A DNA stretch of 64,000 nucleotides from Flagellimonas oceani (GTDB lineage Bacteria; Bacteroidota; Bacteroidia; Flavobacteriales; Flavobacteriaceae), in NCBI RefSeq assembly GCF_011068285.1, contig NZ_CP049616.1, forward strand, positions 4,484,001 to 4,548,000, written 5' to 3'. This document shows positions 1-64,000 of the stretch, in pieces; position 1 is the first letter of the stretch, and the number at the start of each line of letters is the position of its first letter. The position numbers and the translations under genes were made by a program. A model generated the notes under the pieces. The model saw only the letters and a list, made by a program, of their open reading frames with translations. It was not told the origin of the DNA and ran no database searches.

Positions 1-687
1 ATCCCCTTCCTCGGCGGCTTGGGTTATATCCTCTCCATGAAGGTCGTTGTAAGCGATATCCCTAAACCTGCTATCAACAAGATATTTGCTCTGCATGTAC
101 ATTACCGTTCGCTTTAAGCCAGTGGCGGAAACATAGGCTTCCAGTCCGCCCTTTACCCCAAGGCCGGTCAATCTTCCATCTCCAATGGTCATGTCCACAT
201 GGCCCAATTCTCCGGCAAAACCATCGTACCCATCAATAAGTTGACCGTTGGCCACGATGCCCGCACCAAAACCGGTACCCAAGGTAATTACTATAAAATC
301 CGTCATGGCCTTGGCTCCGCCAAAGAGCATTTCGCCCAACGCGGCGGCGCTGGCATCGTTCATTATGCGGATGGGCATATCAAACCGTTGTTTGAGCAGT
401 TTTACCAGTGGAACGCTTCCTTTCCATGCCAGATTGCTGGCACTCTCGATAGTGCCATTTTTACTGGAGGCATTGGGTGCCCCTATACCACAGCCTATTA
501 TATTGGCATCGTCTCCAAAATTTTCTAAAAGCTCATCAACGGTAGATTTTATTTTGTCCAGAAAGTTGTCCAAGTTTGGATATTCCTTGGTCCTAAAAAA
601 GGTTTTTTCGTAGCATTCGCCATGTTCATCCACCAAACCTATCTTGGTTTTGGTGCCCCCAATATCAATTCCAATTACTAAATCCAT
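1..687 (-). CDS. ROK-family sugar kinase (glucokinase-like), 3' end outside window
   Basis: The first 229 residues are visible, read from an ATG at 687; ROK kinases usually run to about 290-320 residues, so the C-terminus lies beyond base 1. The N-terminus has the ATP-binding DIGGTKTKIG loop (residues 8-17). The catalytic Asp sits in MNDASAAALGE (D111), followed by the GTGFGAGI phosphate loop and GELGHVDM. ROK kinases phosphorylate glucose or related hexoses in the cytoplasm. Oddity: where the family normally has the zinc site CxCGxxGCxE, this protein reads GRLTGLGVKGGLE, so all three cysteines are missing. The gene diverges from the stress/central-carbon operon; a TATATTTA box (minus strand, 716-723) could be its promoter. 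The substrate cannot be read from sequence. Confidence 0.88.
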   Translation of the reverse strand, partial: MDLVIGIDIGGTKTKIGLVDEHGECYEKTFFRTKEYPNLDNFLDKIKSTVDELLENFGDDANIIGCGIGAPNASSKNGTIESASNLAWKGSVPLVKLLKQRFDMPIRIMNDASAAALGEMLFGGAKAMTDFIVITLGTGFGAGIVANGQLIDGYDGFAGELGHVDMTIGDGRLTGLGVKGGLEAYVSATGLKRTVMYMQSKYLVDSRFRDIAYNDLHGEDITQAAEEGD

Positions 688-807
688 TTTAAAAGTTGCG
701 TTGTTTTTTGGTTTCTAAATATAACCAATATGGTAGCAATAATATAACCCGATTGGTTTTTATGATGACTGATTTTTTGGTAATATCAAGAAGAAAGTTG
801 AAAAGCC

Positions 808-850
808 TGACATCCGTCATGTTTTAGGTCAGAGGTCGATTCTACTTTTG
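808..850 (+). promoter_or_regulatory. Palindromic activator-type site plus -7 box upstream of the stress/PEPCK operon
   Basis: TGACATCCGTCA (808-819) is an inverted repeat TGAC-N4-GTCA. After exactly 23 bp comes TACTTTTG (843-850), a match to the Bacteroidota -7 element TAnnTTTG, and the ATG follows 33 bp later. No TTTG -33 element stands at the usual 19-bp distance. The palindrome centre lies about 40 bp before the expected start of transcription, the class II position used by CRP/FNR-family activators. The same arrangement with the same 23-bp spacing recurs at 6512-6554. The identity of the regulator is inference. Confidence 0.55.
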
Positions 851-883
851 AAATGAAAATTAAAACCGATAAATATAACAGGT

Positions 884-1675
884 ATGAGCAGTTTAAATAA
901 AATATTAATTCCTTTTGATTTTTCCGAAGCGTCCGTCAACGCTTTGGAGTACGTGGTCAATTTTGTGGGCACTGAAAAAGCCATCGGTATTTTGGGCCTC
1001 TATGTGGGCAAGATGCCCATAAGTGGTTCGGATAACGAAAAACTGGGTGAGGATTTCGCCAAATTGATGGATTCTTTTGGCGCGAGATTAAAGGTTGTAC
1101 CCGAGTTCAAGACCGAAACCGGGGAAGTCATCAGTACCATACTTGCTGCGCAGGAAAAAAGCAACGCCGATTTGATCATGATGGGCACCATGGGCGATAA
1201 GATCACCGATGAGGCCATAACCAATACATCAAAATTGGTGCTAAAGGCCAATTGTCCGGTTATATCCATCCCTTATGGCACTACAATTAAGGAACCCAAG
1301 AATATTGCCTTGGTCATGGGCGGTGAAAAAATTGACGACAAAGAGGTTTTGGGAACGTTATTGGACATCGCCAGAACCTTTGACGCCAGGGTGCACGTCC
1401 TTACCATATATAAGGATTCCATTTATGATGAAGAAGCGATCAAAGAATCCAACGAAAATTTATTGGAATATTACCTGGAGCATTTTTATGCCGATCATAC
1501 CTTCACAAAAAATGAAGATATAGAACAAGGTATCTTGGAGTATATCAAGGAGAAAGAAATTGATCTATTGGCCATATTGCCCCGTAACCATACCGAGAGA
1601 AGTGCCCCATCGGAAGGTAGGTTGACAAAACTGTTGACCCTTCACTCCGAGATACCGGTACTGGCCTTGGATTAA
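884..1675 (+). CDS. Universal stress protein, tandem UspA domains
   Basis: 263 residues contain two UspA-like alpha/beta domains (about 3-130 and 138-263). The first opens with NKILIPFDFSEASVNALEYV and closes with ADLIMMGTMGDKITD, which keeps a GT-x-G start of the nucleotide loop, then CPVISIPYG. The second opens NIALVMGGEKIDD and ends with IPVLALD; its loop (LPRNHTERSAP) is degenerate. Tandem Usp proteins are cytoplasmic and are linked to low oxygen, energy or stress survival. It is the first gene of a probable operon: the SLC13 carrier starts 17 bp downstream, then pckA and pfkA. The start is the ATG directly behind the promoter at 808-850. Confidence 0.9.
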   Translation: MSSLNKILIPFDFSEASVNALEYVVNFVGTEKAIGILGLYVGKMPISGSDNEKLGEDFAKLMDSFGARLKVVPEFKTETGEVISTILAAQEKSNADLIMMGTMGDKITDEAITNTSKLVLKANCPVISIPYGTTIKEPKNIALVMGGEKIDDKEVLGTLLDIARTFDARVHVLTIYKDSIYDEEAIKESNENLLEYYLEHFYADHTFTKNEDIEQGILEYIKEKEIDLLAILPRNHTERSAPSEGRLTKLLTLHSEIPVLALD

Positions 1676-1692
1676 CCTTTGAACTTCTTAGC

Positions 1693-3528
1693 ATGCTGCC
1701 ACTGCTGATTATTTTAGGTATTACGATCGTATTGTTCGTATGGGGAAAGTTTCCTCCCGATGTCGTTGCCCTTATGGCGATGTTGTCGCTGTATCTCACC
1801 GGTATTTTGGACTTGGGGGAGACTTTGACGGGGTTCAGTAACCCGACCGTGATCATGATCGCCGCCCTTTTTATTATCGGCGAAGGACTGTCCAGAACAG
1901 GATGGACCGCAATGGCAGGACAATTTTTTGTGAAATGGGCGCGAAAGAATATTTCGAGGCTGTTGGTCATCGTAACTTTGGGCTCCAGTTTGTTGTCCGG
2001 TTTTGTGAGCAATACAGGAACGGTCGCCGCATTGCTTCCGGTAACCGTCACCGCAGCGTGGAATGCCGGTACGCTACCGTCCAAATTGTTGATTCCCGTT
2101 GCCTTTGGCTCCAATACGGGAGGACTGTTGACACTTACCGGTACACCGCCCAACATTATCGTGAGCAACGCCCTGGCACAGAACGGGTTTACAGGATTTT
2201 CGTTCTTTGAATTTGGTTTGATAGGCCTTCCGCTCCTGATTATTTCCGTGCTGTATTTCAGGTATGTAGGGTATAAGCTGCTGCCCGAACATCGGACGAA
2301 CAACAAGCCGATCGCCATTGATCAAGAAATGCACAAATGGATTGAGAACTACAGTATTGGTGATAACCTGTACCGATTGCGTATCCGTTCCATGTCGCAA
2401 TTGATCAACACTAACATAGGGGATTGGAATTTTGAGAGCGATCACAAAGTTTCTGTGATGCGACTCAAACGGAGGCACCCCAATACATTGCACAGAATCC
2501 CCCAATTTGTGGAAATGCCAGGACTCGATACCGAAATGCGCTATCACGATATCATAACCGTAAAAGGCGAACCTGAAGATGTGGATAGGTTGGTGATCAA
2601 GTTCCATTTAGGGGTAATTCCCTTAAAACCTGAATCCGATATGCTCAAAAGGGAGCTCATCAATCAGGAAGTGGGCATGGCAGAGATGATCATTACCCCA
2701 AAATCGGTATTTGTGGGGAAGACCATTAACTTGGGGCACTACCTGCGCCAGGCAGGAGTACAATTGTTGGCCGTTTCCCGGGACAATGCGCCATTAACGG
2801 GAAAAATTGAAATCAGGGCAGGGGATGCATTCGTCATCCGTGGACAATGGGAAAATATTATCGCACTCAAATCCGTGTACGAAAATCTGGTGATTTCAGG
2901 TAGTCCGGAAGCCTTGTCCAAAAATGTGGATGAGCTGACCACTAAAAGCTACATTGCACTGGGGACATTACTATTGATGATTCTTCTGTTGGTGCTCAAT
3001 GTTTTTCCCGGTGCCATTGCTGCGCTTATTTGTGCAGGAATCATGATGTTGACCGGCTGTGTACCGATAAGCAAAGCTTACAAGGGAATCAGTTGGACGA
3101 GCGTGGTCATGATCGCGGCCATGATTCCCATGGGATTGGCCTTGCAAAAAACGGGCGTGGCCCAACTGGCGGCCAATAGCTTAGTGGATACCTTGGGAAG
3201 CATTCATCCCGTGGCCTTGTTGGCAGGCATTTTCTTGCTTACGGCAGCCTTTAGTCAAACCATAAACAACTCCGCCACCGCGGTGTTAATGGCACCGATA
3301 GCCATAATGGCATCCATGACCTTGGGAGTTTCCCCGAAGCCTTTTATGATAGCGGTTGCCGTAAGCGCATCAACCGCATTCTTGACCCCTGTGGGCACCA
3401 CGACCAACGCCATGGTGATGTCCGCGGGCGGATATAAGTTTATTGATTATGTAAAAGTAGGAGGGCCTTTGCTACTACTTTTCTTTATAGCAACTTTAGT
3501 ACTGGTTCCATGGATATGGAGCTTCTAA
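1693..3528 (+). CDS. SLC13/DASS-family carboxylate transporter with two RCK_C domains
   Basis: 611 residues. An N-terminal membrane half (1-195) and a C-terminal half (420-611) frame a soluble insert with two TrkA-C/RCK_C-like domains (about 217-310 and 325-405). The family's paired SNT signatures are visible: SNTGTVAALLPVT and SNTGGLLTLTGTPPN in the first half, NNSATAVLMAPIA and TPVGTTTNAMVMSAGGY in the second. Members move di/tricarboxylates or sulfate with sodium in the inner membrane; RCK_C domains usually bind small ligands. Between a stress protein and PEP carboxykinase, a C4-dicarboxylate substrate is plausible but not proven. pckA starts 19 bp downstream. Confidence 0.88.
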   Translation: MLPLLIILGITIVLFVWGKFPPDVVALMAMLSLYLTGILDLGETLTGFSNPTVIMIAALFIIGEGLSRTGWTAMAGQFFVKWARKNISRLLVIVTLGSSLLSGFVSNTGTVAALLPVTVTAAWNAGTLPSKLLIPVAFGSNTGGLLTLTGTPPNIIVSNALAQNGFTGFSFFEFGLIGLPLLIISVLYFRYVGYKLLPEHRTNNKPIAIDQEMHKWIENYSIGDNLYRLRIRSMSQLINTNIGDWNFESDHKVSVMRLKRRHPNTLHRIPQFVEMPGLDTEMRYHDIITVKGEPEDVDRLVIKFHLGVIPLKPESDMLKRELINQEVGMAEMIITPKSVFVGKTINLGHYLRQAGVQLLAVSRDNAPLTGKIEIRAGDAFVIRGQWENIIALKSVYENLVISGSPEALSKNVDELTTKSYIALGTLLLMILLLVLNVFPGAIAALICAGIMMLTGCVPISKAYKGISWTSVVMIAAMIPMGLALQKTGVAQLAANSLVDTLGSIHPVALLAGIFLLTAAFSQTINNSATAVLMAPIAIMASMTLGVSPKPFMIAVAVSASTAFLTPVGTTTNAMVMSAGGYKFIDYVKVGGPLLLLFFIATLVLVPWIWSF

Positions 3529-3547
3529 CCATTAAAAAACAACAGAT

Positions 3548-5164
3548 ATGAGCACAACCAAAGACCTAAGCAAGTATGGATTGAAAAATGTCCGAGCACA
3601 ATGGAACCTTGATGCCGAAACTTTACAAAAACTAACCTTGGAGAAAGGTATGGGAGTCGAGACCGAAAACGGCACCCTGTGCATCAATACGGGAAAATTT
3701 ACAGGAAGGTCGCCAAAAGACCGTTTTTTGGTGAAAGATGATTACACCAAGGACAAAGTTTGGTGGGGCAGGATAAATAAACCTGTATCACCTGAAAACT
3801 TCGATAAATTGTATGATGAGGTAACCGATTATCTGGATGGCAAAGAAGTTTTTGTAAGGGATGCCTATGTGTGCGCGGATCCAAAATATAGAATGAACGT
3901 GAGGACCATCACCGAGTATCCTTGGTCCAATTATTTTATCAAAAATATGTTCCTGCGATTGGGCGAGAGCGAACTTGAAAACTTTGAGGAAGAATGGCTG
4001 GTGCTGTGCGCACCGGGATATGAGGCAAAAAATCCATCAGAATATGGTATTTTGAGCGGCAACTTTTCCATACTCAATTTTACCAAAAAGATTGCTCTGG
4101 TAGCTGGTTCTGCTTATACCGGCGAAATGAAAAAAGGTATTTTTTCCGCATTGAACCTTATCCTTCCTACTGAAAAAGAGGTGTTGCCCATGCACTGTTC
4201 CGCCAATGTGGGTGAAGATGGTGATACCGCCATTTTCTTTGGATTGTCCGGTACGGGGAAAACCACTTTGTCCGCCGACCCCGATCGTAAACTTATCGGG
4301 GACGATGAGCATGGCTGGACCAAAGAGGACACCATCTTTAATTTTGAAGGCGGGTGCTATGCCAAGGTGATCGACCTTACCGAAGAAAAGGAACCCGATA
4401 TTTATAGAGCCATCCGACCTGGTGCCTTGTTGGAAAACGTGGTGTTCAAAGAAGGTACAAAGGAAGTGGATTATTTTGATAGCACCATCACTCAGAACAC
4501 AAGGGTGAGCTATCCTATTTATCACATCGATAATATTCAGGAACCTTCGTATGCATCCAATCCTACAAACATCTTTTTCTTAACTTGTGATGCCTTTGGT
4601 GTGTTGCCCCCGGTTTCCAAACTGACCCCTGGTCAAGCGGCATACCATTTTATTTCGGGCTATACGGCCAAGGTGGCTGGGACAGAGGCCGGTATCACCG
4701 AGCCGGTTCCATCGTTCTCGGCATGTTTTGGAGAACCGTTTATGCCGTTGCACCCAACCGTTTATGCGGAAATGTTGAGCGAAAAGATGAAGGCATCCGG
4801 CGTGAATGTGTGGTTGATCAACACGGGATGGAGCGGAGGCCCTTACGGAGTTGGGTCAAGAATCAAGCTTAAGTATACAAGAGCCATGATTTCCGCTATT
4901 CTCGAAGGTAAATTGGACGAAGTGGATTTTGAAATACACCCCATTTTCGGACTGCACATGCCCAAATATTGTCCAGGGGTGCCTACGGAAATCTTGGACC
5001 CCATGAACACTTGGTTGCAAAAAGGAGCGTATGTGAGCAAAGCCATTCAATTGGCACATTCGTTTCACATCAACTTTGATAAATTTGCAAGTCAGGCATC
5101 GGATGAGATTATGAACGGTGGACCGCTCATCGATTCGCACCATAGCTTGGCAGAACATTTATAA
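3548..5164 (+). CDS. pckA: Phosphoenolpyruvate carboxykinase (ATP)
   Basis: 538 residues, the normal length for ATP-dependent PEPCK, which interconverts oxaloacetate + ATP and PEP + CO2 + ADP in the cytoplasm. The substrate-binding GRSPKDRF motif lies near residue 53, the PEPCK-specific segment around NFSILNFTKK, the kinase-1a P-loop GLSGTGKTTLS near 232-242, and LIGDDEHGW just after it; the metal ligands fall in this region. The C-terminal GYTAKVAGTE and NTGWSGGPYG motifs are intact. The GTG of pfkA follows after 12 bp, so the two are almost certainly cotranscribed. Having PEPCK beside phosphofructokinase suggests use in the carboxylating, succinate-forming direction; that is inference. Confidence 0.97.
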   Translation: MSTTKDLSKYGLKNVRAQWNLDAETLQKLTLEKGMGVETENGTLCINTGKFTGRSPKDRFLVKDDYTKDKVWWGRINKPVSPENFDKLYDEVTDYLDGKEVFVRDAYVCADPKYRMNVRTITEYPWSNYFIKNMFLRLGESELENFEEEWLVLCAPGYEAKNPSEYGILSGNFSILNFTKKIALVAGSAYTGEMKKGIFSALNLILPTEKEVLPMHCSANVGEDGDTAIFFGLSGTGKTTLSADPDRKLIGDDEHGWTKEDTIFNFEGGCYAKVIDLTEEKEPDIYRAIRPGALLENVVFKEGTKEVDYFDSTITQNTRVSYPIYHIDNIQEPSYASNPTNIFFLTCDAFGVLPPVSKLTPGQAAYHFISGYTAKVAGTEAGITEPVPSFSACFGEPFMPLHPTVYAEMLSEKMKASGVNVWLINTGWSGGPYGVGSRIKLKYTRAMISAILEGKLDEVDFEIHPIFGLHMPKYCPGVPTEILDPMNTWLQKGAYVSKAIQLAHSFHINFDKFASQASDEIMNGGPLIDSHHSLAEHL

Positions 5165-5176
5165 GAAACAGTAAAA

Positions 5177-6496
5177 GTGAGCGACATAAATAAATTTGAT
5201 ATAGAAAGTTTAGGGGCGTCCAAGTATAAGTCGCCCCTTCAACTTAGTACCGTAAAGGGAGATCGCATTTTCAATTTTGTAAGCGAGTCCGACCGATTGG
5301 TGTTCGACCTTTCCATGGAGTATTACAATCAATGTTTGAATGGCGGGGAGTCTCCTGTTTGCATGGAGAAGGCAGGGCCAAGACAGGACATTTTTTTTGA
5401 TAGCAAGAATGCCACTGCAGCAATAGTCACTTGTGGAGGATTGTGTCCCGGCATCAACAACGTCATAAGAGGTTTGGTCATGGCGCTGCATTATTTTTAT
5501 GGGGTCAAGAAAATCATAGGAATACCTTATGGCTATGAAGGGCTCAATCCTGATAAAGGACATGAGTTGGTGGAGTTGACTCCCGATAAGGTCAAGGATA
5601 TCCATCAATTTGGGGGGACATTTTTAGGCTCCTCACGTGGCGGGCAGGATGTTTCGGTAATGGTGGATACGCTCGAAAACCATAAGGTGGACATGCTTTT
5701 TGCCATTGGTGGGGATGGAACCCTGAAAGGAGTGAATGCCATTGGGGGAGAGATTTCCAAAAGAAACGGGAAAATCAGCGTGGTAGGAATTCCAAAAACG
5801 ATTGATAACGATATTGACTTGATTGATGAGTCCTTTGGGTTTCAAACCGCTTTTGATGTGGCCAGTCCCATTTTAAGGGATGCCCATAACGAAGCCACTG
5901 GGGCTTACAACGGTATTTCCATCATCAAATTGATGGGAAGGGACAGTGGTTTCATTGCCGCATCGGCCGCTTTGGCCATGCCGGTGGTCAACTTTGTGCT
6001 GATCCCCGAAATGGATTTTGCCCTCGATGGTAAGGATGGTTTCTTAAAGGTGCTGGAAAATCGGCTCCATCAAAAAAAACATGCCGTGATCGTGGTGGCG
6101 GAAGGCGCGGGTCAGCAGCTGTTCAAGGAAAAGGAGATCGTTACCGATGCATCAGGTAATGTACAGCACGAGGATATCGGGGTTTACCTTAAGGAAAAAA
6201 TATCGGAATACTTTAAAGGAAAGAGTCCGGTCACCATTAAATATATCGACCCAAGTTACATTGTGCGCTGTGCTCCCGCCAATTCCAGCGATAGCGTGTA
6301 TTGTAGCCGATTGGCCTACCATGCGGTGCACGGAGCCATGGCCGGAAAGACCAAATTTGTTGCCAGTAGGGTGAACAATAGGTATGTGTACATCCCCATA
6401 GACCAGGTGACCAAAAAACGTAAGAAAATTGATTTGGAGGGCGAATTCTGGTTTTCTGTGCTTCAGAGTACCGGCCAACCCTTTTTCTTGGGATAG
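5177..6496 (+). CDS. pfkA: 6-phosphofructokinase, long plant-type clade
   Basis: 439 residues. Phosphorylates fructose 6-phosphate, the committing step of glycolysis. GGDGTLKG (178-185) carries Gly at the position that in pyrophosphate enzymes is Asp, pointing to ATP as donor. PKTIDND (206-212) has the Lys that E. coli-type ATP enzymes lack. That Gly/Lys pair is known from plant-type ATP-dependent enzymes. Other motifs are CGGLCPGINNVIRG, MGRDSGFIA and the PEMDF loop. The start is GTG at 5177, 12 bp after pckA; no in-frame ATG gives a better N-terminus. It is the last gene of the Usp-SLC13-pckA-pfkA unit; the next palindromic promoter begins 15 bp after its stop. Confidence 0.92.
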   Translation: MSDINKFDIESLGASKYKSPLQLSTVKGDRIFNFVSESDRLVFDLSMEYYNQCLNGGESPVCMEKAGPRQDIFFDSKNATAAIVTCGGLCPGINNVIRGLVMALHYFYGVKKIIGIPYGYEGLNPDKGHELVELTPDKVKDIHQFGGTFLGSSRGGQDVSVMVDTLENHKVDMLFAIGGDGTLKGVNAIGGEISKRNGKISVVGIPKTIDNDIDLIDESFGFQTAFDVASPILRDAHNEATGAYNGISIIKLMGRDSGFIAASAALAMPVVNFVLIPEMDFALDGKDGFLKVLENRLHQKKHAVIVVAEGAGQQLFKEKEIVTDASGNVQHEDIGVYLKEKISEYFKGKSPVTIKYIDPSYIVRCAPANSSDSVYCSRLAYHAVHGAMAGKTKFVASRVNNRYVYIPIDQVTKKRKKIDLEGEFWFSVLQSTGQPFFLG

Positions 6497-6511
6497 AAAT
6501 TGTGATTAAGC

Positions 6512-6554
6512 TGACAATTGTCATTAAATAGTATCTTTACTAGACCTAGATTTG
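6512..6554 (+). promoter_or_regulatory. Second palindromic activator-type promoter
   Basis: TGACAATTGTCA (6512-6523) is a perfect 12-bp palindrome. Exactly 23 bp later stands TAGATTTG (6547-6554), a full match to TAnnTTTG, and the likely ATG of the hibernation-factor gene is at 6576. Compared with 808-850, the site shares CTGACA-N3-GTCAT and the identical 23-bp spacing. There is again no TTTG -33 box at the standard distance. Together the two sites define a small regulon, probably of a CRP/FNR-family activator. Confidence 0.58.
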
Positions 6555-6575
6555 AAAAGAATCAAAACAACAATT

Positions 6576-6875
6576 ATGGAAGTACATGTTCAATATCAAA
6601 AGATGATGACCAGTGAATCATTGACCCAATTACTAATGAAAAAACTGGAAGGTTTGGAAACCAAATACAGTTGGTTGATCAAGGCCAACGTACTCTTTAA
6701 GACAGAGAACGATAAAGCTGGAGAGGGGAAGATCTGTGAAATAGAACTTAGCGCTCCCGGACCGAGAATTTTTGCCAAGTCCAGTACCGATGATTTTGAA
6801 AAATCGATGTCCAAGACCATTGAGGATTTGAGACGGCAGTTGGAAAAAAGACAGGCAACGTTTGCCACACATTAA
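6576..6875 (+). CDS. HPF/YfiA-like ribosome hibernation factor
   Basis: 99 residues from the ATG at 6576. A TTG at 6552 would extend the frame by eight residues, but it overlaps the -7 box, and MEVHVQYQKM fits the family's start on its first beta strand. The pattern (short beta strand, helix with SESLTQLLMKKLEGLETKY, strands with KICEIELSAPGPRIFAKSS, then a helix ending DLRRQLEKRQ) matches the beta-alpha-beta-beta-beta-alpha fold of HPF/YfiA proteins, which dimerise and silence ribosomes in slow growth. The family call is by pattern and moderately sure. The lipoprotein gene follows 42 bp downstream. Confidence 0.7.
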   Translation: MEVHVQYQKMMTSESLTQLLMKKLEGLETKYSWLIKANVLFKTENDKAGEGKICEIELSAPGPRIFAKSSTDDFEKSMSKTIEDLRRQLEKRQATFATH

Positions 6876-6917
6876 TAGTTTGGATCTTGCTGCGCACAAA
6901 TCTTTAAAATAATCGAG

Positions 6918-7547
6918 ATGAAACTCAAATTAATAGGTATAACGCTATTGCTCCTTACGGGATGCTCCTCTACCAAGTTGGTCAGCACTTGGAAAAATCC
7001 TGACAACGTGATTTTTGATGCGTATCAGGTGTTGGTCGTAGGAATGGTACAGGACGATGCCATGCGAATGGATTTTGAAAGCAAGTTCGCAGAAGCCCTA
7101 AAGGCCCAAGGCGTGGATGCCGTGCGCAGCATCGACCTTTTTGATGTGGAATTTACCTCGGCCGAAAGATCGGAACAGGAGTTAAAAGAGGTTGAGGAAC
7201 AATTATTGGACAAGGGTTTTGATGCCATTCTGTTTACCAAGATCGTAGGCGCCGAAAACCGAAGAACCTTTCGAGAGCGGGTCAATAATATTGATAACAT
7301 GATCGTTCGTTTCAGCAATGATTACCTCGAGCATCAAAATATATATTATAACCCTGAGTACAACGATAGTTTTAACGTATACCATTCGGAAACATCGCTC
7401 TACTGTATATGTGTTGGAAAGGAAATTGAACTCATTTGGAGGGGCGATGTGGAAGTAACGGAACCCGAAAATGTGAACAAAACCATCGACTCCTATATTA
7501 GATTGGTCACAAAATCAATGGGAGAGCAAGATGTAATTTTTAATTAG
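6918..7547 (+). CDS. Predicted lipoprotein of unknown function
   Basis: 209 residues with a signal peptide and lipobox LLTGC (Cys16), so probably anchored in the envelope. The mature N-terminus SSTKLVSTWKNPD is one I associate with a Bacteroidota lipoprotein family, but I cannot name a function. The mature part alternates beta strands and amphipathic helices; no enzyme motif is visible. It lies directly after the hibernation-factor gene and is likely transcribed from the palindromic promoter at 6512. Its last 8 bases overlap the 3' end of a 49-codon gene on the other strand. Confidence 0.75.
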   Translation: MKLKLIGITLLLLTGCSSTKLVSTWKNPDNVIFDAYQVLVVGMVQDDAMRMDFESKFAEALKAQGVDAVRSIDLFDVEFTSAERSEQELKEVEEQLLDKGFDAILFTKIVGAENRRTFRERVNNIDNMIVRFSNDYLEHQNIYYNPEYNDSFNVYHSETSLYCICVGKEIELIWRGDVEVTEPENVNKTIDSYIRLVTKSMGEQDVIFN

Positions 7548-7689
7548 AAAGCCCCATTGCTTCCAAAACACCTAGAAAATCCAATGCGATCAACACAGGG
7601 ATCGCTATTAAGATTACAATCAATATAAAAACCATGATCCGTAAAAATCCGACCATGAGTTTGTTTCCTATGCTAATTTCATCTGCCAT
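7540..7689 (-). CDS. 49-residue single-span membrane protein
   Basis: A short frame reading MADEISIGNKLMVGF..., with one strongly hydrophobic stretch at about residues 12-36 (rich in Ile, Val, Leu) and a short tail DFLGVLEAMGLSN. The charged start, clean transmembrane segment and proper stop suggest a real small membrane protein. It lies on the same strand as the sugar porter, 106 bp downstream of it, and could be cotranscribed. It overlaps the end of the convergent lipoprotein gene by 8 bases. No family recognised; coding status rests on composition and position only. Confidence 0.5.
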   Translation of the reverse strand: MADEISIGNKLMVGFLRIMVFILIVILIAIPVLIALDFLGVLEAMGLSN

Positions 7690-7795
7690 AATAGTGTAAT
7701 TTCTAACAATTTAAGAAAATATTTGCACATTTCCTTTAACGGGTAATCCACTATTCGATTAACGGATGATTTATAGGCATGTGGTGTTGGAAACG

Positions 7796-9187
7796 TTATT
7801 CGGTGTCCCTTTTCTTTTTGCTGAGCAGTTTCCCAAGTTCTTCCAAGGTGATTCCTTTGGTTTCCGGCATCATAAAAATGACCCATAGCAATTGTAAAAC
7901 CATCATCACCGCAAAAAAGATGAAGATAGGCCAAGGATTGTCCTTGAATATACCGATTTCAGCATCCAAAAAAGTAGGGGTGAGCAAAGTGATCAGGGCC
8001 GCGAACACCCAGTGGGTTCCCGTACCCCAAGACTGTCCGTAAGAGCGGACTTTGTTGGGAAATATCTCTGATATAAAAACCCAGATTACGGCTCCTTGTC
8101 CCACCGCATGGGACGCAATAAATATCAAAATAAAGGTGAGCAACAGTACAGAGCCGGCTCCCGAATAGAAACACCATCCTACCATGGCCAAACTCACAAT
8201 GTATCCGATGGAACCAATGTACATGAGCTGTTTTCTGCCAAGTTTATCAATAAGGGATATGCCGACAAAGGTGAAGATCAAATTAATTACCCCGATGGAT
8301 ATGGAACTAAAGAGCGATTCGCCGGAAGCAAGGCCTGCCCGCTCCAATATTTCGGGGGCGTAGTATAGTACAAAATTTATCCCTGATAATTGATTGAAGA
8401 AGGCGATCAAAAAAGCCAGTACCAAAGGTTTATTGTACTTTCCGGAGAACAGGCCGTCACTATTCTTTTCCTTGGTCTCGACTATGGCAATTTTAATTTG
8501 TTCCAGATGAAGGTGGGCTTTGTCCCTGGCTATGCCCAAAAGGGTTATGGACTCCATGACCACGGCATCCGCTCTATCTTTCATCAAGAGCCATCTGGGG
8601 CTGTTCGGAATTTTAAATACCATGATGGTGTAAATGAGCGCGGGAAGGCCCTCGATGCCCAACATCCAACGCCAAGCTATGCTTTCATCAAAAATTATCC
8701 CGATGAGGTAATTGGAGATGAACGCAATCAAAATTCCAAAAACGATATTGAATTGGTACATGGCCGTGAGTCTTCCCCTTGTCTGTGCCGTGGAGATTTC
8801 CGAAATGTACACCGGAGCGGCCACGGATGATGCCCCGACACCAATACCGCCGATAAACCTAAATAGCGAGAAGCTGTAAGGTTCCGGAGCGAATGCAGAA
8901 CCAAGGGCCGATGCAAAATAAAGCACGCCTATCCAGAACAAGGTTTTTTTTCTGCCCAACCGGTCCGTGGGAATTCCTCCAAAAAGCGAACCCAAAACGG
9001 TTCCCCAAAGTGCCATGGACATAATAAAAATGCCATGGAACGTAAAAATGGAATCGCCCAAAAACCAATTGGTGTCCCATATTTCTTTTATGGGCTGGTT
9101 GGCACCTGAAATAACTACCGTGTCAAACCCAAACAAAAAGCCCGCTAGGGCCGCTGTCAATGAAATTCTAAAAATACGCTTGTCCAT
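7796..9187 (-). CDS. MFS sugar porter (XylE/GLUT-like)
   Basis: 463 residues with 12 predicted membrane spans. Sugar-porter signatures are clear: DRLGRKK (about 77-83) between spans 2 and 3, PVYISEISTAQTRGRL after span 4, NQLSGINFVLYYAPEI in span 7, GRKQLM between spans 8 and 9, WVFISEIFPNKVRS after span 10 and PETKGITLEEL at the C-terminus. Members of this family bring glucose, xylose or similar sugars across the inner membrane with protons or sodium. It starts 32 bp after the Kdo transferase on the same strand. The sugar cannot be told from sequence. Confidence 0.93.
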   Translation of the reverse strand: MDKRIFRISLTAALAGFLFGFDTVVISGANQPIKEIWDTNWFLGDSIFTFHGIFIMSMALWGTVLGSLFGGIPTDRLGRKKTLFWIGVLYFASALGSAFAPEPYSFSLFRFIGGIGVGASSVAAPVYISEISTAQTRGRLTAMYQFNIVFGILIAFISNYLIGIIFDESIAWRWMLGIEGLPALIYTIMVFKIPNSPRWLLMKDRADAVVMESITLLGIARDKAHLHLEQIKIAIVETKEKNSDGLFSGKYNKPLVLAFLIAFFNQLSGINFVLYYAPEILERAGLASGESLFSSISIGVINLIFTFVGISLIDKLGRKQLMYIGSIGYIVSLAMVGWCFYSGAGSVLLLTFILIFIASHAVGQGAVIWVFISEIFPNKVRSYGQSWGTGTHWVFAALITLLTPTFLDAEIGIFKDNPWPIFIFFAVMMVLQLLWVIFMMPETKGITLEELGKLLSKKKRDTE

Positions 9188-9219
9188 GGAGGATGAATTT
9201 TGCTAAAACTAACCAAATT

Positions 9220-10464
9220 TTATAAAATGTTGGAGATATGCTTCATGATCAATTCGGAAGCACCTTTATTGGAGTTGATGTAATCGGCGTTGATATCCCC
9301 GATTTTTTTAATGGAAATAGGATTGTTCAACAGGTCTCCCATCAAATTATCAAAGCTATCCTGACTGGAAACCGGAATAATTCCTCCTGCGTTGACCAAG
9401 TCCTCCGCTTCCTTGAAACCTCCAAATTGTGGTCCAATGATTATCGGGATGCCAAATACCGCTGGTTCCATGGTGTTGTGCAGTCCCGTGGCAAAGCCAC
9501 CCCCGACGTATGCAATGTTGGCATAGCTATAAATTTTGGTCAACAATCCAATGGTGTCGATAATAAGAATATCGATTTCCTTGAGGTTTTGGTCGCCCAA
9601 TTCGGAATAGCGCACTGTGGTTTTTTTGAGCGCCAAAGTGATTTTATCGATATGGGATGCCTTAATTTCGTGTGGGGCGATCACGAACTTTATCTTTTCA
9701 GTAGTGTTGTTGATGTGGTCGATCAAGATTTTTTCATCCTCTGGCCATGTGCTGCCGGCCACCAAACACAGTTGATTGTTCTTGAAACGGTCCATGAAGT
9801 CCAATTGGTTGTTCCGCTGCAAAATCTCGGAAACACGATCTAACCGGGTGTCTCCGCCCACACTGGAATTTTTTATTCCGATGGATTCCAGCAGCTTTTT
9901 CGATTTCTCGTCCTGAACAAAATAATGGTCGAATTTCTTCAAACTTCTGCGCATGAACCCGCCAAAAGATTTGAAATAGATCTGTCTTCCGGAAAAAATG
10001 GCCGATACCAAAATGGTGGGAACATTTCTTTTTTTGAGATGGTACAGGTAGTTGGGCCAAACTTCGTACTTGACAAAAATGGCCAATCGGGGATTTACAA
10101 TGTTTAAAAAGTGCTTCACTTTGGAATTGCTGTCCATGGGCAGGTAAACCACCACATCGGCCACCGAGGTATTTTTTTTGACCTCATAGCCCGAGGGCGA
10201 AAAAAAGCTGAGTACCAGTTTGTGTTCGGGATACTTGGAGCGCAATCGTTCCAAAATGGGCAGTCCTTGTTCAAATTCGCCAAGAGAGGCTACGTGCATC
10301 CAGATGGTTTTGTCCGTTTTGTTCAATTTTTCTTCCAACAAGGGGAAAGTGTTCTTTCTGCCTTGTACGAACAGTTTGATCTTGGCATTGAAGAGGGCGA
10401 TCACCTTAAGGCCAAACCAAGCGATGTTGATCAATATGTTGTAAAGAAAACGCAAGGGCATCAT
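9220..10464 (-). CDS. waaA: 3-deoxy-D-manno-octulosonic acid transferase
   Basis: 414 residues, GT30 family. An N-terminal membrane anchor (about 5-25) is followed by two Rossmann-like halves. HVASLGEFEQG (about 56-66) corresponds to the HAASVGE motif of E. coli WaaA with its catalytic Glu. KYEVWPNYLYHLKKRNVPTI and VAGSTWPEDEKILI are family blocks, and GGGFATGLHNTMEPAVFGIP with GPQFGGFKEAEDL forms the CMP-Kdo site. It adds Kdo to lipid A precursors at the inner membrane. It heads a minus-strand pair with the sugar porter and diverges from the aminotransferase gene. Confidence 0.94.
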   Translation of the reverse strand: MMPLRFLYNILINIAWFGLKVIALFNAKIKLFVQGRKNTFPLLEEKLNKTDKTIWMHVASLGEFEQGLPILERLRSKYPEHKLVLSFFSPSGYEVKKNTSVADVVVYLPMDSNSKVKHFLNIVNPRLAIFVKYEVWPNYLYHLKKRNVPTILVSAIFSGRQIYFKSFGGFMRRSLKKFDHYFVQDEKSKKLLESIGIKNSSVGGDTRLDRVSEILQRNNQLDFMDRFKNNQLCLVAGSTWPEDEKILIDHINNTTEKIKFVIAPHEIKASHIDKITLALKKTTVRYSELGDQNLKEIDILIIDTIGLLTKIYSYANIAYVGGGFATGLHNTMEPAVFGIPIIIGPQFGGFKEAEDLVNAGGIIPVSSQDSFDNLMGDLLNNPISIKKIGDINADYINSNKGASELIMKHISNIL

Positions 10465-10518
10465 TTTTCGCTAAAATACATTCTTTCGGTCAGAGACCAT
10501 TATGGCATCTTAATTTCT

Positions 10519-10526
10519 TAATTTTG
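10519..10526 (+). promoter_or_regulatory. -7 box of the aminotransferase-galE promoter
   Basis: TAATTTTG matches TAnnTTTG and lies 18 bp before the ATG at 10545 in the divergent gap with the Kdo transferase gene. No TTTG is seen at the ideal 19-bp distance, so only the -7 half is supported. Confidence 0.35.
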
Positions 10527-10544
10527 ACATATTAATTTATTCGG

Positions 10545-11699
10545 ATGAAAAAAATTCAGATGGTTGACCTAAAAGGTCAATATGAAGGTATAAAAACCGA
10601 GGTCAACGAGTCTATTGCGGAAATCTTGGATTCCTCTGCGTTTATAAACGGACCTCATGTACAGGCTTTTCAAAATGAGCTACAGGAATATTTGGGCGTA
10701 AAACACGTGATTCCCTGTGCCAATGGGACGGATGCGCTTCAAATATGCATGATGGGCCTTGGATTAAAACCGGGCGATGAGGTGATCACGGCCGATTTTA
10801 CCTTTGCGGCTACGGTTGAAGTTATCGGTCTGCTGCAATTAACGCCTGTTTTGGTGGATGTGGAGCCCGACACCTTCAACATTGATGTGAAGGCCATTGA
10901 AAATGCGATAACGCCAAAAACAAAGGCAATCGTTCCCGTTCACCTATTTGGGCAATGTGCCAATATGGACGAGATCATGGACTTTGCCCAAAAACATGAT
11001 CTATATGTTGTCGAGGACAATGCCCAGGCCATAGGTGGTTCTTATTTTTCCAAGGATGGTTCCAAACAAAAAGCAGGAACCATTGGTCATGTTGGGGCAA
11101 CCTCATTTTTTCCTTCCAAGAATTTAGGGTGTTATGGCGATGGCGGGGCCATTTTTACCAACGACGATGATTTGGCGCACATTATCCGGGGTATTGTAAA
11201 CCATGGGATGTACAAAAGGTATTACCACGATGTGGTCGGGGTCAACTCACGTTTGGACTCTATACAAGCCGCTGTATTGCGGGCAAAATTGCCCAAATTG
11301 GATTTTTATAACCAAAAACGATGGGAAGCAGCATCAAAATACTCCAAGGCATTTAAAGGTCAGGAGCATATTGTGGTTCCAAAAATATCTTGTGGTTGTG
11401 ACACTGATAAAAGTCTGTGTGATTGCCATGTGTTCCATCAATATACCTTGCGGATTACAAACGGAAAACGGGACGAACTTGTGCAACATTTAAATGATAA
11501 TGACGTTCCTTGTGGTGTTTATTATCCAGTTCCGTTGCACAAACAGAAAGCTTATGTGGATGACCGGTACAATGAAGATGATTTTCCTGTGACCAATCAA
11601 TTGGTGAACGAAGTGATTTCACTTCCGATGCATACCGAGCTGGATGATGAACAAATTGAATATATAACCAGTTTGGTAATCGACTTCGTAAACAAATAA
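10545..11699 (+). CDS. DegT/DnrJ/EryC1/StrS-type sugar aminotransferase
   Basis: 384 residues; PLP-dependent transaminase of nucleotide-linked keto-sugars. The PLP lysine is K192 in SFFPSKNLGCYGDGG; the phosphate-binding ANGTDALQ lies at 59-66 and VVEDNAQAIGG, with the pyridine-binding Asp, at 155-165. It most resembles the WbpE/WlbC branch that makes 3-amino sugars for surface glycans. Oddity: residues 283-294 form CGCDTDKSLCDC, a CxC-x6-CxC cluster that the fold does not need and that could bind a metal. galE follows after 2 bp. Specific substrate unknown. Confidence 0.9.
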   Translation: MKKIQMVDLKGQYEGIKTEVNESIAEILDSSAFINGPHVQAFQNELQEYLGVKHVIPCANGTDALQICMMGLGLKPGDEVITADFTFAATVEVIGLLQLTPVLVDVEPDTFNIDVKAIENAITPKTKAIVPVHLFGQCANMDEIMDFAQKHDLYVVEDNAQAIGGSYFSKDGSKQKAGTIGHVGATSFFPSKNLGCYGDGGAIFTNDDDLAHIIRGIVNHGMYKRYYHDVVGVNSRLDSIQAAVLRAKLPKLDFYNQKRWEAASKYSKAFKGQEHIVVPKISCGCDTDKSLCDCHVFHQYTLRITNGKRDELVQHLNDNDVPCGVYYPVPLHKQKAYVDDRYNEDDFPVTNQLVNEVISLPMHTELDDEQIEYITSLVIDFVNK

Positions 11700-11701
11700 A
11701 A

Positions 11702-12718
11702 ATGAAAATACTCGTAACAGGCGGTTTGGGCTTTATTGGTTCCCACACCGTTGTGGAATTGCAAAATGAAGGGTTTGAGGTGGTCATCGTGGATAACCTT
11801 TCCAATTCATCCATCAATGTTTTGAATGGTATTGAGGCCATCACAGGAAAGAAGCCCATTTTTGAAGAATTCGACCTGCGTGACAAACCCAAGGTCCAAG
11901 ACTTTTTTCAGAAGCACAGCGATGTTGCAGGTGTAATCCACTTTGCGGCATCAAAAGCAGTGGGTGAGAGTGTGGAAGAACCATTGTTGTACTACGAGAA
12001 CAATCTTGGCGTATTGGTCTATATTCTTCAGGAGTTGAAGAAAAAAGGAGGGGCGAGCTTCATTTTCAGCAGTTCCTGTACCGTTTATGGCCAAGCGGAC
12101 GAAATGCCGATAACTGAGTCAGCGCCTGTTAAACCTGCTGAATCTCCCTATGGAAATACCAAGCAAGTTGGGGAGGAAATTATTAGGGATACCTGCAAGG
12201 TAAACCCAGACCTTAAAGCCATTGCATTGCGATATTTCAACCCGATTGGGGCACATCCATCGGGTAAAATAGGGGAATTGCCCATTGGCGTACCTCAAAA
12301 TTTAGTGCCCTTTATCACCCAAACAGGTATTGGGCTTCGCGAGCAACTATCCGTTTTCGGGGACGATTACCCTACGGAGGATGGCACCTGTATCAGGGAT
12401 TACATTCATGTAGTGGATTTGGCCAAGGCACACGTTGCCGCTTTGCAACGTCTCTTGGGAGATAAAAATGAAACCAACTACGAAGTCTTCAATTTGGGAA
12501 CAGGAACGGGAAGTTCCGTCCTGGAGGTCATCCAAAGTTTTGAACGTGTTTCCGGTGAAAAGCTCAATTACAAAATTGTGGACAGAAGACCGGGAGATGT
12601 GATCCAAGCCTATGCAGATACAAAAAGAGCGAATGACGTTCTTGGATGGAAGGCAGAATCAACCCTTGATGATGCCATGAAATCCGCTTGGGCGTGGGAA
12701 AAAATTGTAAGAAGTTAG
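11702..12718 (+). CDS. galE: UDP-glucose 4-epimerase
   Basis: 338 residues, the standard GalE length. The Rossmann NAD motif GGLGFIGSHT is at residues 7-16, the catalytic Ser lies in SSSCTVYG, and the catalytic YxxxK is in YGNTK. RYFNPIGAHPSG and TCIRDYIHVVDLA are strongly conserved GalE blocks. It interconverts UDP-glucose and UDP-galactose for envelope polysaccharides or galactose use. It begins 2 bp after the aminotransferase stop, so the two form an operon likely serving surface sugar synthesis together with the neighbouring Kdo transferase. Confidence 0.95.
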   Translation: MKILVTGGLGFIGSHTVVELQNEGFEVVIVDNLSNSSINVLNGIEAITGKKPIFEEFDLRDKPKVQDFFQKHSDVAGVIHFAASKAVGESVEEPLLYYENNLGVLVYILQELKKKGGASFIFSSSCTVYGQADEMPITESAPVKPAESPYGNTKQVGEEIIRDTCKVNPDLKAIALRYFNPIGAHPSGKIGELPIGVPQNLVPFITQTGIGLREQLSVFGDDYPTEDGTCIRDYIHVVDLAKAHVAALQRLLGDKNETNYEVFNLGTGTGSSVLEVIQSFERVSGEKLNYKIVDRRPGDVIQAYADTKRANDVLGWKAESTLDDAMKSAWAWEKIVRS

Positions 12719-12760
12719 GGCAGGAATAATCCCAATCGGCTCTTTGTACGTAAATAGAGT

Positions 12761-13117
12761 ATGCTGCCCAACTACAATAACAGTTTGGAGTTGCTGGAAG
12801 GAGTCCGGCAAGAGCAACTCTACCAAAAACTATTGCTCCAACTCAAAAAGGATTTTGAATTGGCCAATGTGCCCATAAACCTTCCTTTGGATATAGCCCC
12901 CGAAGAACTTAAAAGTATTATTCACGAAAAAATCTATTTTTTGATCGTGGAAAAGTTCCCGGAATATCTCAACCTATTATATGTAGTGGATATCTCGGAA
13001 AAAGAAATTAAAAAGATAGCTCCGTCGGATGTCGTTGATATTTCGGCAGAGGTGTCTTTTTTGCTCTTAAAAAGAGAATGGCAAAAAGTATGGTACAAGG
13101 CCAAATATAGCCGCTGA
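12761..13117 (+). CDS. Conserved-looking hypothetical protein, helical, 118 residues
   Basis: A mostly helical acidic/basic protein without signal peptide, starting MLPNYNNSLELLEG. Segments such as EQLYQKLLLQLKKDFELA and PEELKSIIHEKIYFLIVEKFPEYLNLLYVVDISE look like amphipathic helices. I do not recognise a family. It follows galE by 42 bp and may be the last gene of that unit. Its TGA stop lies inside a hairpin shared with the stop of the convergent membrane acyltransferase gene. Confidence 0.65.
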   Translation: MLPNYNNSLELLEGVRQEQLYQKLLLQLKKDFELANVPINLPLDIAPEELKSIIHEKIYFLIVEKFPEYLNLLYVVDISEKEIKKIAPSDVVDISAEVSFLLLKREWQKVWYKAKYSR

Positions 13118-13128
13118 CCTTTGGTCAG
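13114..13128. terminator. Compact hairpin holding both stop codons of convergent genes
   Basis: CTGACC-TTT-GGTCAG is a 6-bp perfect stem with a 3-base loop. The TGA of the plus-strand gene (13115-13117) and the TGA of the minus-strand gene (13127-13125) lie in opposite arms. A loose T-rich stretch follows on the plus strand. It may act as a weak two-way terminator; no full U-tract is present. Confidence 0.4.
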
Positions 13129-14252
13129 ACTTTTACATAAATCCCTTTTTTGTCCATAAAGTAGCCCACTGCCCAACAGGTTAACATTACCCAGAGCGCA
13201 AATAACAACGAACCCATGTGTCCGCCAGACCACGATATAAATATGTTGTCGGCAATCCATCTATAGAGCGATTCCCCGTTCATATCGATGGCGAAAAGTG
13301 TGATGATAAAAAGTTCGGATAACAAATAAATGAACAGGGTGTTCTTGCCAAAAACCTCAAAAAAGTAACTCCAGCCCTTCGCTTTTTTCATGTCCAAAAT
13401 GTAAATAAGGATGGCAATTGCAAAGAGGTCGATGCCGCAGGTGAGCAATACAAAAGAGCTCGTCCAAAGTTTTTTGTTGATGGGCAAAATAAGGTCCCAA
13501 GCCAATCCTGCGAATACAAGGGCAAACCCGAACATCATCAATTTGGCCACTGTTTCAAAATTCTGACCGTTATTTTGGATAAATCTACCTGCCAAATAAC
13601 CAATGATCACATTTACAATGGCTGGAAGGGTGCTCAACAATCCTTCAGGGTCAAAAGCAATACCCTCTCCGTGGTACATATGGTTGGGTCCGATGAGCCA
13701 TTCATCGAGCTTTAGTACGGCATTGCCGGTTAAGGTAAGGTCGCCAAAGCCAATTAAAATAAGGTGGTAGCCGGCTAAAAAAGCCGCGCTGAGCCAGATG
13801 ATGGTCTTGGTTTTCAAAAAGTGGATAAGGATGGAGGCGAACATGTAACAAAGCGCAATCCGCTGTAAAACCCCGAATACCCGTGTTTCTGAAAAAGGTT
13901 TCAGCTGTCCGTCATCAAAAAACGGATACCAGTACATTAAAAAGCCCAACAGAAAAATAATGGCCGTACGCTTCAAAACTTTTTTGAAGAATGCGGGATT
14001 GCCCATAGTTTCGTATTTCTTCATGCTAAAGCTCATGGCATTTCCCACAACAAACAAAAAAGTGGGAAAAACAAGGTCGGTCAGAGTAAAACCGTGCCAT
14101 TCAGCGTGCAATAAAGGCGAAAAAGTGGTGGAACCGTTACCGGGCGAATTTACAATGATCATTAAGGCAACATCCAGCCCCCTGAAAACATCAAGGGAGA
14201 GATACCTGTTTTTAAGTTTGGACATGTTCAGTTGGTTTAACAGGTCGCTCAA
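13125..14252 (-). CDS. HGSNAT-like (COG4299/DUF5009) membrane acyltransferase
   Basis: 375 residues with about ten membrane spans. The N-terminus RYLSLDVFRGLDVALMIIVN and the block WHGFTLTDLVFPTFLFVVGN are hallmarks of the bacterial relatives of heparan-alpha-glucosaminide N-acetyltransferase. These proteins are thought to move acyl groups across the inner membrane onto glycans. Conserved His and Asp fall in the first loop and spans (HAEWHGFTLTD). An ATG at 14252 gives MSDLLNQLNM; a later ATG giving MSKLKNRYLSLD is possible. The gene diverges from sucA. The acceptor substrate is unknown. Confidence 0.85.
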   Translation of the reverse strand: MSDLLNQLNMSKLKNRYLSLDVFRGLDVALMIIVNSPGNGSTTFSPLLHAEWHGFTLTDLVFPTFLFVVGNAMSFSMKKYETMGNPAFFKKVLKRTAIIFLLGFLMYWYPFFDDGQLKPFSETRVFGVLQRIALCYMFASILIHFLKTKTIIWLSAAFLAGYHLILIGFGDLTLTGNAVLKLDEWLIGPNHMYHGEGIAFDPEGLLSTLPAIVNVIIGYLAGRFIQNNGQNFETVAKLMMFGFALVFAGLAWDLILPINKKLWTSSFVLLTCGIDLFAIAILIYILDMKKAKGWSYFFEVFGKNTLFIYLLSELFIITLFAIDMNGESLYRWIADNIFISWSGGHMGSLLFALWVMLTCWAVGYFMDKKGIYVKV

Positions 14253-14336
14253 GTTAAATTATTTTTAGTTTCCAGTGTTAATTTCAGTTAAAAATTTCAT
14301 TTTTATTGCTTTACTGTTTATTCTGTGATATAGTTG

Positions 14337-14344
14337 TAAATTTG
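14337..14344 (+). promoter_or_regulatory. -7 box upstream of sucA
   Basis: TAAATTTG is a perfect TAnnTTTG match about 90 bp before the sucA ATG. A TTTA at 14317-14320 is the only -33-like sequence nearby, at a short 16-bp distance. The leader that follows is A/T-rich with no strong hairpin. Confidence 0.45.
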
Positions 14345-14434
14345 AGTAAGAAATTCACGGGAATTCAAGTATATAAAAGCTAAAACCCGTATTTTTGACA
14401 AAATTTTCCATAAAGTTTTGGAGAAACATAAAGA

Positions 14435-17239
14435 ATGGACAAATATTCATTTTTAAACGCTGCGCACACATCATTTTTTGCGGAGCAATACGAAAAATAT
14501 CTAACGAATCCCGATAGTATTGAGCCCAGTTGGAGGGCTTTTTTTCAAGGATTTGATTTTGGTTTGGAAGGTTCCCTGGAAGATTTGGGAATCGAATCTG
14601 ATAAGGGTGATGGCGGCATGGTCGTACTTTCCAATGGTAGGAAAGTGGAGATGCCCGAAGCCCTGCAGAAGGAATTTCAGGTCATCCGCTTGATTGATGG
14701 TTATCGTTCCCGTGGACACCTTTTTACCAAGACCAATCCGGTAAGGGAGCGGAGAAAGTATGTCCCTACCTTGGACATCGATAACTTTGGCCTGAGCCAA
14801 GAAGATCTCGACACCGTTTTTGATGCAGGAAAAATACTGGGTATTGGCCCGGCATCATTAAAAGAGATCATCCGTCATTTGGAAAGTATTTATTGTGATG
14901 CCATAGGGGTCGAGTACATGTACATCCGAACCCCGGAACGTATCCAGTGGATTCAGGATTGGCTCAATAAGAACGACAACCATCCCGATTATAGCCCGGA
15001 GGAGAAGAAGAACATCCTCAGAAAATTGAACGAGGCTGTATCTTTTGAAAGTTTTTTGCATACCAAATATGTGGGTCAAAAACGATTTTCGCTCGAAGGA
15101 GGTGAATCTCTGATTCCAGCTTTGGACGTAATCATTGAAAAAGCGGCCGACAAGGGCGTAAAGCAATTTGTTGTGGGGATGGCCCACCGTGGACGATTGA
15201 ACGTGCTCACCAATATTTTTGGAAAGTCGCCAAAAGACATCTTCAGCGAGTTTGATGGCAAGGATTACGAGGAAACCATTTTTGACGGGGACGTAAAGTA
15301 CCACTTGGGATGGACCTCAAAACGTGAGACCGATTCAGGGAAAATGGTCAATATGAACATTGCCCCGAACCCATCGCACTTGGAAACCGTAAACTCTATT
15401 GTAGAGGGGATTTCCAGGGCCAAACAGGACCGTGACCATAGCGAGAATATTTCCGAGGTACTCCCGATCTTGATTCATGGGGATGCCGCTTTTGCTGCCC
15501 AGGGCATCGTTTACGAAACAATTCAAATGGCCCGTTTGGACGGGTATACCACAGGAGGTACCATACATATTGTGGTGAACAACCAAATTGGGTTCACAAC
15601 GAACTATTTGGACGCAAGATCGTCCACTTACTGTACCGATGTGGGCAAGGTGACCCTTTCGCCCGTACTTCACGTAAATGCAGACGACGCGGAAGCTGTG
15701 GTGCACGCCACCACTTTTGCGCTGGAATATAGGATGCGTTACAAGCGTGATATTTTCTTGGATTTGTTGGGGTATAGAAAATATGGGCACAACGAAGGGG
15801 ATGAACCCAAGTTTACCCAGCCGTTATTGTACAAATCCATTTCCAAGCATAAAAATCCAAGGGATATTTACGCAGAGAAGTTGATTGCCGAAGGAGTGAT
15901 CGATGAGAACTACGTAAAAGAGCTCGAAGAAAAATATAAGAACGATCTCGAGGAGAATCTGATGGATTCCCGCAAAATCGAGAAGACCAGAATAACCCCT
16001 TTCATGCAAGATGAATGGGAAGGTTTTGAGCAGGTGACCGAAGAGGTGATGCTGAAACCTATGGATACCACTTACGACCTTAAAAAGTTGGATCAGATTG
16101 CCAAGAGCATTACCAAACTTCCAGAGGACAAAAAGTTCTTGAGAAAATTGGTGAAGTTGGTGGAAGGCCGCCATACGATGTATTTTGAGGATAACAAACT
16201 CGATTGGGCCATGGGCGAACTTTTAGCCTATGGATCGTTGATCGAGGAAGGTTACGATGTTAGGATGACAGGTCAAGATGTGGAAAGGGGAACCTTCTCG
16301 CACAGGCATGCCGTCATCAAAACAGAGATGCACGAAGAGGAAGTGGTGTTGTTGAACGAGATGGGCGATAACCAAAATGGTAAGTTCCATATCTACAACT
16401 CACTGCTATCAGAATATGCGGTTATGGGATTTGATTATGGCTATGCCATGGCAAGTCCAAAAACATTGACCATTTGGGAAGCGCAATTTGGGGATTTCAG
16501 TAATGGAGCCCAGATTATCATCGATCAATATTTGTCATCAGCAGAGGATAAATGGAAGCTGCAGAACGGATTGGTGCTGTTGTTGCCCCATGGTTACGAA
16601 GGTCAGGGAGCGGAACACTCATCGGCCCGTATGGAAAGATACCTTCAGCTGTGTGCCAAGGACAATATGTTCGTGGCGGATGTGACCACGCCGGCCAACT
16701 TGTTCCACCTCTTCCGTAGACAAATGAAGGCCAACTTCCGTAAACCTTTGGTGGTGTTTACCCCGAAAAGTTTATTGAGGCACCCAAAAGTGGTGTCCAC
16801 CAAGGAAGAAATGGCCGAAGGAAGTTTCCAAATGGTGATTGATGATGCCGATGCAAAAGCAAGTAAAGTAAAAACATTGGTCTTCTGTACCGGTAAATTC
16901 TATTACGATCTTTTGGATAAACGTGAAGAATTGGAGCGGGACGATGTGGCTTTGGTACGTGTGGAGCAATTGTTCCCATTGCCGGCCGAAGAAATGAGGA
17001 AGATTGTCAAAAAATATAAGAACGCCGACGATATTGTTTGGGCCCAGGAAGAACCGCGAAACATGGGGGCTTGGAGCCATATGTTGATGCATTTGGACGA
17101 AGCCAAGCAGTTCAGGGTAGCTTCACGTAGGTTCTACGGAGCCCCTGCTGCAGGTAGTGCAGTGCGCTCAAAAAGACGTCATGCCCAAGTGTTGGACTAC
17201 GTTTTTGACAAGAGCAAGGATAACATGCAAATAAGATAA
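14435..17239 (+). CDS. sucA: 2-oxoglutarate dehydrogenase E1 component
   Basis: 934 residues, typical for E1o. The N-terminal E1o-specific segment has SFLNAAHTSFFAEQYEKYLTN followed by PSWRAFFQGFDFG. The thiamin diphosphate site HGDAAFAAQGIVYETIQMA...NNQIGFTT spans about 348-390. The C-terminal transketolase-like half contains MGFDYGYAMASP, WEAQFGDFSNGAQIIIDQ and LPHGYEGQGAEHSSAR. The enzyme decarboxylates 2-oxoglutarate in the TCA cycle and passes the succinyl group to the lipoyl arm of SucB, whose gene starts 22 bp downstream. E3 (lipoamide dehydrogenase) is not in the window. Confidence 0.97.
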   Translation: MDKYSFLNAAHTSFFAEQYEKYLTNPDSIEPSWRAFFQGFDFGLEGSLEDLGIESDKGDGGMVVLSNGRKVEMPEALQKEFQVIRLIDGYRSRGHLFTKTNPVRERRKYVPTLDIDNFGLSQEDLDTVFDAGKILGIGPASLKEIIRHLESIYCDAIGVEYMYIRTPERIQWIQDWLNKNDNHPDYSPEEKKNILRKLNEAVSFESFLHTKYVGQKRFSLEGGESLIPALDVIIEKAADKGVKQFVVGMAHRGRLNVLTNIFGKSPKDIFSEFDGKDYEETIFDGDVKYHLGWTSKRETDSGKMVNMNIAPNPSHLETVNSIVEGISRAKQDRDHSENISEVLPILIHGDAAFAAQGIVYETIQMARLDGYTTGGTIHIVVNNQIGFTTNYLDARSSTYCTDVGKVTLSPVLHVNADDAEAVVHATTFALEYRMRYKRDIFLDLLGYRKYGHNEGDEPKFTQPLLYKSISKHKNPRDIYAEKLIAEGVIDENYVKELEEKYKNDLEENLMDSRKIEKTRITPFMQDEWEGFEQVTEEVMLKPMDTTYDLKKLDQIAKSITKLPEDKKFLRKLVKLVEGRHTMYFEDNKLDWAMGELLAYGSLIEEGYDVRMTGQDVERGTFSHRHAVIKTEMHEEEVVLLNEMGDNQNGKFHIYNSLLSEYAVMGFDYGYAMASPKTLTIWEAQFGDFSNGAQIIIDQYLSSAEDKWKLQNGLVLLLPHGYEGQGAEHSSARMERYLQLCAKDNMFVADVTTPANLFHLFRRQMKANFRKPLVVFTPKSLLRHPKVVSTKEEMAEGSFQMVIDDADAKASKVKTLVFCTGKFYYDLLDKREELERDDVALVRVEQLFPLPAEEMRKIVKKYKNADDIVWAQEEPRNMGAWSHMLMHLDEAKQFRVASRRFYGAPAAGSAVRSKRRHAQVLDYVFDKSKDNMQIR

Positions 17240-17261
17240 TTCAAGTATAAACTATAATAGA

Positions 17262-18482
17262 ATGGTTTTAGAAATGAAAGTTCCCTCACCGGGGGAATCC
17301 ATTACAGAGGTAGAAATCGCCGAATGGTTGGTAGAAGATGGAGACTATGTGGAGAAGGATCAGGCCATAGCCGAAGTAGATTCGGACAAGGCAACATTGG
17401 AGCTTCCTGCGGAGGAGAGCGGAATTATTACCCTTAAGGCCGAAGTGGGAGACGCCGTAGCTGTTGGCGAGGTGGTTTGCCTCATCGATACAAGTGCGGA
17501 AAAACCTGAAGGTTCATCGGGCTCATCCGATAAAAAAGAAGAGCCCAAAAAGGAGGAGCCTAAAAAAGAAGCCCCGAAGAAAGAGGAACCCAAAAAGGAA
17601 ACTTATGCTTCGGGTACTCCGTCACCGGCGGCCAAGAAAATATTGGACGAAAAAGGAGTTGACCCTTCATCAGTTTCTGGAAGTGGCAAAGATGGACGTA
17701 TCACCAAGGATGATGCCGTGAAAGCTGTTCCTTCCATGGGAACCCCAACAGGAGGTAGCCGAGGAGAGAGCCGTTCCAAACTGTCCATGCTGCGTAGAAA
17801 AGTGGCCGAGCGATTGGTTTCTGCCAAGAACGAGACCGCCATGCTGACCACATTCAACGAAGTGGACATGTCCGCCATCTTTGAATTGCGCAGTCAATAC
17901 AAGGAAGAGTTCAAGAACAAGCACGGAGTAAGTCTAGGGTTTATGTCCTTCTTCACCAAAGCAGTCATCAGGGCCTTGGAAATGTATCCGGCCGTTAATT
18001 CCATGATCGATGGTAAGGAAATGATCACCTACGAATTCTGCGATATCAGTATTGCGGTTTCAGGACCTAAAGGTTTAATGGTTCCCGTAATCCGAAATGC
18101 AGAGAACCTAACCTTCAGAGGCATCGAATCCGAAGTAAAACGTTTGGCCATCCGTGCCAGGGAAGGTGAAATTACTGTGGATGAAATGACCGGTGGTACC
18201 TTTACCATTACCAATGGAGGGGTATTTGGTTCCATGTTGTCCACCCCGATCATCAACCCACCGCAAAGTGCAATCTTGGGAATGCACAACATTGTGGAAC
18301 GCGCCATTGTTAGGGATGGAGCCATTGCCATTGCTCCGGTGATGTACGTTGCACTTTCTTACGACCATAGAATTATTGACGGTAAGGAATCTGTTGGGTT
18401 CTTGGTCGCTATTAAAGAAGCATTGGAAAGTCCAGAAGAATTATTGATGGACGGCAACGTGAAAAAAGCGTTGGAATTATAG
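17262..18482 (+). CDS. sucB: 2-oxoglutarate dehydrogenase E2 (dihydrolipoyl succinyltransferase)
   Basis: 406 residues. The lipoyl domain (1-78) carries its target Lys43 in EVDSDKATLE. A flexible linker at about 83-118 is built from repeated KKEEP/KKEAP units. A peripheral-subunit-binding domain follows (about 120-157, SPAAKKILDEKGVDPSSV...GRITKDD). The catalytic domain ends with SYDHRIIDG, where His369 and Asp373 are the transferase residues. It forms the core of the 2-oxoglutarate dehydrogenase complex with SucA. The operon ends at a strong hairpin terminator 65 bp downstream. Confidence 0.97.
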   Translation: MVLEMKVPSPGESITEVEIAEWLVEDGDYVEKDQAIAEVDSDKATLELPAEESGIITLKAEVGDAVAVGEVVCLIDTSAEKPEGSSGSSDKKEEPKKEEPKKEAPKKEEPKKETYASGTPSPAAKKILDEKGVDPSSVSGSGKDGRITKDDAVKAVPSMGTPTGGSRGESRSKLSMLRRKVAERLVSAKNETAMLTTFNEVDMSAIFELRSQYKEEFKNKHGVSLGFMSFFTKAVIRALEMYPAVNSMIDGKEMITYEFCDISIAVSGPKGLMVPVIRNAENLTFRGIESEVKRLAIRAREGEITVDEMTGGTFTITNGGVFGSMLSTPIINPPQSAILGMHNIVERAIVRDGAIAIAPVMYVALSYDHRIIDGKESVGFLVAIKEALESPEELLMDGNVKKALEL

Positions 18483-18503
18483 AATATTTTTGCCTCAAGA
18501 GTG

Positions 18504-18526
18504 GTCGCTGAGCGTAGTCGAAGCGC
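18504..18526. repeat. Constant-loop intergenic hairpin, copy 1
   Basis: GTCGCTGAGCGTAGTCGAAGC, followed by GC, contains the 16-base core CTGAGCGTAGTCGAAG, with CGCT/AGCG as a short stem around the loop GAGCGTAGTCGA. The same core occurs at 42909-42924 and, as CTGAGCGGAGTCGAAG, at 41544-41559, each time with a different stem. It lies between sucB and its terminator. Confidence 0.6.
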
Positions 18527-18546
18527 AATCCAGAGGTTTTGGAATA

Positions 18547-18580
18547 AATGCCTTTACTTTTTTAAGTAGAGGCATTTTTT
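18547..18580. terminator. Bidirectional terminator of sucAB and the retropepsin-like gene
   Basis: AATGCCTTTACTT-TTTT-AAGTAGAGGCATT forms a 13-bp stem with one T-G pair, followed by TTTTTATT on the plus strand. On the minus strand the hairpin is followed by TTTATT. The left arm and loop overlap the last codons of the convergent gene. Confidence 0.8.
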
Positions 18581-18994
18581 ATTGTAGTCGATCACCGCTT
18601 TTCCTTTTTTAAGGACGTCGGCTCCAATAATGCCATCTACAGGTAACGCATTATGCGATGTCAACGCTTGGTTCACATGGCTGAGGTCAAAAAGGACAAC
18701 TTTTTGCTTCTTCTTTTTCCAGTCCCCGATCTGGATTTTGTTTTTGTTGGAGATCAAAGTTTCCATTTCCGTGGCGCCCGCTCCGGCGGCTCTGATGTCC
18801 GTAGCTTCGGAAGCCATTTCAAAAAACTCTATTTTATCCATGCCTACGCATGTATTGGATGCTCCCGTGTCCAAAATAAATTTGCCTGAAATACCATTGA
18901 TGCTTGCATGTAGTTCAAAATGGTTGGTTTCGGTCAATACCAAAGGTATTGTGATGTAATCTTTGGATTTAAGGAATTTTTTGAGTGAAGCCAT
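18554..18994 (-). CDS. Retropepsin-like aspartic protease, single domain
   Basis: 146 residues from the ATG at 18994; an upstream TTG at 19033 is less likely. The active-site motif ILDTGASNTCV (DTGA) follows an HASINGISGKF strand, and DGIIGADVL is the second retropepsin signature with the hydrophobic-hydrophobic-Gly flap partner. One domain means it must dimerise to be active, as retroviral-type and bacterial clan AA proteases do. There is no signal peptide, so it is probably cytoplasmic. Its substrate is unknown. It is convergent with sucB and shares its terminator. Confidence 0.85.
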   Translation of the reverse strand: MASLKKFLKSKDYITIPLVLTETNHFELHASINGISGKFILDTGASNTCVGMDKIEFFEMASEATDIRAAGAGATEMETLISNKNKIQIGDWKKKKQKVVLFDLSHVNQALTSHNALPVDGIIGADVLKKGKAVIDYNKKCLYLKK

Positions 18995-19070
18995 ACGGGA
19001 ATATACTCTTGAGGAATCTTTAATCAGTAACAAAGTTTTGGGACATCTAAGATAAGCCTATTTTTGCGTT

Positions 19071-19682
19071 ATGGTTGAATTCAAGTTTAAGAGTCTTGTT
19101 GTCCTTGTTCTGTTTATGGCTTTGACAATGTCATGTAATCAGAATGATAAGGAGACTGATAGGGAGAAGATTGCTGAAAATTATATAAGTGCCTTGAACA
19201 AATCCGACTATAATAGTTTGGTGGGGCTGTTCGCGGATAGTGTGCGCTTCAACGAGATGGAGCATATACGTACCTTCAGTAAGCAGGGGTATCGTTCATT
19301 ATTTCAATGGGATTCAGTGTTTGCACCAGAATATCGGATTTTGGATTTGAGGAAAGAAGGTGAAAAGCTTCACTTGAAAATCTCCAAGACATGCGATAGA
19401 ATCCGTTTCTTGCATGAAGCACCTTTTATTTCCAATGAGATTATGGAAATCAAGGATGGTGCGATACACCGTATTGAAATCGTGGAATATGTTGATTTTA
19501 ATGATTCCTTATGGGTCGCCAAACGGGAAAAATTGGTCTCATGGATTGATGAAAATCATCCTGAATTAGATGGATTTATTTATGATCAGACCAAAGAGGG
19601 TGCAATAAAGTTTCAAAGGGCCATGGAATATTATAAAAACAGAAAGTATTCAACAATCGTTCAAGAAAAAAATCAACATTAA
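19071..19682 (+). CDS. Predicted lipoprotein with NTF2/SnoaL-like fold
   Basis: 203 residues. A signal peptide ends at lipobox LTMSC (Cys22). After the short linker NQNDKETD, the segment IAENYISALNKSDYNSLVGLFADSVRFN has the helix-helix-strand opening of NTF2/SnoaL-like domains, followed by several beta strands. No catalytic residues can be assigned. The final residues (residues 170-203) are helical and basic. The stop overlaps the ATG of tatD by one base (TAATG), so translation is probably coupled. Function unknown. Confidence 0.7.
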   Translation: MVEFKFKSLVVLVLFMALTMSCNQNDKETDREKIAENYISALNKSDYNSLVGLFADSVRFNEMEHIRTFSKQGYRSLFQWDSVFAPEYRILDLRKEGEKLHLKISKTCDRIRFLHEAPFISNEIMEIKDGAIHRIEIVEYVDFNDSLWVAKREKLVSWIDENHPELDGFIYDQTKEGAIKFQRAMEYYKNRKYSTIVQEKNQH

Positions 19683-20449
19683 TGATCATAACCGATACCC
19701 ATACCCATTTATATAGTGAAGCTTTTGACGAGGATAGAGGTGAAATGATGCAACGTGCACTGGATGCCGGGGTGGAGCGTTTTTTTATACCTGCAATCGA
19801 TTCGGCCTATACCCAATCCATGTTGGATTTGGAGACCAGCTATCCGGACCATGTGTTTTTGATGATGGGGCTGCATCCAACCCATGTCAAGGAAAATTAT
19901 AAGGAGGAGTTGGCTCATGTTGAGGAGTGGTTGGCCAAGAAAAAATTCTACGCCGTGGGCGAAATAGGGGTGGACCTGTATTGGGACAAAACCTTTTTAA
20001 AAGAACAGCAGGAAGCCTTTGCCTATCAGATTCGGTTGGCAAAGAAGTACGAACTGCCCATAGTGATCCATTGCCGTGATGCCTTTGATGAGGTTTTTGA
20101 AGTTTTGGAGCAGGAAAAAGGGCAGGGCCTATTCGGAATTTTTCATTGTTTTACGGGAACTTTGGATCAGGCCCATCAAGCATTATCCTATAATATGAAG
20201 TTGGGCATTGGGGGAGTGGCCACCTTCAAAAACGGTAAAATCGATACATTTTTGAACGAAATCGACCTCAAACATATCGTCTTGGAAACCGATGCACCCT
20301 ATTTGGCACCGGCACCCTATCGCGGAAAACGGAACGAGAGTTCCTATATAATAAAGGTATTGGAAAAGCTTTCCTCTATTTATGGTATGCCTGAGGAGGA
20401 AATAGCGGCAATTACCACGGAAAACTCCAAAGCAATTTTCGGAATCTGA
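19682..20449 (+). CDS. tatD: TatD-family metal-dependent deoxyribonuclease
   Basis: 255 residues. Metal ligands are seen in order: DTHTHLYSEAFDEDR (HxH near the N-terminus), GEIGVDLYWD (Glu), PIVIHCRDAFDE (His), GIFHCFTG (His) and ETDAPYLAP (Asp near the C-terminus). These are the complete set for TatD/YcfH TIM-barrel 3'-5' exonucleases that act on DNA or RNA ends. It overlaps the preceding lipoprotein gene by one base, and the asparaginase gene follows 5 bp after its stop, so the three form one unit. Confidence 0.94.
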   Translation: MIITDTHTHLYSEAFDEDRGEMMQRALDAGVERFFIPAIDSAYTQSMLDLETSYPDHVFLMMGLHPTHVKENYKEELAHVEEWLAKKKFYAVGEIGVDLYWDKTFLKEQQEAFAYQIRLAKKYELPIVIHCRDAFDEVFEVLEQEKGQGLFGIFHCFTGTLDQAHQALSYNMKLGIGGVATFKNGKIDTFLNEIDLKHIVLETDAPYLAPAPYRGKRNESSYIIKVLEKLSSIYGMPEEEIAAITTENSKAIFGI

Positions 20450-20454
20450 TTTTC

Positions 20455-21489
20455 ATGAAAAAGAAAACCAACATATTATTGATCTATACCGGGGGTACCA
20501 TCGGTATGGTAAAGGATTACAAAACGGGAGCGCTCAAGGCCTTCAATTTTGATGAACTTGTCAAAAATATTCCAGAGTTAAAACAATTGGATTGCAACCT
20601 ACGAGGGGTTTCTTTTGATGAGCCTATCGATTCCTCCAATATGAATCCGGGGTATTGGGTCAAAATTGCGGACATTATCGAAGAGCATTATGATGATAAT
20701 GATGGTTTCGTGGTGCTGCACGGTAGCGATACCATGAGCTATTCCGCATCCGCATTGAGCTTTATGCTGGAGAACTTGGAGAAGCCGGTCATCTTTACGG
20801 GGTCGCAATTGCCTATTGGAGATTTGAGAACCGATGCGAAGGAGAATTTGATTACATCCATCGAAATCGCTGCGCTCCGGAAAAAAAATGGAAAACCGGT
20901 GCTTCAAGAAGTAGGGTTGTACTTTGAATACAAATTATATCGGGGCAACCGCACCACCAAAATAAATGCAGAACATTTCGAGGCGTTTGAATCGCTGAAC
21001 TACCCACCTTTGGTGGAGTCCGGTGTTCATTTAAAGGTGCACGAGAACTATTTGATCAAAAAAGTGACCAAGAACAAGTCGTTCCAAGTCCATAAAAAGA
21101 TGGATGATCGGGTCGCGATCTTGAAACTTTTTCCGGGAATCAATCAAAATGTACTGCAATCAGTATTGAACATTCCAGATTTAAAGGCATTGATTTTGGA
21201 AACGTATGGGGCTGGGAACGCTCCGATGGACGAATGGTTTTTGAATGCGATAAAAAAAGCCGTGGAAAATGGATTGCATATAATTAACGTAACCCAATGC
21301 TCGGGCGGTAGCGTTTTTATGGGGCATTACGAAACCAGCGAAAAACTCAAGGAGATGCAACTGGTTAACGGAAAGGATATTACAACGGAGGCGGCCATAA
21401 CAAAAGCGATGTACCTATTGGGGACAGGGGTTCCCGACAAATTGTTCAAGACAATTTTTGAGACGCCGCTTCGTGGTGAGATGGTGTAA
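20455..21489 (+). CDS. ansA: Type I L-asparaginase
   Basis: 344 residues with no signal peptide, matching cytoplasmic type I enzymes that hydrolyse asparagine to aspartate and ammonia. The first catalytic Thr is in IYTGGTIGMVKD (residues 10-21) and the second triad element in LHGSDTMSYSASALSFML (about 83-100). FTGSQLPIGDLRTDAKENL and ETYGAGNAP are further family blocks. It is 5 bp downstream of tatD; tRNA-Ser follows on the same strand. No terminator hairpin was found after it. Confidence 0.94.
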   Translation: MKKKTNILLIYTGGTIGMVKDYKTGALKAFNFDELVKNIPELKQLDCNLRGVSFDEPIDSSNMNPGYWVKIADIIEEHYDDNDGFVVLHGSDTMSYSASALSFMLENLEKPVIFTGSQLPIGDLRTDAKENLITSIEIAALRKKNGKPVLQEVGLYFEYKLYRGNRTTKINAEHFEAFESLNYPPLVESGVHLKVHENYLIKKVTKNKSFQVHKKMDDRVAILKLFPGINQNVLQSVLNIPDLKALILETYGAGNAPMDEWFLNAIKKAVENGLHIINVTQCSGGSVFMGHYETSEKLKEMQLVNGKDITTEAAITKAMYLLGTGVPDKLFKTIFETPLRGEMV

Positions 21490-21555
21490 AATTAACGCCT
21501 CAAATTTCTATAACTAATAATTTTTTCGTTTATTGGTCGGCCTAAATGGAACAAT

Positions 21556-21643
21556 AGAGAGGTGGCCGAGTGGTCGAAGGCGCACGCCTGGAAAGTGTGT
21601 ATACACCAAAAGTGTATCGAGGGTTCGAATCCCTTCCTCTCTG
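21556..21643 (+). tRNA. tRNA-Ser (anticodon GGA)
   Basis: The 88 bases fold as a class II tRNA. Acceptor AGAGAGG pairs with CCTCTCT, and the D-arm contains GGCCGAGTGG. The anticodon stem is CACGC/GTGTG with loop CTGGAAA (anticodon 21590-21592). A long variable arm ATACAC-CAAAA-GTGTAT and the T-arm GGGTTCGAATCCC complete it. The discriminator is G; CCA is not encoded. It reads UCC/UCU codons. Confidence 0.97.
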
Positions 21644-21656
21644 CAAGGTATTTTAG

Positions 21657-21686
21657 TTTTTCAATTGTAAAATTTTTATATCTTTA
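21657..21686 (+). promoter_or_regulatory. Probable exbB promoter
   Basis: TTTT (21657-21660), 18 bp, then TATCTTTA (21679-21686) approximates TTTG-N19-TAnnTTTG; the exbB ATG is 35 bp downstream. Two consensus positions differ, so this is a moderate call. Confidence 0.4.
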
Positions 21687-21720
21687 TATTATTAACTAAC
21701 TAAATTTAAGTTTAAGTAAA

Positions 21721-22449
21721 ATGAAAAAAATATCCTTTACTCTGGCTGCTGCCGGAATGTTTGTGATGGGAACTACAACTGCATCTGCAGCAATGTTGCA
21801 AGAAGAGGCTGAAGCCAGCAAAGGTTTCACCCAAGTATTGAAAGAGCAATTTATCCAAGGTGGACCTGCCTTTATGGGAATTGTATTGCTTTGTTTGATC
21901 TTGGGATTGGCTGTAGCCATCGAAAGAATTATTTATTTGAATTTGGCAACTACCAATTCTACCAAGTTGAAGCAACAAGTTGAGGACGCCTTGGCTTCTG
22001 GTGGTGTTGAAGCGGCCAAAGAAGTTTGTAGAAACACAAAAGGACCTGTTGCCTCTATCTACTACCAAGGTTTGGATAGGGTTGATGAAGGACTGGAGTC
22101 CGCCGAAAAAGCTGTTGTGGCCTACGGTGGTGTACAAATGGGTCAATTGGAGAAAAACGTTTCTTGGTTGTCATTGTTTATCGCCATTGCTCCCATGCTT
22201 GGGTTCATGGGTACGGTAATCGGTATGATCGCGGCCTTCCAGAAAATTGCAGCGGTAGGTAACTTGAGTGCTTCCTTGATTGCTGGTGATATTCAGGTGG
22301 CGTTGTTGACAACCGTATTCGGTTTGATCACAGCGATTATCCTTCAGATTTTCTACAACTATATTATTGCTAAAATCGATAGTATCGTAAACGATATGGA
22401 AGACAGCTCGATCGCTTTGATTGATATGTTGGCTGCCCACAAGAAATAA
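21721..22449 (+). CDS. exbB: ExbB/TolQ/MotA-family proton channel subunit
   Basis: 242 residues. A signal-like N-terminus ends near ASAAMLQ (about 23). Three membrane spans follow: about 49-70 (FMGIVLLCLILGLAVAIE), 140-168 (NVSWLSLFIAIAPMLGFMGTV) and 185-213 (VALLTTVFGLITAIILQIF). The segment between spans 1 and 2 is cytoplasmic and helical. PMLGFMGTVIGMI is the family signature. With ExbD partners it uses the proton gradient to drive an outer-membrane machine. It starts a four-gene unit with a small membrane protein and two ExbD proteins. Confidence 0.95.
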   Translation: MKKISFTLAAAGMFVMGTTTASAAMLQEEAEASKGFTQVLKEQFIQGGPAFMGIVLLCLILGLAVAIERIIYLNLATTNSTKLKQQVEDALASGGVEAAKEVCRNTKGPVASIYYQGLDRVDEGLESAEKAVVAYGGVQMGQLEKNVSWLSLFIAIAPMLGFMGTVIGMIAAFQKIAAVGNLSASLIAGDIQVALLTTVFGLITAIILQIFYNYIIAKIDSIVNDMEDSSIALIDMLAAHKK

Positions 22450-22475
22450 TTACGAATTAAAAACTATCGAGAATC

Positions 22476-22913
22476 ATGAATAAAATAGTAAAAATATTGC
22501 TCATCGTCATCGGATTGGTTGCGGCCGTGCTTTGGTTCTCTCTTCCGTCTGCCGATGATCCAAATGCGATTAGTAGTGGTGCCATGAACTTTATGTTCAT
22601 TATTATGTACATCCTATTGGCCATTGCGGTAATAACCTCATTGGTGTTTGGATTGGCAAAATTGTTCACCACCAAGGGCAGTATCAAGAAAGCGCTTTTC
22701 GCCATAGGCGGATTGGCCATCATCGTGGCCATATCTTACGGGCTTTCATCTGATAATATGCCAGTAGTGGAAACAATGTCCGAAAGAGGCATTGAAACTA
22801 CGGAATCTACTGTGAAAAACATTGGAATGGGATTGAACGTTTTCTTCATCCTTACTGCAATTGCGGTAATTCTAATGGTATTTCCAGGATTGAAAAGAAT
22901 GTTTGTTAAGTAA
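22476..22913 (+). CDS. Four-span membrane protein of the ExbB-ExbD cluster
   Basis: 145 residues with four hydrophobic stretches at about 6-21, 36-64, 71-91 and 117-139, separated by short charged loops (SLPSADDPN, TTKGSIKK, DNMPVVETMSERGIETT). No family motif is recognised. It sits between exbB (26 bp upstream) and the first exbD (11 bp downstream), all in one direction, so it is probably an accessory subunit of the same inner-membrane energy transducer. I recall this four-gene order from other Flavobacteriaceae, but the role of this member is not known to me. Confidence 0.8.
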   Translation: MNKIVKILLIVIGLVAAVLWFSLPSADDPNAISSGAMNFMFIIMYILLAIAVITSLVFGLAKLFTTKGSIKKALFAIGGLAIIVAISYGLSSDNMPVVETMSERGIETTESTVKNIGMGLNVFFILTAIAVILMVFPGLKRMFVK

Positions 22914-22924
22914 AAAGTTGAATT

Positions 22925-23533
22925 ATGCCTAGAAGAAAAGGAGCACCGGAAGTAAATGCCGGTTCCATGGCGGATATTGCATTCCTACTGCTTATCTTTT
23001 TCTTGGTGACCACCACCATAGAAACAGATGCAGGTCTGGACCGTATGTTGCCGCCATTCGAGCCGCCAAATGAAGAACCGCCTGTGATCAAGCAGAAGAA
23101 CATTTTTACTGTTAACATCAATAGAAATGGTCAACTTTTGGTTGAGGAGAACTTGATGGATATAAAAGACTTAAGGGAAGCCGCCACCAAATTTTTGGAG
23201 AATGGCGCGGACGGAACTTGTGACTACTGTAAAGGTAGAAAAGACCCGGCCTCATCGGATAACCCTGCCAAAGCAATTATATCCTTAAAGAACGATAGGG
23301 AGACCAAATACAGTACCTACATCACCGTTCAAAACGAACTGGTGGGTGCGTACAACGATTTGCGTAACCGCGAAGCACAACGTTTATACGGCAAGAATTT
23401 TACAACAATGGAGGCAGATTACTTGAATCCAGAAACTCCTTCCAGCGTTAGAGATGACTTGAAAGACAAAGTGAAACGTATCCAGGATATGTTCCCACAA
23501 AAGCTTTCAGAGGCAGAAACCACAACCGATTAA
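22925..23533 (+). CDS. exbD: ExbD-family energy-transduction protein, long form
   Basis: 202 residues. One membrane span (about 18-34) begins with MADIAFLLLIFFLVTTT, in which Asp17 matches the proton-carrying Asp of ExbD/TolR. A periplasmic domain follows, opening with a proline-rich LPPFEPPNEEPPVIKQKN linker and the NIFTVNINRNGQLLVEE strands. Compared with E. coli ExbD (141 residues) it is about 60 residues longer, with a CDYCKG (CxxC) insertion near residue 99 and a charged helical tail after 150. It is 11 bp from both neighbours in the operon. Confidence 0.93.
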   Translation: MPRRKGAPEVNAGSMADIAFLLLIFFLVTTTIETDAGLDRMLPPFEPPNEEPPVIKQKNIFTVNINRNGQLLVEENLMDIKDLREAATKFLENGADGTCDYCKGRKDPASSDNPAKAIISLKNDRETKYSTYITVQNELVGAYNDLRNREAQRLYGKNFTTMEADYLNPETPSSVRDDLKDKVKRIQDMFPQKLSEAETTTD

Positions 23534-23544
23534 AACTATTTAAT

Positions 23545-24027
23545 ATGGCCAAGTTTGCAAAAAAGAAGGAAGGAGATTTACCAGCGGTGTCAACAGCTTC
23601 GTTGCCAGATATCGTTTTCATGCTCTTGTTCTTCTTTATGACCGTAACCACAATGAAAGATAGTTCGTTAATGGTTGCCAATACCCTTCCCAATGCTTCT
23701 GAAATCAAGAAGTTGGAGAAGAAGGATCGCGTTATCTACATTTATGTAGGAACGCCTACCCAAGAATATCAAAAGGTTTTTGGTAGCGAACCAAAAATCC
23801 AATTGAATGATAAATTCGCCAATGTGGACGAAGTAGGTTCATTTATTTTGGCAGAACGTGCAAAAAAACCGCAAGAACTTCAAAATGTATTGACTACTGC
23901 TTTGAAAGTTGATAAGGAAGCCAATATGGGCCTTATCACCGATATTAAGCAAGAATTGAGAAAGGTTAATGCCCTTAAAGTGAATTATACCACTTACGAA
24001 GGCGACGCTTTTAACAATCTACAGTAG
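23545..24027 (+). CDS. exbD: ExbD-family energy-transduction protein, second copy
   Basis: 160 residues. The single membrane span starts TASLPDIVFMLLFFFMTVTT with Asp22 as the conserved membrane carboxylate. The periplasmic part contains DRVIYIYVGTPTQEY strands and ends with LRKVNALKVNYTTYEGD. Two different ExbD proteins beside one ExbB suggest a hetero-oligomeric ExbD pair, as in other Bacteroidota clusters of this kind. A strong terminator follows its stop by about 24 bp, closing the operon before the barrel gene. Confidence 0.93.
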   Translation: MAKFAKKKEGDLPAVSTASLPDIVFMLLFFFMTVTTMKDSSLMVANTLPNASEIKKLEKKDRVIYIYVGTPTQEYQKVFGSEPKIQLNDKFANVDEVGSFILAERAKKPQELQNVLTTALKVDKEANMGLITDIKQELRKVNALKVNYTTYEGDAFNNLQ

Positions 24028-24050
24028 ACAATAACTTAGATTTAGTGGGA

Positions 24051-24083
24051 AACGCTCCAAATTTTTAATTTGGGGCGTTTTTT
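24051..24083 (+). terminator. Terminator of the exbB-exbD operon
   Basis: AACGCTCCAAATT-TTT-AATTTGGGGCGTT is a 13-bp stem with one T-G pair and a 3-base loop, followed by TTTTG. It lies between exbD and the outer-membrane barrel gene. Confidence 0.85.
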
Positions 24084-24098
24084 GTTTTAAATTGACGC

Positions 24099-24800
24099 AT
24101 GATTCATTCGTTTTACAAGTTTACCGTCATTTTGTTCTGCCTACTGAACTTCAATTTGGTCCTTGGGCAATCACTTTCGGATAGTGTTCAACCGGTAGAT
24201 AACCGTTACCTCGAAGATCAATTTTACATTGGAGTAGGGTACAATGTGCTGTTAAATGGTCCCGGTGCAATCGACCAACGTAACCTTTCCTATAATCTTC
24301 AAGCTGGTTTTATAAAGGATATTCCACTGAACGAAAGAAGAAATTTTGGTGTGGGTATAGGATTGGGCTATGCCGTTAACTCCTATTATTCCAACATGGG
24401 CGCCAGCGAGGGAGTCAATGGTGTATCCTACGAGATTTTGGGTGATGCGGAATTTAATCGCAGTAAGTTCGAAACCCACGCGATCGAACTTCCTTTTGAA
24501 ATCAGGTGGCGTACATCCACCGCACAGGAATACAAGTTTTGGAGGATCTATGCCGGTGCCAAATTGGGCTATGTCTTCTCGGGACGATCAAAATTGGTAA
24601 TGGACGAGGGCAATGATTCTTTTTCCAACGATGATATAGATGCTTTCCAGTATGGACTTATGCTCAATTTTGGATACAATACATGGAACATTCATGCCTA
24701 TTATGGTTTAAACCCGTTGCTGAAGAAAGGGGCTTCCCTCGAGGGTGAACCCATCGACTTAAAAGTGCTCCGGGTGGGGCTTACCTTTTATATTTTATAG
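24099..24800 (+). CDS. Outer-membrane beta-barrel protein, PorT-like
   Basis: 233 residues. A signal peptide ends near LVLGQSLSD (about 24). The rest is a run of alternating amphipathic strands: FYIGVGYNVLLNG, SYNLQAGFIKDIPLN, NFGVGIGLGYAVNSYYS, IELPFEIRWR, RIYAGAKLGYVFSGRS, YGLMLNFGYNTWNIHAYYGL and VLRVGLTFYIL. It ends with aromatic/hydrophobic residues as barrels do. This matches the small porin/PorT-type family linked to type IX secretion in Bacteroidota, but a plain porin-like role is equally possible. Its 3' end overlaps the convergent PAP2-like gene by 6 bases. Confidence 0.75.
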   Translation: MIHSFYKFTVILFCLLNFNLVLGQSLSDSVQPVDNRYLEDQFYIGVGYNVLLNGPGAIDQRNLSYNLQAGFIKDIPLNERRNFGVGIGLGYAVNSYYSNMGASEGVNGVSYEILGDAEFNRSKFETHAIELPFEIRWRTSTAQEYKFWRIYAGAKLGYVFSGRSKLVMDEGNDSFSNDDIDAFQYGLMLNFGYNTWNIHAYYGLNPLLKKGASLEGEPIDLKVLRVGLTFYIL

Positions 24801-25397
24801 CCAGTATTTTAGAATGATCAGTTGGGAGCAACATCCCAAGATAAAACCAATGAGCAATTCATTTTTTGTATGGGCCTTTAGGTACAGGCGTGAAGTTGCC
24901 ACCAATCCGGTAAACAAGGTGAACAAACTAATGGCTATGGTAATGTTGATCTCAAAATGAATGCTCAAAGCTACCATAAAGGTCAGGATGCTTCCCATGC
25001 CCAAAAGGTGCATACTGGTCTTAAACTTAAAGAAAAGCAAAATGATCGTTGCGCAGGTGGCCGTCAACAGCCCGGTAAAATAATAAAAGAGCTCGTGTAC
25101 GTAGTTATTGGGTATCACCTTGTACAGTATCATCAAAAAAATGATACAGCTGATATAGAGCGGATATTTGCGTTCTTGAACGGTGGGCAAAAAAATGGAA
25201 TTGATGACCCCAAGGTTTTTTAAGATCAGAAAAAAGATGATGGGAATAATCACAGTCAATATAAAAATGGGGAGTATATTTCCGCTTTGGGTTTCCAGCG
25301 TGCTGTACGGGGCCACCATAAAGTATACCAGAGTACCTCCAATCGGTATGAACAACGGGTGGAATATGTAGGAGATAATGTTGTATACGTGGCGCAT
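24795..25397 (-). CDS. Multi-span membrane protein with degenerate PAP2-like motifs
   Basis: 200 residues, about six spans. The start is taken at the ATG 25397, which overlaps the rpoN stop (TGATG); a TTG three bases earlier is an unlikely alternative. Near the C-terminus SRLYLKAHTKNE keeps the spacing SR-x5-H-x3-E/D of the third PAP2 phosphatase motif. QERKYPL and HLLGMGS lie where motifs 1 and 2 would be, but they lack the K-x6-RP and PSGH consensus. It may be a divergent or inactive lipid-phosphate phosphatase. The overlap with rpoN suggests coupled translation. Confidence 0.65.
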   Translation of the reverse strand: MRHVYNIISYIFHPLFIPIGGTLVYFMVAPYSTLETQSGNILPIFILTVIIPIIFFLILKNLGVINSIFLPTVQERKYPLYISCIIFLMILYKVIPNNYVHELFYYFTGLLTATCATIILLFFKFKTSMHLLGMGSILTFMVALSIHFEINITIAISLFTLFTGLVATSRLYLKAHTKNELLIGFILGCCSQLIILKYWL

Positions 25398-26854
25398 CAA
25401 ATTTCTTTTCGTAGCCTTGCCACTGGAATATCCAGCTGTTCCCGGTACTTTGCCACGGTTCTTCGGGCTATGGGATACCCTTTTTCCTTTAGGATTTTTG
25501 CCAATTTAGCATCGGTAAGGGGCTTTTTTTTCTCCTCATCACGGATAACGGTCTCCAAAATCTTTTTAATCTCCCTTGTGGATACATCCTCACCTTGTTC
25601 GTTCTTCATGGCTTCCGAAAAGAAATCCTTTATCAGTTTGGTACCATAAGGGGTGTCCACATATTTGCTGTTCGCCACCCTTGACACGGTGGAAACGTCC
25701 ATATCTATTTTATCGGCGATATCCTTTAGGATCATGGGGCGCAACTTGCGCTCGTCCCCGGTCATAAAGTATTCCTTTTGATATTCCATGATGGTGCTCA
25801 TGGTAATGAACAGGGTCTGTTGGCGTTGTCTGATGGCATCTATGAACCATTTGGCGGCATCCAATTTCTGTTTGATGAACATCACCGTGTCCTTCTGTGA
25901 TTTGGATTTTTCCTTGGCATTTTTATAGCCCTCCAACATGTTGCTGTACTCTTTGGATACATGAAGTTCTGGAGCGTTTCTTCCGTTAAGGGTAAGCTCC
26001 AGTTCACCATCCACGATCTTAATGGAAAAGTCGGGCACGATATGTTCTATCATCCGTGTGTTTCCGGAATATGAGCCTCCGGGTTTCGGATTCAATTTCT
26101 CTATCTCCGATATGGCGTTTTTGAGCTCTTCTTCTGATACATGATGTTTTTGGATGAGTTTGGAATAGTGCTTTTTGGTAAAATGCTCAAACGATCGCTC
26201 CAAAATGTTTATGGCCAGCTCAACTGATGGTTTTTGCTCCTTGCGCTTCAATTGTATGATCAAACACTCGTCCAACGAACGGGCTGCCACTCCTGGAGGA
26301 TCTAGGTCCTGTACAATCTTTAAAACATGCTTTATCTTATCTTCCTCGGCATAAATGTTCTGGGTAAAGGCAAGATCGTCCATAATGTCCGCGAGCGGCC
26401 GTCGTATATAGCCACTTTCATCCACACTGCCCACCAAAAACTCGGCGATGGCCCATTCCTCATCATCCAAGTAAACCGTATTGAGCTGATTGAGCAAATA
26501 TTGCGTAAAGGAGGTGCCTGCAGCATAGGGCACCCTTTTGTCCTCGTCATCTGCGCTGTAATTGTTGGCCTGGGTCCGGTAATCGGGTATTTCATCATCA
26601 CTCAGGTAATCGTCAATATTGATTTCCTCCGTGTCGATGCTTTCGTTGTCGTCCGATTCATCGTATGTATCCTCGTACATGTCATCCAGAGCGTCATTTT
26701 CCTCTTTTCCGCTCTCCAATGCTGGATTTTCTTCCAGCTCTTGCTTCAGTCTTTGTTCAAAGGCCTGAGTTGGCAATTGAATAAGTTTCATGAGCTGAAT
26801 CTGCTGTGGAGACAGTTTTTGGGAAAGCTTAAACTGTAGATGTTGTTTCAGCAT
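25397..26854 (-). CDS. rpoN: RNA polymerase sigma-54 factor
   Basis: 485 residues. Region I (1-48) is Gln/Leu-rich (KLSQKLSPQQIQLMKLIQLPTQ), the part that keeps polymerase silent until an AAA+ activator acts. Region II (about 50-110) is highly acidic. The core-binding part includes LVGSVDESGYIRRPL and LDPPGVAARSLDECL. The DNA-binding region has a helix-turn-helix with DIADKIDMDVSTVSRVANSKY, and the RpoN box reads ARRTVAKYRE (about 465-475). No sigma-54 activator gene is seen in the window. Its stop overlaps the next gene's ATG by one base. Confidence 0.96.
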   Translation of the reverse strand: MLKQHLQFKLSQKLSPQQIQLMKLIQLPTQAFEQRLKQELEENPALESGKEENDALDDMYEDTYDESDDNESIDTEEINIDDYLSDDEIPDYRTQANNYSADDEDKRVPYAAGTSFTQYLLNQLNTVYLDDEEWAIAEFLVGSVDESGYIRRPLADIMDDLAFTQNIYAEEDKIKHVLKIVQDLDPPGVAARSLDECLIIQLKRKEQKPSVELAINILERSFEHFTKKHYSKLIQKHHVSEEELKNAISEIEKLNPKPGGSYSGNTRMIEHIVPDFSIKIVDGELELTLNGRNAPELHVSKEYSNMLEGYKNAKEKSKSQKDTVMFIKQKLDAAKWFIDAIRQRQQTLFITMSTIMEYQKEYFMTGDERKLRPMILKDIADKIDMDVSTVSRVANSKYVDTPYGTKLIKDFFSEAMKNEQGEDVSTREIKKILETVIRDEEKKKPLTDAKLAKILKEKGYPIARRTVAKYREQLDIPVARLRKEI

Positions 26855-26903
26855 ACGGATTGATGATTTACAATCTTACCTTCTTTAAAATAATAAATTC
26901 AAA

Positions 26904-28337
26904 TTAAAACTCGGCATTCTGCGGTGTTCTAGGGTAGGGGATTACGTCCCTAATGTTGCCCATGCCCGTAGCAAATTGAACCATGCGCTCAAATCCCAGT
27001 CCAAATCCACTGTGCACGGCGGTACCGAACTTCCTAAGGTCAAGATACCACCAAAGTTCTTTGGCGTCAATGTCCAATTCCTTTATTTTTTGTTCCAATA
27101 CCTCCAAGCGTTCTTCCCTTTGCGATCCACCAACAATCTCGCCAATGCCCGGGAAAAGTACATCCATGGCACGTACGGTCTTGCCGTCCTCGTTCAATCG
27201 CATGTAAAATGCTTTGATGTTGGCTGGGTAATCAAATAGGATCACAGGGCACTTGAAGTGCTTTTCCACCAAAAAGCGTTCGTGCTCACTTTGCAGGTCC
27301 GCGCCCCATTCTTCAATCGGGAATTGGAATTTTTTCTTTTTGTTGGGCTTGCTGTTCTTAAGAATGTCAATGGCCTCGGTATAGGATACCCTTTTGAAGT
27401 TGTTCTCTACTACGAACTTCAATTTTTCTATCAATGCCATTTCGGAGCGTTCGTTCTGAGGCTTGCCCTTTTCTTCGTCCAAAAGGCGTTTTTCCAAGAA
27501 TTCAAGATCATCTTGGCAATGGTCCAGCACATATTGAATAATGTATTTTATGAAGTCCTCGGCTAAGTCCATGTTCATGTCCAGATCATAGAAGGCCATC
27601 TCGGGCTCTATCATCCAAAATTCTGCCAAGTGACGCGATGTGTTGGAGTTCTCTGCCCTAAAGGTGGGTCCAAAAGTATATACTTTGCCCAAGCCCATGG
27701 CATAGGTCTCTGCTTCCAATTGCCCGGATACGGTAAGGTTGGTCTCCTTGCCAAAAAAATCCTCGGAGTAATCTACCTCACCGGCATCGTCCACAGGTGG
27801 ATTTTTGTCATCCAGAGTGGTGACGCGGAACATTTCACCGGCACCTTCTGCATCCGAACCTGTAATAATAGGGGCGTGCATGTAATAAAATCCGTTCTGC
27901 TGAAAATAGCTGTGCACGGCAAACGAAAGTACCGACCTTACCCGCATTACGGCGGAGAAGGTATTGGTCCTTACCCTAAGGTGCGCCTTCTCCCTTAAAA
28001 ATTCCAACGAGTGCTTTTTGGGCTGGATGGGATAGGTTTCCGGGTCGGCCGTTCCGTGCACAAATATATCCGTGGCCTGAATTTCCACACTTTGTCCACG
28101 ACCTTGGCTTTCTTCCAACGTCCCTGTGATTTTTAGGGCGGCCCCGGTCGAAATCTTCTTGAGCAATGCCTCGTCCAAATTTTCAAAATCTACGACGCAC
28201 TGAATATTATGTATGGTAGAACCATCGTTCAGGGCAATAAATCGGTTACTTCTAAAGGTTTTTACCCATCCATTTACTTCAACGGAATCTCCTACGGGTT
28301 GCTTTGCCAGCAATTCTTTTATGGAATAAGACATCAT
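26904..28337 (-). CDS. asnS: Asparaginyl-tRNA synthetase
   Basis: 477 residues; class II aminoacyl-tRNA synthetase that charges tRNA-Asn. The N-terminal OB-fold (about 15-105) contains [21 protein letters not shown]. Motif 2 reads [20 protein letters not shown], and motif 3 is in [16 protein letters not shown] followed by DVIPYPRTP at the C-terminus. The [15 protein letters not shown] block is characteristic of AsnRS. Two adjacent ATGs (28337, 28334) are possible starts. It lies between the RND exporter and rpoN on the same strand, with 49-90 bp gaps. Confidence 0.96.
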
Positions 28338-28427
28338 TCTAAAACTATCGTGATTTAGTTGGTAAAGATAGGTTTTTGATAAAAAATGATGGCAATGGAT
28401 TGGCCTAATTTATGCGGGTGGCAAGCA

Positions 28428-30827
28428 CTATTTGTCCTTGATGTTGTCCTCGTCCTGGGGTAAAATGTCTATTTGAGGTTTTTTGAGCACTTGTTTGTTG
28501 GCAATGCTGCGTTCCAGGGACAATAGCAACGAGGGTAACAAAATCAAATTGGATAGCATGGCGAACAACAAAGTTGCCGAAACCAGTCCTCCCAAGGCCT
28601 TGGTGCCACCAAAACTGGAGATTATGAATACCGAAAATCCAAAGAACAACACAATGGAGGTGTAGAACATGCTTACCCCTGTCTCGCGCAAGGCGGCATA
28701 CACGGATTTTTTGATATGCCAACGGTGCGCTGTGAGCTCCTGCCGATATTTGGCCAAAAAGTGGATGGTGTCGTCTACCGAAATACCAAAGGCAATACTG
28801 AACACCAAGATGGTCGATGGCTTTATGGGCACTCCCAAATAACCCATGAGGCCGGCTGTTATCACCAGCGGCAATAAGTTGGGCACCAAGGATATGATGA
28901 CCATTCTAAAGGACCGGAACAGGTAGGCCATGAAAAGCGAAATCAGGCCGATGGCCAAAGCTAGTGACAGTAAGAGGTTTTTTACCAAATATTTTGTGCC
29001 TTTTAGGAACAATAGTGCCTTTCCTGTCATAAACACATCGTACCGCTCTGTTGGGAACTCTTTTGTGATGGCCTCTTGAACATCTTTTTCTATCTCTTCC
29101 ATGCGGTCGATTTTTACATCGCGCATGTAGGTGGTCAAACGGGCCGTTTGTCCTGTGCTGTCCACAAAAGTTTGCAAGAGGTCGGCACCACCGGTAGATG
29201 ATTTTTGAACCGCGCTCATAATGAAGGTGTTCTCTTGACTGGTGGGCAGTTGATAGTATTTTGGGATGCCGTTGTAATAGGCTTGTTTGGAGTATTTTAC
29301 GAGGTCAACAATAGAAATCGGCCTTGATAGTTCCGGGATTTCATCAATAACTGCTCCCAAGCGGTCCATGCGCTTCAAGGTCGCCGGTTTCACAACCCCG
29401 TTTTTTCGTTTGGTGTCCACCACAATTTCCATGGGCATGATACCATCGAACTCTGCTTCAAAAAATTGGATGTCCTTGTAAAAGTGACTGTTCTTGGGCA
29501 AATCCTCAATCCGGCTACCGGTTATGCGCATCTGGTAAATCCCTATGATGCTCAAAACCAGTACGGCCACGGTGGTGATGTAAACGGCAATCCTATGGTT
29601 TCTTACGATGTTCTCCATCCAGTTTACAAAGAAATCCATCCACTTTTTGTTCAAGTGTTTGAGATGCTTCGTTTTGGGAAGCGGCATAAAGCTGTAAATG
29701 ATAGGGATGATCAACAAAGAAAGTATAAATATGCCGATTATGTTGATCGATGCAACGATGCCAAATTCCTTGAGCAGATCACTATCCAAAATAATGAAGG
29801 TAGCAAAACCCGAGGCGGTGGTAATGTTCGTCATCAATGTGGCATTGCCAATCTTGGAAATCACCCGCTGAAGGGACAGTGCTTGATTGCCATGCTTTTT
29901 GACTTCTTGCTGATATTTGTTGATCAGGAAAATACAGTTCGGGATACCGATTACAATAATCAAGGGCGGAATCAGTGCGGTAAGGATGGTTATCTCGTAT
30001 TTTAGAAGTCCGAGTATTCCAAAGGCCCACATAACCCCGATGATGACCACGCACATGGAGATAAAGGTGGCCCTGAAGCTCCTGAAGAAAAAGAAAAATA
30101 TAATCGATGTGACCAAGAGGGCGCCTACGATAAACAGTCCTATCTCATCAACAATGGATTTGGTGTTCCAAGTACGGATGTAGGGCATGCCTGAAATCCG
30201 GACATCCATTTGGGTCTCTTGTTCAAAGTCTTCAACGAGTTCGGCAAGGTCGTTCAAAATGAACTCGTTTCTTACCGCGGTGTTCATAATGTCCTTGTCC
30301 AGATAAACTACCGTCTGTATGGTTCCACTTTCTGGATTGTATACCAAATTATTGTAAAACGGAAGTTCTTTGAACAGGTGGTTGGTAAGGGAATCGATTT
30401 CCTGCTTTGTTTTGGGAGCCCTAGCTATCAAAGGCTCCATGGAAAAAGTCTGGGTCTCGTTGTCCTTAATGAGCTCTTTTAAATTTTCAAGCGAAACCAC
30501 ATAATCAACCTCTGGGAAGGCATCGAGCTGTTTGCTCAATGTGTTCCAACGGTTGAAGTTTTTTGGTGTGAACAGGGTGGAATCCCTTATGGCAAGGACA
30601 ATGGCATTGCCCTCCTCCCCAAATATTTTGGTGAATGCATTGTATTGAATACTGGCCGGATGGTCATCTGGCAGAATATTGGCCTCGGTGTTGGAAAATT
30701 GCATGTTTTTCCATTGCATGGCCAAAAAAACGGTTATGCCTATTACCGCCAAAAGAATCAAAATTCTATTGCGGAGGATAATTCTTGCGACCTTGGGCCA
30801 AAATCCTTTAGTGAGCTTTGCTACCAT
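28428..30827 (-). CDS. RND superfamily (MMPL/patched-like) exporter
   Basis: 799 residues in two homologous halves, each with one span, a large periplasmic loop, then a five-span bundle carrying a sterol-sensing-like domain. The first half has IGLFIVGALLVTSIIFFFFFRS and IGIPNCIFLINKYQQEVKKHG; the second has MAYLFRSFRMVIISLVPNLLP and FGISVDDTIHFLAKYRQEL with the Asp pair typical of proton-driven RND pumps. Such proteins export lipids or hydrophobic compounds. It is 75 bp after frr on the same strand. No adaptor or outer-membrane partner is adjacent, so the substrate cannot be inferred. Confidence 0.9.
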   Translation of the reverse strand: MVAKLTKGFWPKVARIILRNRILILLAVIGITVFLAMQWKNMQFSNTEANILPDDHPASIQYNAFTKIFGEEGNAIVLAIRDSTLFTPKNFNRWNTLSKQLDAFPEVDYVVSLENLKELIKDNETQTFSMEPLIARAPKTKQEIDSLTNHLFKELPFYNNLVYNPESGTIQTVVYLDKDIMNTAVRNEFILNDLAELVEDFEQETQMDVRISGMPYIRTWNTKSIVDEIGLFIVGALLVTSIIFFFFFRSFRATFISMCVVIIGVMWAFGILGLLKYEITILTALIPPLIIVIGIPNCIFLINKYQQEVKKHGNQALSLQRVISKIGNATLMTNITTASGFATFIILDSDLLKEFGIVASINIIGIFILSLLIIPIIYSFMPLPKTKHLKHLNKKWMDFFVNWMENIVRNHRIAVYITTVAVLVLSIIGIYQMRITGSRIEDLPKNSHFYKDIQFFEAEFDGIMPMEIVVDTKRKNGVVKPATLKRMDRLGAVIDEIPELSRPISIVDLVKYSKQAYYNGIPKYYQLPTSQENTFIMSAVQKSSTGGADLLQTFVDSTGQTARLTTYMRDVKIDRMEEIEKDVQEAITKEFPTERYDVFMTGKALLFLKGTKYLVKNLLLSLALAIGLISLFMAYLFRSFRMVIISLVPNLLPLVITAGLMGYLGVPIKPSTILVFSIAFGISVDDTIHFLAKYRQELTAHRWHIKKSVYAALRETGVSMFYTSIVLFFGFSVFIISSFGGTKALGGLVSATLLFAMLSNLILLPSLLLSLERSIANKQVLKKPQIDILPQDEDNIKDK

Positions 30828-30902
30828 TTGGGTTTTGTTGGCCGCAAAGGTAGAAAATGATATGTTGTGTTCCTAGGAAAGTAGCTGGTCAAAATCCAAG
30901 TT

Positions 30903-31457
30903 TTACACCTTCATTATCTCTGCTTCCTTGGCAGTAAGGATAGCATCGACTTTGTCGCTATATTTATTGGTAAGCTCTTGGACATCAACCTCGGCGTTGC
31001 TCAAAAGGTCTTCGGAAATATCCAATGCCTTGAGCTCTTTGTTCGCCTCTTGTCTAGCGCTTCGTATACTTACCTTGGCATCTTCGGCTTCACCTTTTGC
31101 TTGCTTTGCCAATTGGATTCTTCGCTCTTCGGTAAGGGGGGGGACGTTTATGATGACCATTTCCCCATTGTTCATGGGGTTAAAGCCTAAATTGGCGTTC
31201 ATGATGGCAGTTTCAATATCGCCCAAAAGGCTTTTTTCCCAAGGCTGAACGGATAGCGTTCGCGCATCTGGAGTGTTGATGTTGGATACTTGGGAAAGCG
31301 GTGTCTGCGAACCGTAGTAGTCCACCATTACCGTAGAAAGCATCATGGGGCTTGCTTTACCGGCCCTTATTTTGGTCAATGCCTTTTGCAAGTGCTCAAT
31401 ACTTGCGTCCATGCTTTCTTTTGTGCTATCAAGAATAAATTTTACTTCTTCGTCCAT
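30903..31457 (-). CDS. frr: Ribosome recycling factor
   Basis: 184 residues from the ATG at 31457; a TTG nine bases upstream is an unlikely start. RRF has a three-helix bundle plus a small beta domain and works with EF-G to split post-termination ribosomes. The blocks ALTKIRAGKASPMMLSTVMVDYYG, PLSQVSNINTPDARTLSVQPW and NVPPLTEERRIQLAKQAK are diagnostic. It is 42 bp downstream of pyrH, a gene order (tsf, pyrH, frr) found in most bacteria. Confidence 0.97.
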   Translation of the reverse strand: MDEEVKFILDSTKESMDASIEHLQKALTKIRAGKASPMMLSTVMVDYYGSQTPLSQVSNINTPDARTLSVQPWEKSLLGDIETAIMNANLGFNPMNNGEMVIINVPPLTEERRIQLAKQAKGEAEDAKVSIRSARQEANKELKALDISEDLLSNAEVDVQELTNKYSDKVDAILTAKEAEIMKV

Positions 31458-31499
31458 AACTTTCAAATTTATAAAATTGAAACCAAAGTATGTGCCAAC

Positions 31500-32207
31500 T
31501 TATACGTTGACCACTGTTCCTATATTTTCTCCGGATACTATTTTCATTAAGTTGCCACGTGTGTTCATATCGAACACTACAATGGGCAGCTCATTTTCTT
31601 GGCTTAAGGTAAATGCCGTCGTATCCATAACCTTAAGTCCCTTGGAAAGTACCTCGTTAAAGGAAATGGAGTCGAATTTGGTGGCGTTTTTATCTTTTTC
31701 GGGGTCGGAGGTGTAAATACCGTCCACACGGGTTCCCTTAAGGATTACATCGGCTTTGATCTCGATGGCTCTTAAAACAGCGGCCGAATCCGTAGTGAAG
31801 TATGGGTTTCCTGTTCCACCGCCAAAAATAACCACTCTACCTTTTTCCAAATGGCGGATTGCCCTTCTTCTGATAAACGGCTCGGCAACCTCATTGATTT
31901 TTATGGCGGATTGCAATCTGGTCTGGACTCCTTTAAGCTCCAATGCACTTTGAAGTGCAAGACCGTTGATCACCGTTGCCAGCATGCCCATGTGGTCTCC
32001 TTGAACGCGGTCCATCCCTTGACTTGCCCCGGCCAGACCTCTAAAAATATTTCCTCCGCCAATTACTATGGCGACCTCAACGCCCTTTTCGATTACACCT
32101 TGTATTTCTTCGGCATATTCATCCAATCGCTTGGCGTCGATGCCATATTGTTGTTCGCCCATGAGGGCTTCCCCACTTAATTTTAATAAAATTCTTTTGT
32201 AATGCAT
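31500..32207 (-). CDS. pyrH: UMP kinase
   Basis: 235 residues; hexameric bacterial UMP kinase of the amino-acid-kinase fold, making UDP for nucleotide synthesis. Motifs: [13 protein letters not shown] at the N-terminus, [10 protein letters not shown] (UMP/phosphate loop), and [23 protein letters not shown] for ATP and UMP binding. It begins 80 bp beyond the tsf terminator, so it has partial independence from rpsB-tsf, and it is followed by frr. Confidence 0.97.
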
Positions 32208-32286
32208 TGAGAGTTTCTTGAAGTCCGGACAAAAATAATCAAAAATATTTACGGCAAATGAAGAATTGCAGGTTAGATATGCGCAT

Positions 32287-32316
32287 AAAAAAACCGCTTC
32301 GTTGGAGAAGCGGTTT
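32287..32316 (-). terminator. Terminator downstream of tsf
   Basis: AAACCGCTTC-TCCAAC-GAAGCGGTTT on the minus strand is a 10-bp perfect stem, directly followed by a run of Ts (complement of 32287-32293). It separates rpsB-tsf from pyrH-frr. Confidence 0.88.
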
Positions 32317-32339
32317 GTTAAGTATATTTTGGCGATAAA

Positions 32340-33164
32340 TTAGCCTAGGGCAACTCTTGTGAAACCTGTAACCTCCAAGCTGGAATCCACAGATTTAACG
32401 TACTCAGCTACACTCTGCTTGCTGTCTTTAATGAAAGCTTGGTTCACCAAAGTGTTGTCTTTAAAGAAACGGTTCAATTTACCTTTTGCGATGTTGTCCA
32501 ACATGGCTTCAGGCTTTCCTTCTTGACGCAATTGATCTTTGGCGATCTCGATTTCCTTGTCGATGATGGATTGATCAACACCTTCTTCGTTCAAGGCAAC
32601 AGGGTTCATTGCGGCAGCTTGCATAGCCACATCTTTTGCAGCTTCGGCAGCACCGTCAACATTGGCGGACAAACCTACCAATGTGGCAATTTTGTTACCT
32701 GCGTGAATGTAGGAACCTACAAATGGGGCGCTCAATTTGTCAAAGCTTCCGATTTCTATTTTCTCACCGATTACACCAGTTTGCTCCGTCAATTTTTCGG
32801 CAACGGTCATTCCATTGAAGGAAGCGGCAAGGAAGTCATCTTTGCTGTCGAAACCAAGGGCCAAATCGGCCAAATCGTTTGCAAGTTTTACAAAGCTATC
32901 GTTCTTGGCGACGAAATCGGTCTCACAGTTCAAAGAAATAACAACTCCTTGTGTGCTTTCATCGTTCACTTTTGCGATGGCCGCACCTTCGGAAGATTCT
33001 CTGTCAGCTCTTTTGGCCGCAACTTTTTGACCTTTCTTTCTTAGGATTTCAATAGCTTGGTCAAAATCACCATCTGCTTCGACCAAAGCTTTTTTACAAT
33101 CCATCATTCCAGCTCCAGTAGCCTTTCTTAATTTATTTACCTCTGCGGCAGTAATCTTTGCCAT
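32340..33164 (-). CDS. tsf: Translation elongation factor Ts
   Basis: 274 residues. EF-Ts exchanges GDP for GTP on EF-Tu. The N-terminal UBA-like domain has VNKLRKATGAGMMDCKKALVEADGDFD, and the core has VISLNCETDFVAKNDSF, the classic TDFVA motif that inserts into EF-Tu. The GSYIHAGNKIATLVGLS and FMKD-like late regions are present in shortened form. It lies 80 bp downstream of rpsB; a weak hairpin in that gap might tune the ratio of the two products. Confidence 0.97.
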   Translation of the reverse strand: MAKITAAEVNKLRKATGAGMMDCKKALVEADGDFDQAIEILRKKGQKVAAKRADRESSEGAAIAKVNDESTQGVVISLNCETDFVAKNDSFVKLANDLADLALGFDSKDDFLAASFNGMTVAEKLTEQTGVIGEKIEIGSFDKLSAPFVGSYIHAGNKIATLVGLSANVDGAAEAAKDVAMQAAAMNPVALNEEGVDQSIIDKEIEIAKDQLRQEGKPEAMLDNIAKGKLNRFFKDNTLVNQAFIKDSKQSVAEYVKSVDSSLEVTGFTRVALG

Positions 33165-33195
33165 TTTTCTTTTCTTTTAAAATTTTATGTAAAGT

Positions 33196-33216
33196 AAAAC
33201 ACTAAAAAAGTGTTTT
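33196..33216 (-). terminator. Weak hairpin in the rpsB-tsf gap
   Basis: AAAACACT-N5-AGTGTTTT is an 8-bp A/T-rich stem followed by a T-containing stretch on the minus strand. It could be an attenuator between rpsB and tsf; the stem is weak, so this is tentative. Confidence 0.35.
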
Positions 33217-33244
33217 TGTTTAGGACAATGTTAAATCAGCAGGT

Positions 33245-34336
33245 TTATTCAACGCCACCTTTTACGCTGTCTTGCCATTCTTTAAGTTCGTCCCATTCGC
33301 CATCGGCGGCCATTTTAGCTTGTTTTGGCCAAGATGTTGGGTCCAAGTGGGCCAAAGTTGAACTGGCTTCTGTCAAAGTTTCCTTGATGTCGTCAGCGTC
33401 AGCTTTTGCCAACTCGGCATAGGTGGTGATTCCGTTCTCCACCAAAGCCTCGGCAGCTTTAGGGCCTATACCTTCAATTTTGGTAAGGTCGTCTGCCTTT
33501 GCTGCTTTTTTTGCAGGCTTTTCATCTTCAGTTTTTTCTTCTTTTTTAGGAGCGGCTTCAGCTTTTTTGGCCGGTTTTTCTTCAGTTGATTTCTTCTCCT
33601 TTTTTGGAGCGTCCTCTTCTTTGTCCTTGCCACTTCCTTTTTCGCTCTTGCGCTCTTCCAAACCTTCGGCTACTGCACTGGTCACGGATTCCAAGATAGC
33701 TTCGATGGATTTACCGGCATCGTCGTTTGATGGGATGGCGTAATCAACATCGCGAGGGTCGGAGTTGGTATCCACCATTGCAAAAATCGGGATGTTCAAT
33801 TTTTGGGCTTCTTTTACCGCGATGTGCTCACGCATGGTGTCCACGATAAAAAGTGCACCTGGCAAACGGGTCATGTCCGCGATGGAGCCCAAGTTTTTGT
33901 CCAACTTGGCACGAAGACGGTCCACTTGCAACCTTTCCTTTTTGGAAAGCGTGTTGAAGGTGCCATCTTTCTTCATGCGGTCGATGGAAGCCATTTTTTT
34001 AACGGCTTTACGAATGGTTACAAAGTTGGTCAACATACCACCGGGCCATCTTTCTGTGATGTACGGCATGTTTACTTTGGATACTTTGTCCGCAACAATG
34101 TCCTTTGCTTGTTTTTTTGTGGCTACAAAAAGGATTTTTCTTCCTGAAGCTGCAATCTTTTTAAGGGCCTCGTTGGCTTCCTCAAGTTTTGCAACCGTTT
34201 TGTAGAGGTTGATTACGTGAATCCCGTTACGCTCCATGTAGATGTAGGGCGCCATGTTCGGGTTCCACTTTCTAGTTAGGTGCCCAAAATGCACACCTGC
34301 TTCCAGTAAGTCTTTTACTTCAATTTTACTTGCCAT
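33245..34336 (-). CDS. rpsB: 30S ribosomal protein S2 with C-terminal HhH domain
   Basis: 363 residues, about 110-120 more than a normal S2. Residues 1-228 are a complete S2 (LLEAGVHFGHLTRKWNP, RWPGGMLTNF, IPIFAMVDTNSDP, YAIPSNDDA). A charged KKEEK/EEKPAKKA linker (229-281) leads to a helix-hairpin-helix domain at about 282-325 (LTKIEGIGPKAAEALVENG), then a conserved-looking tail LDPTSWPKQAKMAADGEWDE. HhH domains bind DNA or RNA backbones, so the tail may contact rRNA. It is the first gene of rpsB-tsf. The 222-bp gap to rpsI contains the rpsI terminator and presumably the rpsB promoter, which I could not locate. Confidence 0.95.
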   Translation of the reverse strand: MASKIEVKDLLEAGVHFGHLTRKWNPNMAPYIYMERNGIHVINLYKTVAKLEEANEALKKIAASGRKILFVATKKQAKDIVADKVSKVNMPYITERWPGGMLTNFVTIRKAVKKMASIDRMKKDGTFNTLSKKERLQVDRLRAKLDKNLGSIADMTRLPGALFIVDTMREHIAVKEAQKLNIPIFAMVDTNSDPRDVDYAIPSNDDAGKSIEAILESVTSAVAEGLEERKSEKGSGKDKEEDAPKKEKKSTEEKPAKKAEAAPKKEEKTEDEKPAKKAAKADDLTKIEGIGPKAAEALVENGITTYAELAKADADDIKETLTEASSTLAHLDPTSWPKQAKMAADGEWDELKEWQDSVKGGVE

Positions 34337-34486
34337 TTTTTGTACTTAGTTTACGTTCCGTTGTAAGTAGCAATGTACAGGTGGTCACAAATTTTGTTCG
34401 CCCTGTCCATTTAGATGCTAAACTAGTTTCCAAAAAGCCGATTATTTTATCCCTTTTGGAACAACGACAACTTTGGTTAAAAATTT

Positions 34487-34515
34487 AACCCTGAAATATT
34501 TGCACTTTCAGGGTT
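34487..34515 (-). terminator. Terminator downstream of rplM-rpsI
   Basis: AACCCTGAAA-N9-TTTCAGGGTT is a 10-bp perfect stem followed on the minus strand by AAATTTTTAACC. It lies 44 bp after the rpsI stop and before rpsB. Confidence 0.7.
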
Positions 34516-34558
34516 TTCAATGAACTTATATATCGTTGGGCACGTGACCCAAAGTATA

Positions 34559-34945
34559 TTAACGTTTGGAGAATTGGAATTTCTTACGGGCTTTCTTCTG
34601 ACCGAATTTCTTTCTTTCCACCATTCTTGGGTCTCTGGTCAATAGACCTTCTGGCTTAAGAATTCCTCTGTTCTCAATATCTATTTCGCACATTGCTCTG
34701 GACAAAGCCAAACGAACAGCTTCCGCCTGACCAGTGATTCCGCCACCGTAAACATTTACTTTTACGTCGTAGTTTCCGTCGGTCTCGGTCAAAGTAAAAG
34801 GTTGTTTTACTTTGTACTGCAATGTACCTGTGGTAAAGTAATCGTTAAGATCTCTTTTGTTTACTGTGATGTTTCCAGAACCTTCGGAAACATATACTCT
34901 AGCTACAGCAGTTTTTCTTCTGCCTATCTTATGAACCACTTCCAT
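34559..34945 (-). CDS. rpsI: 30S ribosomal protein S9
   Basis: 128 residues. [25 protein letters not shown] is the S9 N-terminal signature, [21 protein letters not shown] the central block, and the basic C-terminal tail [12 protein letters not shown] is the part that reaches the P-site tRNA. The ATG overlaps the rplM stop by one base (TAATG), so translation is coupled and the usual L13-S9 pairing is kept. Confidence 0.98.
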
Positions 34946-35400
34946 TATTTGTAGTCGTTTAAGTTTATTGCTTTTGGTTTTTGAGCCTCTTGCCCATGCT
35001 CGGCACCGGCATACACTTTAAGGTTTCTAAAAAGGTCGGCCCCAAGCTTGTTTTTTGGAAGCATTCCTTTTACAGAGTTCTCAATGATGCGCTCTGGGTG
35101 TTTTTCCAATACTTCTTTCGCTGAAGCGGAACGTTGTCCACCTGGATAACCAGTATATCTTTGATATTCCTTCTCGTCCCACTTGTTTCCGGTCATGTCG
35201 ATTTTCTCGGCATTGATGACAATCACATTGTCTCCACAATCAACATGAGGGGTAAAGTTGGTCTTATATTTCCCTCTAAGTATTTTGGCTACTTTAGACG
35301 CCAATCTTCCTAAGGTCTGTCCTTCAGCATCAACCAATAACCATTGCTTGTCAACAGTAGATTTATTGGCGGAAATAGTTTTATAACTTAATGTATCCAC
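34945..35400 (-). CDS. rplM: 50S ribosomal protein L13
   Basis: 151 residues. The blocks [54 protein letters not shown] and the late [16 protein letters not shown] segment (here [16 protein letters not shown]) are diagnostic. L13 is an early-assembly protein of the large subunit. It is transcribed with rpsI from the strong promoter at 35448-35478, with a leader of about 40 bases containing a small CCCG/CGGG hairpin. Confidence 0.98.
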
Positions 35401-35447
35401 TTCTCGAATATTATTGATTTAAATAACCTATCCCGATTAACGGGCTG

Positions 35448-35478
35448 CAAATGTACAATTATTAGATTGAATTACAAA
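35448..35478 (-). promoter_or_regulatory. rplM-rpsI promoter, full Bacteroidota consensus
   Basis: On the minus strand TTTG (35478-35475), 19 bp, then TACATTTG (35455-35448) gives a complete match to TTTG-N19-TAnnTTTG. The rplM ATG lies about 48 bp downstream of the -7 box. Confidence 0.8.
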
Positions 35479-35647
35479 CGGTTGATCGGGAATATTTTTT
35501 CACTTTTTTGAAATTCAATCATCTTGGTTAAAAACCACTTTAAAAGATAGGAATCGGAATCGTTAAAAATAGTTAAAAAATATGCTAACTGTAACGCTCC
35601 GGATATTCCATGGTCTTTATCGTACCAATCAATCAAAAAACGAACAC

Positions 35648-38299
35648 GTGAAAAACGCAGCACTGGTTTTCCTGACCCTATTCTTTATTTTTTCATCTCA
35701 AGCACAAGATTCCACTCAAGTCATCATCAAAAAAAAATATACGACCCAAGGATTGGGTGAATACGCAGCTCCAACCATCAATGGCATTCTTGAAGATGAA
35801 GCCTGGAACCTTGTGGAGTGGGGAGGCGATTATATCGAATCGCAGCCCGATGAGAATACACCGCCCTCGTATCAAACCCAATTTAAGATATTGTACGATA
35901 GCAAGAACCTTTATATAGGTGTACGTTGTTTTGATGATGAGCCCGATAAGATTGTGAAAAGGCTTTCCCGCAGGGATGGTTTTGATGGGGATTGGGTGGA
36001 GTTCAATATAGATAGTTATTTTGATAAACGGACCGCTTTCTCCTTTACCATTACCGCAGCAGGGGTTAAAGGGGATGAGTTTATTTCCAACAATGGTAAC
36101 AATTGGGACCCGAGCTGGAACCCCATTTGGTACGCCAAGACTAATGTTGATGATGAGGGGTGGACGGCTGAGCTTCGCATCCCTTTGAGCCAGTTAAAAT
36201 TTGGGAATGCAGAAGAGCAGGTTTGGGGGCTCCAGTCCACACGCCGCTTTTTTAGGAGCGAGGAACGTTCCCTCTGGCAACGCAAACCTGTAGATCAGCC
36301 CGGATGGGTGAGCGAGTTTGGTGAGCTGCATGGTTTAAAGAATATTCAACCGCAAAAACAGTTGGAGATTCAACCCTATACCGTGGCCAAAACGGAAACC
36401 TACGAAGCCGAGGAAGGAAACCCTTTTAGGGATGGTAGCGAAAGCAATATTACGGCAGGGCTTGATGCCAAGATAGGAATCACCAATGACCTTACCTTGG
36501 ATTTGACCGTAAATCCGGATTTTGGTCAGGTAGATGCCGACCCCTCTGCCATTGCGCTGGATGGTTTCCAGATATTTTTTCAAGAGCGCCGTCCGTTTTT
36601 TGTGGAGAACAAGAACATTTTTGATTTTAGTGTTTCACAATCCGAGGCGGGCAACACCTTTGGGTCGGACAATGTTTTCTATTCCCGAAGAATAGGAAGA
36701 AGTCCCCAGGGGTATCCGGATACTGTTGATGGCGAGTTTGTGGATCAGCCCGATAATACCCCGATCATTGGTGCGGCCAAGTTTAGTGGCAAAACCAAGG
36801 ATGGATGGGCCATAGGCGTTCTCGAAAGTGTTACTGCACAGCGAACGGCTACCATAATAAATGAAGAAGGACAGACTCGGAAGGAAATGGTGGAACCGCT
36901 TACCAACTATTTTGTAGGGAGATTGCAGAAGGATTTCAATGAAAGAAATTCATACATCGGAGGGATTTTTACGGCCACGAACCGGGAACAGATCCCCGAA
37001 CAACTTAACTTCCTGCACGAAGCTGCTTATACGGGCGGACTTGATTTTAAGCATCAATGGGCCAACAGGGATTGGTATGTGGGAGGAAACCTGACCATGA
37101 GCCATGTTCGTGGCAGTGAGGATGCCATCACCAATACCCAACAATCCATTACACATTTGTTCGGTAGGGTAGATGCTGATCATGTTACCGTTGATACTAC
37201 ACGAACATCGCTGACAGGTACCGGCGGCAACGTCCAAATAGGTAAGATAGGCAACGGGCATTGGAAGTTTGAATCAGGCGCTACATGGCGTTCCCCTGAA
37301 TTGGAACTGAACGATATCGGGTTTCAGCGCCAAGCGGATGATGTGCGTCACTACACTTGGATAGGGTACCAAACCCTAAAACCTGACAGTACCTTTAGGC
37401 GGGTGGGAATCAATTATAACCACTGGACAGCATGGGATTTTCAGGGCAACCATAATTATTTGCAGTTCAATACCAACAGTTGGCAAAACTGGAAAAATAA
37501 TTATCAATCTAACATAGGGTTCAATATAGCACCGATTGAATATTCCAACTTTGCCCTACGGGGCGGCCCTAGGTTAAGGCAATCGCCATGGGCAAGTTTT
37601 TGGAACAACATCAGCACGGATTACCGGAAAAAATTACGCTTTTCTTTCTATCACCAAGGTAGAAAGGCGTTGGATAATTCAGTCAAAAACTATTATCTAG
37701 AGGGAGGGTTTGTGTACCAACCGATAAATGCCTTACGGGTTTCCGTGTTTCCTTCTTTGGACATCAATCATGATAAACTACAGTTCATTGATAATTTTGA
37801 TGATGTAAATGGTTCACCAAGGTATTTGAATGGAAAAATAGACCAGCATACGTTGAGCATGTCCGTTCGGCTTAACTATACCATCAACCCCAATTTGACC
37901 ATTCAGTATTGGGGGCAACCATTTATTTCCCGTGGACGCTATTCCAATTTTAAGCATATTACCGACCCTGTTGCCAAGGTTTTTGAGGATAGATTTGTAC
38001 AATACACTTCGGAACAAACGAGTTTATCCGATGGCACTTATGCTATTGATGAGGACTTGGACGGTGTTACGGATTTTAGTTTTGATAATCCTGATTTTTC
38101 CTTTGTGCAGTTTCGTTCCAATTTGGTGATTCGATGGGAGTACATCCCGGGTTCGGAAATATTCTTGGTGTGGTCGCAAGATGTGTCACGAAGCGGTGAC
38201 CCTACCAATGGACTGTTGTCCAGTTTGGGGGATAATATTTTTGGACAAAAGCCACAAAACATCTTTTTGTTGAAGGCTACGTATCGGTTTGTGCTATGA
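35648..38299 (+). CDS. DUF5916 outer-membrane protein with CBM9-like N-terminal domain
   Basis: 883 residues from a GTG at 35648, which places the signal peptide KNAALVFLTLFFIFSSQAQ at the very start; an ATG at 35582 would add 22 residues that spoil it. The N-terminal domain (about 30-215) resembles family 9 carbohydrate-binding modules (INGILEDEAWN, FKILYDSKNLYIGVRCFD). The remainder is DUF5916 with DFGQVDADPSAIALDGFQIF and FQERRPFFVE, then many alternating strands that suggest a large barrel, ending TYRFVL. Function unknown; such proteins are common in Bacteroidota. No TonB box or SusD partner is adjacent. Confidence 0.85.
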   Translation: MKNAALVFLTLFFIFSSQAQDSTQVIIKKKYTTQGLGEYAAPTINGILEDEAWNLVEWGGDYIESQPDENTPPSYQTQFKILYDSKNLYIGVRCFDDEPDKIVKRLSRRDGFDGDWVEFNIDSYFDKRTAFSFTITAAGVKGDEFISNNGNNWDPSWNPIWYAKTNVDDEGWTAELRIPLSQLKFGNAEEQVWGLQSTRRFFRSEERSLWQRKPVDQPGWVSEFGELHGLKNIQPQKQLEIQPYTVAKTETYEAEEGNPFRDGSESNITAGLDAKIGITNDLTLDLTVNPDFGQVDADPSAIALDGFQIFFQERRPFFVENKNIFDFSVSQSEAGNTFGSDNVFYSRRIGRSPQGYPDTVDGEFVDQPDNTPIIGAAKFSGKTKDGWAIGVLESVTAQRTATIINEEGQTRKEMVEPLTNYFVGRLQKDFNERNSYIGGIFTATNREQIPEQLNFLHEAAYTGGLDFKHQWANRDWYVGGNLTMSHVRGSEDAITNTQQSITHLFGRVDADHVTVDTTRTSLTGTGGNVQIGKIGNGHWKFESGATWRSPELELNDIGFQRQADDVRHYTWIGYQTLKPDSTFRRVGINYNHWTAWDFQGNHNYLQFNTNSWQNWKNNYQSNIGFNIAPIEYSNFALRGGPRLRQSPWASFWNNISTDYRKKLRFSFYHQGRKALDNSVKNYYLEGGFVYQPINALRVSVFPSLDINHDKLQFIDNFDDVNGSPRYLNGKIDQHTLSMSVRLNYTINPNLTIQYWGQPFISRGRYSNFKHITDPVAKVFEDRFVQYTSEQTSLSDGTYAIDEDLDGVTDFSFDNPDFSFVQFRSNLVIRWEYIPGSEIFLVWSQDVSRSGDPTNGLLSSLGDNIFGQKPQNIFLLKATYRFVL

Positions 38300-38372
38300 T
38301 AAAAATATGAAGTAGTAAAAATACTACATCCTCAAGTTGTTCGTTTTGACAATAACATTTAAAACAAACTTC

Positions 38373-38858
38373 ATGAAAAAGAATCTTTTTACACTTTTAT
38401 TGGCAGCTATCCTTTTTGCATCTTGCTCTTCTGATGATGGGGGTGGTTCGGACAATGGTTCCATTGTTGGTACTTGGGATATTGTGGAATTAAATTTTGG
38501 AGAATCGGTTGATTGGGATGGTGATGGAACCTCATCCGATAATTTACTGGATGAAATAGAATGTTTTGCAGGTACGGTAACCTTTACTGCTGAAGGAGAA
38601 TATTCATCTGCAACTACCGAAATCAATTTTGAAGCTACCGAAACGGAGTTTACAATAACTTGCGGTGGCCCCGTTACTGCATCAGGAACTTATAGCATTG
38701 ATGGAAATACATTGACCGCCACTGATGCTGAAGATGGTGGAACAGGGGAATCTACATATAGTATCTCTGGAGACACAGTTACTTTTGTCGGCCCCGTGCA
38801 GATTGTTGATGTGGAAGCTGTTGACGGCGAAGCAACAGTTGTATTAGTTAGGAGGTAG
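38373..38858 (+). CDS. Lipocalin-like surface lipoprotein
   Basis: 161 residues from the ATG at 38373. Signal peptide with lipobox LFASC (Cys18), then SSDDGGGSD, an S-D-D pattern like the export signal that sends flavobacterial lipoproteins to the cell surface. The mature part starts IVGTWDIVELNF, typical of the Bacteroidota lipocalin-like family, and consists of beta strands with two later cysteines in IECFAG and ITCGGP that may pair. It is very acidic (DWDGDGTSSD). Ligand unknown. It lies downstream of the DUF5916 gene by 73 bp and converges on the HisC-like gene. Confidence 0.78.
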   Translation: MKKNLFTLLLAAILFASCSSDDGGGSDNGSIVGTWDIVELNFGESVDWDGDGTSSDNLLDEIECFAGTVTFTAEGEYSSATTEINFEATETEFTITCGGPVTASGTYSIDGNTLTATDAEDGGTGESTYSISGDTVTFVGPVQIVDVEAVDGEATVVLVRR

Positions 38859-38877
38859 TTAAGAAAACAACAACATT

Positions 38878-38910
38878 CATTAAGGCATTACTTGCTGTAA
38901 TGCCTTAATG
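38878..38910. terminator. 14-bp perfect hairpin covering the end of the hisC-like gene
   Basis: CATTAAGGCATTAC-TTGCT-GTAATGCCTTAATG is a perfect 14-bp stem that includes the stop and last ten codons of the convergent aminotransferase gene. No clear U-tract follows on either strand, so it may act as a two-way barrier or RNA-end stabiliser rather than a classic terminator. Confidence 0.5.
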
Positions 38911-39977
38911 AGTGCTTCGTTTGCCTCTTTATCCCCAATCGTAATCCTCACTTTTCCAGGAGCGCCAAATTGCGAAACCGGTCGAACCATAATACCCTGT
39001 TCCATCATTTTGTCCGTGAATTCCATTTCGGGCAATGGTGGGTCAATAATAAAAAAGTTGGCTTGGCTCGGCCAATATTTGATGCCGAGTTCATCAAAAG
39101 CCTTGGCGATAAAAGTTCTGCCTTCCAATACGGTTTTCACGGTTTCGGCAATAAACTCGGTGTCGTTTAATGCCCCAATGGCAGCTTCAATGGATGTCAA
39201 CGGTAGTAAAAACGGTTTGTGGATCAAGCGTACATAATTGGCAATGGTTGCCGTGGTATACCCATATCCGATGCGTTGCCCGGCCAATCCGTAGGTTTTT
39301 GAAAAACTGTTCAGTCCAACCACATTGTGCCCTGCCAAGACGTAAGGCAGTGCAGTAACATAATCTTCTGCATCCGCAAAGTGGCGGTAGACCTCATCAA
39401 AAACCACCACAATGTTTTTGGGAACACGTGCCATAAATTCGTCCATTACGGATTTAGGAATATAGGTGCCCGTAGGATTGTTGGGACTGGTCAAGAAAAT
39501 GATTTTGGTCTTCTCCGTAATCGCGTTCAAGATGCCTTCCATATCCAAATGGTAGTTGGGAGCCAATAACGGAATGTCCACTTGGTTGGCACCATACCAT
39601 CTCGAAAAAACGGAGTAGGGCAGAAAACAGGGGTTGGAAAAAATAACCTCGTCCCCTTCGTTGATGAAGGCCCGAAGCAGTATATCGATGACCTCAGAAC
39701 CACTATTCCCGCACAAAAACTGGTCGGCGCTCAACTGGCCATCAAAATCTTGTACCAAGGCTTCACGTAAACGGATATCGGTCTGGTCGGGGTAGATGTC
39801 AATCTTGTCCAAAGCTGCTTTCATGGCCGCAACCGCCTTTGGCGATGCACCCAACGGATTCTCGTTGGAGGATAGTTTGTATATTTTTTTATGTGATGGT
39901 GGAATGTTTTTTCCACCTTTATATACTTCTTTCGGCACCAGATGTGGTTTGAAAATGGATTTTATGTCTTCTTGCAT
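38880..39977 (-). CDS. hisC: HisC-type aminotransferase (histidinol-phosphate/aromatic)
   Basis: 365 residues, class I/II fold PLP aminotransferase of the HisC clade. NENPLGASPKAV lies near the N-terminus, NPTGTYIP and VVFDEVYRHFA bind the cofactor, and the PLP Lys is in NSFSKTYGLAGQRIGYGY. FLCGNSGSEVIDIL supplies the phosphate site. It is not in a histidine operon, and it lies near the tyrosine-degradation cluster, so transamination of tyrosine or phenylalanine is a reasonable alternative to histidine synthesis. The family label is firm, the substrate is not. Confidence 0.8.
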   Translation of the reverse strand: MQEDIKSIFKPHLVPKEVYKGGKNIPPSHKKIYKLSSNENPLGASPKAVAAMKAALDKIDIYPDQTDIRLREALVQDFDGQLSADQFLCGNSGSEVIDILLRAFINEGDEVIFSNPCFLPYSVFSRWYGANQVDIPLLAPNYHLDMEGILNAITEKTKIIFLTSPNNPTGTYIPKSVMDEFMARVPKNIVVVFDEVYRHFADAEDYVTALPYVLAGHNVVGLNSFSKTYGLAGQRIGYGYTTATIANYVRLIHKPFLLPLTSIEAAIGALNDTEFIAETVKTVLEGRTFIAKAFDELGIKYWPSQANFFIIDPPLPEMEFTDKMMEQGIMVRPVSQFGAPGKVRITIGDKEANEALIKALQQVMP

Positions 39978-39991
39978 TTTTTAATTTGACT

Positions 39992-40288
39992 TCAAGTCAA
40001 GATTTTTATTAAATCTCTTCCTCCATATAAAATTCGGATAATACGTACATATCCACCCATCTTACGATAGAATATTACGTGTGATTTATACGGGAAACTG
40101 AACAGTTCATCCTTGATTTCTTTTCTTTCTATTCCGATATTGGGATTTTTGGCAATCACATCAAAGTGAGCGCTCATACCAATTAAATATGTAATTGCTT
40201 GAGAAGTGCCGAATTTGTATTCGCCATACTCAAAAATATGCTCAATGTCATTGTCAGCTTCTTGCGATAGGACATAGCCTTTTGTCAT
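39992..40288 (-). CDS. parE: RelE/ParE-family toxin
   Basis: 98 residues. The RelE/ParE fold is indicated by YVLSQEADNDIEHIFEYGEYKFG at the start, then IAKNPNIGIERKEI, FPYKSHVIFYRK and VRIIRILYGGRDLIKIL at the C-terminus, which matches ParE toxins (YxV/IFYR and V-L-H/Y-GRD patterns). ParE toxins poison gyrase, RelE toxins cut mRNA at the ribosome; ParE is favoured by the ParD partner. The ATG overlaps the antitoxin stop (ATGA, 40285-40288), the usual coupling of such pairs. Confidence 0.88.
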   Translation of the reverse strand: MTKGYVLSQEADNDIEHIFEYGEYKFGTSQAITYLIGMSAHFDVIAKNPNIGIERKEIKDELFSFPYKSHVIFYRKMGGYVRIIRILYGGRDLIKILT

Positions 40289-40509
40289 CCACTTTTCTTT
40301 GACTCGATAATATCCTGTACTGTCCTAGCACTATCGGGGCTGTTCCATCCTTTTTCTATTTCAGTTCTAAGGTCATCGATTACCTTGTTCCTGTATATTT
40401 TGTGAAGGCGTAGCGCATCACGGATAACCTCGCTATTGTTCTGGTATTCCCCAGAAGCAACTTGTTCGGTAATATATTCCTCCTGTTTTTTTGTAAAACT
40501 GATGTTCAT
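40285..40509 (-). CDS. parD: ParD-like antitoxin
   Basis: 74 residues from the ATG at 40509; a TTG at 40530 is less likely. MNISFTKKQEEYITEQVASGEYQNNSEVIRDALRL has the ribbon-helix-helix of ParD (beta strand with ISFT, then the S-G-x-Y-x-N-x-SEVIRDALR signature). The C-terminal half EIEKGWNSPDSARTVQDIIESKK is the flexible toxin-neutralising part. It binds DNA as a dimer and represses its own promoter; the palindrome at 40541-40569 lies 32 bp upstream of the start. Confidence 0.88.
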   Translation of the reverse strand: MNISFTKKQEEYITEQVASGEYQNNSEVIRDALRLHKIYRNKVIDDLRTEIEKGWNSPDSARTVQDIIESKKSG

Positions 40510-40540
40510 CAAAGATTTATTTTTATTCAAAAATAAAAAA

Positions 40541-40569
40541 TATGTCCATATTTAGCAAAAATGGACATA
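40541..40569. promoter_or_regulatory. Candidate ParD operator
   Basis: TATGTCCAT (40541-40549) and ATGGACATA (40561-40569) form a perfect 9-bp inverted repeat with an 11-bp spacer, centres 20 bp apart (about two helical turns). It lies between the flavin-reductase stop and the parD start, where an autoregulated promoter is expected. Confidence 0.6.
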
Positions 40570-40575
40570 GGTAAT

Positions 40576-41445
40576 CTATAAACTCTCCGAAAACAACAAA
40601 TACGCCATTGCCTTTTCCGTATCACCCTCTTCCAATAACGCTTTGGCCAAGGTATGCAGTTCCGTTTTGGATTTATTTTTAACTCCATCAACCTCAATAA
40701 CAGTTTTAATTGCTTCGGTAGTGGGCAATTGTTCCAAATTCCCCAATCGGCCCAAATTGTTGCCTGTGAGCACATCGCTTTCGCGAATTCCTTTCGGCAG
40801 TGCGTCCACCCCAATACCGTGGGTACGGATAGGCTTCGGAATCTCAAATAAGGACTCTTTTATGGCTCGGATGTACCAATTGCCTCCCATACGGCCCACC
40901 AAATCCAATTTTTCGGTGTCCAGCACATCGTCCGTTAAGTATTCATCATTGATGTGAATCATATCCACTTGGGCAATGATCAAGTTTCCTGCTCCCGGGG
41001 ATTGTGCCAATTCAACAACCTCCAAAACCGTGCATTCGAAGGATACTGGAGCCTCGCCCACGCGTGGTGGTTTTACCTTTACGCTCGGTATTTCCGTAAA
41101 GCCCGCTTTCACGAATTCGTTGACCCCTTTATCGTAAGCCGTGCTGGAGAGCGACATCTGCTCCGCCATTTTGTGGTTCACCACATTGATGACCACTTCC
41201 GGCACTTCCACCACATTTTGATGCGTATGTTTCAAAGAATTGTCCCTGCCGCTTCGCGTTGGGGAAAACACCATCACGGGCGGATTGGAACTGAAGACAT
41301 TAAAAAAACTGTACGGGCTCAAATTTACCTTGCCCTCGGCATCCACGGTGCTTGCAAAGCAAATCGGCCTTGGAGCCACCGCAGTGGACAAAATGGTATA
41401 CAGTTCGGGTTGCGGTATTGTGGTTGGATCTATGGTTTTGATCAT
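40576..41445 (-). CDS. Flavin-reductase-like FMN-binding protein
   Basis: 289 residues from the ATG at 41445 (MIKTIDPTTIPQPELY); an ATG at 41463 is also possible. The N-terminal 200 residues form the split-barrel flavin-binding domain: AVAPRPICFASTVDAEGKVNLSPYSFFNVFSSNPP, then FSPTRSGRDNSLKHT, VINVV and GEAPVSFECTV. A helical C-terminus of about 85 residues follows. Relatives include DIM6/NTAB-type flavin reductases. It lies directly downstream of fahA, separated by a repeat element, so it probably belongs with tyrosine catabolism; its actual reaction is unknown. Confidence 0.82.
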   Translation of the reverse strand: MIKTIDPTTIPQPELYTILSTAVAPRPICFASTVDAEGKVNLSPYSFFNVFSSNPPVMVFSPTRSGRDNSLKHTHQNVVEVPEVVINVVNHKMAEQMSLSSTAYDKGVNEFVKAGFTEIPSVKVKPPRVGEAPVSFECTVLEVVELAQSPGAGNLIIAQVDMIHINDEYLTDDVLDTEKLDLVGRMGGNWYIRAIKESLFEIPKPIRTHGIGVDALPKGIRESDVLTGNNLGRLGNLEQLPTTEAIKTVIEVDGVKNKSKTELHTLAKALLEEGDTEKAMAYLLFSESL

Positions 41446-41498
41446 ATTTTGGTTTTTTATCATTTCCACAAAGGTGGGAATCTCTAGTGGGTTTCCTA

Positions 41499-41593
41499 TG
41501 TCATTCCCGTGAAAGAATCCATTTAAATTTTAAATCTGGGTGACTGAGCGGAGTCGAAGCCACCATTCAGTAGCTCCATTTCGCTCAGCCACC
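41499..41593. repeat. Intergenic repeat element with constant-loop hairpin, copy 2
   Basis: The element starts TGTCATTCC (41499-41507), like the one at 42832. GGTGACTGAGCGGAGTCGAAG (41539-41559), followed by CCACC to 41564, forms a hairpin with stem GGTG-x-CT/AG-x-CACC around the loop GAGCGGAGTCGA. An inverted partial copy, CGCTCAGCCACC (41582-41593), pairs with GGTGACTGAGCG with one mismatch. It ends 4 bp before the 3' end of fahA and so may also stop fahA transcription. Confidence 0.6.
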
Positions 41594-41597
41594 AAAA

Positions 41598-42818
41598 TTA
41601 TTTGGCAGGCAACACTTTAGTGGTCACTTCGCCAAATCCGACCCTAATATCGCCATTTTGAGCGTAACCTCGCATCGTCACCGTATCGCCATCTTCAATA
41701 AATTTTCGTTCGCTTCCATCATTTAGTTTGATGGGTTTTGTACCGCCCCAGGACAGTTCCAACATAGAACCAAAACTGTTTTCTTCCTTCCCTGAAATGG
41801 TTCCGGAAGCCATCATATCCCCAATGTTGATGTTGCAGCCATTTACCGTATGGTGCGCCAATTGCTGGGCCATATTCCAGTACATATGTTTAAAGTTGCT
41901 CAGGCAAACGGTGGTTTCCTCACCTTTTTCTGGTTGGATACCGACTTCTAGATTGATGTCATAATTCTTGTTGCCCTCAAATTGCAAATACGGCAATACT
42001 TCGGGTTCTTGTTTGGGTCCTGCCAGTTTGAAAGATTCCAAAGCTTCCAAAGTAACTACCCACGGAGATATAGAAGATGCGAAATTCTTGGCCAAAAACG
42101 GGCCAAGCGGCACATACTCCCATTTTTGGGTATCCCGAGCCGACCAATCGTTGAACAATACCAGCCCGAAGATATAATCCTCGGCATTCTTGGTGGAAAC
42201 GGATTCGCCCAATGTCGTCTCTTTTCCGCAAATGAATCCCATTTCCAATTCAAAATCCAAACGTCGCGTAGGACCAAAAACGGGAGCCTCTGCGTCGTTG
42301 GGTTTTGTTTGACCTTTTGGACGATGAATGGGTTGTCCGCTCACGATAATGGAACTTGCCCTGCCGTGGTAGCCCACTGGAATGTGTTTCCAATTGGGCA
42401 AAAGAGCATTTTCAGGGTCACGGAACATTTTACCCACATTGGTCGCGTGCTCTAAACTTGAATAAAAATCCGTGTAATCACCTATGGCAACGGGCATATG
42501 CATCTGGGCTTCGGATTGCTTCACGAAGAGCTCTGGCTTTCCGGCCAAAACTGACTCGTCATCCTTTAACCAATACTGAATCTTTTTGCGTACTCGTGTC
42601 GTGATTTCCTTCCCAAGGGAAATAAAGTCGTTCAAGGTGTCTTTTTCCAGTAGCGCCGTGTTAAAGTCGAACACATCCAGTTCCGCTACGGCGGCCAAAT
42701 CCAAAATATGTTCGCCAACGGCAACACCTACTCGCGGACTTCTATCCTTGGTGGAAAAAATCCCGAAGGGGATATTGTGAATCGAAAAATCTGAGTTTTC
42801 AGGTATATCTATAATCAT
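41598..42818 (-). CDS. fahA: Fumarylacetoacetase
   Basis: 406 residues; last enzyme of tyrosine breakdown, splitting fumarylacetoacetate into fumarate and acetoacetate. IPFGIFSTKDRSPRVGVAVGE is the N-terminal SH3-like domain. The catalytic barrel has DYTDFYSSLEHATNVG (Asp and His of the active site), GYHGRASSI, RLDFELEMGFICG (metal Glu residues), NDWSARDTQKWEYVPLGPF and MASGTISG. Together with hmgA and hppD upstream it forms the catabolic cluster; the gap to hmgA holds a repeat element. Confidence 0.96.
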   Translation of the reverse strand: MIIDIPENSDFSIHNIPFGIFSTKDRSPRVGVAVGEHILDLAAVAELDVFDFNTALLEKDTLNDFISLGKEITTRVRKKIQYWLKDDESVLAGKPELFVKQSEAQMHMPVAIGDYTDFYSSLEHATNVGKMFRDPENALLPNWKHIPVGYHGRASSIIVSGQPIHRPKGQTKPNDAEAPVFGPTRRLDFELEMGFICGKETTLGESVSTKNAEDYIFGLVLFNDWSARDTQKWEYVPLGPFLAKNFASSISPWVVTLEALESFKLAGPKQEPEVLPYLQFEGNKNYDINLEVGIQPEKGEETTVCLSNFKHMYWNMAQQLAHHTVNGCNINIGDMMASGTISGKEENSFGSMLELSWGGTKPIKLNDGSERKFIEDGDTVTMRGYAQNGDIRVGFGEVTTKVLPAK

Positions 42819-42831
42819 TGAATGGTATCTC

Positions 42832-42942
42832 TGTCATTCCTGCACTTCGGCTTTGCTCAGCATTAACTCCGGCAGGAATCTTTTTGAATTTTGAATTCCG
42901 TACGGGTACTGAGCGTAGTCGAAGTACCCGTACGGAATGACA
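42832..42942. repeat. 111-bp MITE-like element with 9-bp inverted ends and two hairpins
   Basis: TGTCATTCC (42832-42840) and GGAATGACA (42934-42942) are perfect terminal inverted repeats. Inside are ATTCCTGC/GCAGGAAT (42836-42843, 42872-42879), enclosing a degenerate inverted core, and a 16-bp perfect stem ATTCCGTACGGGTACT/AGTACCCGTACGGAAT (42895-42910, 42923-42938) around the loop GAGCGTAGTCGA. It fills nearly the whole fahA-hmgA gap. Confidence 0.7.
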
Positions 42943-42953
42943 ACTTTGTTGAC

Positions 42954-44111
42954 TTACTCCAACCACGATTTGTAATACTTGCCATCATCAATTTTGAGGG
43001 CATTCTCCGTAACCTGCAAGGGCTTGAATGTATCGATCATCACGGCCAACTCCTCTGTGCCCTTTTTTCCGATACTTGCCTCATAAGTACCAGGGTGCGG
43101 TCCGTGCGGAATCCCTGCTGGGTGCAATGAGATGTAACCTGGACCAATTCCCTTGCGGCTCATAAAATCACCATCCACGTAGTACAGTACTTCGTCCGAA
43201 TCAATATTGGAATGGTTGTACGGCGCTGGAATGGATTTTGGGTGATAATCATACAGTCTGGGGCAGAACGAGCAAACTACAAAAGCACCGGTCTCAAAGG
43301 TTTGGTGAACTGGAGGCGGTTGATGAATGCGTCCCGTAATCGGTTCAAAATTATGGATGGAAAATCCGTAAGGGAAGTTATAACCGTCCCAACCGACTAC
43401 ATCAAAAGGGTGCGAGGCATATACCAATTGGTGCAACATTCCCTGTTTTTTGATTTTCATCAAAAATTCTCCTTTTTCATCAAAAGTTTGAAGGTCTTGT
43501 GGCAATTTGTAGTCGCGCTCACAAAAAGGGGAGTGTTCCAAAAGTTGTCCGAACCAGTTTCGATAGCGTTTTGGGGTATAAATAGGATGAAAGGACTCGG
43601 CGTACAGAATACGGTTATCCTCCGTGTCAAATTCTATTTGATAAATCATCCCACGGGGAATGATGAGGTAATCGCCATATTCAAACGGAATGTTGCCCAA
43701 AAAGGTCTTCAAAGTTCCAGACCCTTTGTGGATAAAAAGCATTTCATCGGCATCGGCATTTTTATAAAAATAGTCCGTGACGGATTTTCTTGGTGCGGCC
43801 AAACCTACGTGAACGTCGTTGTTCACCAAAAGCGGTTCGCGCGATTCCAAAAAATCGTCTTTGGGGGCCACATCAAAACCAATGAACTTTCGGCTGGTGA
43901 TATTCTTTTCCACCGCAATTTTTGGACTCACGTCCAAGGCCTTTCCTATTTCCTTGACCTGCGTAGGTCGGTGAACGTGATAGGAAAGCGATGACATTCC
44001 ATCAAATCCGATGGTGCCGAAGAGCTGCTCGTAGTAGAGGCTTCCATCTGGCTTCTCGAATTGGGTATGCCGTTTTTGCGGAATTTTCCCGAGTTTATGA
44101 TAAATAGGCAT
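42954..44111 (-). CDS. hmgA: Homogentisate 1,2-dioxygenase
   Basis: 385 residues; iron-dependent ring opening of homogentisate to maleylacetoacetate. It is shorter than the E. coli/human-type enzyme (about 430-445) and belongs to the shorter cupin branch seen in Bacteroidota. Evidence: PIYHKLGKIPQKRHTQF at the start, HQPPPVHQTFETGAFVVCSF, a metal-binding stretch SLHPAGIPHGPHPGTYEASIG near the C-terminus and AVMIDTFKPLQ. Its place between hppD and fahA supports the call. It is read after hppD across a gap of 81 bp. Confidence 0.92.
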   Translation of the reverse strand: MPIYHKLGKIPQKRHTQFEKPDGSLYYEQLFGTIGFDGMSSLSYHVHRPTQVKEIGKALDVSPKIAVEKNITSRKFIGFDVAPKDDFLESREPLLVNNDVHVGLAAPRKSVTDYFYKNADADEMLFIHKGSGTLKTFLGNIPFEYGDYLIIPRGMIYQIEFDTEDNRILYAESFHPIYTPKRYRNWFGQLLEHSPFCERDYKLPQDLQTFDEKGEFLMKIKKQGMLHQLVYASHPFDVVGWDGYNFPYGFSIHNFEPITGRIHQPPPVHQTFETGAFVVCSFCPRLYDYHPKSIPAPYNHSNIDSDEVLYYVDGDFMSRKGIGPGYISLHPAGIPHGPHPGTYEASIGKKGTEELAVMIDTFKPLQVTENALKIDDGKYYKSWLE

Positions 44112-44134
44112 TTTTTCTCAGTTTTTGAGTTTAA

Positions 44135-44174
44135 AGTTATGAGTTATGAGTCTGAAATTCAATAACCCATAACT
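44135..44174. repeat. Short tandem/inverted repeat between hppD and hmgA
   Basis: AGTTATGAGTTATGAGT (44135-44151) is a 7-base unit repeated twice plus three bases. CATAACT (44168-44174) is its inverse, giving a weak hairpin in the gap between two cotranscribed genes. It resembles the degenerate repeats often left between flavobacterial genes. Confidence 0.4.
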
Positions 44175-44192
44175 CAACCCTCGTAACTATGA

Positions 44193-45326
44193 TTAGTGCA
44201 ATGTGCCTCGAAGCTCTTGCTCACGCTCTATGGCTTCGAACAATGCTTTAAAGTTACCTTTTCCAAACGACTGTGCGCCCTTTCTTTGAATAATTTCGAA
44301 GAACATCGTTGGTCTTGGTTCTACTGGTTTTGTGAAGATTTGCAACAAGTACCCTTCGTCATCACGGTCCACCAAGATGCCCAATTCCTTCAATGGGGCA
44401 ATGTCCTCGTCAATTTCGCCTACACGGTCGGTAACTGCATCGTAATAGGTTGATGGAACTCTTAGGAACTCCACACCGCGACTTCTGAGGTCGCGAACTG
44501 TTTTAATGATGTCATCTGTAGCCACGGCAATATGCTGAACACCTTCGTCTTCGTAAAAATCCAAATATTCTTCTACCTGCGATTTTTTCTGGCCTTCGGC
44601 CGGCTCGTTGATCGGGAATTTGATTCTCCCGTTTCCGTTGCTCATCACTTTGCTCATCAAAGCGGTGTATTCGGTGGAAATGTCTTTGTCATCAAACGAA
44701 AGGATATTCTTGAACCCCATTACATCTTCATAGAATTTCACCCAATGGTTCATTTTGTTCCATCCCACGTTGCCCACCATATGGTCCACGAATTTTAGAC
44801 CGGTAGGCTCCGGATTATAGTCGGGCGTCTCCCATTTTTTGTAGCCTGGAAGGAAGATGCCATTGTAATCTTTGCGTTCCACGAAAATATGGACGGTTTC
44901 ACCATAGGTGTAGATTCCGGCGCGAACCACTTTACCATCCTTGTCCTCTTCAACTTTGGGTTCCATATAAGATTTTGCACCGCGTTCCATGGCATTGTTG
45001 TAGGCTTGCGTGGCATCTTCCACCCAAAGTGCTACAACTTTCACCCCGTCACCGTGCTTGTCTATATGTTTTCCTATCTCGGTTCCACTTTTTAGGGGGG
45101 AAGTAAGCACCAATCGGATTTTATCCTGCACCACCACATAGCTCTCCCGGTCGCGTAGGCCGGTTTCCAGACCTGCCTGGGCATAAGATTGAAAACCAAA
45201 GGCGGTTTTGTAAAAGTGTGCGGCCTGTTTGGAATTGCCCACATACAATTCAATGTAATCGGTCCCGTTGATGGGCATAAAATCTTCGGAAGTATTCGAT
45301 TCTTTTGGAAGTGTTGACGTCTCCAT
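44193..45326 (-). CDS. hppD: 4-hydroxyphenylpyruvate dioxygenase
   Basis: 377 residues in two vicinal-oxygen-chelate halves. The C-terminal half has the iron ligands: His in LKFVDHMVGNVGWNKMNHW, His in DEGVQHIAVATDDI and Glu in TMFFEIIQRKG. It converts 4-hydroxyphenylpyruvate to homogentisate. It is first of the catabolic genes (hppD, hmgA, fahA, flavin-reductase-like). On its far side lies a divergent MarR-family gene, with two palindromes in the shared control region, so substrate- or product-controlled repression is likely. Confidence 0.97.
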   Translation of the reverse strand: METSTLPKESNTSEDFMPINGTDYIELYVGNSKQAAHFYKTAFGFQSYAQAGLETGLRDRESYVVVQDKIRLVLTSPLKSGTEIGKHIDKHGDGVKVVALWVEDATQAYNNAMERGAKSYMEPKVEEDKDGKVVRAGIYTYGETVHIFVERKDYNGIFLPGYKKWETPDYNPEPTGLKFVDHMVGNVGWNKMNHWVKFYEDVMGFKNILSFDDKDISTEYTALMSKVMSNGNGRIKFPINEPAEGQKKSQVEEYLDFYEDEGVQHIAVATDDIIKTVRDLRSRGVEFLRVPSTYYDAVTDRVGEIDEDIAPLKELGILVDRDDEGYLLQIFTKPVEPRPTMFFEIIQRKGAQSFGKGNFKALFEAIEREQELRGTLH

Positions 45327-45357
45327 AATTTATTTTGATTTTTATTGTTCAGTTTTA

Positions 45358-45421
45358 TTTTGTTGCATCAACAACAAAAATAATAAATTTGAGACACGAA
45401 AGCGATTTCTGTAACAGAAAT
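45358..45421. promoter_or_regulatory. hppD-marR control region: hppD -7 box and two palindromes
   Basis: On the minus strand TATTTTTG (45382-45375) matches TAnnTTTG for hppD. TTTTGTTG-N6-CAACAAAA (45358-45379) overlaps that box. ATTTCTGT-A-ACAGAAAT (45405-45421) is a perfect 17-bp palindrome, the size typical of MarR-family operators, placed over the expected -33 region. Binding there would block hppD and could also affect marR. Confidence 0.55.
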
Positions 45422-45476
45422 TTGAGTTAAAATTGATGCCGCTACGGAACATCATATCCGTCTGAACAGGAATCCC

Positions 45477-45484
45477 TATTTTTG
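45477..45484 (+). promoter_or_regulatory. -7 box of the marR gene
   Basis: TATTTTTG matches TAnnTTTG and lies 18 bp before the marR ATG, which implies a very short leader. An imperfect inverted pair ACGGA-N8-TCCGT (45444-45461) lies just upstream. Confidence 0.4.
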
Positions 45485-45502
45485 TGGCTATTCTTTTAAA
45501 AA

Positions 45503-45958
45503 ATGCTCAGTCGTATAGATGAAATACAAGGGATGGGGTTCCATTTGGATTTGGTGCTCCGTAAGATTCAAAAGGCGTATTTGCGCAAATTTGATGAGCT
45601 TGGTGTGGACACGACCATTGAGCAATGGGTGATCCTGTATCAAATCCATCAATTGGGAGATGATGCCAGTCAGCGCGACATTGTGAACGAGAACTTTCGC
45701 AACCGTGCCACCACTTCGAGGGTAATTGGTGGACTGGAAAAAAAAGGTTGGATTTCCAAGACCCGTTTTGATGGGGATCAAAAGCGTTTTAAACTGGAAC
45801 TGACCCCAAAAGGACAGGAAATTCTTGACCTCACACTTCCCAGTGCATTGGCCTTAAGAAAATTGGCCATAAAAGATGTGGATCCATCAGAATTTGAAAC
45901 CTTTTTGAGGGTATTGGACAAAATGGGGGAGAACTACGAGGAAAATCAGCCCCAATAA
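45503..45958 (+). CDS. MarR-family transcriptional regulator
   Basis: 151 residues. A winged helix-turn-helix is seen at about 45-110: EQWVILYQIHQLGDDASQRDIVNENFRN, the recognition helix RATTSRVIGGLEKKGWISKTR and the wing DGDQKRFKLELTPKGQEIL. N- and C-terminal helices form the dimer. It diverges from hppD, so it is the probable repressor of tyrosine catabolism, responding to a pathway compound. Its last 13 bases overlap the convergent permease gene. Confidence 0.9.
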   Translation: MLSRIDEIQGMGFHLDLVLRKIQKAYLRKFDELGVDTTIEQWVILYQIHQLGDDASQRDIVNENFRNRATTSRVIGGLEKKGWISKTRFDGDQKRFKLELTPKGQEILDLTLPSALALRKLAIKDVDPSEFETFLRVLDKMGENYEENQPQ

Positions 45959-46683
45959 TCGAACGCCAGTTTGGTGATGGTGGCCAACCCGATGAACAGA
46001 ATAAAAATCAAACTCAGTTTGCGGAACTTTTCCTGGGGAATGTAATGCAGTATCTTTTTCCCCAAATAGGTGCCTATCAATCCAATCGCGAACAAAAATG
46101 GCAGGTACATCAACTCTTGCTTTCCAATGTAGCCATTTCCGTAGTAGACAAAGGTTCGGGAGAAATCAATCATAAAATCTATGAAAGCCGAGGTAGCGAT
46201 AAAGGCACTCTTCTCCAAATTGAAGGCGGCCATGGTCAATCCTCGAATGGCACCGCCCGTACCCAAAAGTCCTGCGGAAAAACCAGACAATGACCCTCCG
46301 ATGATGGAATTTTTTTTGTTGGGAAGAATGACGATTTCACTTTTGATGAGGAACAACAAACTGAAAACCACAAGGAAAACCCCCAACACAATTTCAAGGA
46401 TGGCACTATCGGCTATTTTTGATAGAAATCCCCCAATAATGACAAATAGCACCGACGGAACACCGATATAGAGCAACAGTTTTTTGTCCAGCCCTTTCTT
46501 GAAAAGAAATATTTTGCTGAGGTTACTGGAGAGGTGAAAGATGGCCGTCATTCCCAGAACGGAGTAAAAATCAAAGTAAAAATTCCCCAGAGGCACAAAA
46601 AATACCGACGAGCCAAACCCGCCAATGGTACCGATGATTTCCGCGACCAAGGCCAAGAGCAGAAAAATGTAATTGACTTTCAT
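45946..46683 (-). CDS. TauE/SafE-family membrane permease
   Basis: 245 residues with seven to eight spans. The internal duplication typical of the family is visible in LVAEIIGTIGGFGSSVFFVPL and SGFSAGLLGTGGAIRGLTMAAFNL, each with a glycine-rich G-x-GG core. LGVFLVVFSLLFLIK and IGLIGTYLGKKILHYIPQEKFRKL are further family features. Such proteins are thought to move sulfite, sulfoacetate or other small organic anions. It converges with marR (13-bp overlap). No sulfur-metabolism gene is adjacent, so the substrate is open. Confidence 0.88.
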   Translation of the reverse strand: MKVNYIFLLLALVAEIIGTIGGFGSSVFFVPLGNFYFDFYSVLGMTAIFHLSSNLSKIFLFKKGLDKKLLLYIGVPSVLFVIIGGFLSKIADSAILEIVLGVFLVVFSLLFLIKSEIVILPNKKNSIIGGSLSGFSAGLLGTGGAIRGLTMAAFNLEKSAFIATSAFIDFMIDFSRTFVYYGNGYIGKQELMYLPFLFAIGLIGTYLGKKILHYIPQEKFRKLSLIFILFIGLATITKLAFDYWG

Positions 46684-46863
46684 ACCTCTGAAAGATAGCT
46701 TGGTAATTTATTTGAATACAGATTTTATGTCATTTTAACCAAAAATAATCTTAAAATTAGGTTTTTGGGTTAATGGAGCATATAAACTGGACAATCTATT
46801 GGACGCGGAGATAGGAAAACTGCTGCAACTTTGTACCCGTATAACTTTAGATATACAATTGCT

Positions 46864-47427
46864 ATGAAAAAGAATATGTTTTACCCAACAATATGGTCGA
46901 CAGCTCCTTACACGCCTAATGTAATAGCGGATTGGGATGGTTCCGACTCAAAAATTACCGAATTGATCCTGAAAAATGAGGCGGCCACATCGCTCAACGT
47001 TTCCGAAATGCACTTGAACATTACTAAGTTCTCGGCTGTGGATGAGCAGGGCAATGAGCATTTTATTATTGATTTTCCCGGCCAGAACCCGGTTACCCTT
47101 AAAGGCATTGCCTCTGGAAACTTCATCCGTTCCAAAAGCGTGCTATCTCTGCCCGAAGGGAAATATGTTGCGCTGCGCTTTTATATGGCGGAGTGGGGCA
47201 ACCAGTTTGTTTATCACGATGGATTGACCGAGTCCGCAAACTCGTTCAACCGTTTGGATTTTCCGATTGAGGATGGCTTTAAGGTAGAAAAAAATAACGC
47301 CCCCGAAGTTAAATTGTGGTTTGACTTTGCTCCCTACCAGTGGAAGCGACACTTTAAACCGCTTACGGATTTGTTTATGGGGAGCAAAAGTCAAAAACCA
47401 CGTTTGGCCAATAGTTTTGGCCATTGA
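46864..47427 (+). CDS. Uncharacterised beta-rich protein, 187 residues
   Basis: From the ATG at 46864 (MKKNMFYPTIWS); a TTG-type upstream start is unlikely. There is no signal peptide or membrane span. Alternating strands such as KITELILKNEAATSL, EMHLNITKFSAVDEQG, GKYVALRFYMAEW and EVKLWFDFAPYQW suggest a beta sandwich, with a basic tail (KSQKPRLAN). I do not recognise a family. It is a single-gene unit: divergent from the permease gene, and followed by a strong terminator shared with the SET-domain gene. Confidence 0.65.
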   Translation: MKKNMFYPTIWSTAPYTPNVIADWDGSDSKITELILKNEAATSLNVSEMHLNITKFSAVDEQGNEHFIIDFPGQNPVTLKGIASGNFIRSKSVLSLPEGKYVALRFYMAEWGNQFVYHDGLTESANSFNRLDFPIEDGFKVEKNNAPEVKLWFDFAPYQWKRHFKPLTDLFMGSKSQKPRLANSFGH

Positions 47428-47451
47428 TCATTATGCTATGAAAAGGAATGG

Positions 47452-47477
47452 AAAAGGCACCGATCGGTGCCTTTTTT
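47452..47477. terminator. Bidirectional terminator
   Basis: AAAAGGCACCGATCGGTGCCTTTT is a perfect palindrome (47452-47475) followed by TT on the plus strand and preceded by a matching A-run. It lies between the convergent beta-rich protein and SET-domain genes. Confidence 0.85.
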
Positions 47478-48087
47478 AATTGTGTGCCATACTTTCTAGA
47501 GTTGTGCCCTGATAGAAATTGTTCAAAATTGATTCCATTTCCTCCTTACCGTTTGCAATACGACCTATTCTGTTCCAAAGTTCATCATCTAGTAGAACTT
47601 TGAGGGGCTGTTGCTGTTTGGTGATGTTGCCAAATACCTTTTTGATCTTGTTGTCCCAAACCTTGTAGTATTTAAGTAGGTCGTCGGGGTAGACGATTTT
47701 ACGGCGGGTTCCTTCATCGGCAGCCCGGAAAGGCAGGGGAATGTTGAGGTAACCGTAGTCGTCCGTTAGTTGTTCCCCAGGCTGAATGTCCCTTATGGCG
47801 ATTTCAAAATCGTATGCAGTGGTCAAACAGTTGGAATTGAAACTGTGGTTCACGTACCGCCCATTGTCCCAGCACAACACATAGTTGCCCTTGTTGTTCC
47901 GAAAAGTGTAGGTATCCAAAATATTCTGGTAAATGGGAGACATTTGTTGTAGTTCAAAAGGTGTGAACTCCCGGTCCAATTGATCAAGCACCCATGTGAT
48001 GGTGCCTGCGGGAATTAGTTTGGTGGCCACCACACCGTAGCCGATTTCATTGCTTATAAAGCGTAATTCTGTATCTGGGTGAATCAT
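47476..48087 (-). CDS. SET-domain protein
   Basis: 203 residues. SET motifs are in order: N-terminal NEIGYGVVATKLIPAGTI, central GRYVNHSFNSNCLTT (the RxxNHS/C AdoMet-binding knot) and GEQLTDDYGY (catalytic Tyr region). The cysteine-rich post-SET region of eukaryotic enzymes is absent; instead there is a helical C-terminus from about 130. Such proteins methylate lysines with S-adenosylmethionine; bacterial targets are mostly unknown. There is no signal peptide. It stands alone between a terminator and the NIPSNAP-like lipoprotein gene. Confidence 0.87.
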   Translation of the reverse strand: MIHPDTELRFISNEIGYGVVATKLIPAGTITWVLDQLDREFTPFELQQMSPIYQNILDTYTFRNNKGNYVLCWDNGRYVNHSFNSNCLTTAYDFEIAIRDIQPGEQLTDDYGYLNIPLPFRAADEGTRRKIVYPDDLLKYYKVWDNKIKKVFGNITKQQQPLKVLLDDELWNRIGRIANGKEEMESILNNFYQGTTLESMAHN

Positions 48088-48189
48088 TTTATACCTATTA
48101 AAAATTGATTGAAGGTATAAAATTGTTTGATCTGTTGATGTGTTTTTTTTTGGATAAAGATTACATATAAGTATATGAAAAACAAATAT

Positions 48190-49008
48190 TTAATAATCCG
48201 AATATTCAGTGGGGTAGAGGAACCACATATCAATATGCGACATGTTGTTTTTGTATTTGGGCATGGCGATAAGTTTTTTCCACTCGGGAGAATTTATAAA
48301 GGCGTCCCAATGCTTGTTTCGGGCATCCATGTCGGCATGGGTGGTCATGTACATTAAGTTGGGCATGTTGGCACCGGAAAGTACCTCGCCATAAAACACG
48401 GCCTGAAAGTCCAATCTGTCAAAAAGTGGGATTTCGCCCCCGGCGTTGAACATATCCACTTTGTTGCGGTAGTATTTTTCAGTGGCGGACTCGTAACTCC
48501 GAAGTTCATAAACGCGTTCCAACCTGGGATTGTCCAAATCGGGAACCTCCATTTTGGGCATATCCGGGAAGGCTTTCAGGATAATGGATTGGATGCGGGT
48601 ATAAGGTGGGTTATCAAAACTGGCATCGATGTATTCGCTTCCAGCGGTCGTATATGTCTGGTCTTCCAAAAGTTGATTTTCCAGCTCTTGGAACTGCAGT
48701 AAACTTTCAAATGGTATCAAAACAAATATTTTTTGGATGGTGTCCGTTTCTGAGATACGGGATTTAAACACCCCGACTTTATCGATTCCTTGTTTTTTAA
48801 CGGCCGGTAGAAAGGCGTTTTTCAGGTAATTGTCCGTTGTGGCAATCTGGTCTTCGGAACTGAAGGAATAGATTTTAAGCTGATAGAATTCCCTTTGGTC
48901 TTCTGTGATTTCTGCTGTTTCAGTGGTTTCCTTTGTTTCGGGGGTAGGATTACCACAGCTTGTTATGACTAAAGTGACGAAAAGCAAAAGAAGTTGGATG
49001 GTTTTCAT
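48190..49008 (-). CDS. NIPSNAP-family lipoprotein
   Basis: 272 residues. Signal peptide with lipobox VITSC (Cys18), then a Thr/Glu-rich linker (PETKETTETAEITEDQ). The rest has two dimeric alpha/beta-barrel-like NIPSNAP units: REFYQLKIYSFSSEDQ onward to about 150, and RVYELRSYESATEKYYRNKVDMFNAGGE, LDFQAVFYGEVLSGANMPNLMYMTTHADMDAR from about 165. Similar lipoproteins are common in Bacteroidota, often near sugar dehydrogenases; none is present here, and the function is unknown. It ends with the tail MWFLYPTEYSDY. Confidence 0.85.
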   Translation of the reverse strand: MKTIQLLLLFVTLVITSCGNPTPETKETTETAEITEDQREFYQLKIYSFSSEDQIATTDNYLKNAFLPAVKKQGIDKVGVFKSRISETDTIQKIFVLIPFESLLQFQELENQLLEDQTYTTAGSEYIDASFDNPPYTRIQSIILKAFPDMPKMEVPDLDNPRLERVYELRSYESATEKYYRNKVDMFNAGGEIPLFDRLDFQAVFYGEVLSGANMPNLMYMTTHADMDARNKHWDAFINSPEWKKLIAMPKYKNNMSHIDMWFLYPTEYSDY

Positions 49009-49257
49009 GGTATGCAGTTGAATTTGATGATGTTGAAAGGTGTCAAAAACGACGTCTCAAGATACGGATTTATTTAGTCTGCCAGGTTTTGTTTTTTGAA
49101 GCTAAAGCAATCAAACCTAATGTGGACCTCAATATTGCTAAACTATGGCGAAGTACAGCAAAACTGCAACAACACGATGATGGGGAGAATGATTTTGGAG
49201 GGTTTCATTTTTTAGACAAGCAAGATTGAGTTTGAAAATAAAATATTTAGTGCTTGA

Positions 49258-50043
49258 TTAATTTTTATAATCAAAGTCTAGTTCAAAAGCTTGATTGATA
49301 GAATCAATATTTTTTATCACATAAGTAAGCTCTCCTTTTTCAAATGCCTTCTCACCCATATAGTCAATGGGTTGGATAAAATATTTTCTATCCTTAACAT
49401 CAAAAAATCTTACAAAGCCATAGTGAAATGCCGACTTCACATTAGTCCATTCTGTTTGGGCTCGTGTCCCAAGATAGTCATAGGTCAAAACAGTATCAGG
49501 TAAGCCAATGGTTATGTTCTTTAATTCAAATTCTGACTGATTGTGAAGTTTAAATTTTAAAAATTCATTGTCGTCAATATGAGAGAAGTCATAAATAATT
49601 GGTAATTGAAACTTTTTTTCGTTTTTCTTAGTTACAAAGTGAAATTGCATTCCCCAACCATTGTCAAATGCCAGAACCCCATATTCTTTATTAAAAAGTA
49701 GAGGGCCCATTCCGTCAGGAATGGGTTCGGTTTCATATTTGTCAAATACTGATTCTTCAACAAGATATTTTTTCTCTTTCAAGTAAAATTGCTCTGGCCC
49801 AAAGTATATTTTGTCTTGGTGCTTTAGATACTGAAAACTCATGCTTTTAGTTGAATCTACTAAATTTTCATATCGGTATTTTATTAAACTATCACTCTCT
49901 ACTCTGGTCAACTCTATCTGATTTTCTCTAACCATTTCTTCAAAATCAAAGACAACAAGCTTTCTTGATTCAATAGAAACAATATCATTTTTGGATTTAC
50001 ACCCAATTAATATGAAAAGACATAAGTAAAGATACTTTCTCAA
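49258..50043 (-). CDS. Predicted lipoprotein of unknown function
   Basis: 261 residues with a short signal peptide and lipobox LIGC (Cys15). The mature part is polar and Lys/Asp/Tyr-rich with mixed strands (KIYFGPEQFYLKEKKYLVE, GVLAFDNGWGMQFHFVTKKNEKK). No known domain is recognised. Its coding sequence is clearly more A/T-rich than polA beside it, which could reflect acquisition from elsewhere. The start lies 21 bp after the polA stop on the same strand, so it could be cotranscribed with polA or use its own promoter. Confidence 0.68.
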   Translation of the reverse strand: MRKYLYLCLFILIGCKSKNDIVSIESRKLVVFDFEEMVRENQIELTRVESDSLIKYRYENLVDSTKSMSFQYLKHQDKIYFGPEQFYLKEKKYLVEESVFDKYETEPIPDGMGPLLFNKEYGVLAFDNGWGMQFHFVTKKNEKKFQLPIIYDFSHIDDNEFLKFKLHNQSEFELKNITIGLPDTVLTYDYLGTRAQTEWTNVKSAFHYGFVRFFDVKDRKYFIQPIDYMGEKAFEKGELTYVIKNIDSINQAFELDFDYKN

Positions 50044-50064
50044 AACAGAATAGTAAAATTATTA

Positions 50065-52899
50065 TCAATGCGCCTCCAACCAATTCTCACCAATCCCTAC
50101 TTCCACATCCAACGGCACGGAGAGTTTGTAGGCGTGCTCCATTTCCGATTTAATGAGTTCTTTCATTTCTTCCAACTCGGGTTTGTAGCAATCGAACACC
50201 AATTCATCGTGCACCTGTAGCAACATCTTGGTCTTGTAGTTGCCTTCGGAAAGCTTTTTATGGATGTTGATCATCGCAATTTTGATAATGTCCGCCGCAC
50301 TTCCCTGTATCGGCGCATTCACCGCGTTGCGTTCCGCAGCTCCGCGCACCACTTGGTTCCCTGCATTAATATCTTTTAAATATCTGCGACGGCCCAGTAC
50401 CGTTTGCACATAGCCGTTATCACGGGCAAAATCTACCAGTTCGCTCATGTAATTGCGCAATTTTGGGTAGGTTTTGTAATAAGTGTCAATGAGTTCCTTG
50501 GCTTCGGCACGTGTCAAATCCGTTTGATTGCTCAACCCAAAGGCCGATACCCCGTAAATAATCCCAAAGTTCACCGTTTTGGCGTTGCTACGCTGTTCGC
50601 GGGTCACTTTATCAATCGGCACGTTGAACACCCTTGATGCGGTGGAAGCGTGAATGTCCTCTCCATTCTTAAAGGCCGAAATCATCGTGTCCTCTTCGCT
50701 TAATGCGGCAATGATACGCAATTCAATCTGGGAGTAATCCGCGGCCAAGAGCACATAATTTTCATCCCGCGGGATGAACGCCTTCCGCACTTGTCGTCCC
50801 CGCTCGGTACGGATGGGAATATTTTGAAGGTTTGGATTGTTGCTGCTCAAACGGCCCGTAGCGGCCACGGTCTGCATGTAATCCGTATGAACCCGGCCTG
50901 TTTTTTTCTGGACCTCGTTGGGCAAGGCATCCACGTAGGTGCTCTTTAATTTGGCCAATCCCCGGTAATCCAATACATTCTTTATAATTTCATGGTCCTT
51001 CGCCAAGTAGGACAACACATCTTCCGAAGTGGAAAACTGGCCTGTTTTGGTCTTTTTCGGTTTGTCCACCAGTTTTAACTTGCCAAATAGGATGTCGCCC
51101 AATTGTTTGGGAGAGGCAATATTGAATTCCTCGCCAGCATCTTCATAGATTTTCTTCTCCAGTTCCGCAATATCGGTCTCAAGTGCGGCCGATAGATCGT
51201 TTAGGTAACTTTCGTTCAAATTGATGCCCTCCAGTTCCATGTCCGCCAGTACGCGAAGCAATGGGATTTCTATATCCGAAAACAGTTTATCCGTATGGGC
51301 ATCTTTGAGTTCCGGGGTAAATTTCAACCCTAATTGAAAGGTGATATCGGCATCCTCCACCGCATATTCCGTTTGTTTTTCCAAAGGAACATCGCGCATA
51401 CTGAGTTGGTTCTTGCCCTTTTTACCTATAAGTTCGGTAATGGAAATGGGCGTGTAATTGAGATAAGTTTCCGCAAGTACGTCCATGTTATGCCGCATAT
51501 CCGGGTTGATGAGGTAGTGGGCCAGCATGGTATCGAACAATCGTCCCTTCACTTCCACACCATAATTTTTCATCACTTTGATATCGTACTTCAAGTTTTG
51601 CCCCACTTTTTCAATGTCTTCCGATTCAAAGAACGGACGTAGTTTTTCAATCAGTGGTTGTGCATCGTTCCTGTTGTCGGGGAAGGGCACATAGAACCCT
51701 TTGCCGGGCGACCAGCTAAATGCAATTCCTACCAACTCCGCCTCCAAAGGATTAAGGGAAGTGGTCTCCGTATCAAAACATACCGAAGGTTGTTTCATCA
51801 ATAGTTCCAAAAAGAGCTCCATGCCCAATCCTTCCTGTACATTCTGGTAAAGATGCGGCACATCGCCGATGGTCATACGGCTGTTCACATCCTTAAGGGT
51901 CGCTGCGGCCTCGGTTGGGTCGCCACCGAACAAGGTAAATTGACCACTACCGGCCACTTTTGCTTCTTCTTTGGCCGTTTTTGTGCTGGTTACTTGAGTG
52001 GTGGCTTCGGCCTCTTCCGTAAACAGTTTGATGAATTGGTCCTTCAACCTGCGAAATTCGAGTTCCTCAAATATCTCTTGGACCTTTTCGGCATCGGGAG
52101 GACACATTTCGTAATCTTCGGCCTCAAACTTTACATCACAATCGGTCTTGATTTCGGCCAATTTTCTGGACAACCTTCCCAATTCGGCATTTTCCTCTAC
52201 CTTCTCCTTCATTTTGCCCTTGAGTTGGTCCGTATTGGCCAACAGTCCTTCCATGGAATCGAACTGCTCGATAAATTTTTTTGCGGTCTTATCGCCAACC
52301 CCGGGCAATCCTGGAATATTGTCACTGGCATCGCCCATCATCCCCAAGTAATCGATTACCTGTTCGGGGCGCTTAACGCCAAAGCGCTTTTGTACTTCGG
52401 GAATGCCCCAGATCTCTATACCGTTGCCCATTCTAGCAGGACGGTACATAAAAATGTTTTCGCTGACCAACTGACCAAAATCCTTATCGGGCGTTACCAT
52501 AAAAACTTTATAGTTTTCCTTTTCGGCCTGTTTGGCCACAGTTCCAATAAGGTCATCCGCTTCGTAACCTTCCAGTTCTACGATCGGGATTTTCATGGCC
52601 TGTAAAATTTGTTGGATATAGGGCACCGCAATGCGGATGGCATCGGGTGTTTCATCGCGGTTGGCTTTGTATTCTTCGAACATTTCGGTGCGTTCCACAC
52701 TACCGCCTTTGTCAAACGCAACGGCCAAATGGTCGGGCTGTTCCCGTTTGATCACATCAAAAAGGGAGTTCATAAAACCCATGATCGCTGAAGTGTCCAT
52801 TCCCTTGGAATTTATCCTTGGGTTTTTGATAAGGGCGTAGTAACCACGAAAAATAAGCGCGTAGGCGTCCAGTAGGAATAGTCTTTTTTGGTCAGACAT
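50065..52899 (-). CDS. polA: DNA polymerase I
   Basis: 944 residues with all three activities. The 5' nuclease (1-290) contains LLDAYALIFRGYYAL, VAFDKGG, EGYEADDLIGT and PGLPGVGDKTAKK. The 3'-5' proofreading domain (about 355-540) keeps DTETTSLNP and the later YAVEDADITFQL. The polymerase has motif A ADYSQIELRIIA, motif B RSNAKTVNFGIIYG and motif C VHDELVFD. It fills gaps and removes primers. A minus-strand TAACTTTG (52919-52926) could be its -7 box. Confidence 0.97.
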   Translation of the reverse strand: MSDQKRLFLLDAYALIFRGYYALIKNPRINSKGMDTSAIMGFMNSLFDVIKREQPDHLAVAFDKGGSVERTEMFEEYKANRDETPDAIRIAVPYIQQILQAMKIPIVELEGYEADDLIGTVAKQAEKENYKVFMVTPDKDFGQLVSENIFMYRPARMGNGIEIWGIPEVQKRFGVKRPEQVIDYLGMMGDASDNIPGLPGVGDKTAKKFIEQFDSMEGLLANTDQLKGKMKEKVEENAELGRLSRKLAEIKTDCDVKFEAEDYEMCPPDAEKVQEIFEELEFRRLKDQFIKLFTEEAEATTQVTSTKTAKEEAKVAGSGQFTLFGGDPTEAAATLKDVNSRMTIGDVPHLYQNVQEGLGMELFLELLMKQPSVCFDTETTSLNPLEAELVGIAFSWSPGKGFYVPFPDNRNDAQPLIEKLRPFFESEDIEKVGQNLKYDIKVMKNYGVEVKGRLFDTMLAHYLINPDMRHNMDVLAETYLNYTPISITELIGKKGKNQLSMRDVPLEKQTEYAVEDADITFQLGLKFTPELKDAHTDKLFSDIEIPLLRVLADMELEGINLNESYLNDLSAALETDIAELEKKIYEDAGEEFNIASPKQLGDILFGKLKLVDKPKKTKTGQFSTSEDVLSYLAKDHEIIKNVLDYRGLAKLKSTYVDALPNEVQKKTGRVHTDYMQTVAATGRLSSNNPNLQNIPIRTERGRQVRKAFIPRDENYVLLAADYSQIELRIIAALSEEDTMISAFKNGEDIHASTASRVFNVPIDKVTREQRSNAKTVNFGIIYGVSAFGLSNQTDLTRAEAKELIDTYYKTYPKLRNYMSELVDFARDNGYVQTVLGRRRYLKDINAGNQVVRGAAERNAVNAPIQGSAADIIKIAMINIHKKLSEGNYKTKMLLQVHDELVFDCYKPELEEMKELIKSEMEHAYKLSVPLDVEVGIGENWLEAH

Positions 52900-52964
52900 T
52901 TTATATTTTTTTGAAGTACAAAGTTAGAAGTACGAGTTTTTAAATGTACGAATTGCTGTTGAAA

Positions 52965-53063
52965 AGATGTGAGATTCTAGATGTGAGATTTGAGACTGTT
53001 TTTTAGAACGAGGAGCAAAGAGTCAAGAACCAAGATAAATGAGTCAAAAAGTCTTGATTCTTG
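52965..53063. repeat. Degenerate intergenic repeats upstream of polA
   Basis: AGATGTGAGATT occurs twice (52965-52976 and 52979-52990), separated by two bases. Further on CAAGAACCAAG (53024-53034) and CTTGATTCTTG (53053-53063) form an imperfect inverted repeat. The 197-bp gap otherwise shows no gene. This looks like the decayed repeat debris common in flavobacterial intergenic regions. Confidence 0.4.
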
Positions 53064-53096
53064 TTTCCAACAGCGCAGCAGTCTTATGTCTATCAT

Positions 53097-54101
53097 CTAT
53101 TCGTAAAAACTAATGACTTCCCGGTTGTGGTGTCCATTATCGGAATACTCTCGATAGGTAAATCCGGGATGCACACAATAACCACCGGTTTCCCCATTTT
53201 TGTTGATGGCCAAGAACCCGATCTGGAAATCTTTTCGGCCTTCATTTTTCTTCATGATGCGTTTTACGCCTTCCTCACACGCTTCTTGTGGACTTTTCCC
53301 TTGACGCATCAGTTCAACGATCAAAAAACTGCCCACGGTACGAATCACTTCTTCGCCAACTCCAGTTGCGGTGGCTCCGCCCACTTCGTTATCAATGAAC
53401 AGCCCGGCGCCGATAATGGGGGAGTCCCCGACACGACCGGCAACTTTGTAGGCCATCCCACTTGTAGTGCACGCTCCGGCAATGTCCCCGTTGTCATCGA
53501 TCGCCAACATGCCAATGGTATCATGGTTTTCTATATTGATGGTGGTCTCGTATTTGGATGTTTTCAACCACTCCTCATATTGTTTTCGTGTGCTTTCCGT
53601 CAGCAGGTCCTCTTTTTTAAAACCCTGTTCGTAGGCAAACTTCTCCGCGCCCTTGCCCGCCAAAATAATATGGGGCGTTTCCTCCATTACCTTACGGGCC
53701 ACGGAAACCGGATGAACAATATTTTCCATACAGACCACAGAACCACAATTGCCGTCCTTATCCATGATACAGGCATCCAAGGTCACGTTTCCATCGCGGT
53801 CCGGTCGACCGCCCTTGCCCACAGTTTCGTTGGTTTCGTCGGCTTCCTCAACCCTAACGCCTTGCTCCACGGCATCTAGGGCATTACCTCCCGATTTTAG
53901 GACTTCCCAAGCCTTTTCGGAAGCATTAAAAAAGTTCCAAGTACACACCACAATCGGTTTTATGGGATTGGGGGCAGGAGTTGTTGTTGCGGCTGTTGCT
54001 TCTTCGGGCTTTGGTTCCGTTTTACAGGCGATCAATGTGGAGGCGGAAACCAGTCCTGCTGCGGACAGACTGGAATTTTTAAGGAATTTGCGTCGTTCCA
54101 T
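53097..54101 (-). CDS. N4-(beta-N-acetylglucosaminyl)-L-asparaginase (glycosylasparaginase)
   Basis: 334 residues. The N-terminus MERRKFLKNSSLSAAG is a twin-arginine signal followed by a lipobox-like LIAC (Cys26), so it is probably exported folded and lipid-anchored. The Ntn-hydrolase cleavage site is NHDTIGM with Thr195 as the nucleophile that becomes the N-terminus of the beta chain. GRVGDSPIIGAG and GATATGVGEEV supply the substrate pocket Arg, Asp and Thr-Gly. It closely fits the Elizabethkingia (Flavobacterium) meningoseptica enzyme, which removes asparagine from GlcNAc. It diverges from cutC with 40 bp between them. Confidence 0.93.
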   Translation of the reverse strand: MERRKFLKNSSLSAAGLVSASTLIACKTEPKPEEATAATTTPAPNPIKPIVVCTWNFFNASEKAWEVLKSGGNALDAVEQGVRVEEADETNETVGKGGRPDRDGNVTLDACIMDKDGNCGSVVCMENIVHPVSVARKVMEETPHIILAGKGAEKFAYEQGFKKEDLLTESTRKQYEEWLKTSKYETTINIENHDTIGMLAIDDNGDIAGACTTSGMAYKVAGRVGDSPIIGAGLFIDNEVGGATATGVGEEVIRTVGSFLIVELMRQGKSPQEACEEGVKRIMKKNEGRKDFQIGFLAINKNGETGGYCVHPGFTYREYSDNGHHNREVISFYE

Positions 54102-54141
54102 GGGTTGGTATGTTTAATTTTAAGGGCTATAAATATACAAT

Positions 54142-54861
54142 ATGCTGGTAGAAGTTTGTGCCAATTCCTTGGAATCGGCAAGGAACGCCGAGAGGGCGGG
54201 AGCAGATAGGATCGAACTTTGTTCGGAACTTGGTGTTGGAGGCATTACCCCGTCCGCTGGACTGATTCAATCCGTAAAGAGGGAATTGACCATCCCCATC
54301 CACATTTTGATTCGCCCCAGAGGTGGACATTTTACCTATTCCGATGCTGAATTCGAAGTAATGAAAGCCGATATTTTGGCCTGCAAGGCCTTGGGTGTAC
54401 ATGGCGTTGTTTCCGGAATTTTGATGGAGGATTTTTCCGTGGATGTGGAAAGAACAAAAGAGCTGGTGGTGCTGGCAAAACCAATGCACTTTACGTTTCA
54501 CCGAGCGTTTGATTGGGTGGCCGAGCCCGTGGAGGCCATCAAACAACTTGAAGAGCTTGGTGTACAGACTATTCTGACTTCTGGTGCCGAACCATCAGCA
54601 GAAAAAGGAATCAATAATTTGGGTGATTGGCAAGAACAAACATCAATGACTATAATGGCAGGTGGCAGTGTTTCGCCCAAGAATGCATCAAAATTTAAGG
54701 AAATTGGACTAAGGGCCATTCATTGTTCTGGCACTTCCTTTGGAAACCGAGTGGCTTTGGAAGGGAAAATCACAATGAATTCCGCAAAGCATTTGGTGGA
54801 GGATGCGGTGGCCGTTTCAGATGAGGAAACGATTCGGTCTGTTGTCAAAGCCGTTAAATAA
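54142..54861 (+). CDS. cutC: CutC-family protein
   Basis: 239 residues, a TIM-barrel. Diagnostic blocks are VEVCANSLESARNAERAGADRIELCSELGVGGITPS at the N-terminus, ILIRPRGGHFTYSD, MHFTFHRAFDW, ILTSGAEPSA and IMAGGSVSPKNA. CutC has been linked to copper homeostasis, but its biochemical role is uncertain; the conserved His and Cys residues allow metal binding. It diverges from glycosylasparaginase, a pairing that might reflect shared control rather than shared function. The phosphoesterase gene follows with its own promoter. Confidence 0.93.
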   Translation: MLVEVCANSLESARNAERAGADRIELCSELGVGGITPSAGLIQSVKRELTIPIHILIRPRGGHFTYSDAEFEVMKADILACKALGVHGVVSGILMEDFSVDVERTKELVVLAKPMHFTFHRAFDWVAEPVEAIKQLEELGVQTILTSGAEPSAEKGINNLGDWQEQTSMTIMAGGSVSPKNASKFKEIGLRAIHCSGTSFGNRVALEGKITMNSAKHLVEDAVAVSDEETIRSVVKAVK

Positions 54862-54895
54862 TAGTAAAAGGTTCTACATAATAGTAGATTAGCCC

Positions 54896-54903
54896 TAATT
54901 TTG
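54896..54903 (+). promoter_or_regulatory. -7 box upstream of the membrane phosphoesterase
   Basis: TAATTTTG matches TAnnTTTG and is only 12 bp before the ATG, so the transcript would have a leader of a few bases. No -33 TTTG is seen at 19 bp. Confidence 0.42.
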
Positions 54904-54915
54904 TAAAAAAATTGT

Positions 54916-56148
54916 ATGTCCCGATTTATCATTTTGGCAATTTTGTATGTGGTGTTGGCCGTTTATGGCTTTCAGGCATTCCGTACCTTGTTCAAAAGTC
55001 CGTTGATGCATTGGGCTTACATTATCCTTTTTTTAGGGGCACTGGTGTTTTTGACCATCAAAGTTATGACCTACGACCCCGGTGATGGGTTCAAGGGAAC
55101 CGCGGCCATTGCAGGAACCATTTTTGCTTCTTTCTTTTTGTTGGCCTTGGTGTTGGGCTTCTTTTTGATATTGGAAGATATCGTGCGGGTATTGGCTTTT
55201 GGCTATAATAAAATTGTAGGGGTTTCCAATCCCGATGCGGGTTATTTGCCCTCGCGCAGAAAATTTATAAGTGGGATTGCCCTAGGTTTGGCGGCATTGC
55301 CATTTGGAGCGTTATTGTACGGAATGTACCGTGGAAAATACAATTATCAGGTGCTCAAATATGAACTGGAGTTTGATGATCTGCCGGATGCCTTCCACAA
55401 CTATCAAATTACCCAAATTTCCGATGTGCACAGCGGTAGTTTTGATGATTTCAAGAAAGTGGAGTATGGGGTAAACCTTGTGAATGAACAGAAGAGCGAT
55501 GTGATTTTCTTTACCGGCGATATCGTGAACAACAGGTCCGAGGAACTGGAACCGTGGAAGGAGATTTTTTCCCGTTTGGATGCCAAGGATGGGGTGTATT
55601 CCATTTTGGGGAATCACGATTATGGGGATTATGCCGTTTGGGATACCGAAGAAGAGAAAGCACAGAACCTCGAGGATTTAAAGATCATGCAAAGGGATAT
55701 GGGCTTTGATCTATTGCTTAATTCCAATCGCTTTTTGGAAAAGGATGGTCAAAAGATTGCTTTGGTCGGAGTGGAGAATTGGGGCAGGGGCGGCTTTAAA
55801 AAGGCAGGTGACCTGCAAAAGGCCAAAGCGGGCATTTCCCAAGACGATTTTAAGATATTGCTGAGTCACGATCCATCCCATTGGGAGGATGTGGTGATCC
55901 ACGATGATTACCATTTTCATTTGACCCTGAGCGGACACACCCACGGTATGCAGTTTGGCGTTGAGATTCCAGGTTGGGTAAAGTGGAGTCCCATAAAATG
56001 GCGATATAAATATTGGGCCGGTATTTATAAGGAAATGGAGCAGTTCATCAACGTGAACAGAGGATTTGGATTTATAGGATACCCGGGCCGTTTTGGGATT
56101 TGGCCGGAGATATCTGTCATCACTTTGAAGAAGAAGGGATTGGCTTAA
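54916..56148 (+). CDS. Membrane-anchored metallophosphoesterase
   Basis: 410 residues. Three spans (about 3-21, 33-51, 62-86) are followed by SRRKFISGIALGLAALPFGAL (113 onward), a twin-arginine-like motif before a fourth hydrophobic stretch. The catalytic domain carries the dinuclear metal motifs in order: SDVHSG, FTGDIVNN, GNHDYGD, LSHDPSHW and LSGHTHGMQFG. Relatives such as YkuE remove phosphate from lipids or nucleotides at the membrane. The internal Tat-like motif suggests the catalytic part is periplasmic. Substrate unknown. Confidence 0.91.
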   Translation: MSRFIILAILYVVLAVYGFQAFRTLFKSPLMHWAYIILFLGALVFLTIKVMTYDPGDGFKGTAAIAGTIFASFFLLALVLGFFLILEDIVRVLAFGYNKIVGVSNPDAGYLPSRRKFISGIALGLAALPFGALLYGMYRGKYNYQVLKYELEFDDLPDAFHNYQITQISDVHSGSFDDFKKVEYGVNLVNEQKSDVIFFTGDIVNNRSEELEPWKEIFSRLDAKDGVYSILGNHDYGDYAVWDTEEEKAQNLEDLKIMQRDMGFDLLLNSNRFLEKDGQKIALVGVENWGRGGFKKAGDLQKAKAGISQDDFKILLSHDPSHWEDVVIHDDYHFHLTLSGHTHGMQFGVEIPGWVKWSPIKWRYKYWAGIYKEMEQFINVNRGFGFIGYPGRFGIWPEISVITLKKKGLA

Positions 56149-56206
56149 GTTTTCACTTTGATTGGCTAAAGCGTTGCAAGGCTGTAAAAAAATTCACATT
56201 TTTTCT

Positions 56207-56214
56207 TACTTTTG
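56207..56214 (+). promoter_or_regulatory. -7 box of the thioredoxin-like gene
   Basis: TACTTTTG matches TAnnTTTG and lies 19 bp before the ATG at 56234. No clear -33 element is seen. Confidence 0.42.
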
Positions 56215-56233
56215 ACTGTAAACCTTAGAATAC

Positions 56234-56533
56234 ATGTCCAAATTCGGAGAACTTATAGATTTACAAGTCCCAGTTTTATTAGACTTTTATGCGGAATGGA
56301 ACGAGCAGTCTACCTCAATGCATCCTGTATTGCGTGATGTTGCCGCCGCCCTTGGCGACAAGGGAAAGGTCATAAAAATTGACGTGGACAAGAACAAGGA
56401 ACTTTCGCAGGCACTCCGTATTAAGGGGTTGCCCACTTTAATGATCTACAAAAAAGGAGAGATGGTCTGGCGCCAAAGTGGAGAGCAGGACGCCAATACG
56501 CTCATCGGCATTTTAAACGAATATATTCAATAA
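56234..56533 (+). CDS. Thioredoxin-fold protein lacking the CxxC active site
   Basis: 99 residues, the length of a bare thioredoxin domain, with no signal peptide. The fold is clear: VPVLLDFYAEW strand, a helix with HPVLRDVAAALGDKGK, VIKIDVDKNKELSQALRIKGLPTLMIYKKGEMVWRQSGEQD with the cis-proline in GLPT. In place of the usual WCGPC the sequence reads W22-N-E-Q-S26; both redox cysteines are gone and there is no other cysteine. It cannot be a thiol-disulfide reductase; a structural or chaperone-like role is inference. It has its own promoter and a strong terminator. Confidence 0.9.
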   Translation: MSKFGELIDLQVPVLLDFYAEWNEQSTSMHPVLRDVAAALGDKGKVIKIDVDKNKELSQALRIKGLPTLMIYKKGEMVWRQSGEQDANTLIGILNEYIQ

Positions 56534-56563
56534 AAAAGCGAGGTTTCGACCTCGCTTTTTTTT
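56532..56563. terminator. Bidirectional terminator with UUCG-type loop
   Basis: AAAAAAGCGAGGT-TTCG-ACCTCGCTTTTTT is a 13-bp perfect stem with a TTCG tetraloop, followed by TT on the plus strand and by a matching A-run on the other side. It serves the thioredoxin-like gene and the convergent DUF2723 gene. Confidence 0.93.
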
Positions 56564-56564
56564 G

Positions 56565-59500
56565 CTATTCTTTTTCCGGAATTATGGAGTCCGGAATGTT
56601 GTCCGGTGCATCAATCGGAACGGAGCTTTCCATGTCCGGGTCTATTGGAGGGATCGATTCATCCATTACATCCTCCTCCTCATCTACAAATTGGGAGAAC
56701 TTATCTATGTATTCATTAAAAATGATCGTTTCCGACTCTGCCAATTCCTTATCTCCATTTTCAATCAAGATATCAATGTTTCTGCGGTAGGCCTGCATGT
56801 CGGATAGAATGTCGTCTATTTTATCGTATTGCTCGTCCAAAGGAATGTTGGCGTAGTATTCCAGATGTTCTTGATAGACATTCTTGAGCTTGTTGAACAG
56901 TTCGCGCGCTTTTTGGGTTTCCCCCACTTTGTAATAACCGTCTACAAATGGTTCCACAAAGGCATAGAAATAATAATGGTCCACTGGCATGTTCTCCATG
57001 GCAATGTTGATCACATCTTTGGCCTCGTCGATTTTGTTTTCTGCGATCATTGTTTCCATCAAGCGGGCCAAATTACTTCTGAAAGAAAGTCCCTGCGAAC
57101 GTGTTTGGGGGTCGTGGTAGATATCATCGCTTCCTGAGTTGCCCCATTCCCAATCCTTGACGATGTCGTACATCAGATCGGAATCGATTCGACCCATTTC
57201 AAAAGAATTTCGGTTCGGTGTTTTTATGGGCACCAATTTGTACACCAGACCATCGAGTTGAAGGTAATCCTTCATCCAAATGTATTCTGCGCTGTCAAAA
57301 CTACCTCCAGAGAAATAGATGGGACGTTTCCAATCGTTGTTGGCGATGATGTCCAACATCAATATCCTGTTCTTTGGAAGTGCCCCGGTAGGTAAGTCGA
57401 TATCGATATAATCTACGATCAAAGCGGAATCTTTTTCTTTGACCAACCCGCTTTCCAATACATTTTGTTTGTTGACAGGAATCCTGATCTTATTGGTGGG
57501 GTAATACACAATATCCAAAGTGCTTTCGGAATAATTGCTAAGATCGGCACCTTGATTGGTCAAAATATGTCTGAATTTGGTTTGTGGCTTGTCACTGCCC
57601 ACCCAATTCATAAAATCCTTAATGTCCCATCTATTGTCGGTAACCTCTTGATAATAGATGGCATCCCTGGTTCCGTAGCTGTACTTGTCGTGTGTTAATT
57701 GTGATGGTATGGGGTCGCTTTCGTACGCTTTGCGTTTCATTTGGTCGATGTACCAATCCGTAGCGAACAAACTTGTATTGATTACCCTTACATCGGTACG
57801 ATACTTTTCAATTTCCTGAGCATACCAAATTGGGAAGGTATCGTTGTCCCCGATGGTGAACAACATGGCGCCAGCATCTTCTTGGCAGGAATCCAGATAG
57901 GCTTTTGCGGTGGCCGGTGCGGTGTACCTGTCCGACCGGTCATGGTCGTCCCAGTTTTGGAAGGCCATCAACAGGGGCACGACCAATAAACATAAGGTTG
58001 TGATGGCGGGTGCGGCAATTTTGGCGGAAATCAGTTTTTTAAACTCTTCAAAAAGTCCGTATACACCTATCCCTATCCAAATACAGAAAACGTAGAAGGA
58101 TCCCACTAAGGAATAATCCCTTTCCCTGGGCTGAAAAATGTAGGGGTTGGTGTAAAACTGTATGGCAAGTCCCGTGAACATAAAGAACACAAACAGTACC
58201 CAAAACTGTTTGGGGTTTCTGGATACTTGGAACACAATTCCTAAGATGCCCAATAATAAGGGAAGAAAGAAGTAGGTGTTTCGGCCTTTATTGTTTTTCC
58301 AGTCGCTCGGAAGATTTTCTTGACTTCCCAAACGGATGCTGTCGATAAAATTGATGCCGCTCAGCCAATTTCCGTTTTCATCGTACCGGCCTTGCATATC
58401 GTTTTGCTTCCCTACAAAGTTCCACATAAAGTAGCGCATGTACATATAGCTGAACTGGAAATCAAACAGGTATTCAAGGTTTTGTCCCAATGTGGGTGGT
58501 TGCACTTCAATGTATTCCCCAAATTCCCTTAAAAAGCGAATATATTGTTCGGTGTCGAGCTCTCCTTGTGAATAGGCCGTTTTGAATTGGTTTACGGCTT
58601 GGCGAAGGTCGTTGTTGGAGATGTATTCGGATTTTATCCGAAACTCGAGGGCGCCAAAATAGCGCATATAGTTTTCGGCATGTTGGTCGCTCCACATCCG
58701 TGGCAAAAGCCCCACATGCTTTTCGTTGGGTCCCGGAATCGCACCTTTATAATGGTTTACGATAACATATTTGCCCAGTTCGAGGTCCTTTTCATACTTG
58801 GGGCTGTCGTCCCTGTCCTCTCCAGAAGGGGCAAAGGTATCCGAGTAGTAGGCGCCATAAACGGGACTGTCAACCCCCGGGTATTGTTCCCTGTTGTAGT
58901 AGGCCAGTAGTGCCCGTGCATCGGCAGGGTTGTTTTCGTTGACGACTGTTTTTGCATTTGCCCTGATGGGAAGCATCAACCATGACGAGAACCCAAGGAT
59001 GAGGAACATCAAACAGAGCACCACAATATTGGCATTGTAGTAATTGTGTTTTCGGGTATACCTCAAACCGAAATAGAAAGCGGCCACAAATAAAAGTCCC
59101 ATAATGATGGATCCCGAATTAAAGGGAAGCCCGATTTCGTTGATAAAGAACACTTCGCTCCAACCAAACAGCTCCAATACGTAGGTCAACGAAAATTTAT
59201 ACACCAAAATAAGAACGGCAATCACCACTATGTTGGCCAACAAAAAGTTTTTTACCGTGGTGGTCTTGTATTTTTTGAAATAGTAGAGCAATCCAATGGA
59301 TGGAATGGCCAGGAAGCCCATAAACTGTATTCCGAAGGTAAGCCCGATCACAAACGAAATGAGCATGAGCCAACGGTGCCCTCTGGGGTCGCCCAGATTG
59401 TCCGTCCATTTTAAGCCCAGCCACATTAATAGGGACATGATCAAACTGGCCATACCGTATACCTCGGTCTCAACGGCATTGAACCAAAAACTATCCGAAA

Positions 59501-59903
59501 AAGTAAAGGCGAGCGCACCGACCAAACCACTTCCCAAGATGGCGATGGCCTTGCTATCGGTCATTTTTTCCTTTTTAACGATCAACTTTCCCGTTAAGTT
59601 GGTAATGGTCCAAAAAGTGAACAAAACTGCGAAAGCACTGGATACGATGGATACAGCGTTTACCATGAGGGCGATCTTGGTCTCGTCGCCAAAGGCGAAC
59701 ATGGCAAAAAAGGCGCCTATCATTTGCAAAAGCGGAGCTCCCGGTGGGTGCCCTACCTGTAACTTTGCCGAGGTGGAAATATATTCCCCTGCATCCCAAA
59801 AACTTCCTGTGGGTTCTACGGTCAGGGCATAAACTATAAACGCTATGGCGAAGGATGCCCACCCTAGGATGGTATCCCATTTTTTGAAGTCTTTTACAAA
59901 CAT
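56565..59903 (-). CDS. DUF2723 family integral membrane protein (GT-C glycosyltransferase-like)
   Basis: 1112 residues. The N-terminal DUF2723 region (about 10-200) has FVYALTVEPTGSFWDAGEYISTSAKLQVGHPPGAPL, where the early Asp-Ala-Gly-Glu acidic site resembles that of protein O-mannosyltransferases (TMEM260 relatives). About 11-13 spans follow to residue 680. The large C-terminal part is soluble (DNDTFPIWYAQEIEKYRTDVRV, SLLFATDWYIDQMKRKAYE-like segment) and ends in helical repeats and an acidic Pro-rich tail (EEDVMDESIPPIDPDMESS). Likely role: transfer of a lipid-linked sugar to periplasmic proteins or glycans; this is from the family. Confidence 0.9.
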   Translation of the reverse strand: MFVKDFKKWDTILGWASFAIAFIVYALTVEPTGSFWDAGEYISTSAKLQVGHPPGAPLLQMIGAFFAMFAFGDETKIALMVNAVSIVSSAFAVLFTFWTITNLTGKLIVKKEKMTDSKAIAILGSGLVGALAFTFSDSFWFNAVETEVYGMASLIMSLLMWLGLKWTDNLGDPRGHRWLMLISFVIGLTFGIQFMGFLAIPSIGLLYYFKKYKTTTVKNFLLANIVVIAVLILVYKFSLTYVLELFGWSEVFFINEIGLPFNSGSIIMGLLFVAAFYFGLRYTRKHNYYNANIVVLCLMFLILGFSSWLMLPIRANAKTVVNENNPADARALLAYYNREQYPGVDSPVYGAYYSDTFAPSGEDRDDSPKYEKDLELGKYVIVNHYKGAIPGPNEKHVGLLPRMWSDQHAENYMRYFGALEFRIKSEYISNNDLRQAVNQFKTAYSQGELDTEQYIRFLREFGEYIEVQPPTLGQNLEYLFDFQFSYMYMRYFMWNFVGKQNDMQGRYDENGNWLSGINFIDSIRLGSQENLPSDWKNNKGRNTYFFLPLLLGILGIVFQVSRNPKQFWVLFVFFMFTGLAIQFYTNPYIFQPRERDYSLVGSFYVFCIWIGIGVYGLFEEFKKLISAKIAAPAITTLCLLVVPLLMAFQNWDDHDRSDRYTAPATAKAYLDSCQEDAGAMLFTIGDNDTFPIWYAQEIEKYRTDVRVINTSLFATDWYIDQMKRKAYESDPIPSQLTHDKYSYGTRDAIYYQEVTDNRWDIKDFMNWVGSDKPQTKFRHILTNQGADLSNYSESTLDIVYYPTNKIRIPVNKQNVLESGLVKEKDSALIVDYIDIDLPTGALPKNRILMLDIIANNDWKRPIYFSGGSFDSAEYIWMKDYLQLDGLVYKLVPIKTPNRNSFEMGRIDSDLMYDIVKDWEWGNSGSDDIYHDPQTRSQGLSFRSNLARLMETMIAENKIDEAKDVINIAMENMPVDHYYFYAFVEPFVDGYYKVGETQKARELFNKLKNVYQEHLEYYANIPLDEQYDKIDDILSDMQAYRRNIDILIENGDKELAESETIIFNEYIDKFSQFVDEEEDVMDESIPPIDPDMESSVPIDAPDNIPDSIIPEKE

Positions 59904-60025
59904 AAGAGTTGGTTGTTAACCGAATTGTGGCGAATTTAGTAAATATAGAACAGAAGCCTAGCCCTTTTTGGAAAACCTTTAACACCCATGTTCAAGAAAA
60001 ATAGCGTGTATTCTTGTCAAAAATA

Positions 60026-60056
60026 TTTGTTGAAACCAAAGTTTGTTTTAAATTTG
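60026..60056 (+). promoter_or_regulatory. tRNA-Gln promoter, full Bacteroidota consensus
   Basis: TTTG (60026-60029), 19 bp, then TAAATTTG (60049-60056) is a complete match to TTTG-N19-TAnnTTTG. The tRNA begins 42 bp after the -7 box. It has the same spacing as the rplM promoter. Confidence 0.82.
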
Positions 60057-60097
60057 CACGCTCAAAAGCTGGATCAAATTTAGCTTTTATATGGTAC

Positions 60098-60169
60098 TGG
60101 CCTATGGTGTAATTGGTAACACAGCTGATTTTGGTTCAGTCGTTCAAGGTTCGAGTCCTTGTAGGCCAA
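60098..60169 (+). tRNA. tRNA-Gln (anticodon TTG)
   Basis: 72 bases. Acceptor TGGCCTA pairs with TAGGCCA, the D-arm is GGTGTAATTGGTAACAC, and the anticodon stem GCTGA/TCAGT has the loop TTTTGGT (anticodon 60131-60133). The T-arm is CAAGGTTCGAGTCCTTG. The discriminator is A; CCA is not encoded. It reads CAA/CAG codons. Confidence 0.97.
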
Positions 60170-60170
60170 C

Positions 60171-60210
60171 AAAAAGCCCCTTAAATCATCGGATTTAAGG
60201 GGCTTTTTTT
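60171..60210 (+). terminator. Terminator of tRNA-Gln
   Basis: AAAAAGCCCCTTAAATC-ATCG-GATTTAAGGGGCTTTTT is a 17-bp perfect stem followed by more Ts. On the other strand it can also serve the CxxxCxxCC protein gene that ends at 60228. Confidence 0.93.
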
Positions 60211-60227
60211 ATTGATTTTCTTCCAAG

Positions 60228-60830
60228 CTACACAATTTGCTTGTCCATATTGGGGATGGGCCTGTAGGTATAATATTGCAGCACCTCTTCCAACGCCATT
60301 TTTAGCGCTTTGTTGATGGGCATTATTTTGGAGCCTAGCTGATAGTCGATTTGGGTCAATTGCATGTAATAGTCCGTAAAAACGGGAACATACAATCCCT
60401 CGGTAATGGCTTTGGTGGTTTTCTGGTAACTGTCCGCTTGTTCCTCTTTGATCACCTTGCAGGTGGCCAATCGTAGATTACCGTACTTGTCCTTACTGGC
60501 CGCATATCCAAATAGCCTGCAAATAAGTCCCCTGTGGCGATAACTTCCGCAATGCCCTTTGCTCAAAATGGAAACAGGGGTCAACAGAAAGCAAGTCTGC
60601 TCAGCGGACGAACTTAACGTATCCAGTGCCTCTTCCGCCTTGCCCGATAAAAATAGCTGGAATGCCCAGGGTAAAAACTCCAAAGGTGAAGCATCAATAT
60701 TTGGAAAAGTGCAACATTTTCCACATCCAGAAACACAGCCAAGTTTCGATTTTTCCTGAAATTGCCGGGTCTCTAGCTCCAACTGGTCGAATAACGTTTC
60801 AACCGATCGGACTTTCTGATCTAGTGTCAT
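60228..60830 (-). CDS. YkgJ-type CxxxCxxCC metal-binding domain protein
   Basis: 200 residues. The cysteine motif GCVSGCGKCC lies at about 31-40; further cysteines follow in CFLLTP, GHCGSYRHRGLICRLFG and LATCKVI, as in the UPF0153/YkgJ family, which is thought to hold zinc or an iron-sulfur cluster. The N-terminal helix is amphipathic, and the C-terminus is helical with a YYTYRPIP tail. The function of the family is not known. It is convergent with tRNA-Gln and shares its terminator. Confidence 0.83.
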   Translation of the reverse strand: MTLDQKVRSVETLFDQLELETRQFQEKSKLGCVSGCGKCCTFPNIDASPLEFLPWAFQLFLSGKAEEALDTLSSSAEQTCFLLTPVSILSKGHCGSYRHRGLICRLFGYAASKDKYGNLRLATCKVIKEEQADSYQKTTKAITEGLYVPVFTDYYMQLTQIDYQLGSKIMPINKALKMALEEVLQYYTYRPIPNMDKQIV

Positions 60831-61052
60831 TATTGGAGGCCGAAATTAGCTCTTATTTTGATTCGTGATGAAAATATTTTTTAAAACTAATGCGGATTTG
60901 AAGGTTTCTTCAACATGCGATCAAAATTTATACAATGGTCAATTGACTTTATTGGTAGTAATTTGATATTTAGGATTGTAGCATTCAAAAAATAATTCCA
61001 TATTTGGAATATCTACGCAGCATTTACCCCAAATCTTTTATTAACCTATTAA

Positions 61053-61967
61053 ATGCGAAAGCGTATGGATCAAATTAACAAATTAAAGGAAGTACTGGAC
61101 AACTTTGACTTTAAAGTAAGTCTTGAAAAATCCAAAGTAAAGAACAAGAGTAAATATTCGGTAAAAAAAATAAAGGAAGATATCCTACTTTTTTCAGAAG
61201 CTTACCTATTGGTAGATGGTTATTCGGAATACAAGGAAGAAGATATCCCTTTGGGCGCCACAAAACTGTATGGGTCCCCGCATCTTCCAGATGATATACA
61301 TCCAGATGATGATGAAATTTTTTTGGGTCAGTTTAACATGGAACAACTAAAACCCTTTGATTTTAAAAACATACTTCCAATAGATAGTGGCATGTGTTAT
61401 TTTTTTGTGAGACCCGGAGAGGATATGGATATGGGCCGTCCATTGGAGGATAATTCTTCTGATGATGAAGATGATGAAGATGAAGAGCAGTACATGGATG
61501 AATTTGAAGAGGAATATAACGATTCACTCCGTGTTTTGGGAAGGGTATATTATAGTGATACTCCCATAGATCAGCTTAAGGTACGCAAAATTCCAAACGG
61601 AGGAAAGAGCGTTCCTGCATCCAGGGTATTTGATTTTAACAATGCATCTGAGAACATTTTTTTTGAACAATCGCCTTATTTTGATTTAAAGGGTATTTTA
61701 GGGGAGGACTACGATCACTTTATGAAAGAGTTGGAATCCAATGATGTCCGTTTTAACGTTTACGAATATTCTTCAGAATTACCGGATGAGTTCTTTTTTG
61801 GGCAACCCCAATGTTTACAGGGAGAAGGAGATGGAACACCTGTTCTTTTTTCTGTGGATAGTTTGTCGGTGGACTTTTGCGATTCGGGAGACTGTGTCTT
61901 TAATTTTTGTTTACCGTACCATTTCAAGAATATTGAAGATGGAGGCCTTAACATTAGTTGTACTTAA
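61053..61967 (+). CDS. DUF1963 (YwqG-like) protein
   Basis: 304 residues from the ATG at 61053; a second ATG at 61065 is possible. YwqG features: LGATKLYGSPHLPDDI, FLGQFNMEQLKPFD, DSGMCYFFVRPG and FGQPQCLQGEGDG near the C-terminus, where homologs have a G-x-P-x-x-x-Q-G motif. A very acidic loop lies at about 130-155 (NSSDDEDDEDEEQYMDE). The ending VFNFCLPYHFKNIEDGGLNISCT contains two cysteines. DUF1963 proteins often act as immunity-like or unknown partners; no toxin gene is adjacent. Single gene with its own terminator. Confidence 0.78.
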   Translation: MRKRMDQINKLKEVLDNFDFKVSLEKSKVKNKSKYSVKKIKEDILLFSEAYLLVDGYSEYKEEDIPLGATKLYGSPHLPDDIHPDDDEIFLGQFNMEQLKPFDFKNILPIDSGMCYFFVRPGEDMDMGRPLEDNSSDDEDDEDEEQYMDEFEEEYNDSLRVLGRVYYSDTPIDQLKVRKIPNGGKSVPASRVFDFNNASENIFFEQSPYFDLKGILGEDYDHFMKELESNDVRFNVYEYSSELPDEFFFGQPQCLQGEGDGTPVLFSVDSLSVDFCDSGDCVFNFCLPYHFKNIEDGGLNISCT

Positions 61968-61982
61968 TACTGTCCCAAAACT

Positions 61983-62025
61983 AAAATCAACCCTCTGGAT
62001 GTTTTTTCAGAGGGTTGATTTTTTA
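61983..62025. terminator. Bidirectional terminator
   Basis: AAAATCAACCCTCTG-N10-CAGAGGGTTGATTTTT is a 15-bp perfect stem with a T-run after it on the plus strand and As before it, between the DUF1963 gene and the convergent surface-protein gene. Confidence 0.85.
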
Positions 62026-64000
62026 TCAATTTTTGTTCACTCGGTAAGTAACCCCTCGGTTGGTGATCACCCTTCCGGTCTTTACGGTCAGCAATGCTTC
62101 ATCCGATGCTAAGGGGGGACAGCTGCCGCCATTGTTCGAAACAAGGACACGGTAAATGTATCCGTTCAACGAGGTGTCGGGTGTTGTCAGCGTTAAGTTT
62201 GCGGTCTGTGTTCCAGTGTATTCCGAACCATCGGCAATCGGTACAAAATTGCTTCCACCGTCAGTGCTCACTTGCCACTGGTAGGTGTCCACGTTGGAGG
62301 CCACAACAGAAAAACTTCCATTGCTCCCAACTATCACGGTCTGGTCCACTGGTTGGGTGGAGATGGAAAATGGGGTTACGGTAATGGTTTGTTCTACATC
62401 CAATGCGTTTCCGGCATTGTCCGTTATTCTGTAGGTCCGGGTAATTATTTCTGGATTGGTTCCCCCGTCGCTCACATCGCTTATAAATGTTACCGATGGA
62501 TTTTGGGTCGCAATTATCCGCTTCGTCCGTAATCACCGTTACGTCCGGAGCTGGAATGTCCGTGGAACAGTTTACCGAAATTGGTGAAGGCGCGCTGGCT
62601 GTAGGTGCTTCCGATTCTACCGTTATTGTGGTTGTGGCGGCCAAATCGGGGTAAGGTGGGTCGCCGGGCATACCGCCATATTCCACCAAATACCCTTTGG
62701 GTTGATAATCGCCACTTGCGGCACCGGTATTGGAAAGGTCGTTCCATGAGCCTGGTAATCCAACCCCTGGTGCTGTAATATGTGCATAGTCTTCGTTACC
62801 GGAGTTGTTGGGCTCCCCTGAGTTCCAGAATTCGTAAGCAAATGCTGTGCCTCCGCCGGTTCCTCTCCAAAAAAGCGTTCCCGCTTCCGGTCCCGTTACC
62901 CAATACCAATCACCCTCGGTCGTGGCATCACTGGCTCCGATCCATCCTGCCCCGGGGGCCTGCGAGCCCAAGAGGTCGGATTCGTCCTGTATGGAAATAG
63001 TGGCGAGATAGCCTTGAAGTCCATAAAAGGAACGCAGTGCGGCAGCATCTCTGGCAGCTGTCCATGTGATTCCTTCTGCGGCCACGTATTCGTAATAGTG
63101 TCCTGTGGACTCTAAATAGTTGGCCTCGTTCATTACTATGGAGAATGTTCTGGTATCCCCACCGCTCACCGTGGCCGTGGTTTGAAACACGACATCGCTG
63201 ATCGCTGCTTCAAATTCGGCCAATGTTGCCGGTCCTTCCAAGAAAAGTCTTCCTTCGGAAGTGTCCCAACTTGCTGTTATGTTCGGGTGTGTTCCTGTTA
63301 AGCTCAATACATCGCCAGAAACATTGTAGTTAGAGGTAACTTGAATGTAGACGGCATCCAATGTGCTGCTGTCCGTATCCGTAATTTCCACACTCTCCAC
63401 AACGGGAATTGGGTCGCCCGGACAAAATACCTGGTTTCCGGTAGCGGTTATGGATGGTGGGTCGTTGTCGTCAAAAGTATCGTCCCTAAAATCAAGATCT
63501 CCCCCGGAGGCAACGTCGCCATCGGAATCCGGAAGTATTAATGAACCTCCATTGGTGTTCAATGGATTGTCTATGGTGCCTCCTGGGTCGGCGTATCCGG
63601 TTGTGGTGTCGATGGTATTGTCGAGGCCGTCATTATCGCTATCCGAGCCGGAAAGTGTCAAAACTGCTTCAGTGGTGTCGGGCGTTCCATCATTGTCAGC
63701 ATCCGTATCCATAAAATCAGGTGCTCCGTCGCCATCGCTATCCACTGGGGTGATTCCGCCCCCTTCGTAGGCATCGTCCAGACCATTGTTGTTGGCATCG
63801 GTTCCGGAAGGTGCTATATAGCTTAAAGATGTTTGTGCTTCCACATTGTCGGGTATGCCATCGCCATCACTGTCCTGATCTTGATAGTTTGGAATGCCAT
63901 CACCATCGGTATCTGCCGTAGTGCAATCAACCGCACCGCCGTAGCTGGCACCATGGACACGAGCTCTGGGTTGATAAGCCATTACCCTAAAGGATTGAAA
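62026..64000 (-). CDS. Surface protein with TSP3 repeats, C-type lectin and HYR/Ig-like domains; partial, frameshifted
   Basis: The 5' end is beyond 64000: the frame is open to the edge ([10 protein letters not shown] before the first visible ATG at 63982). Domains in order: TSP3-type calcium repeats ([22 protein letters not shown] and more, 63930-63490), a beta-rich region, then a C-type lectin-like domain at about 63120-62660 ([29 protein letters not shown]), an HYR-like domain and an Ig-like domain, ending [17 protein letters not shown] single extra base in the run at 62511-62514 shifts the frame in the HYR domain; the reading resumes after removing one T. Probably a secreted carbohydrate-binding adhesin. 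The shift may be a sequencing error or a true mutation. Confidence 0.85.

Follow-up and report, generated by a model that had tools for sequence, protein, structure and literature searches.

What activates two promoters of Flagellimonas oceani that carry only one of the two expected promoter elements? Bacteroidota housekeeping promoters comprise a TTTG at -33 and a TAnnTTTG element, and to our knowledge the activator-dependent promoters of this phylum have been little described. We analysed a window of 64,000 nt, by which we mean the whole stretch taken from assembly GCF_011068285.1 (NZ_CP049616.1, 4,484,001-4,548,000, forward strand). It contains exactly two matches to CTGACAN3GTCAT, CTGACATCCGTCAT at 807-820 and CTGACAATTGTCAT at 6511-6524. 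Each is followed by the housekeeping -7 element TAnnTTTG (TACTTTTG at 843-850 and TAGATTTG at 6547-6554), with 23 bases from the last A of GTCA to the T of TAnnTTTG at both promoters, and neither promoter has a -33 TTTG (positions 12-22 of the 43-mer). The initial annotation had described this arrangement, and all of it was re-found. It had also called the palindromes identical, which applies to their arms only, as the centres are ATCC and AATT; the recurring unit is TGAY-N4-RTCA. The two promoters and the genes that follow them are:

808..819, forward strand: TGAC-N4-GTCA dyad centred at -41.5, predicted FNR-type box before the Usp operon
843..850, forward strand: TAnnTTTG (-12 to -5, element position per PMC9723704) for the Usp operon, transcription predicted to begin at 855
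884..1675, forward strand: universal stress protein (Usp), 263 aa (Pfam PF00582, 62.8 bits, cut-off 24)
1693..3528, forward strand: anion transporter (CitMHS/SLC13-like) with TrkA_C domains (PF03600, 291 bits; PF02080, 49 bits)
3548..5164, forward strand: PEP carboxykinase (ATP), PEPCK (TIGR00224, 720 bits, cut-off 590)
5177..6496, forward strand: 6-phosphofructokinase, PFK (NF005301, 650 bits, cut-off 400)
6512..6523, forward strand: dyad TGACAATTGTCA, palindromic over all 12 bp, predicted FNR-type box before HPF
6547..6554, forward strand: TAnnTTTG of the HPF promoter (sequence match), predicted start 6559
6576..6875, forward strand: ribosome hibernation promoting factor family protein (HPF), 99 aa (PF02482, 51.8 bits, cut-off 23.7)
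6918..7547, forward strand: lipoprotein-like open reading frame, 209 aa

The transporter scores below the cut-off of the DASS NCBIfam model (157.8 vs 198.6), and HPF below that of TIGR00741 (31.5 vs 40.9). The lipoprotein-like frame matched no Pfam or NCBIfam family and may follow HPF within the same unit. The Usp, transporter, PEPCK and PFK genes are predicted to form one operon. TAnnTTTG has been mapped at -12 to -5 in Flavobacterium psychrophilum, in a passage of PMC9723704. If its first T is -12, the dyad centre, 29.5 bp before that T, would lie at -41.5, which is the class II position that the initial annotation had proposed. Its view that the dyad replaces the -33 element was likewise supported, the dyad occupying the place expected of the missing TTTG.

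The dyad alone is not enriched genome-wide (38 sites vs 39 in the reversed control), and loose matches in the window, with up to two mismatches, are at chance level (11 found vs 12.97 expected). The composite with TAnnTTTG is enriched: when gaps of 16-28 were allowed, the F. oceani genome gave five sites, all with a gap of 23, against one in the reversed control, and TGAY-N4-RTCA-N23-TAnnTTTG gave 13 sites against none. In 100 Flavobacteriaceae genomes, one from each of 100 genera, this composite has 736 matches (reversed control 12) and finds candidate targets in 88 of the genera. The family totals are per-genome counts, whereas the gap was counted among listed matches and is 23 in 89 of 150 across the 100 family genomes (gaps 8-38 allowed). 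In 80 loci around the FNR-like gene described below, it is 23 in 78 of 83 matches (gaps 5-45 allowed). TTTG is missing from the -33 zone at 123 of 136 compared sites and present at the other 13. The initial annotation had proposed a genome-wide search and named a lack of enrichment in relatives as a refutation, and the composite is enriched in both. Its claim that two sites alike in sequence and spacing are unlikely by chance stands for the composite. Its 'small regulon' defined by two promoters does not survive, since 736 sites in 100 genera make the regulon family-wide. We did not find the composite box described in the literature searched.

Both sites are conserved. The composite at the Usp promoter is exact in 29/29 genus orthologues, and that at the HPF promoter is exact in 24/29, has one mismatch in 4/29 and is poor in 1/29, a row (L353) cut by a contig end whose start was missed by the fixed offset and which was counted as a miss. 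Across the best-scoring loci of 30 genera the HPF site is exact in 13, has one mismatch in nine and is worse in eight, against a background of 0.007 per promoter. Target genes were called in stretches fetched from 23 genomes, which held 136 distinct sites; 12 of them had no downstream open reading frame above score and were left out, and 124 were clustered. The own-genome site at 3063741, one of the 13, lies outside these fetched loci, and for some genes, among them the FNR-like gene and a hemN, the gene finder chose a start inside the gene. Targets in F. oceani and related genomes include hemN, ccoNO, pfl, a nirK-type reductase, feoB and cytochromes c, in keeping with the low-oxygen theme of the initial annotation, and in the family also pta, Usp genes and HPF (first gene at 14/136 and 6/136 sites for Usp and HPF, respectively). 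Because the box recurs before genes of low-oxygen respiration, stress and ribosome resting in many relatives, it looks like a flavobacterial counterpart of the FNR oxygen response.

Two proteins are candidates for reading the box. The gene of an FNR-like protein lies beside a cbb3 oxidase cluster at genome positions 4468820-4469506, roughly 15 kb ahead of the window. Its product has a cNMP-fold domain (PF00027, 67.3 bits) and HTH_Crp (PF13545, 54.8 bits), both above cut-off, and FNR-type regulators are among the solved structures nearest to it in sequence; it scores below the NCBIfam Fnr model NF008365 (109.2 bits vs a cut-off of 228). The cluster of E. coli FNR is held by C20, C23, C29 and C122. 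In the flavobacterial protein C5, C8, C54 and C107 are invariant (30/30 aligned best-scoring loci and 80/80 loci); C5, C8 and C107 align with three canonical cysteines, N14 takes the place of C29, and C54 aligns with an alanine, a placement that departs from the canonical four. Four cysteines do exist, so an Fe-S cluster is still possible, and the protein is likely to be an oxygen-labile Fe-S sensor. The recognition helix of FNR carries E209 and R213, and corresponding Glu and Arg residues are found here, the pattern TESxIR matching 26 of the 30 best-scoring loci (four unmatched). Furthermore, class II sites near -41.5 precede cbb3, heme and fermentation genes, as for FNR.

The second candidate, at genome positions 2723238-2724293, is a response regulator with receiver, cNMP_binding and HTH_Crp_2 domains in one chain and no LuxR-type HTH (receiver-CRP). 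A PAS histidine kinase gene precedes it and Usp genes follow; among the 30 best-scoring loci, a Usp gene comes after the regulator in 27 and an exact box lies between the regulator and the next gene in 21. A LOV motif, sought in 40 receiver-CRP loci of 3-4 kb that contain just part of the kinase, was seen only in two copies of the F. oceani locus (L026, L167). Two further CRP-like proteins, L023 and L024, are encoded in the genome. The single CRP/FNR-family regulator of the initial annotation is thus supported as to family and revised as to number, there being two candidates, which probably share the box.

Sites and regulators occur together. The mean number of sites per genome is 13.0 with both regulators (n=22), 9.1 with receiver-CRP only (n=18), 6.9 with the FNR-like protein only (n=37) and 0.85 with neither (n=20). 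Relatedness and genome size confound this comparison, genomes in the last group averaging 2.26 Mb. Presence was scored at >=150 bits for the FNR-like protein (59/100 genomes) and at E 1e-40 for receiver-CRP (42/100), and three genomes whose sole FNR-like protein was a more distant paralogue formed a separate group, whether or not they had receiver-CRP. One genome (G048) has 9 sites and no detected regulator.

Collectively these data make it quite probable that 808-819 and 6512-6523 are class II activator sites of the FNR branch, belonging to a family-wide regulon with two regulators. From them we infer that the box is bound by protein, that binding activates and does not repress, that oxygen is sensed, how genes group into operons and how regulators pair with promoters. 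A dimer of a CRP/FNR-type protein would bind TGAY-N4-RTCA centred at -41.5, in the place of the housekeeping -33 TTTG, and by touching RNA polymerase would allow promoters with TAnnTTTG alone to fire. The two promoters would belong with those of hemN, ccoNO, cytochromes c, pfl, pta, Usp, HPF and others, the box being read by the putative Fe-S sensor and by receiver-CRP. As oxygen falls, the Usp-transporter-PEPCK-PFK unit and ribosome hibernation would be turned on together with high-affinity respiration.

It is also possible, if rather unlikely, that the regulators divide the labour on one box, receiver-CRP alone running the Usp-operon and HPF promoters and the FNR-like protein running hemN, cco and itself, so that the signal in the window would be phosphorylation and not direct oxygen sensing. 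The boxes and Usp genes that follow receiver-CRP genes point this way, as does a paralogous Usp gene with a site near receiver-CRP in F. oceani. Usp is the first gene at 9/35 sites in receiver-CRP-only genomes vs 2/76 in FNR-like-only genomes (p = 4.6e-4), a count inflated by the longer stretches fetched around receiver-CRP genes. HPF, however, comes first at 2/76 sites in FNR-like-only genomes vs 2/35 in receiver-CRP-only genomes, the latter also have hemN and ccoN sites, and in 7/11 FNR-like-only genomes among the 30 best-scoring loci the HPF site has at most one mismatch, so both regulators can serve HPF.

The remaining readings fare worse. Repression, with the dyad as an operator whose protein covers the -33 region, would fit the overlap of the dyad with that position, but the TTTG to be covered is absent from both promoters and from 123 of the 136 compared sites, and one exact spacing, expected for polymerase contact, is kept; we regard it as improbable. 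E. coli CRP contacts cAMP through E72 and R82. Equivalents of these residues are absent, by eye, from the corresponding places in the FNR-like protein and receiver-CRP, the two proteins compared, which makes cAMP-CRP an unlikely reader and disfavours the energy-limitation branch of the initial annotation. More broadly, a cAMP- or carbon-responsive CRP/MalR-type protein signalling energy or carbon limitation is very improbable: PEPCK and PFK in the operon would suit it, and a passage of PMC8510549 predicts MalR-like carbon sensing for a CRP/FNR homologue in a Flavobacteriales genome, but the targets are respiratory and anaerobic and site numbers follow the presence of the cbb3-linked regulator and of receiver-CRP. 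Coincidence of two short palindromes, with which the unenriched bare dyad would agree, deserves practically no credence and is rejected on the composite enrichment, the conservation in the genus and the fixed gap around FNR-like loci.

An FNR-type activator site, our preferred reading, invites comparison with known systems. The FNR box is TTGAT-N4-ATCAA with a class II centre at -41.5. The flavobacterial box shares its TGA-N6-TCA core and centre, whereas the outer T of TTGAT falls outside it, the promoter has TAnnTTTG without TTGACA/TATAAT, and the fourth cysteine of the FNR-like protein is placed otherwise. As with FNR, FnrN and FixK of Proteobacteria, the regulators are of the CRP/FNR family and cco and hemN are among the targets, as a passage of PMC4999443 describes for Alphaproteobacteria together with fixK autoregulation; in contrast, flavobacterial targets include Usp, PEPCK/PFK and HPF, and the receiver-CRP fusion co-occurs. 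In the FixLJ-FixK cascade, according to the same source, FixK-type control is tied to a response regulator and its PAS histidine kinase, and both kinds of protein recur here. Unlike FixJ and FixK, however, the flavobacterial receiver and CRP output form one chain, and no separate FixJ step is therefore needed. The mycobacterial DosR regulon, which includes Usp members, resembles ours in gene content only, as DosR is of another response-regulator family and reads another box. A table in PMC5309233 places the ribosome-associated hypoxia factor RafH and the phosphofructokinase PfkB in this low-oxygen regulon. Closer at hand, F. psychrophilum induces cbb3 oxidase and heme genes under oxygen limitation and has TAnnTTTG promoters, according to PMC9723704, in whose main text the terms crp, fnr, palindrom, TGAC and hibernation were not found.

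Tentatively, and somewhat against the odds, we suggest a dormancy-like low-oxygen regulon convergent with that of DosR, in which the FNR variant with its new cysteine set (C5, C8, C54, C107) and a kinase-driven receiver-CRP act on one class II box; oxygen loss and a second signal (in F. oceani possibly blue light, via the LOV domain of its PAS-LOV-PAS kinase) would jointly trigger the hibernation, Usp and PEPCK/PFK switch. TGAY-N4-RTCA-N23-TAnnTTTG provides a precise, searchable rule for candidate oxygen-type targets, and ribosome hibernation would be controlled jointly with high-affinity respiration, with two regulators named. With the rule and the named regulators in hand, low-oxygen survival in flavobacteria becomes directly testable.

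Both promoters in the window, that of the Usp operon (Usp, transporter, PEPCK and PFK; from 884) and that of the ribosome hibernation factor HPF (from 6576), carry the arrangement described in the initial annotation, namely a dyad followed at an equal 23-base spacing by a TAnnTTTG box, at 808-850 and 6512-6554. Inspection of the -33 zone also bore out the claimed absence of TTTG at both promoters.

808-819: Usp-operon dyad, TGACATCCGTCA, read in sequence
6512-6523: HPF dyad, TGACAATTGTCA, a perfect 12-bp palindrome
843-850 (Usp) and 6547-6554 (HPF): TAnnTTTG boxes, each 23 bases past its dyad

Window positions 1-1675 and L026:8953-10833, a second stretch of this genome, hold two paralogous divergent ROK kinase/Usp pairs with a composite site at each Usp.

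The genome is a single contig of 4.61 Mb, with the window at 4484001-4548000. The dyad alone means little, since bare TGACN4GTCA occurs 38 times genome-wide versus 39 for the reversed control. When the strict dyad was combined with TAnnTTTG at gaps of 16-28, five sites were found (control 1) and every gap was 23, the chance of five equal gaps being about 3.5e-5 if gaps are uniform. Gap 23 with up to two mismatches gave 52 genome matches versus 34 for the control. Among the extra matches, assigned by comparison with the local gene annotation, are some upstream of hemN (4481950) and an FNR-like gene (4469529), at the Usp after the FNR-like gene (4468758) and near ccoN (4472007); these suggested TGAY...RTCA arms. 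In that form, TGAY-N4-RTCA-N23-TAnnTTTG, the genome has 13 sites and the control none. The Usp (4468758) and ccoN places fall outside this set, since TTTA ends their -7 box. Of the 13 sites, that at 3063741 appears to be coding sequence and was left out of the target count.

Within the genus, the window Usp orthologue is present in 29 of 30 genomes and the composite is exact in all 29, 24-37 bp upstream of the matched start. At HPF orthologues it is exact in 24/29, has one mismatch in four and counts as a miss in one locus cut short by a contig end. Conservation is highest on the arms, on the bases right after them (CATGTTTTAG in Usp) and on TAnnTTTG, and lower in between. HPF homologue promoters from 30 genera including our own genome (the best 30 of 68 genomes with a homologue) had no mismatch in 13 cases, one in nine and more in eight, against a background for 0-1 mismatch of 0.007 per promoter. 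In four genus genomes (G100, G104, G106 and G110) the distance between the Usp and HPF starts is 2.2-4.0 kb rather than 5.7 kb, and part of the transporter-PEPCK-PFK block seems to be absent between them. A second HPF-Usp link occurs at L259 (G027) and L262 (G078), where one composite site is followed by HPF and directly by Usp.

The initial annotation had staked its regulon on enrichment in relatives, and this was found: across 100 family genomes, one per genus, the relaxed form at gap 23 gave 736 sites versus 12 for the control and was present in 88 genomes. With strict arms and gaps of 8-38, 89 of the 150 matches listed had gap 23, seven gap 24 and five gap 22, the other 49 being scattered. 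In a phylum sample 123/296 genomes had a match, with 276 sites versus 5 control in 30 family genomes, 24 versus 0 in six further genomes of the order and 112 versus 7 in 37 further genomes of the class; this leaves 57 genomes with any site among the other 223. One genome outside the class (G397), an outlier among its neighbours, has 28 sites versus 0.

Class II activators in E. coli are centred at -41.5. The dyad centre lies 29.5 bp upstream of the first T of TAnnTTTG, which start-site mapping in F. psychrophilum places at -12 to -5 (PMC9723704), so the dyad is centred at -41.5, which supports the class II position proposed for a CRP/FNR-family protein. The consensus over 136 sites reads TGAY, an A/T-rich centre, RTCAT and a T-run, and 123 of these sites lack TTTG in the -33 zone. 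At such promoters the activator would likely contact the polymerase and so activate transcription.

These 136 distinct sites, in stretches from 23 genomes, were picked among the matches listed, so first-gene counts describe the sample only: hemN 14, Usp 14, a ccoN-containing cluster 12 (one member, G036, doubtful), cytochrome c lipoprotein 9, Thioredoxin_9 7, HPF 6, phosphate acetyltransferase, pyruvate formate-lyase and a metallo-beta-lactamase/rhodanese protein 4 each, and a thioredoxin-reductase-like flavoprotein 3. Rarer ones include nadA (2), feoB, copper nitrite reductase and a NapC/NirT cytochrome; family names rest on one representative each. In our own genome the first genes also include hemN, Thioredoxin_9 and the FNR-like gene, a Usp paralogue divergent from a neighbouring ROK gene, one protein each of the glyoxalase-fold and biotin/lipoyl kinds, a 155-aa ORF without an assigned family and three small ORFs that look alike. 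Small cysteine-rich ORFs of similar appearance lie downstream of composite sites at L025:7527-7946, L069 and L076, all three in our own genome, and at L250 (G012); the one tested matched no Pfam family.

Two candidate regulators were considered. Regulator (a), an FNR-like protein of 229 aa, adjoins the cbb3 cluster. Its cysteines 5, 8, 54 and 107 are invariant in 30/30 aligned and 80/80 named loci. Aligned to FNR-type structures, three match cysteines, C54 lies opposite alanine and N14 faces the third FNR cysteine, so one canonical place is missed; the protein also scores below the Fnr model cut-off, and both points count against the FNR reading. In the 80 named loci (mostly Flagellimonas/Allomuricauda, also Croceitalea, Croceivirga, Maribacter, Zobellia and others) gap 23 gave 78 matches, the rest of the 5-45 gap range five in total and the reversed control none. 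The site is present in 74 loci; about 61 sites directly precede the FNR-like gene and 13 a tandem FNR-like paralogue upstream, the loci with a tandem gene and its own site being L390, L399-L401, L405-L407, L410, L412-L414, L416 and L424.

Regulator (b) is a receiver-cNMP-HTH_Crp protein of 352 aa. Among 30 of its loci, two of them incomplete, 29 have a crude kinase motif upstream, 27 have a Usp start downstream and 21 have an exact composite site within 400 bp after the regulator. The two regulators have similar recognition helices: TESAIR or TESCIR for (a) in 26/30 loci and TETLIR or TESLIR for (b) in 24/30, counted as loci matched by the pattern used. Our genome encodes two further CRP-like proteins, which may also be candidate readers of the box. 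The histidine kinase before (b) (L026:11273-13159; genome ~2721272-2723158, plus strand) is of PAS-LOV-PAS type, with GRNCRFLQ in the second PAS, which matches LOV structures best; the LOV motif was not seen in the other receiver-CRP loci searched, which span only part of the kinase.

Site numbers follow the regulators: genomes with both average 13.0 sites (n=22), with (b) only 9.1 (n=18), with (a) only 6.9 (n=37) and with neither 0.85 (n=20, 12 having none). A distant FNR-like paralogue accompanies a mean of 6.5 sites with (b) (n=2) and three sites in one further genome. Both relatedness and genome reduction are confounders of this co-occurrence. Among genomes of at least 2.5 Mb and 90% complete, the six with neither regulator have 0, 0, 0, 1, 1 and 2 sites whereas those with one or both regulators (64 genomes) carry 2-26 (p = 6e-5, a statistic that ignores kinship); G048, 82% complete, has nine sites and neither regulator was found in it. 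Usp-first sites number 9/35 in (b)-only versus 2/76 in (a)-only genomes (p = 4.6e-4), a lean inflated by the longer stretches taken around (b) genes.

Judged from its neighbours, targets and cysteines, the signal for (a) is probably low oxygen. PMC9723704 reports cbb3 oxidase and heme-pathway genes up in F. psychrophilum under oxygen limitation, which fits two main targets of the composite site. The window gene set (Usp, PFK, hibernation factor) resembles the DosR regulon (PMC5309233), a likeness only. Against the low-oxygen FNR reading counts the carbon sensing predicted in PMC8510549 for a Flavobacteriales CRP/FNR homologue with a Bacteroides MalR matrix, a homologue that may or may not be (a) or (b).

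An open-licence literature search, and the accessible parts of PMC9723704 and PMC8510549, yielded no flavobacterial description of the TGAY-N4-RTCA-N23-TAnnTTTG box. The FNR-type class II regulon is a kind already known; the one proposed here differs in its promoter setting, in the cysteines of (a), in having a second, fused regulator and in counting HPF and PEPCK/PFK among its targets.
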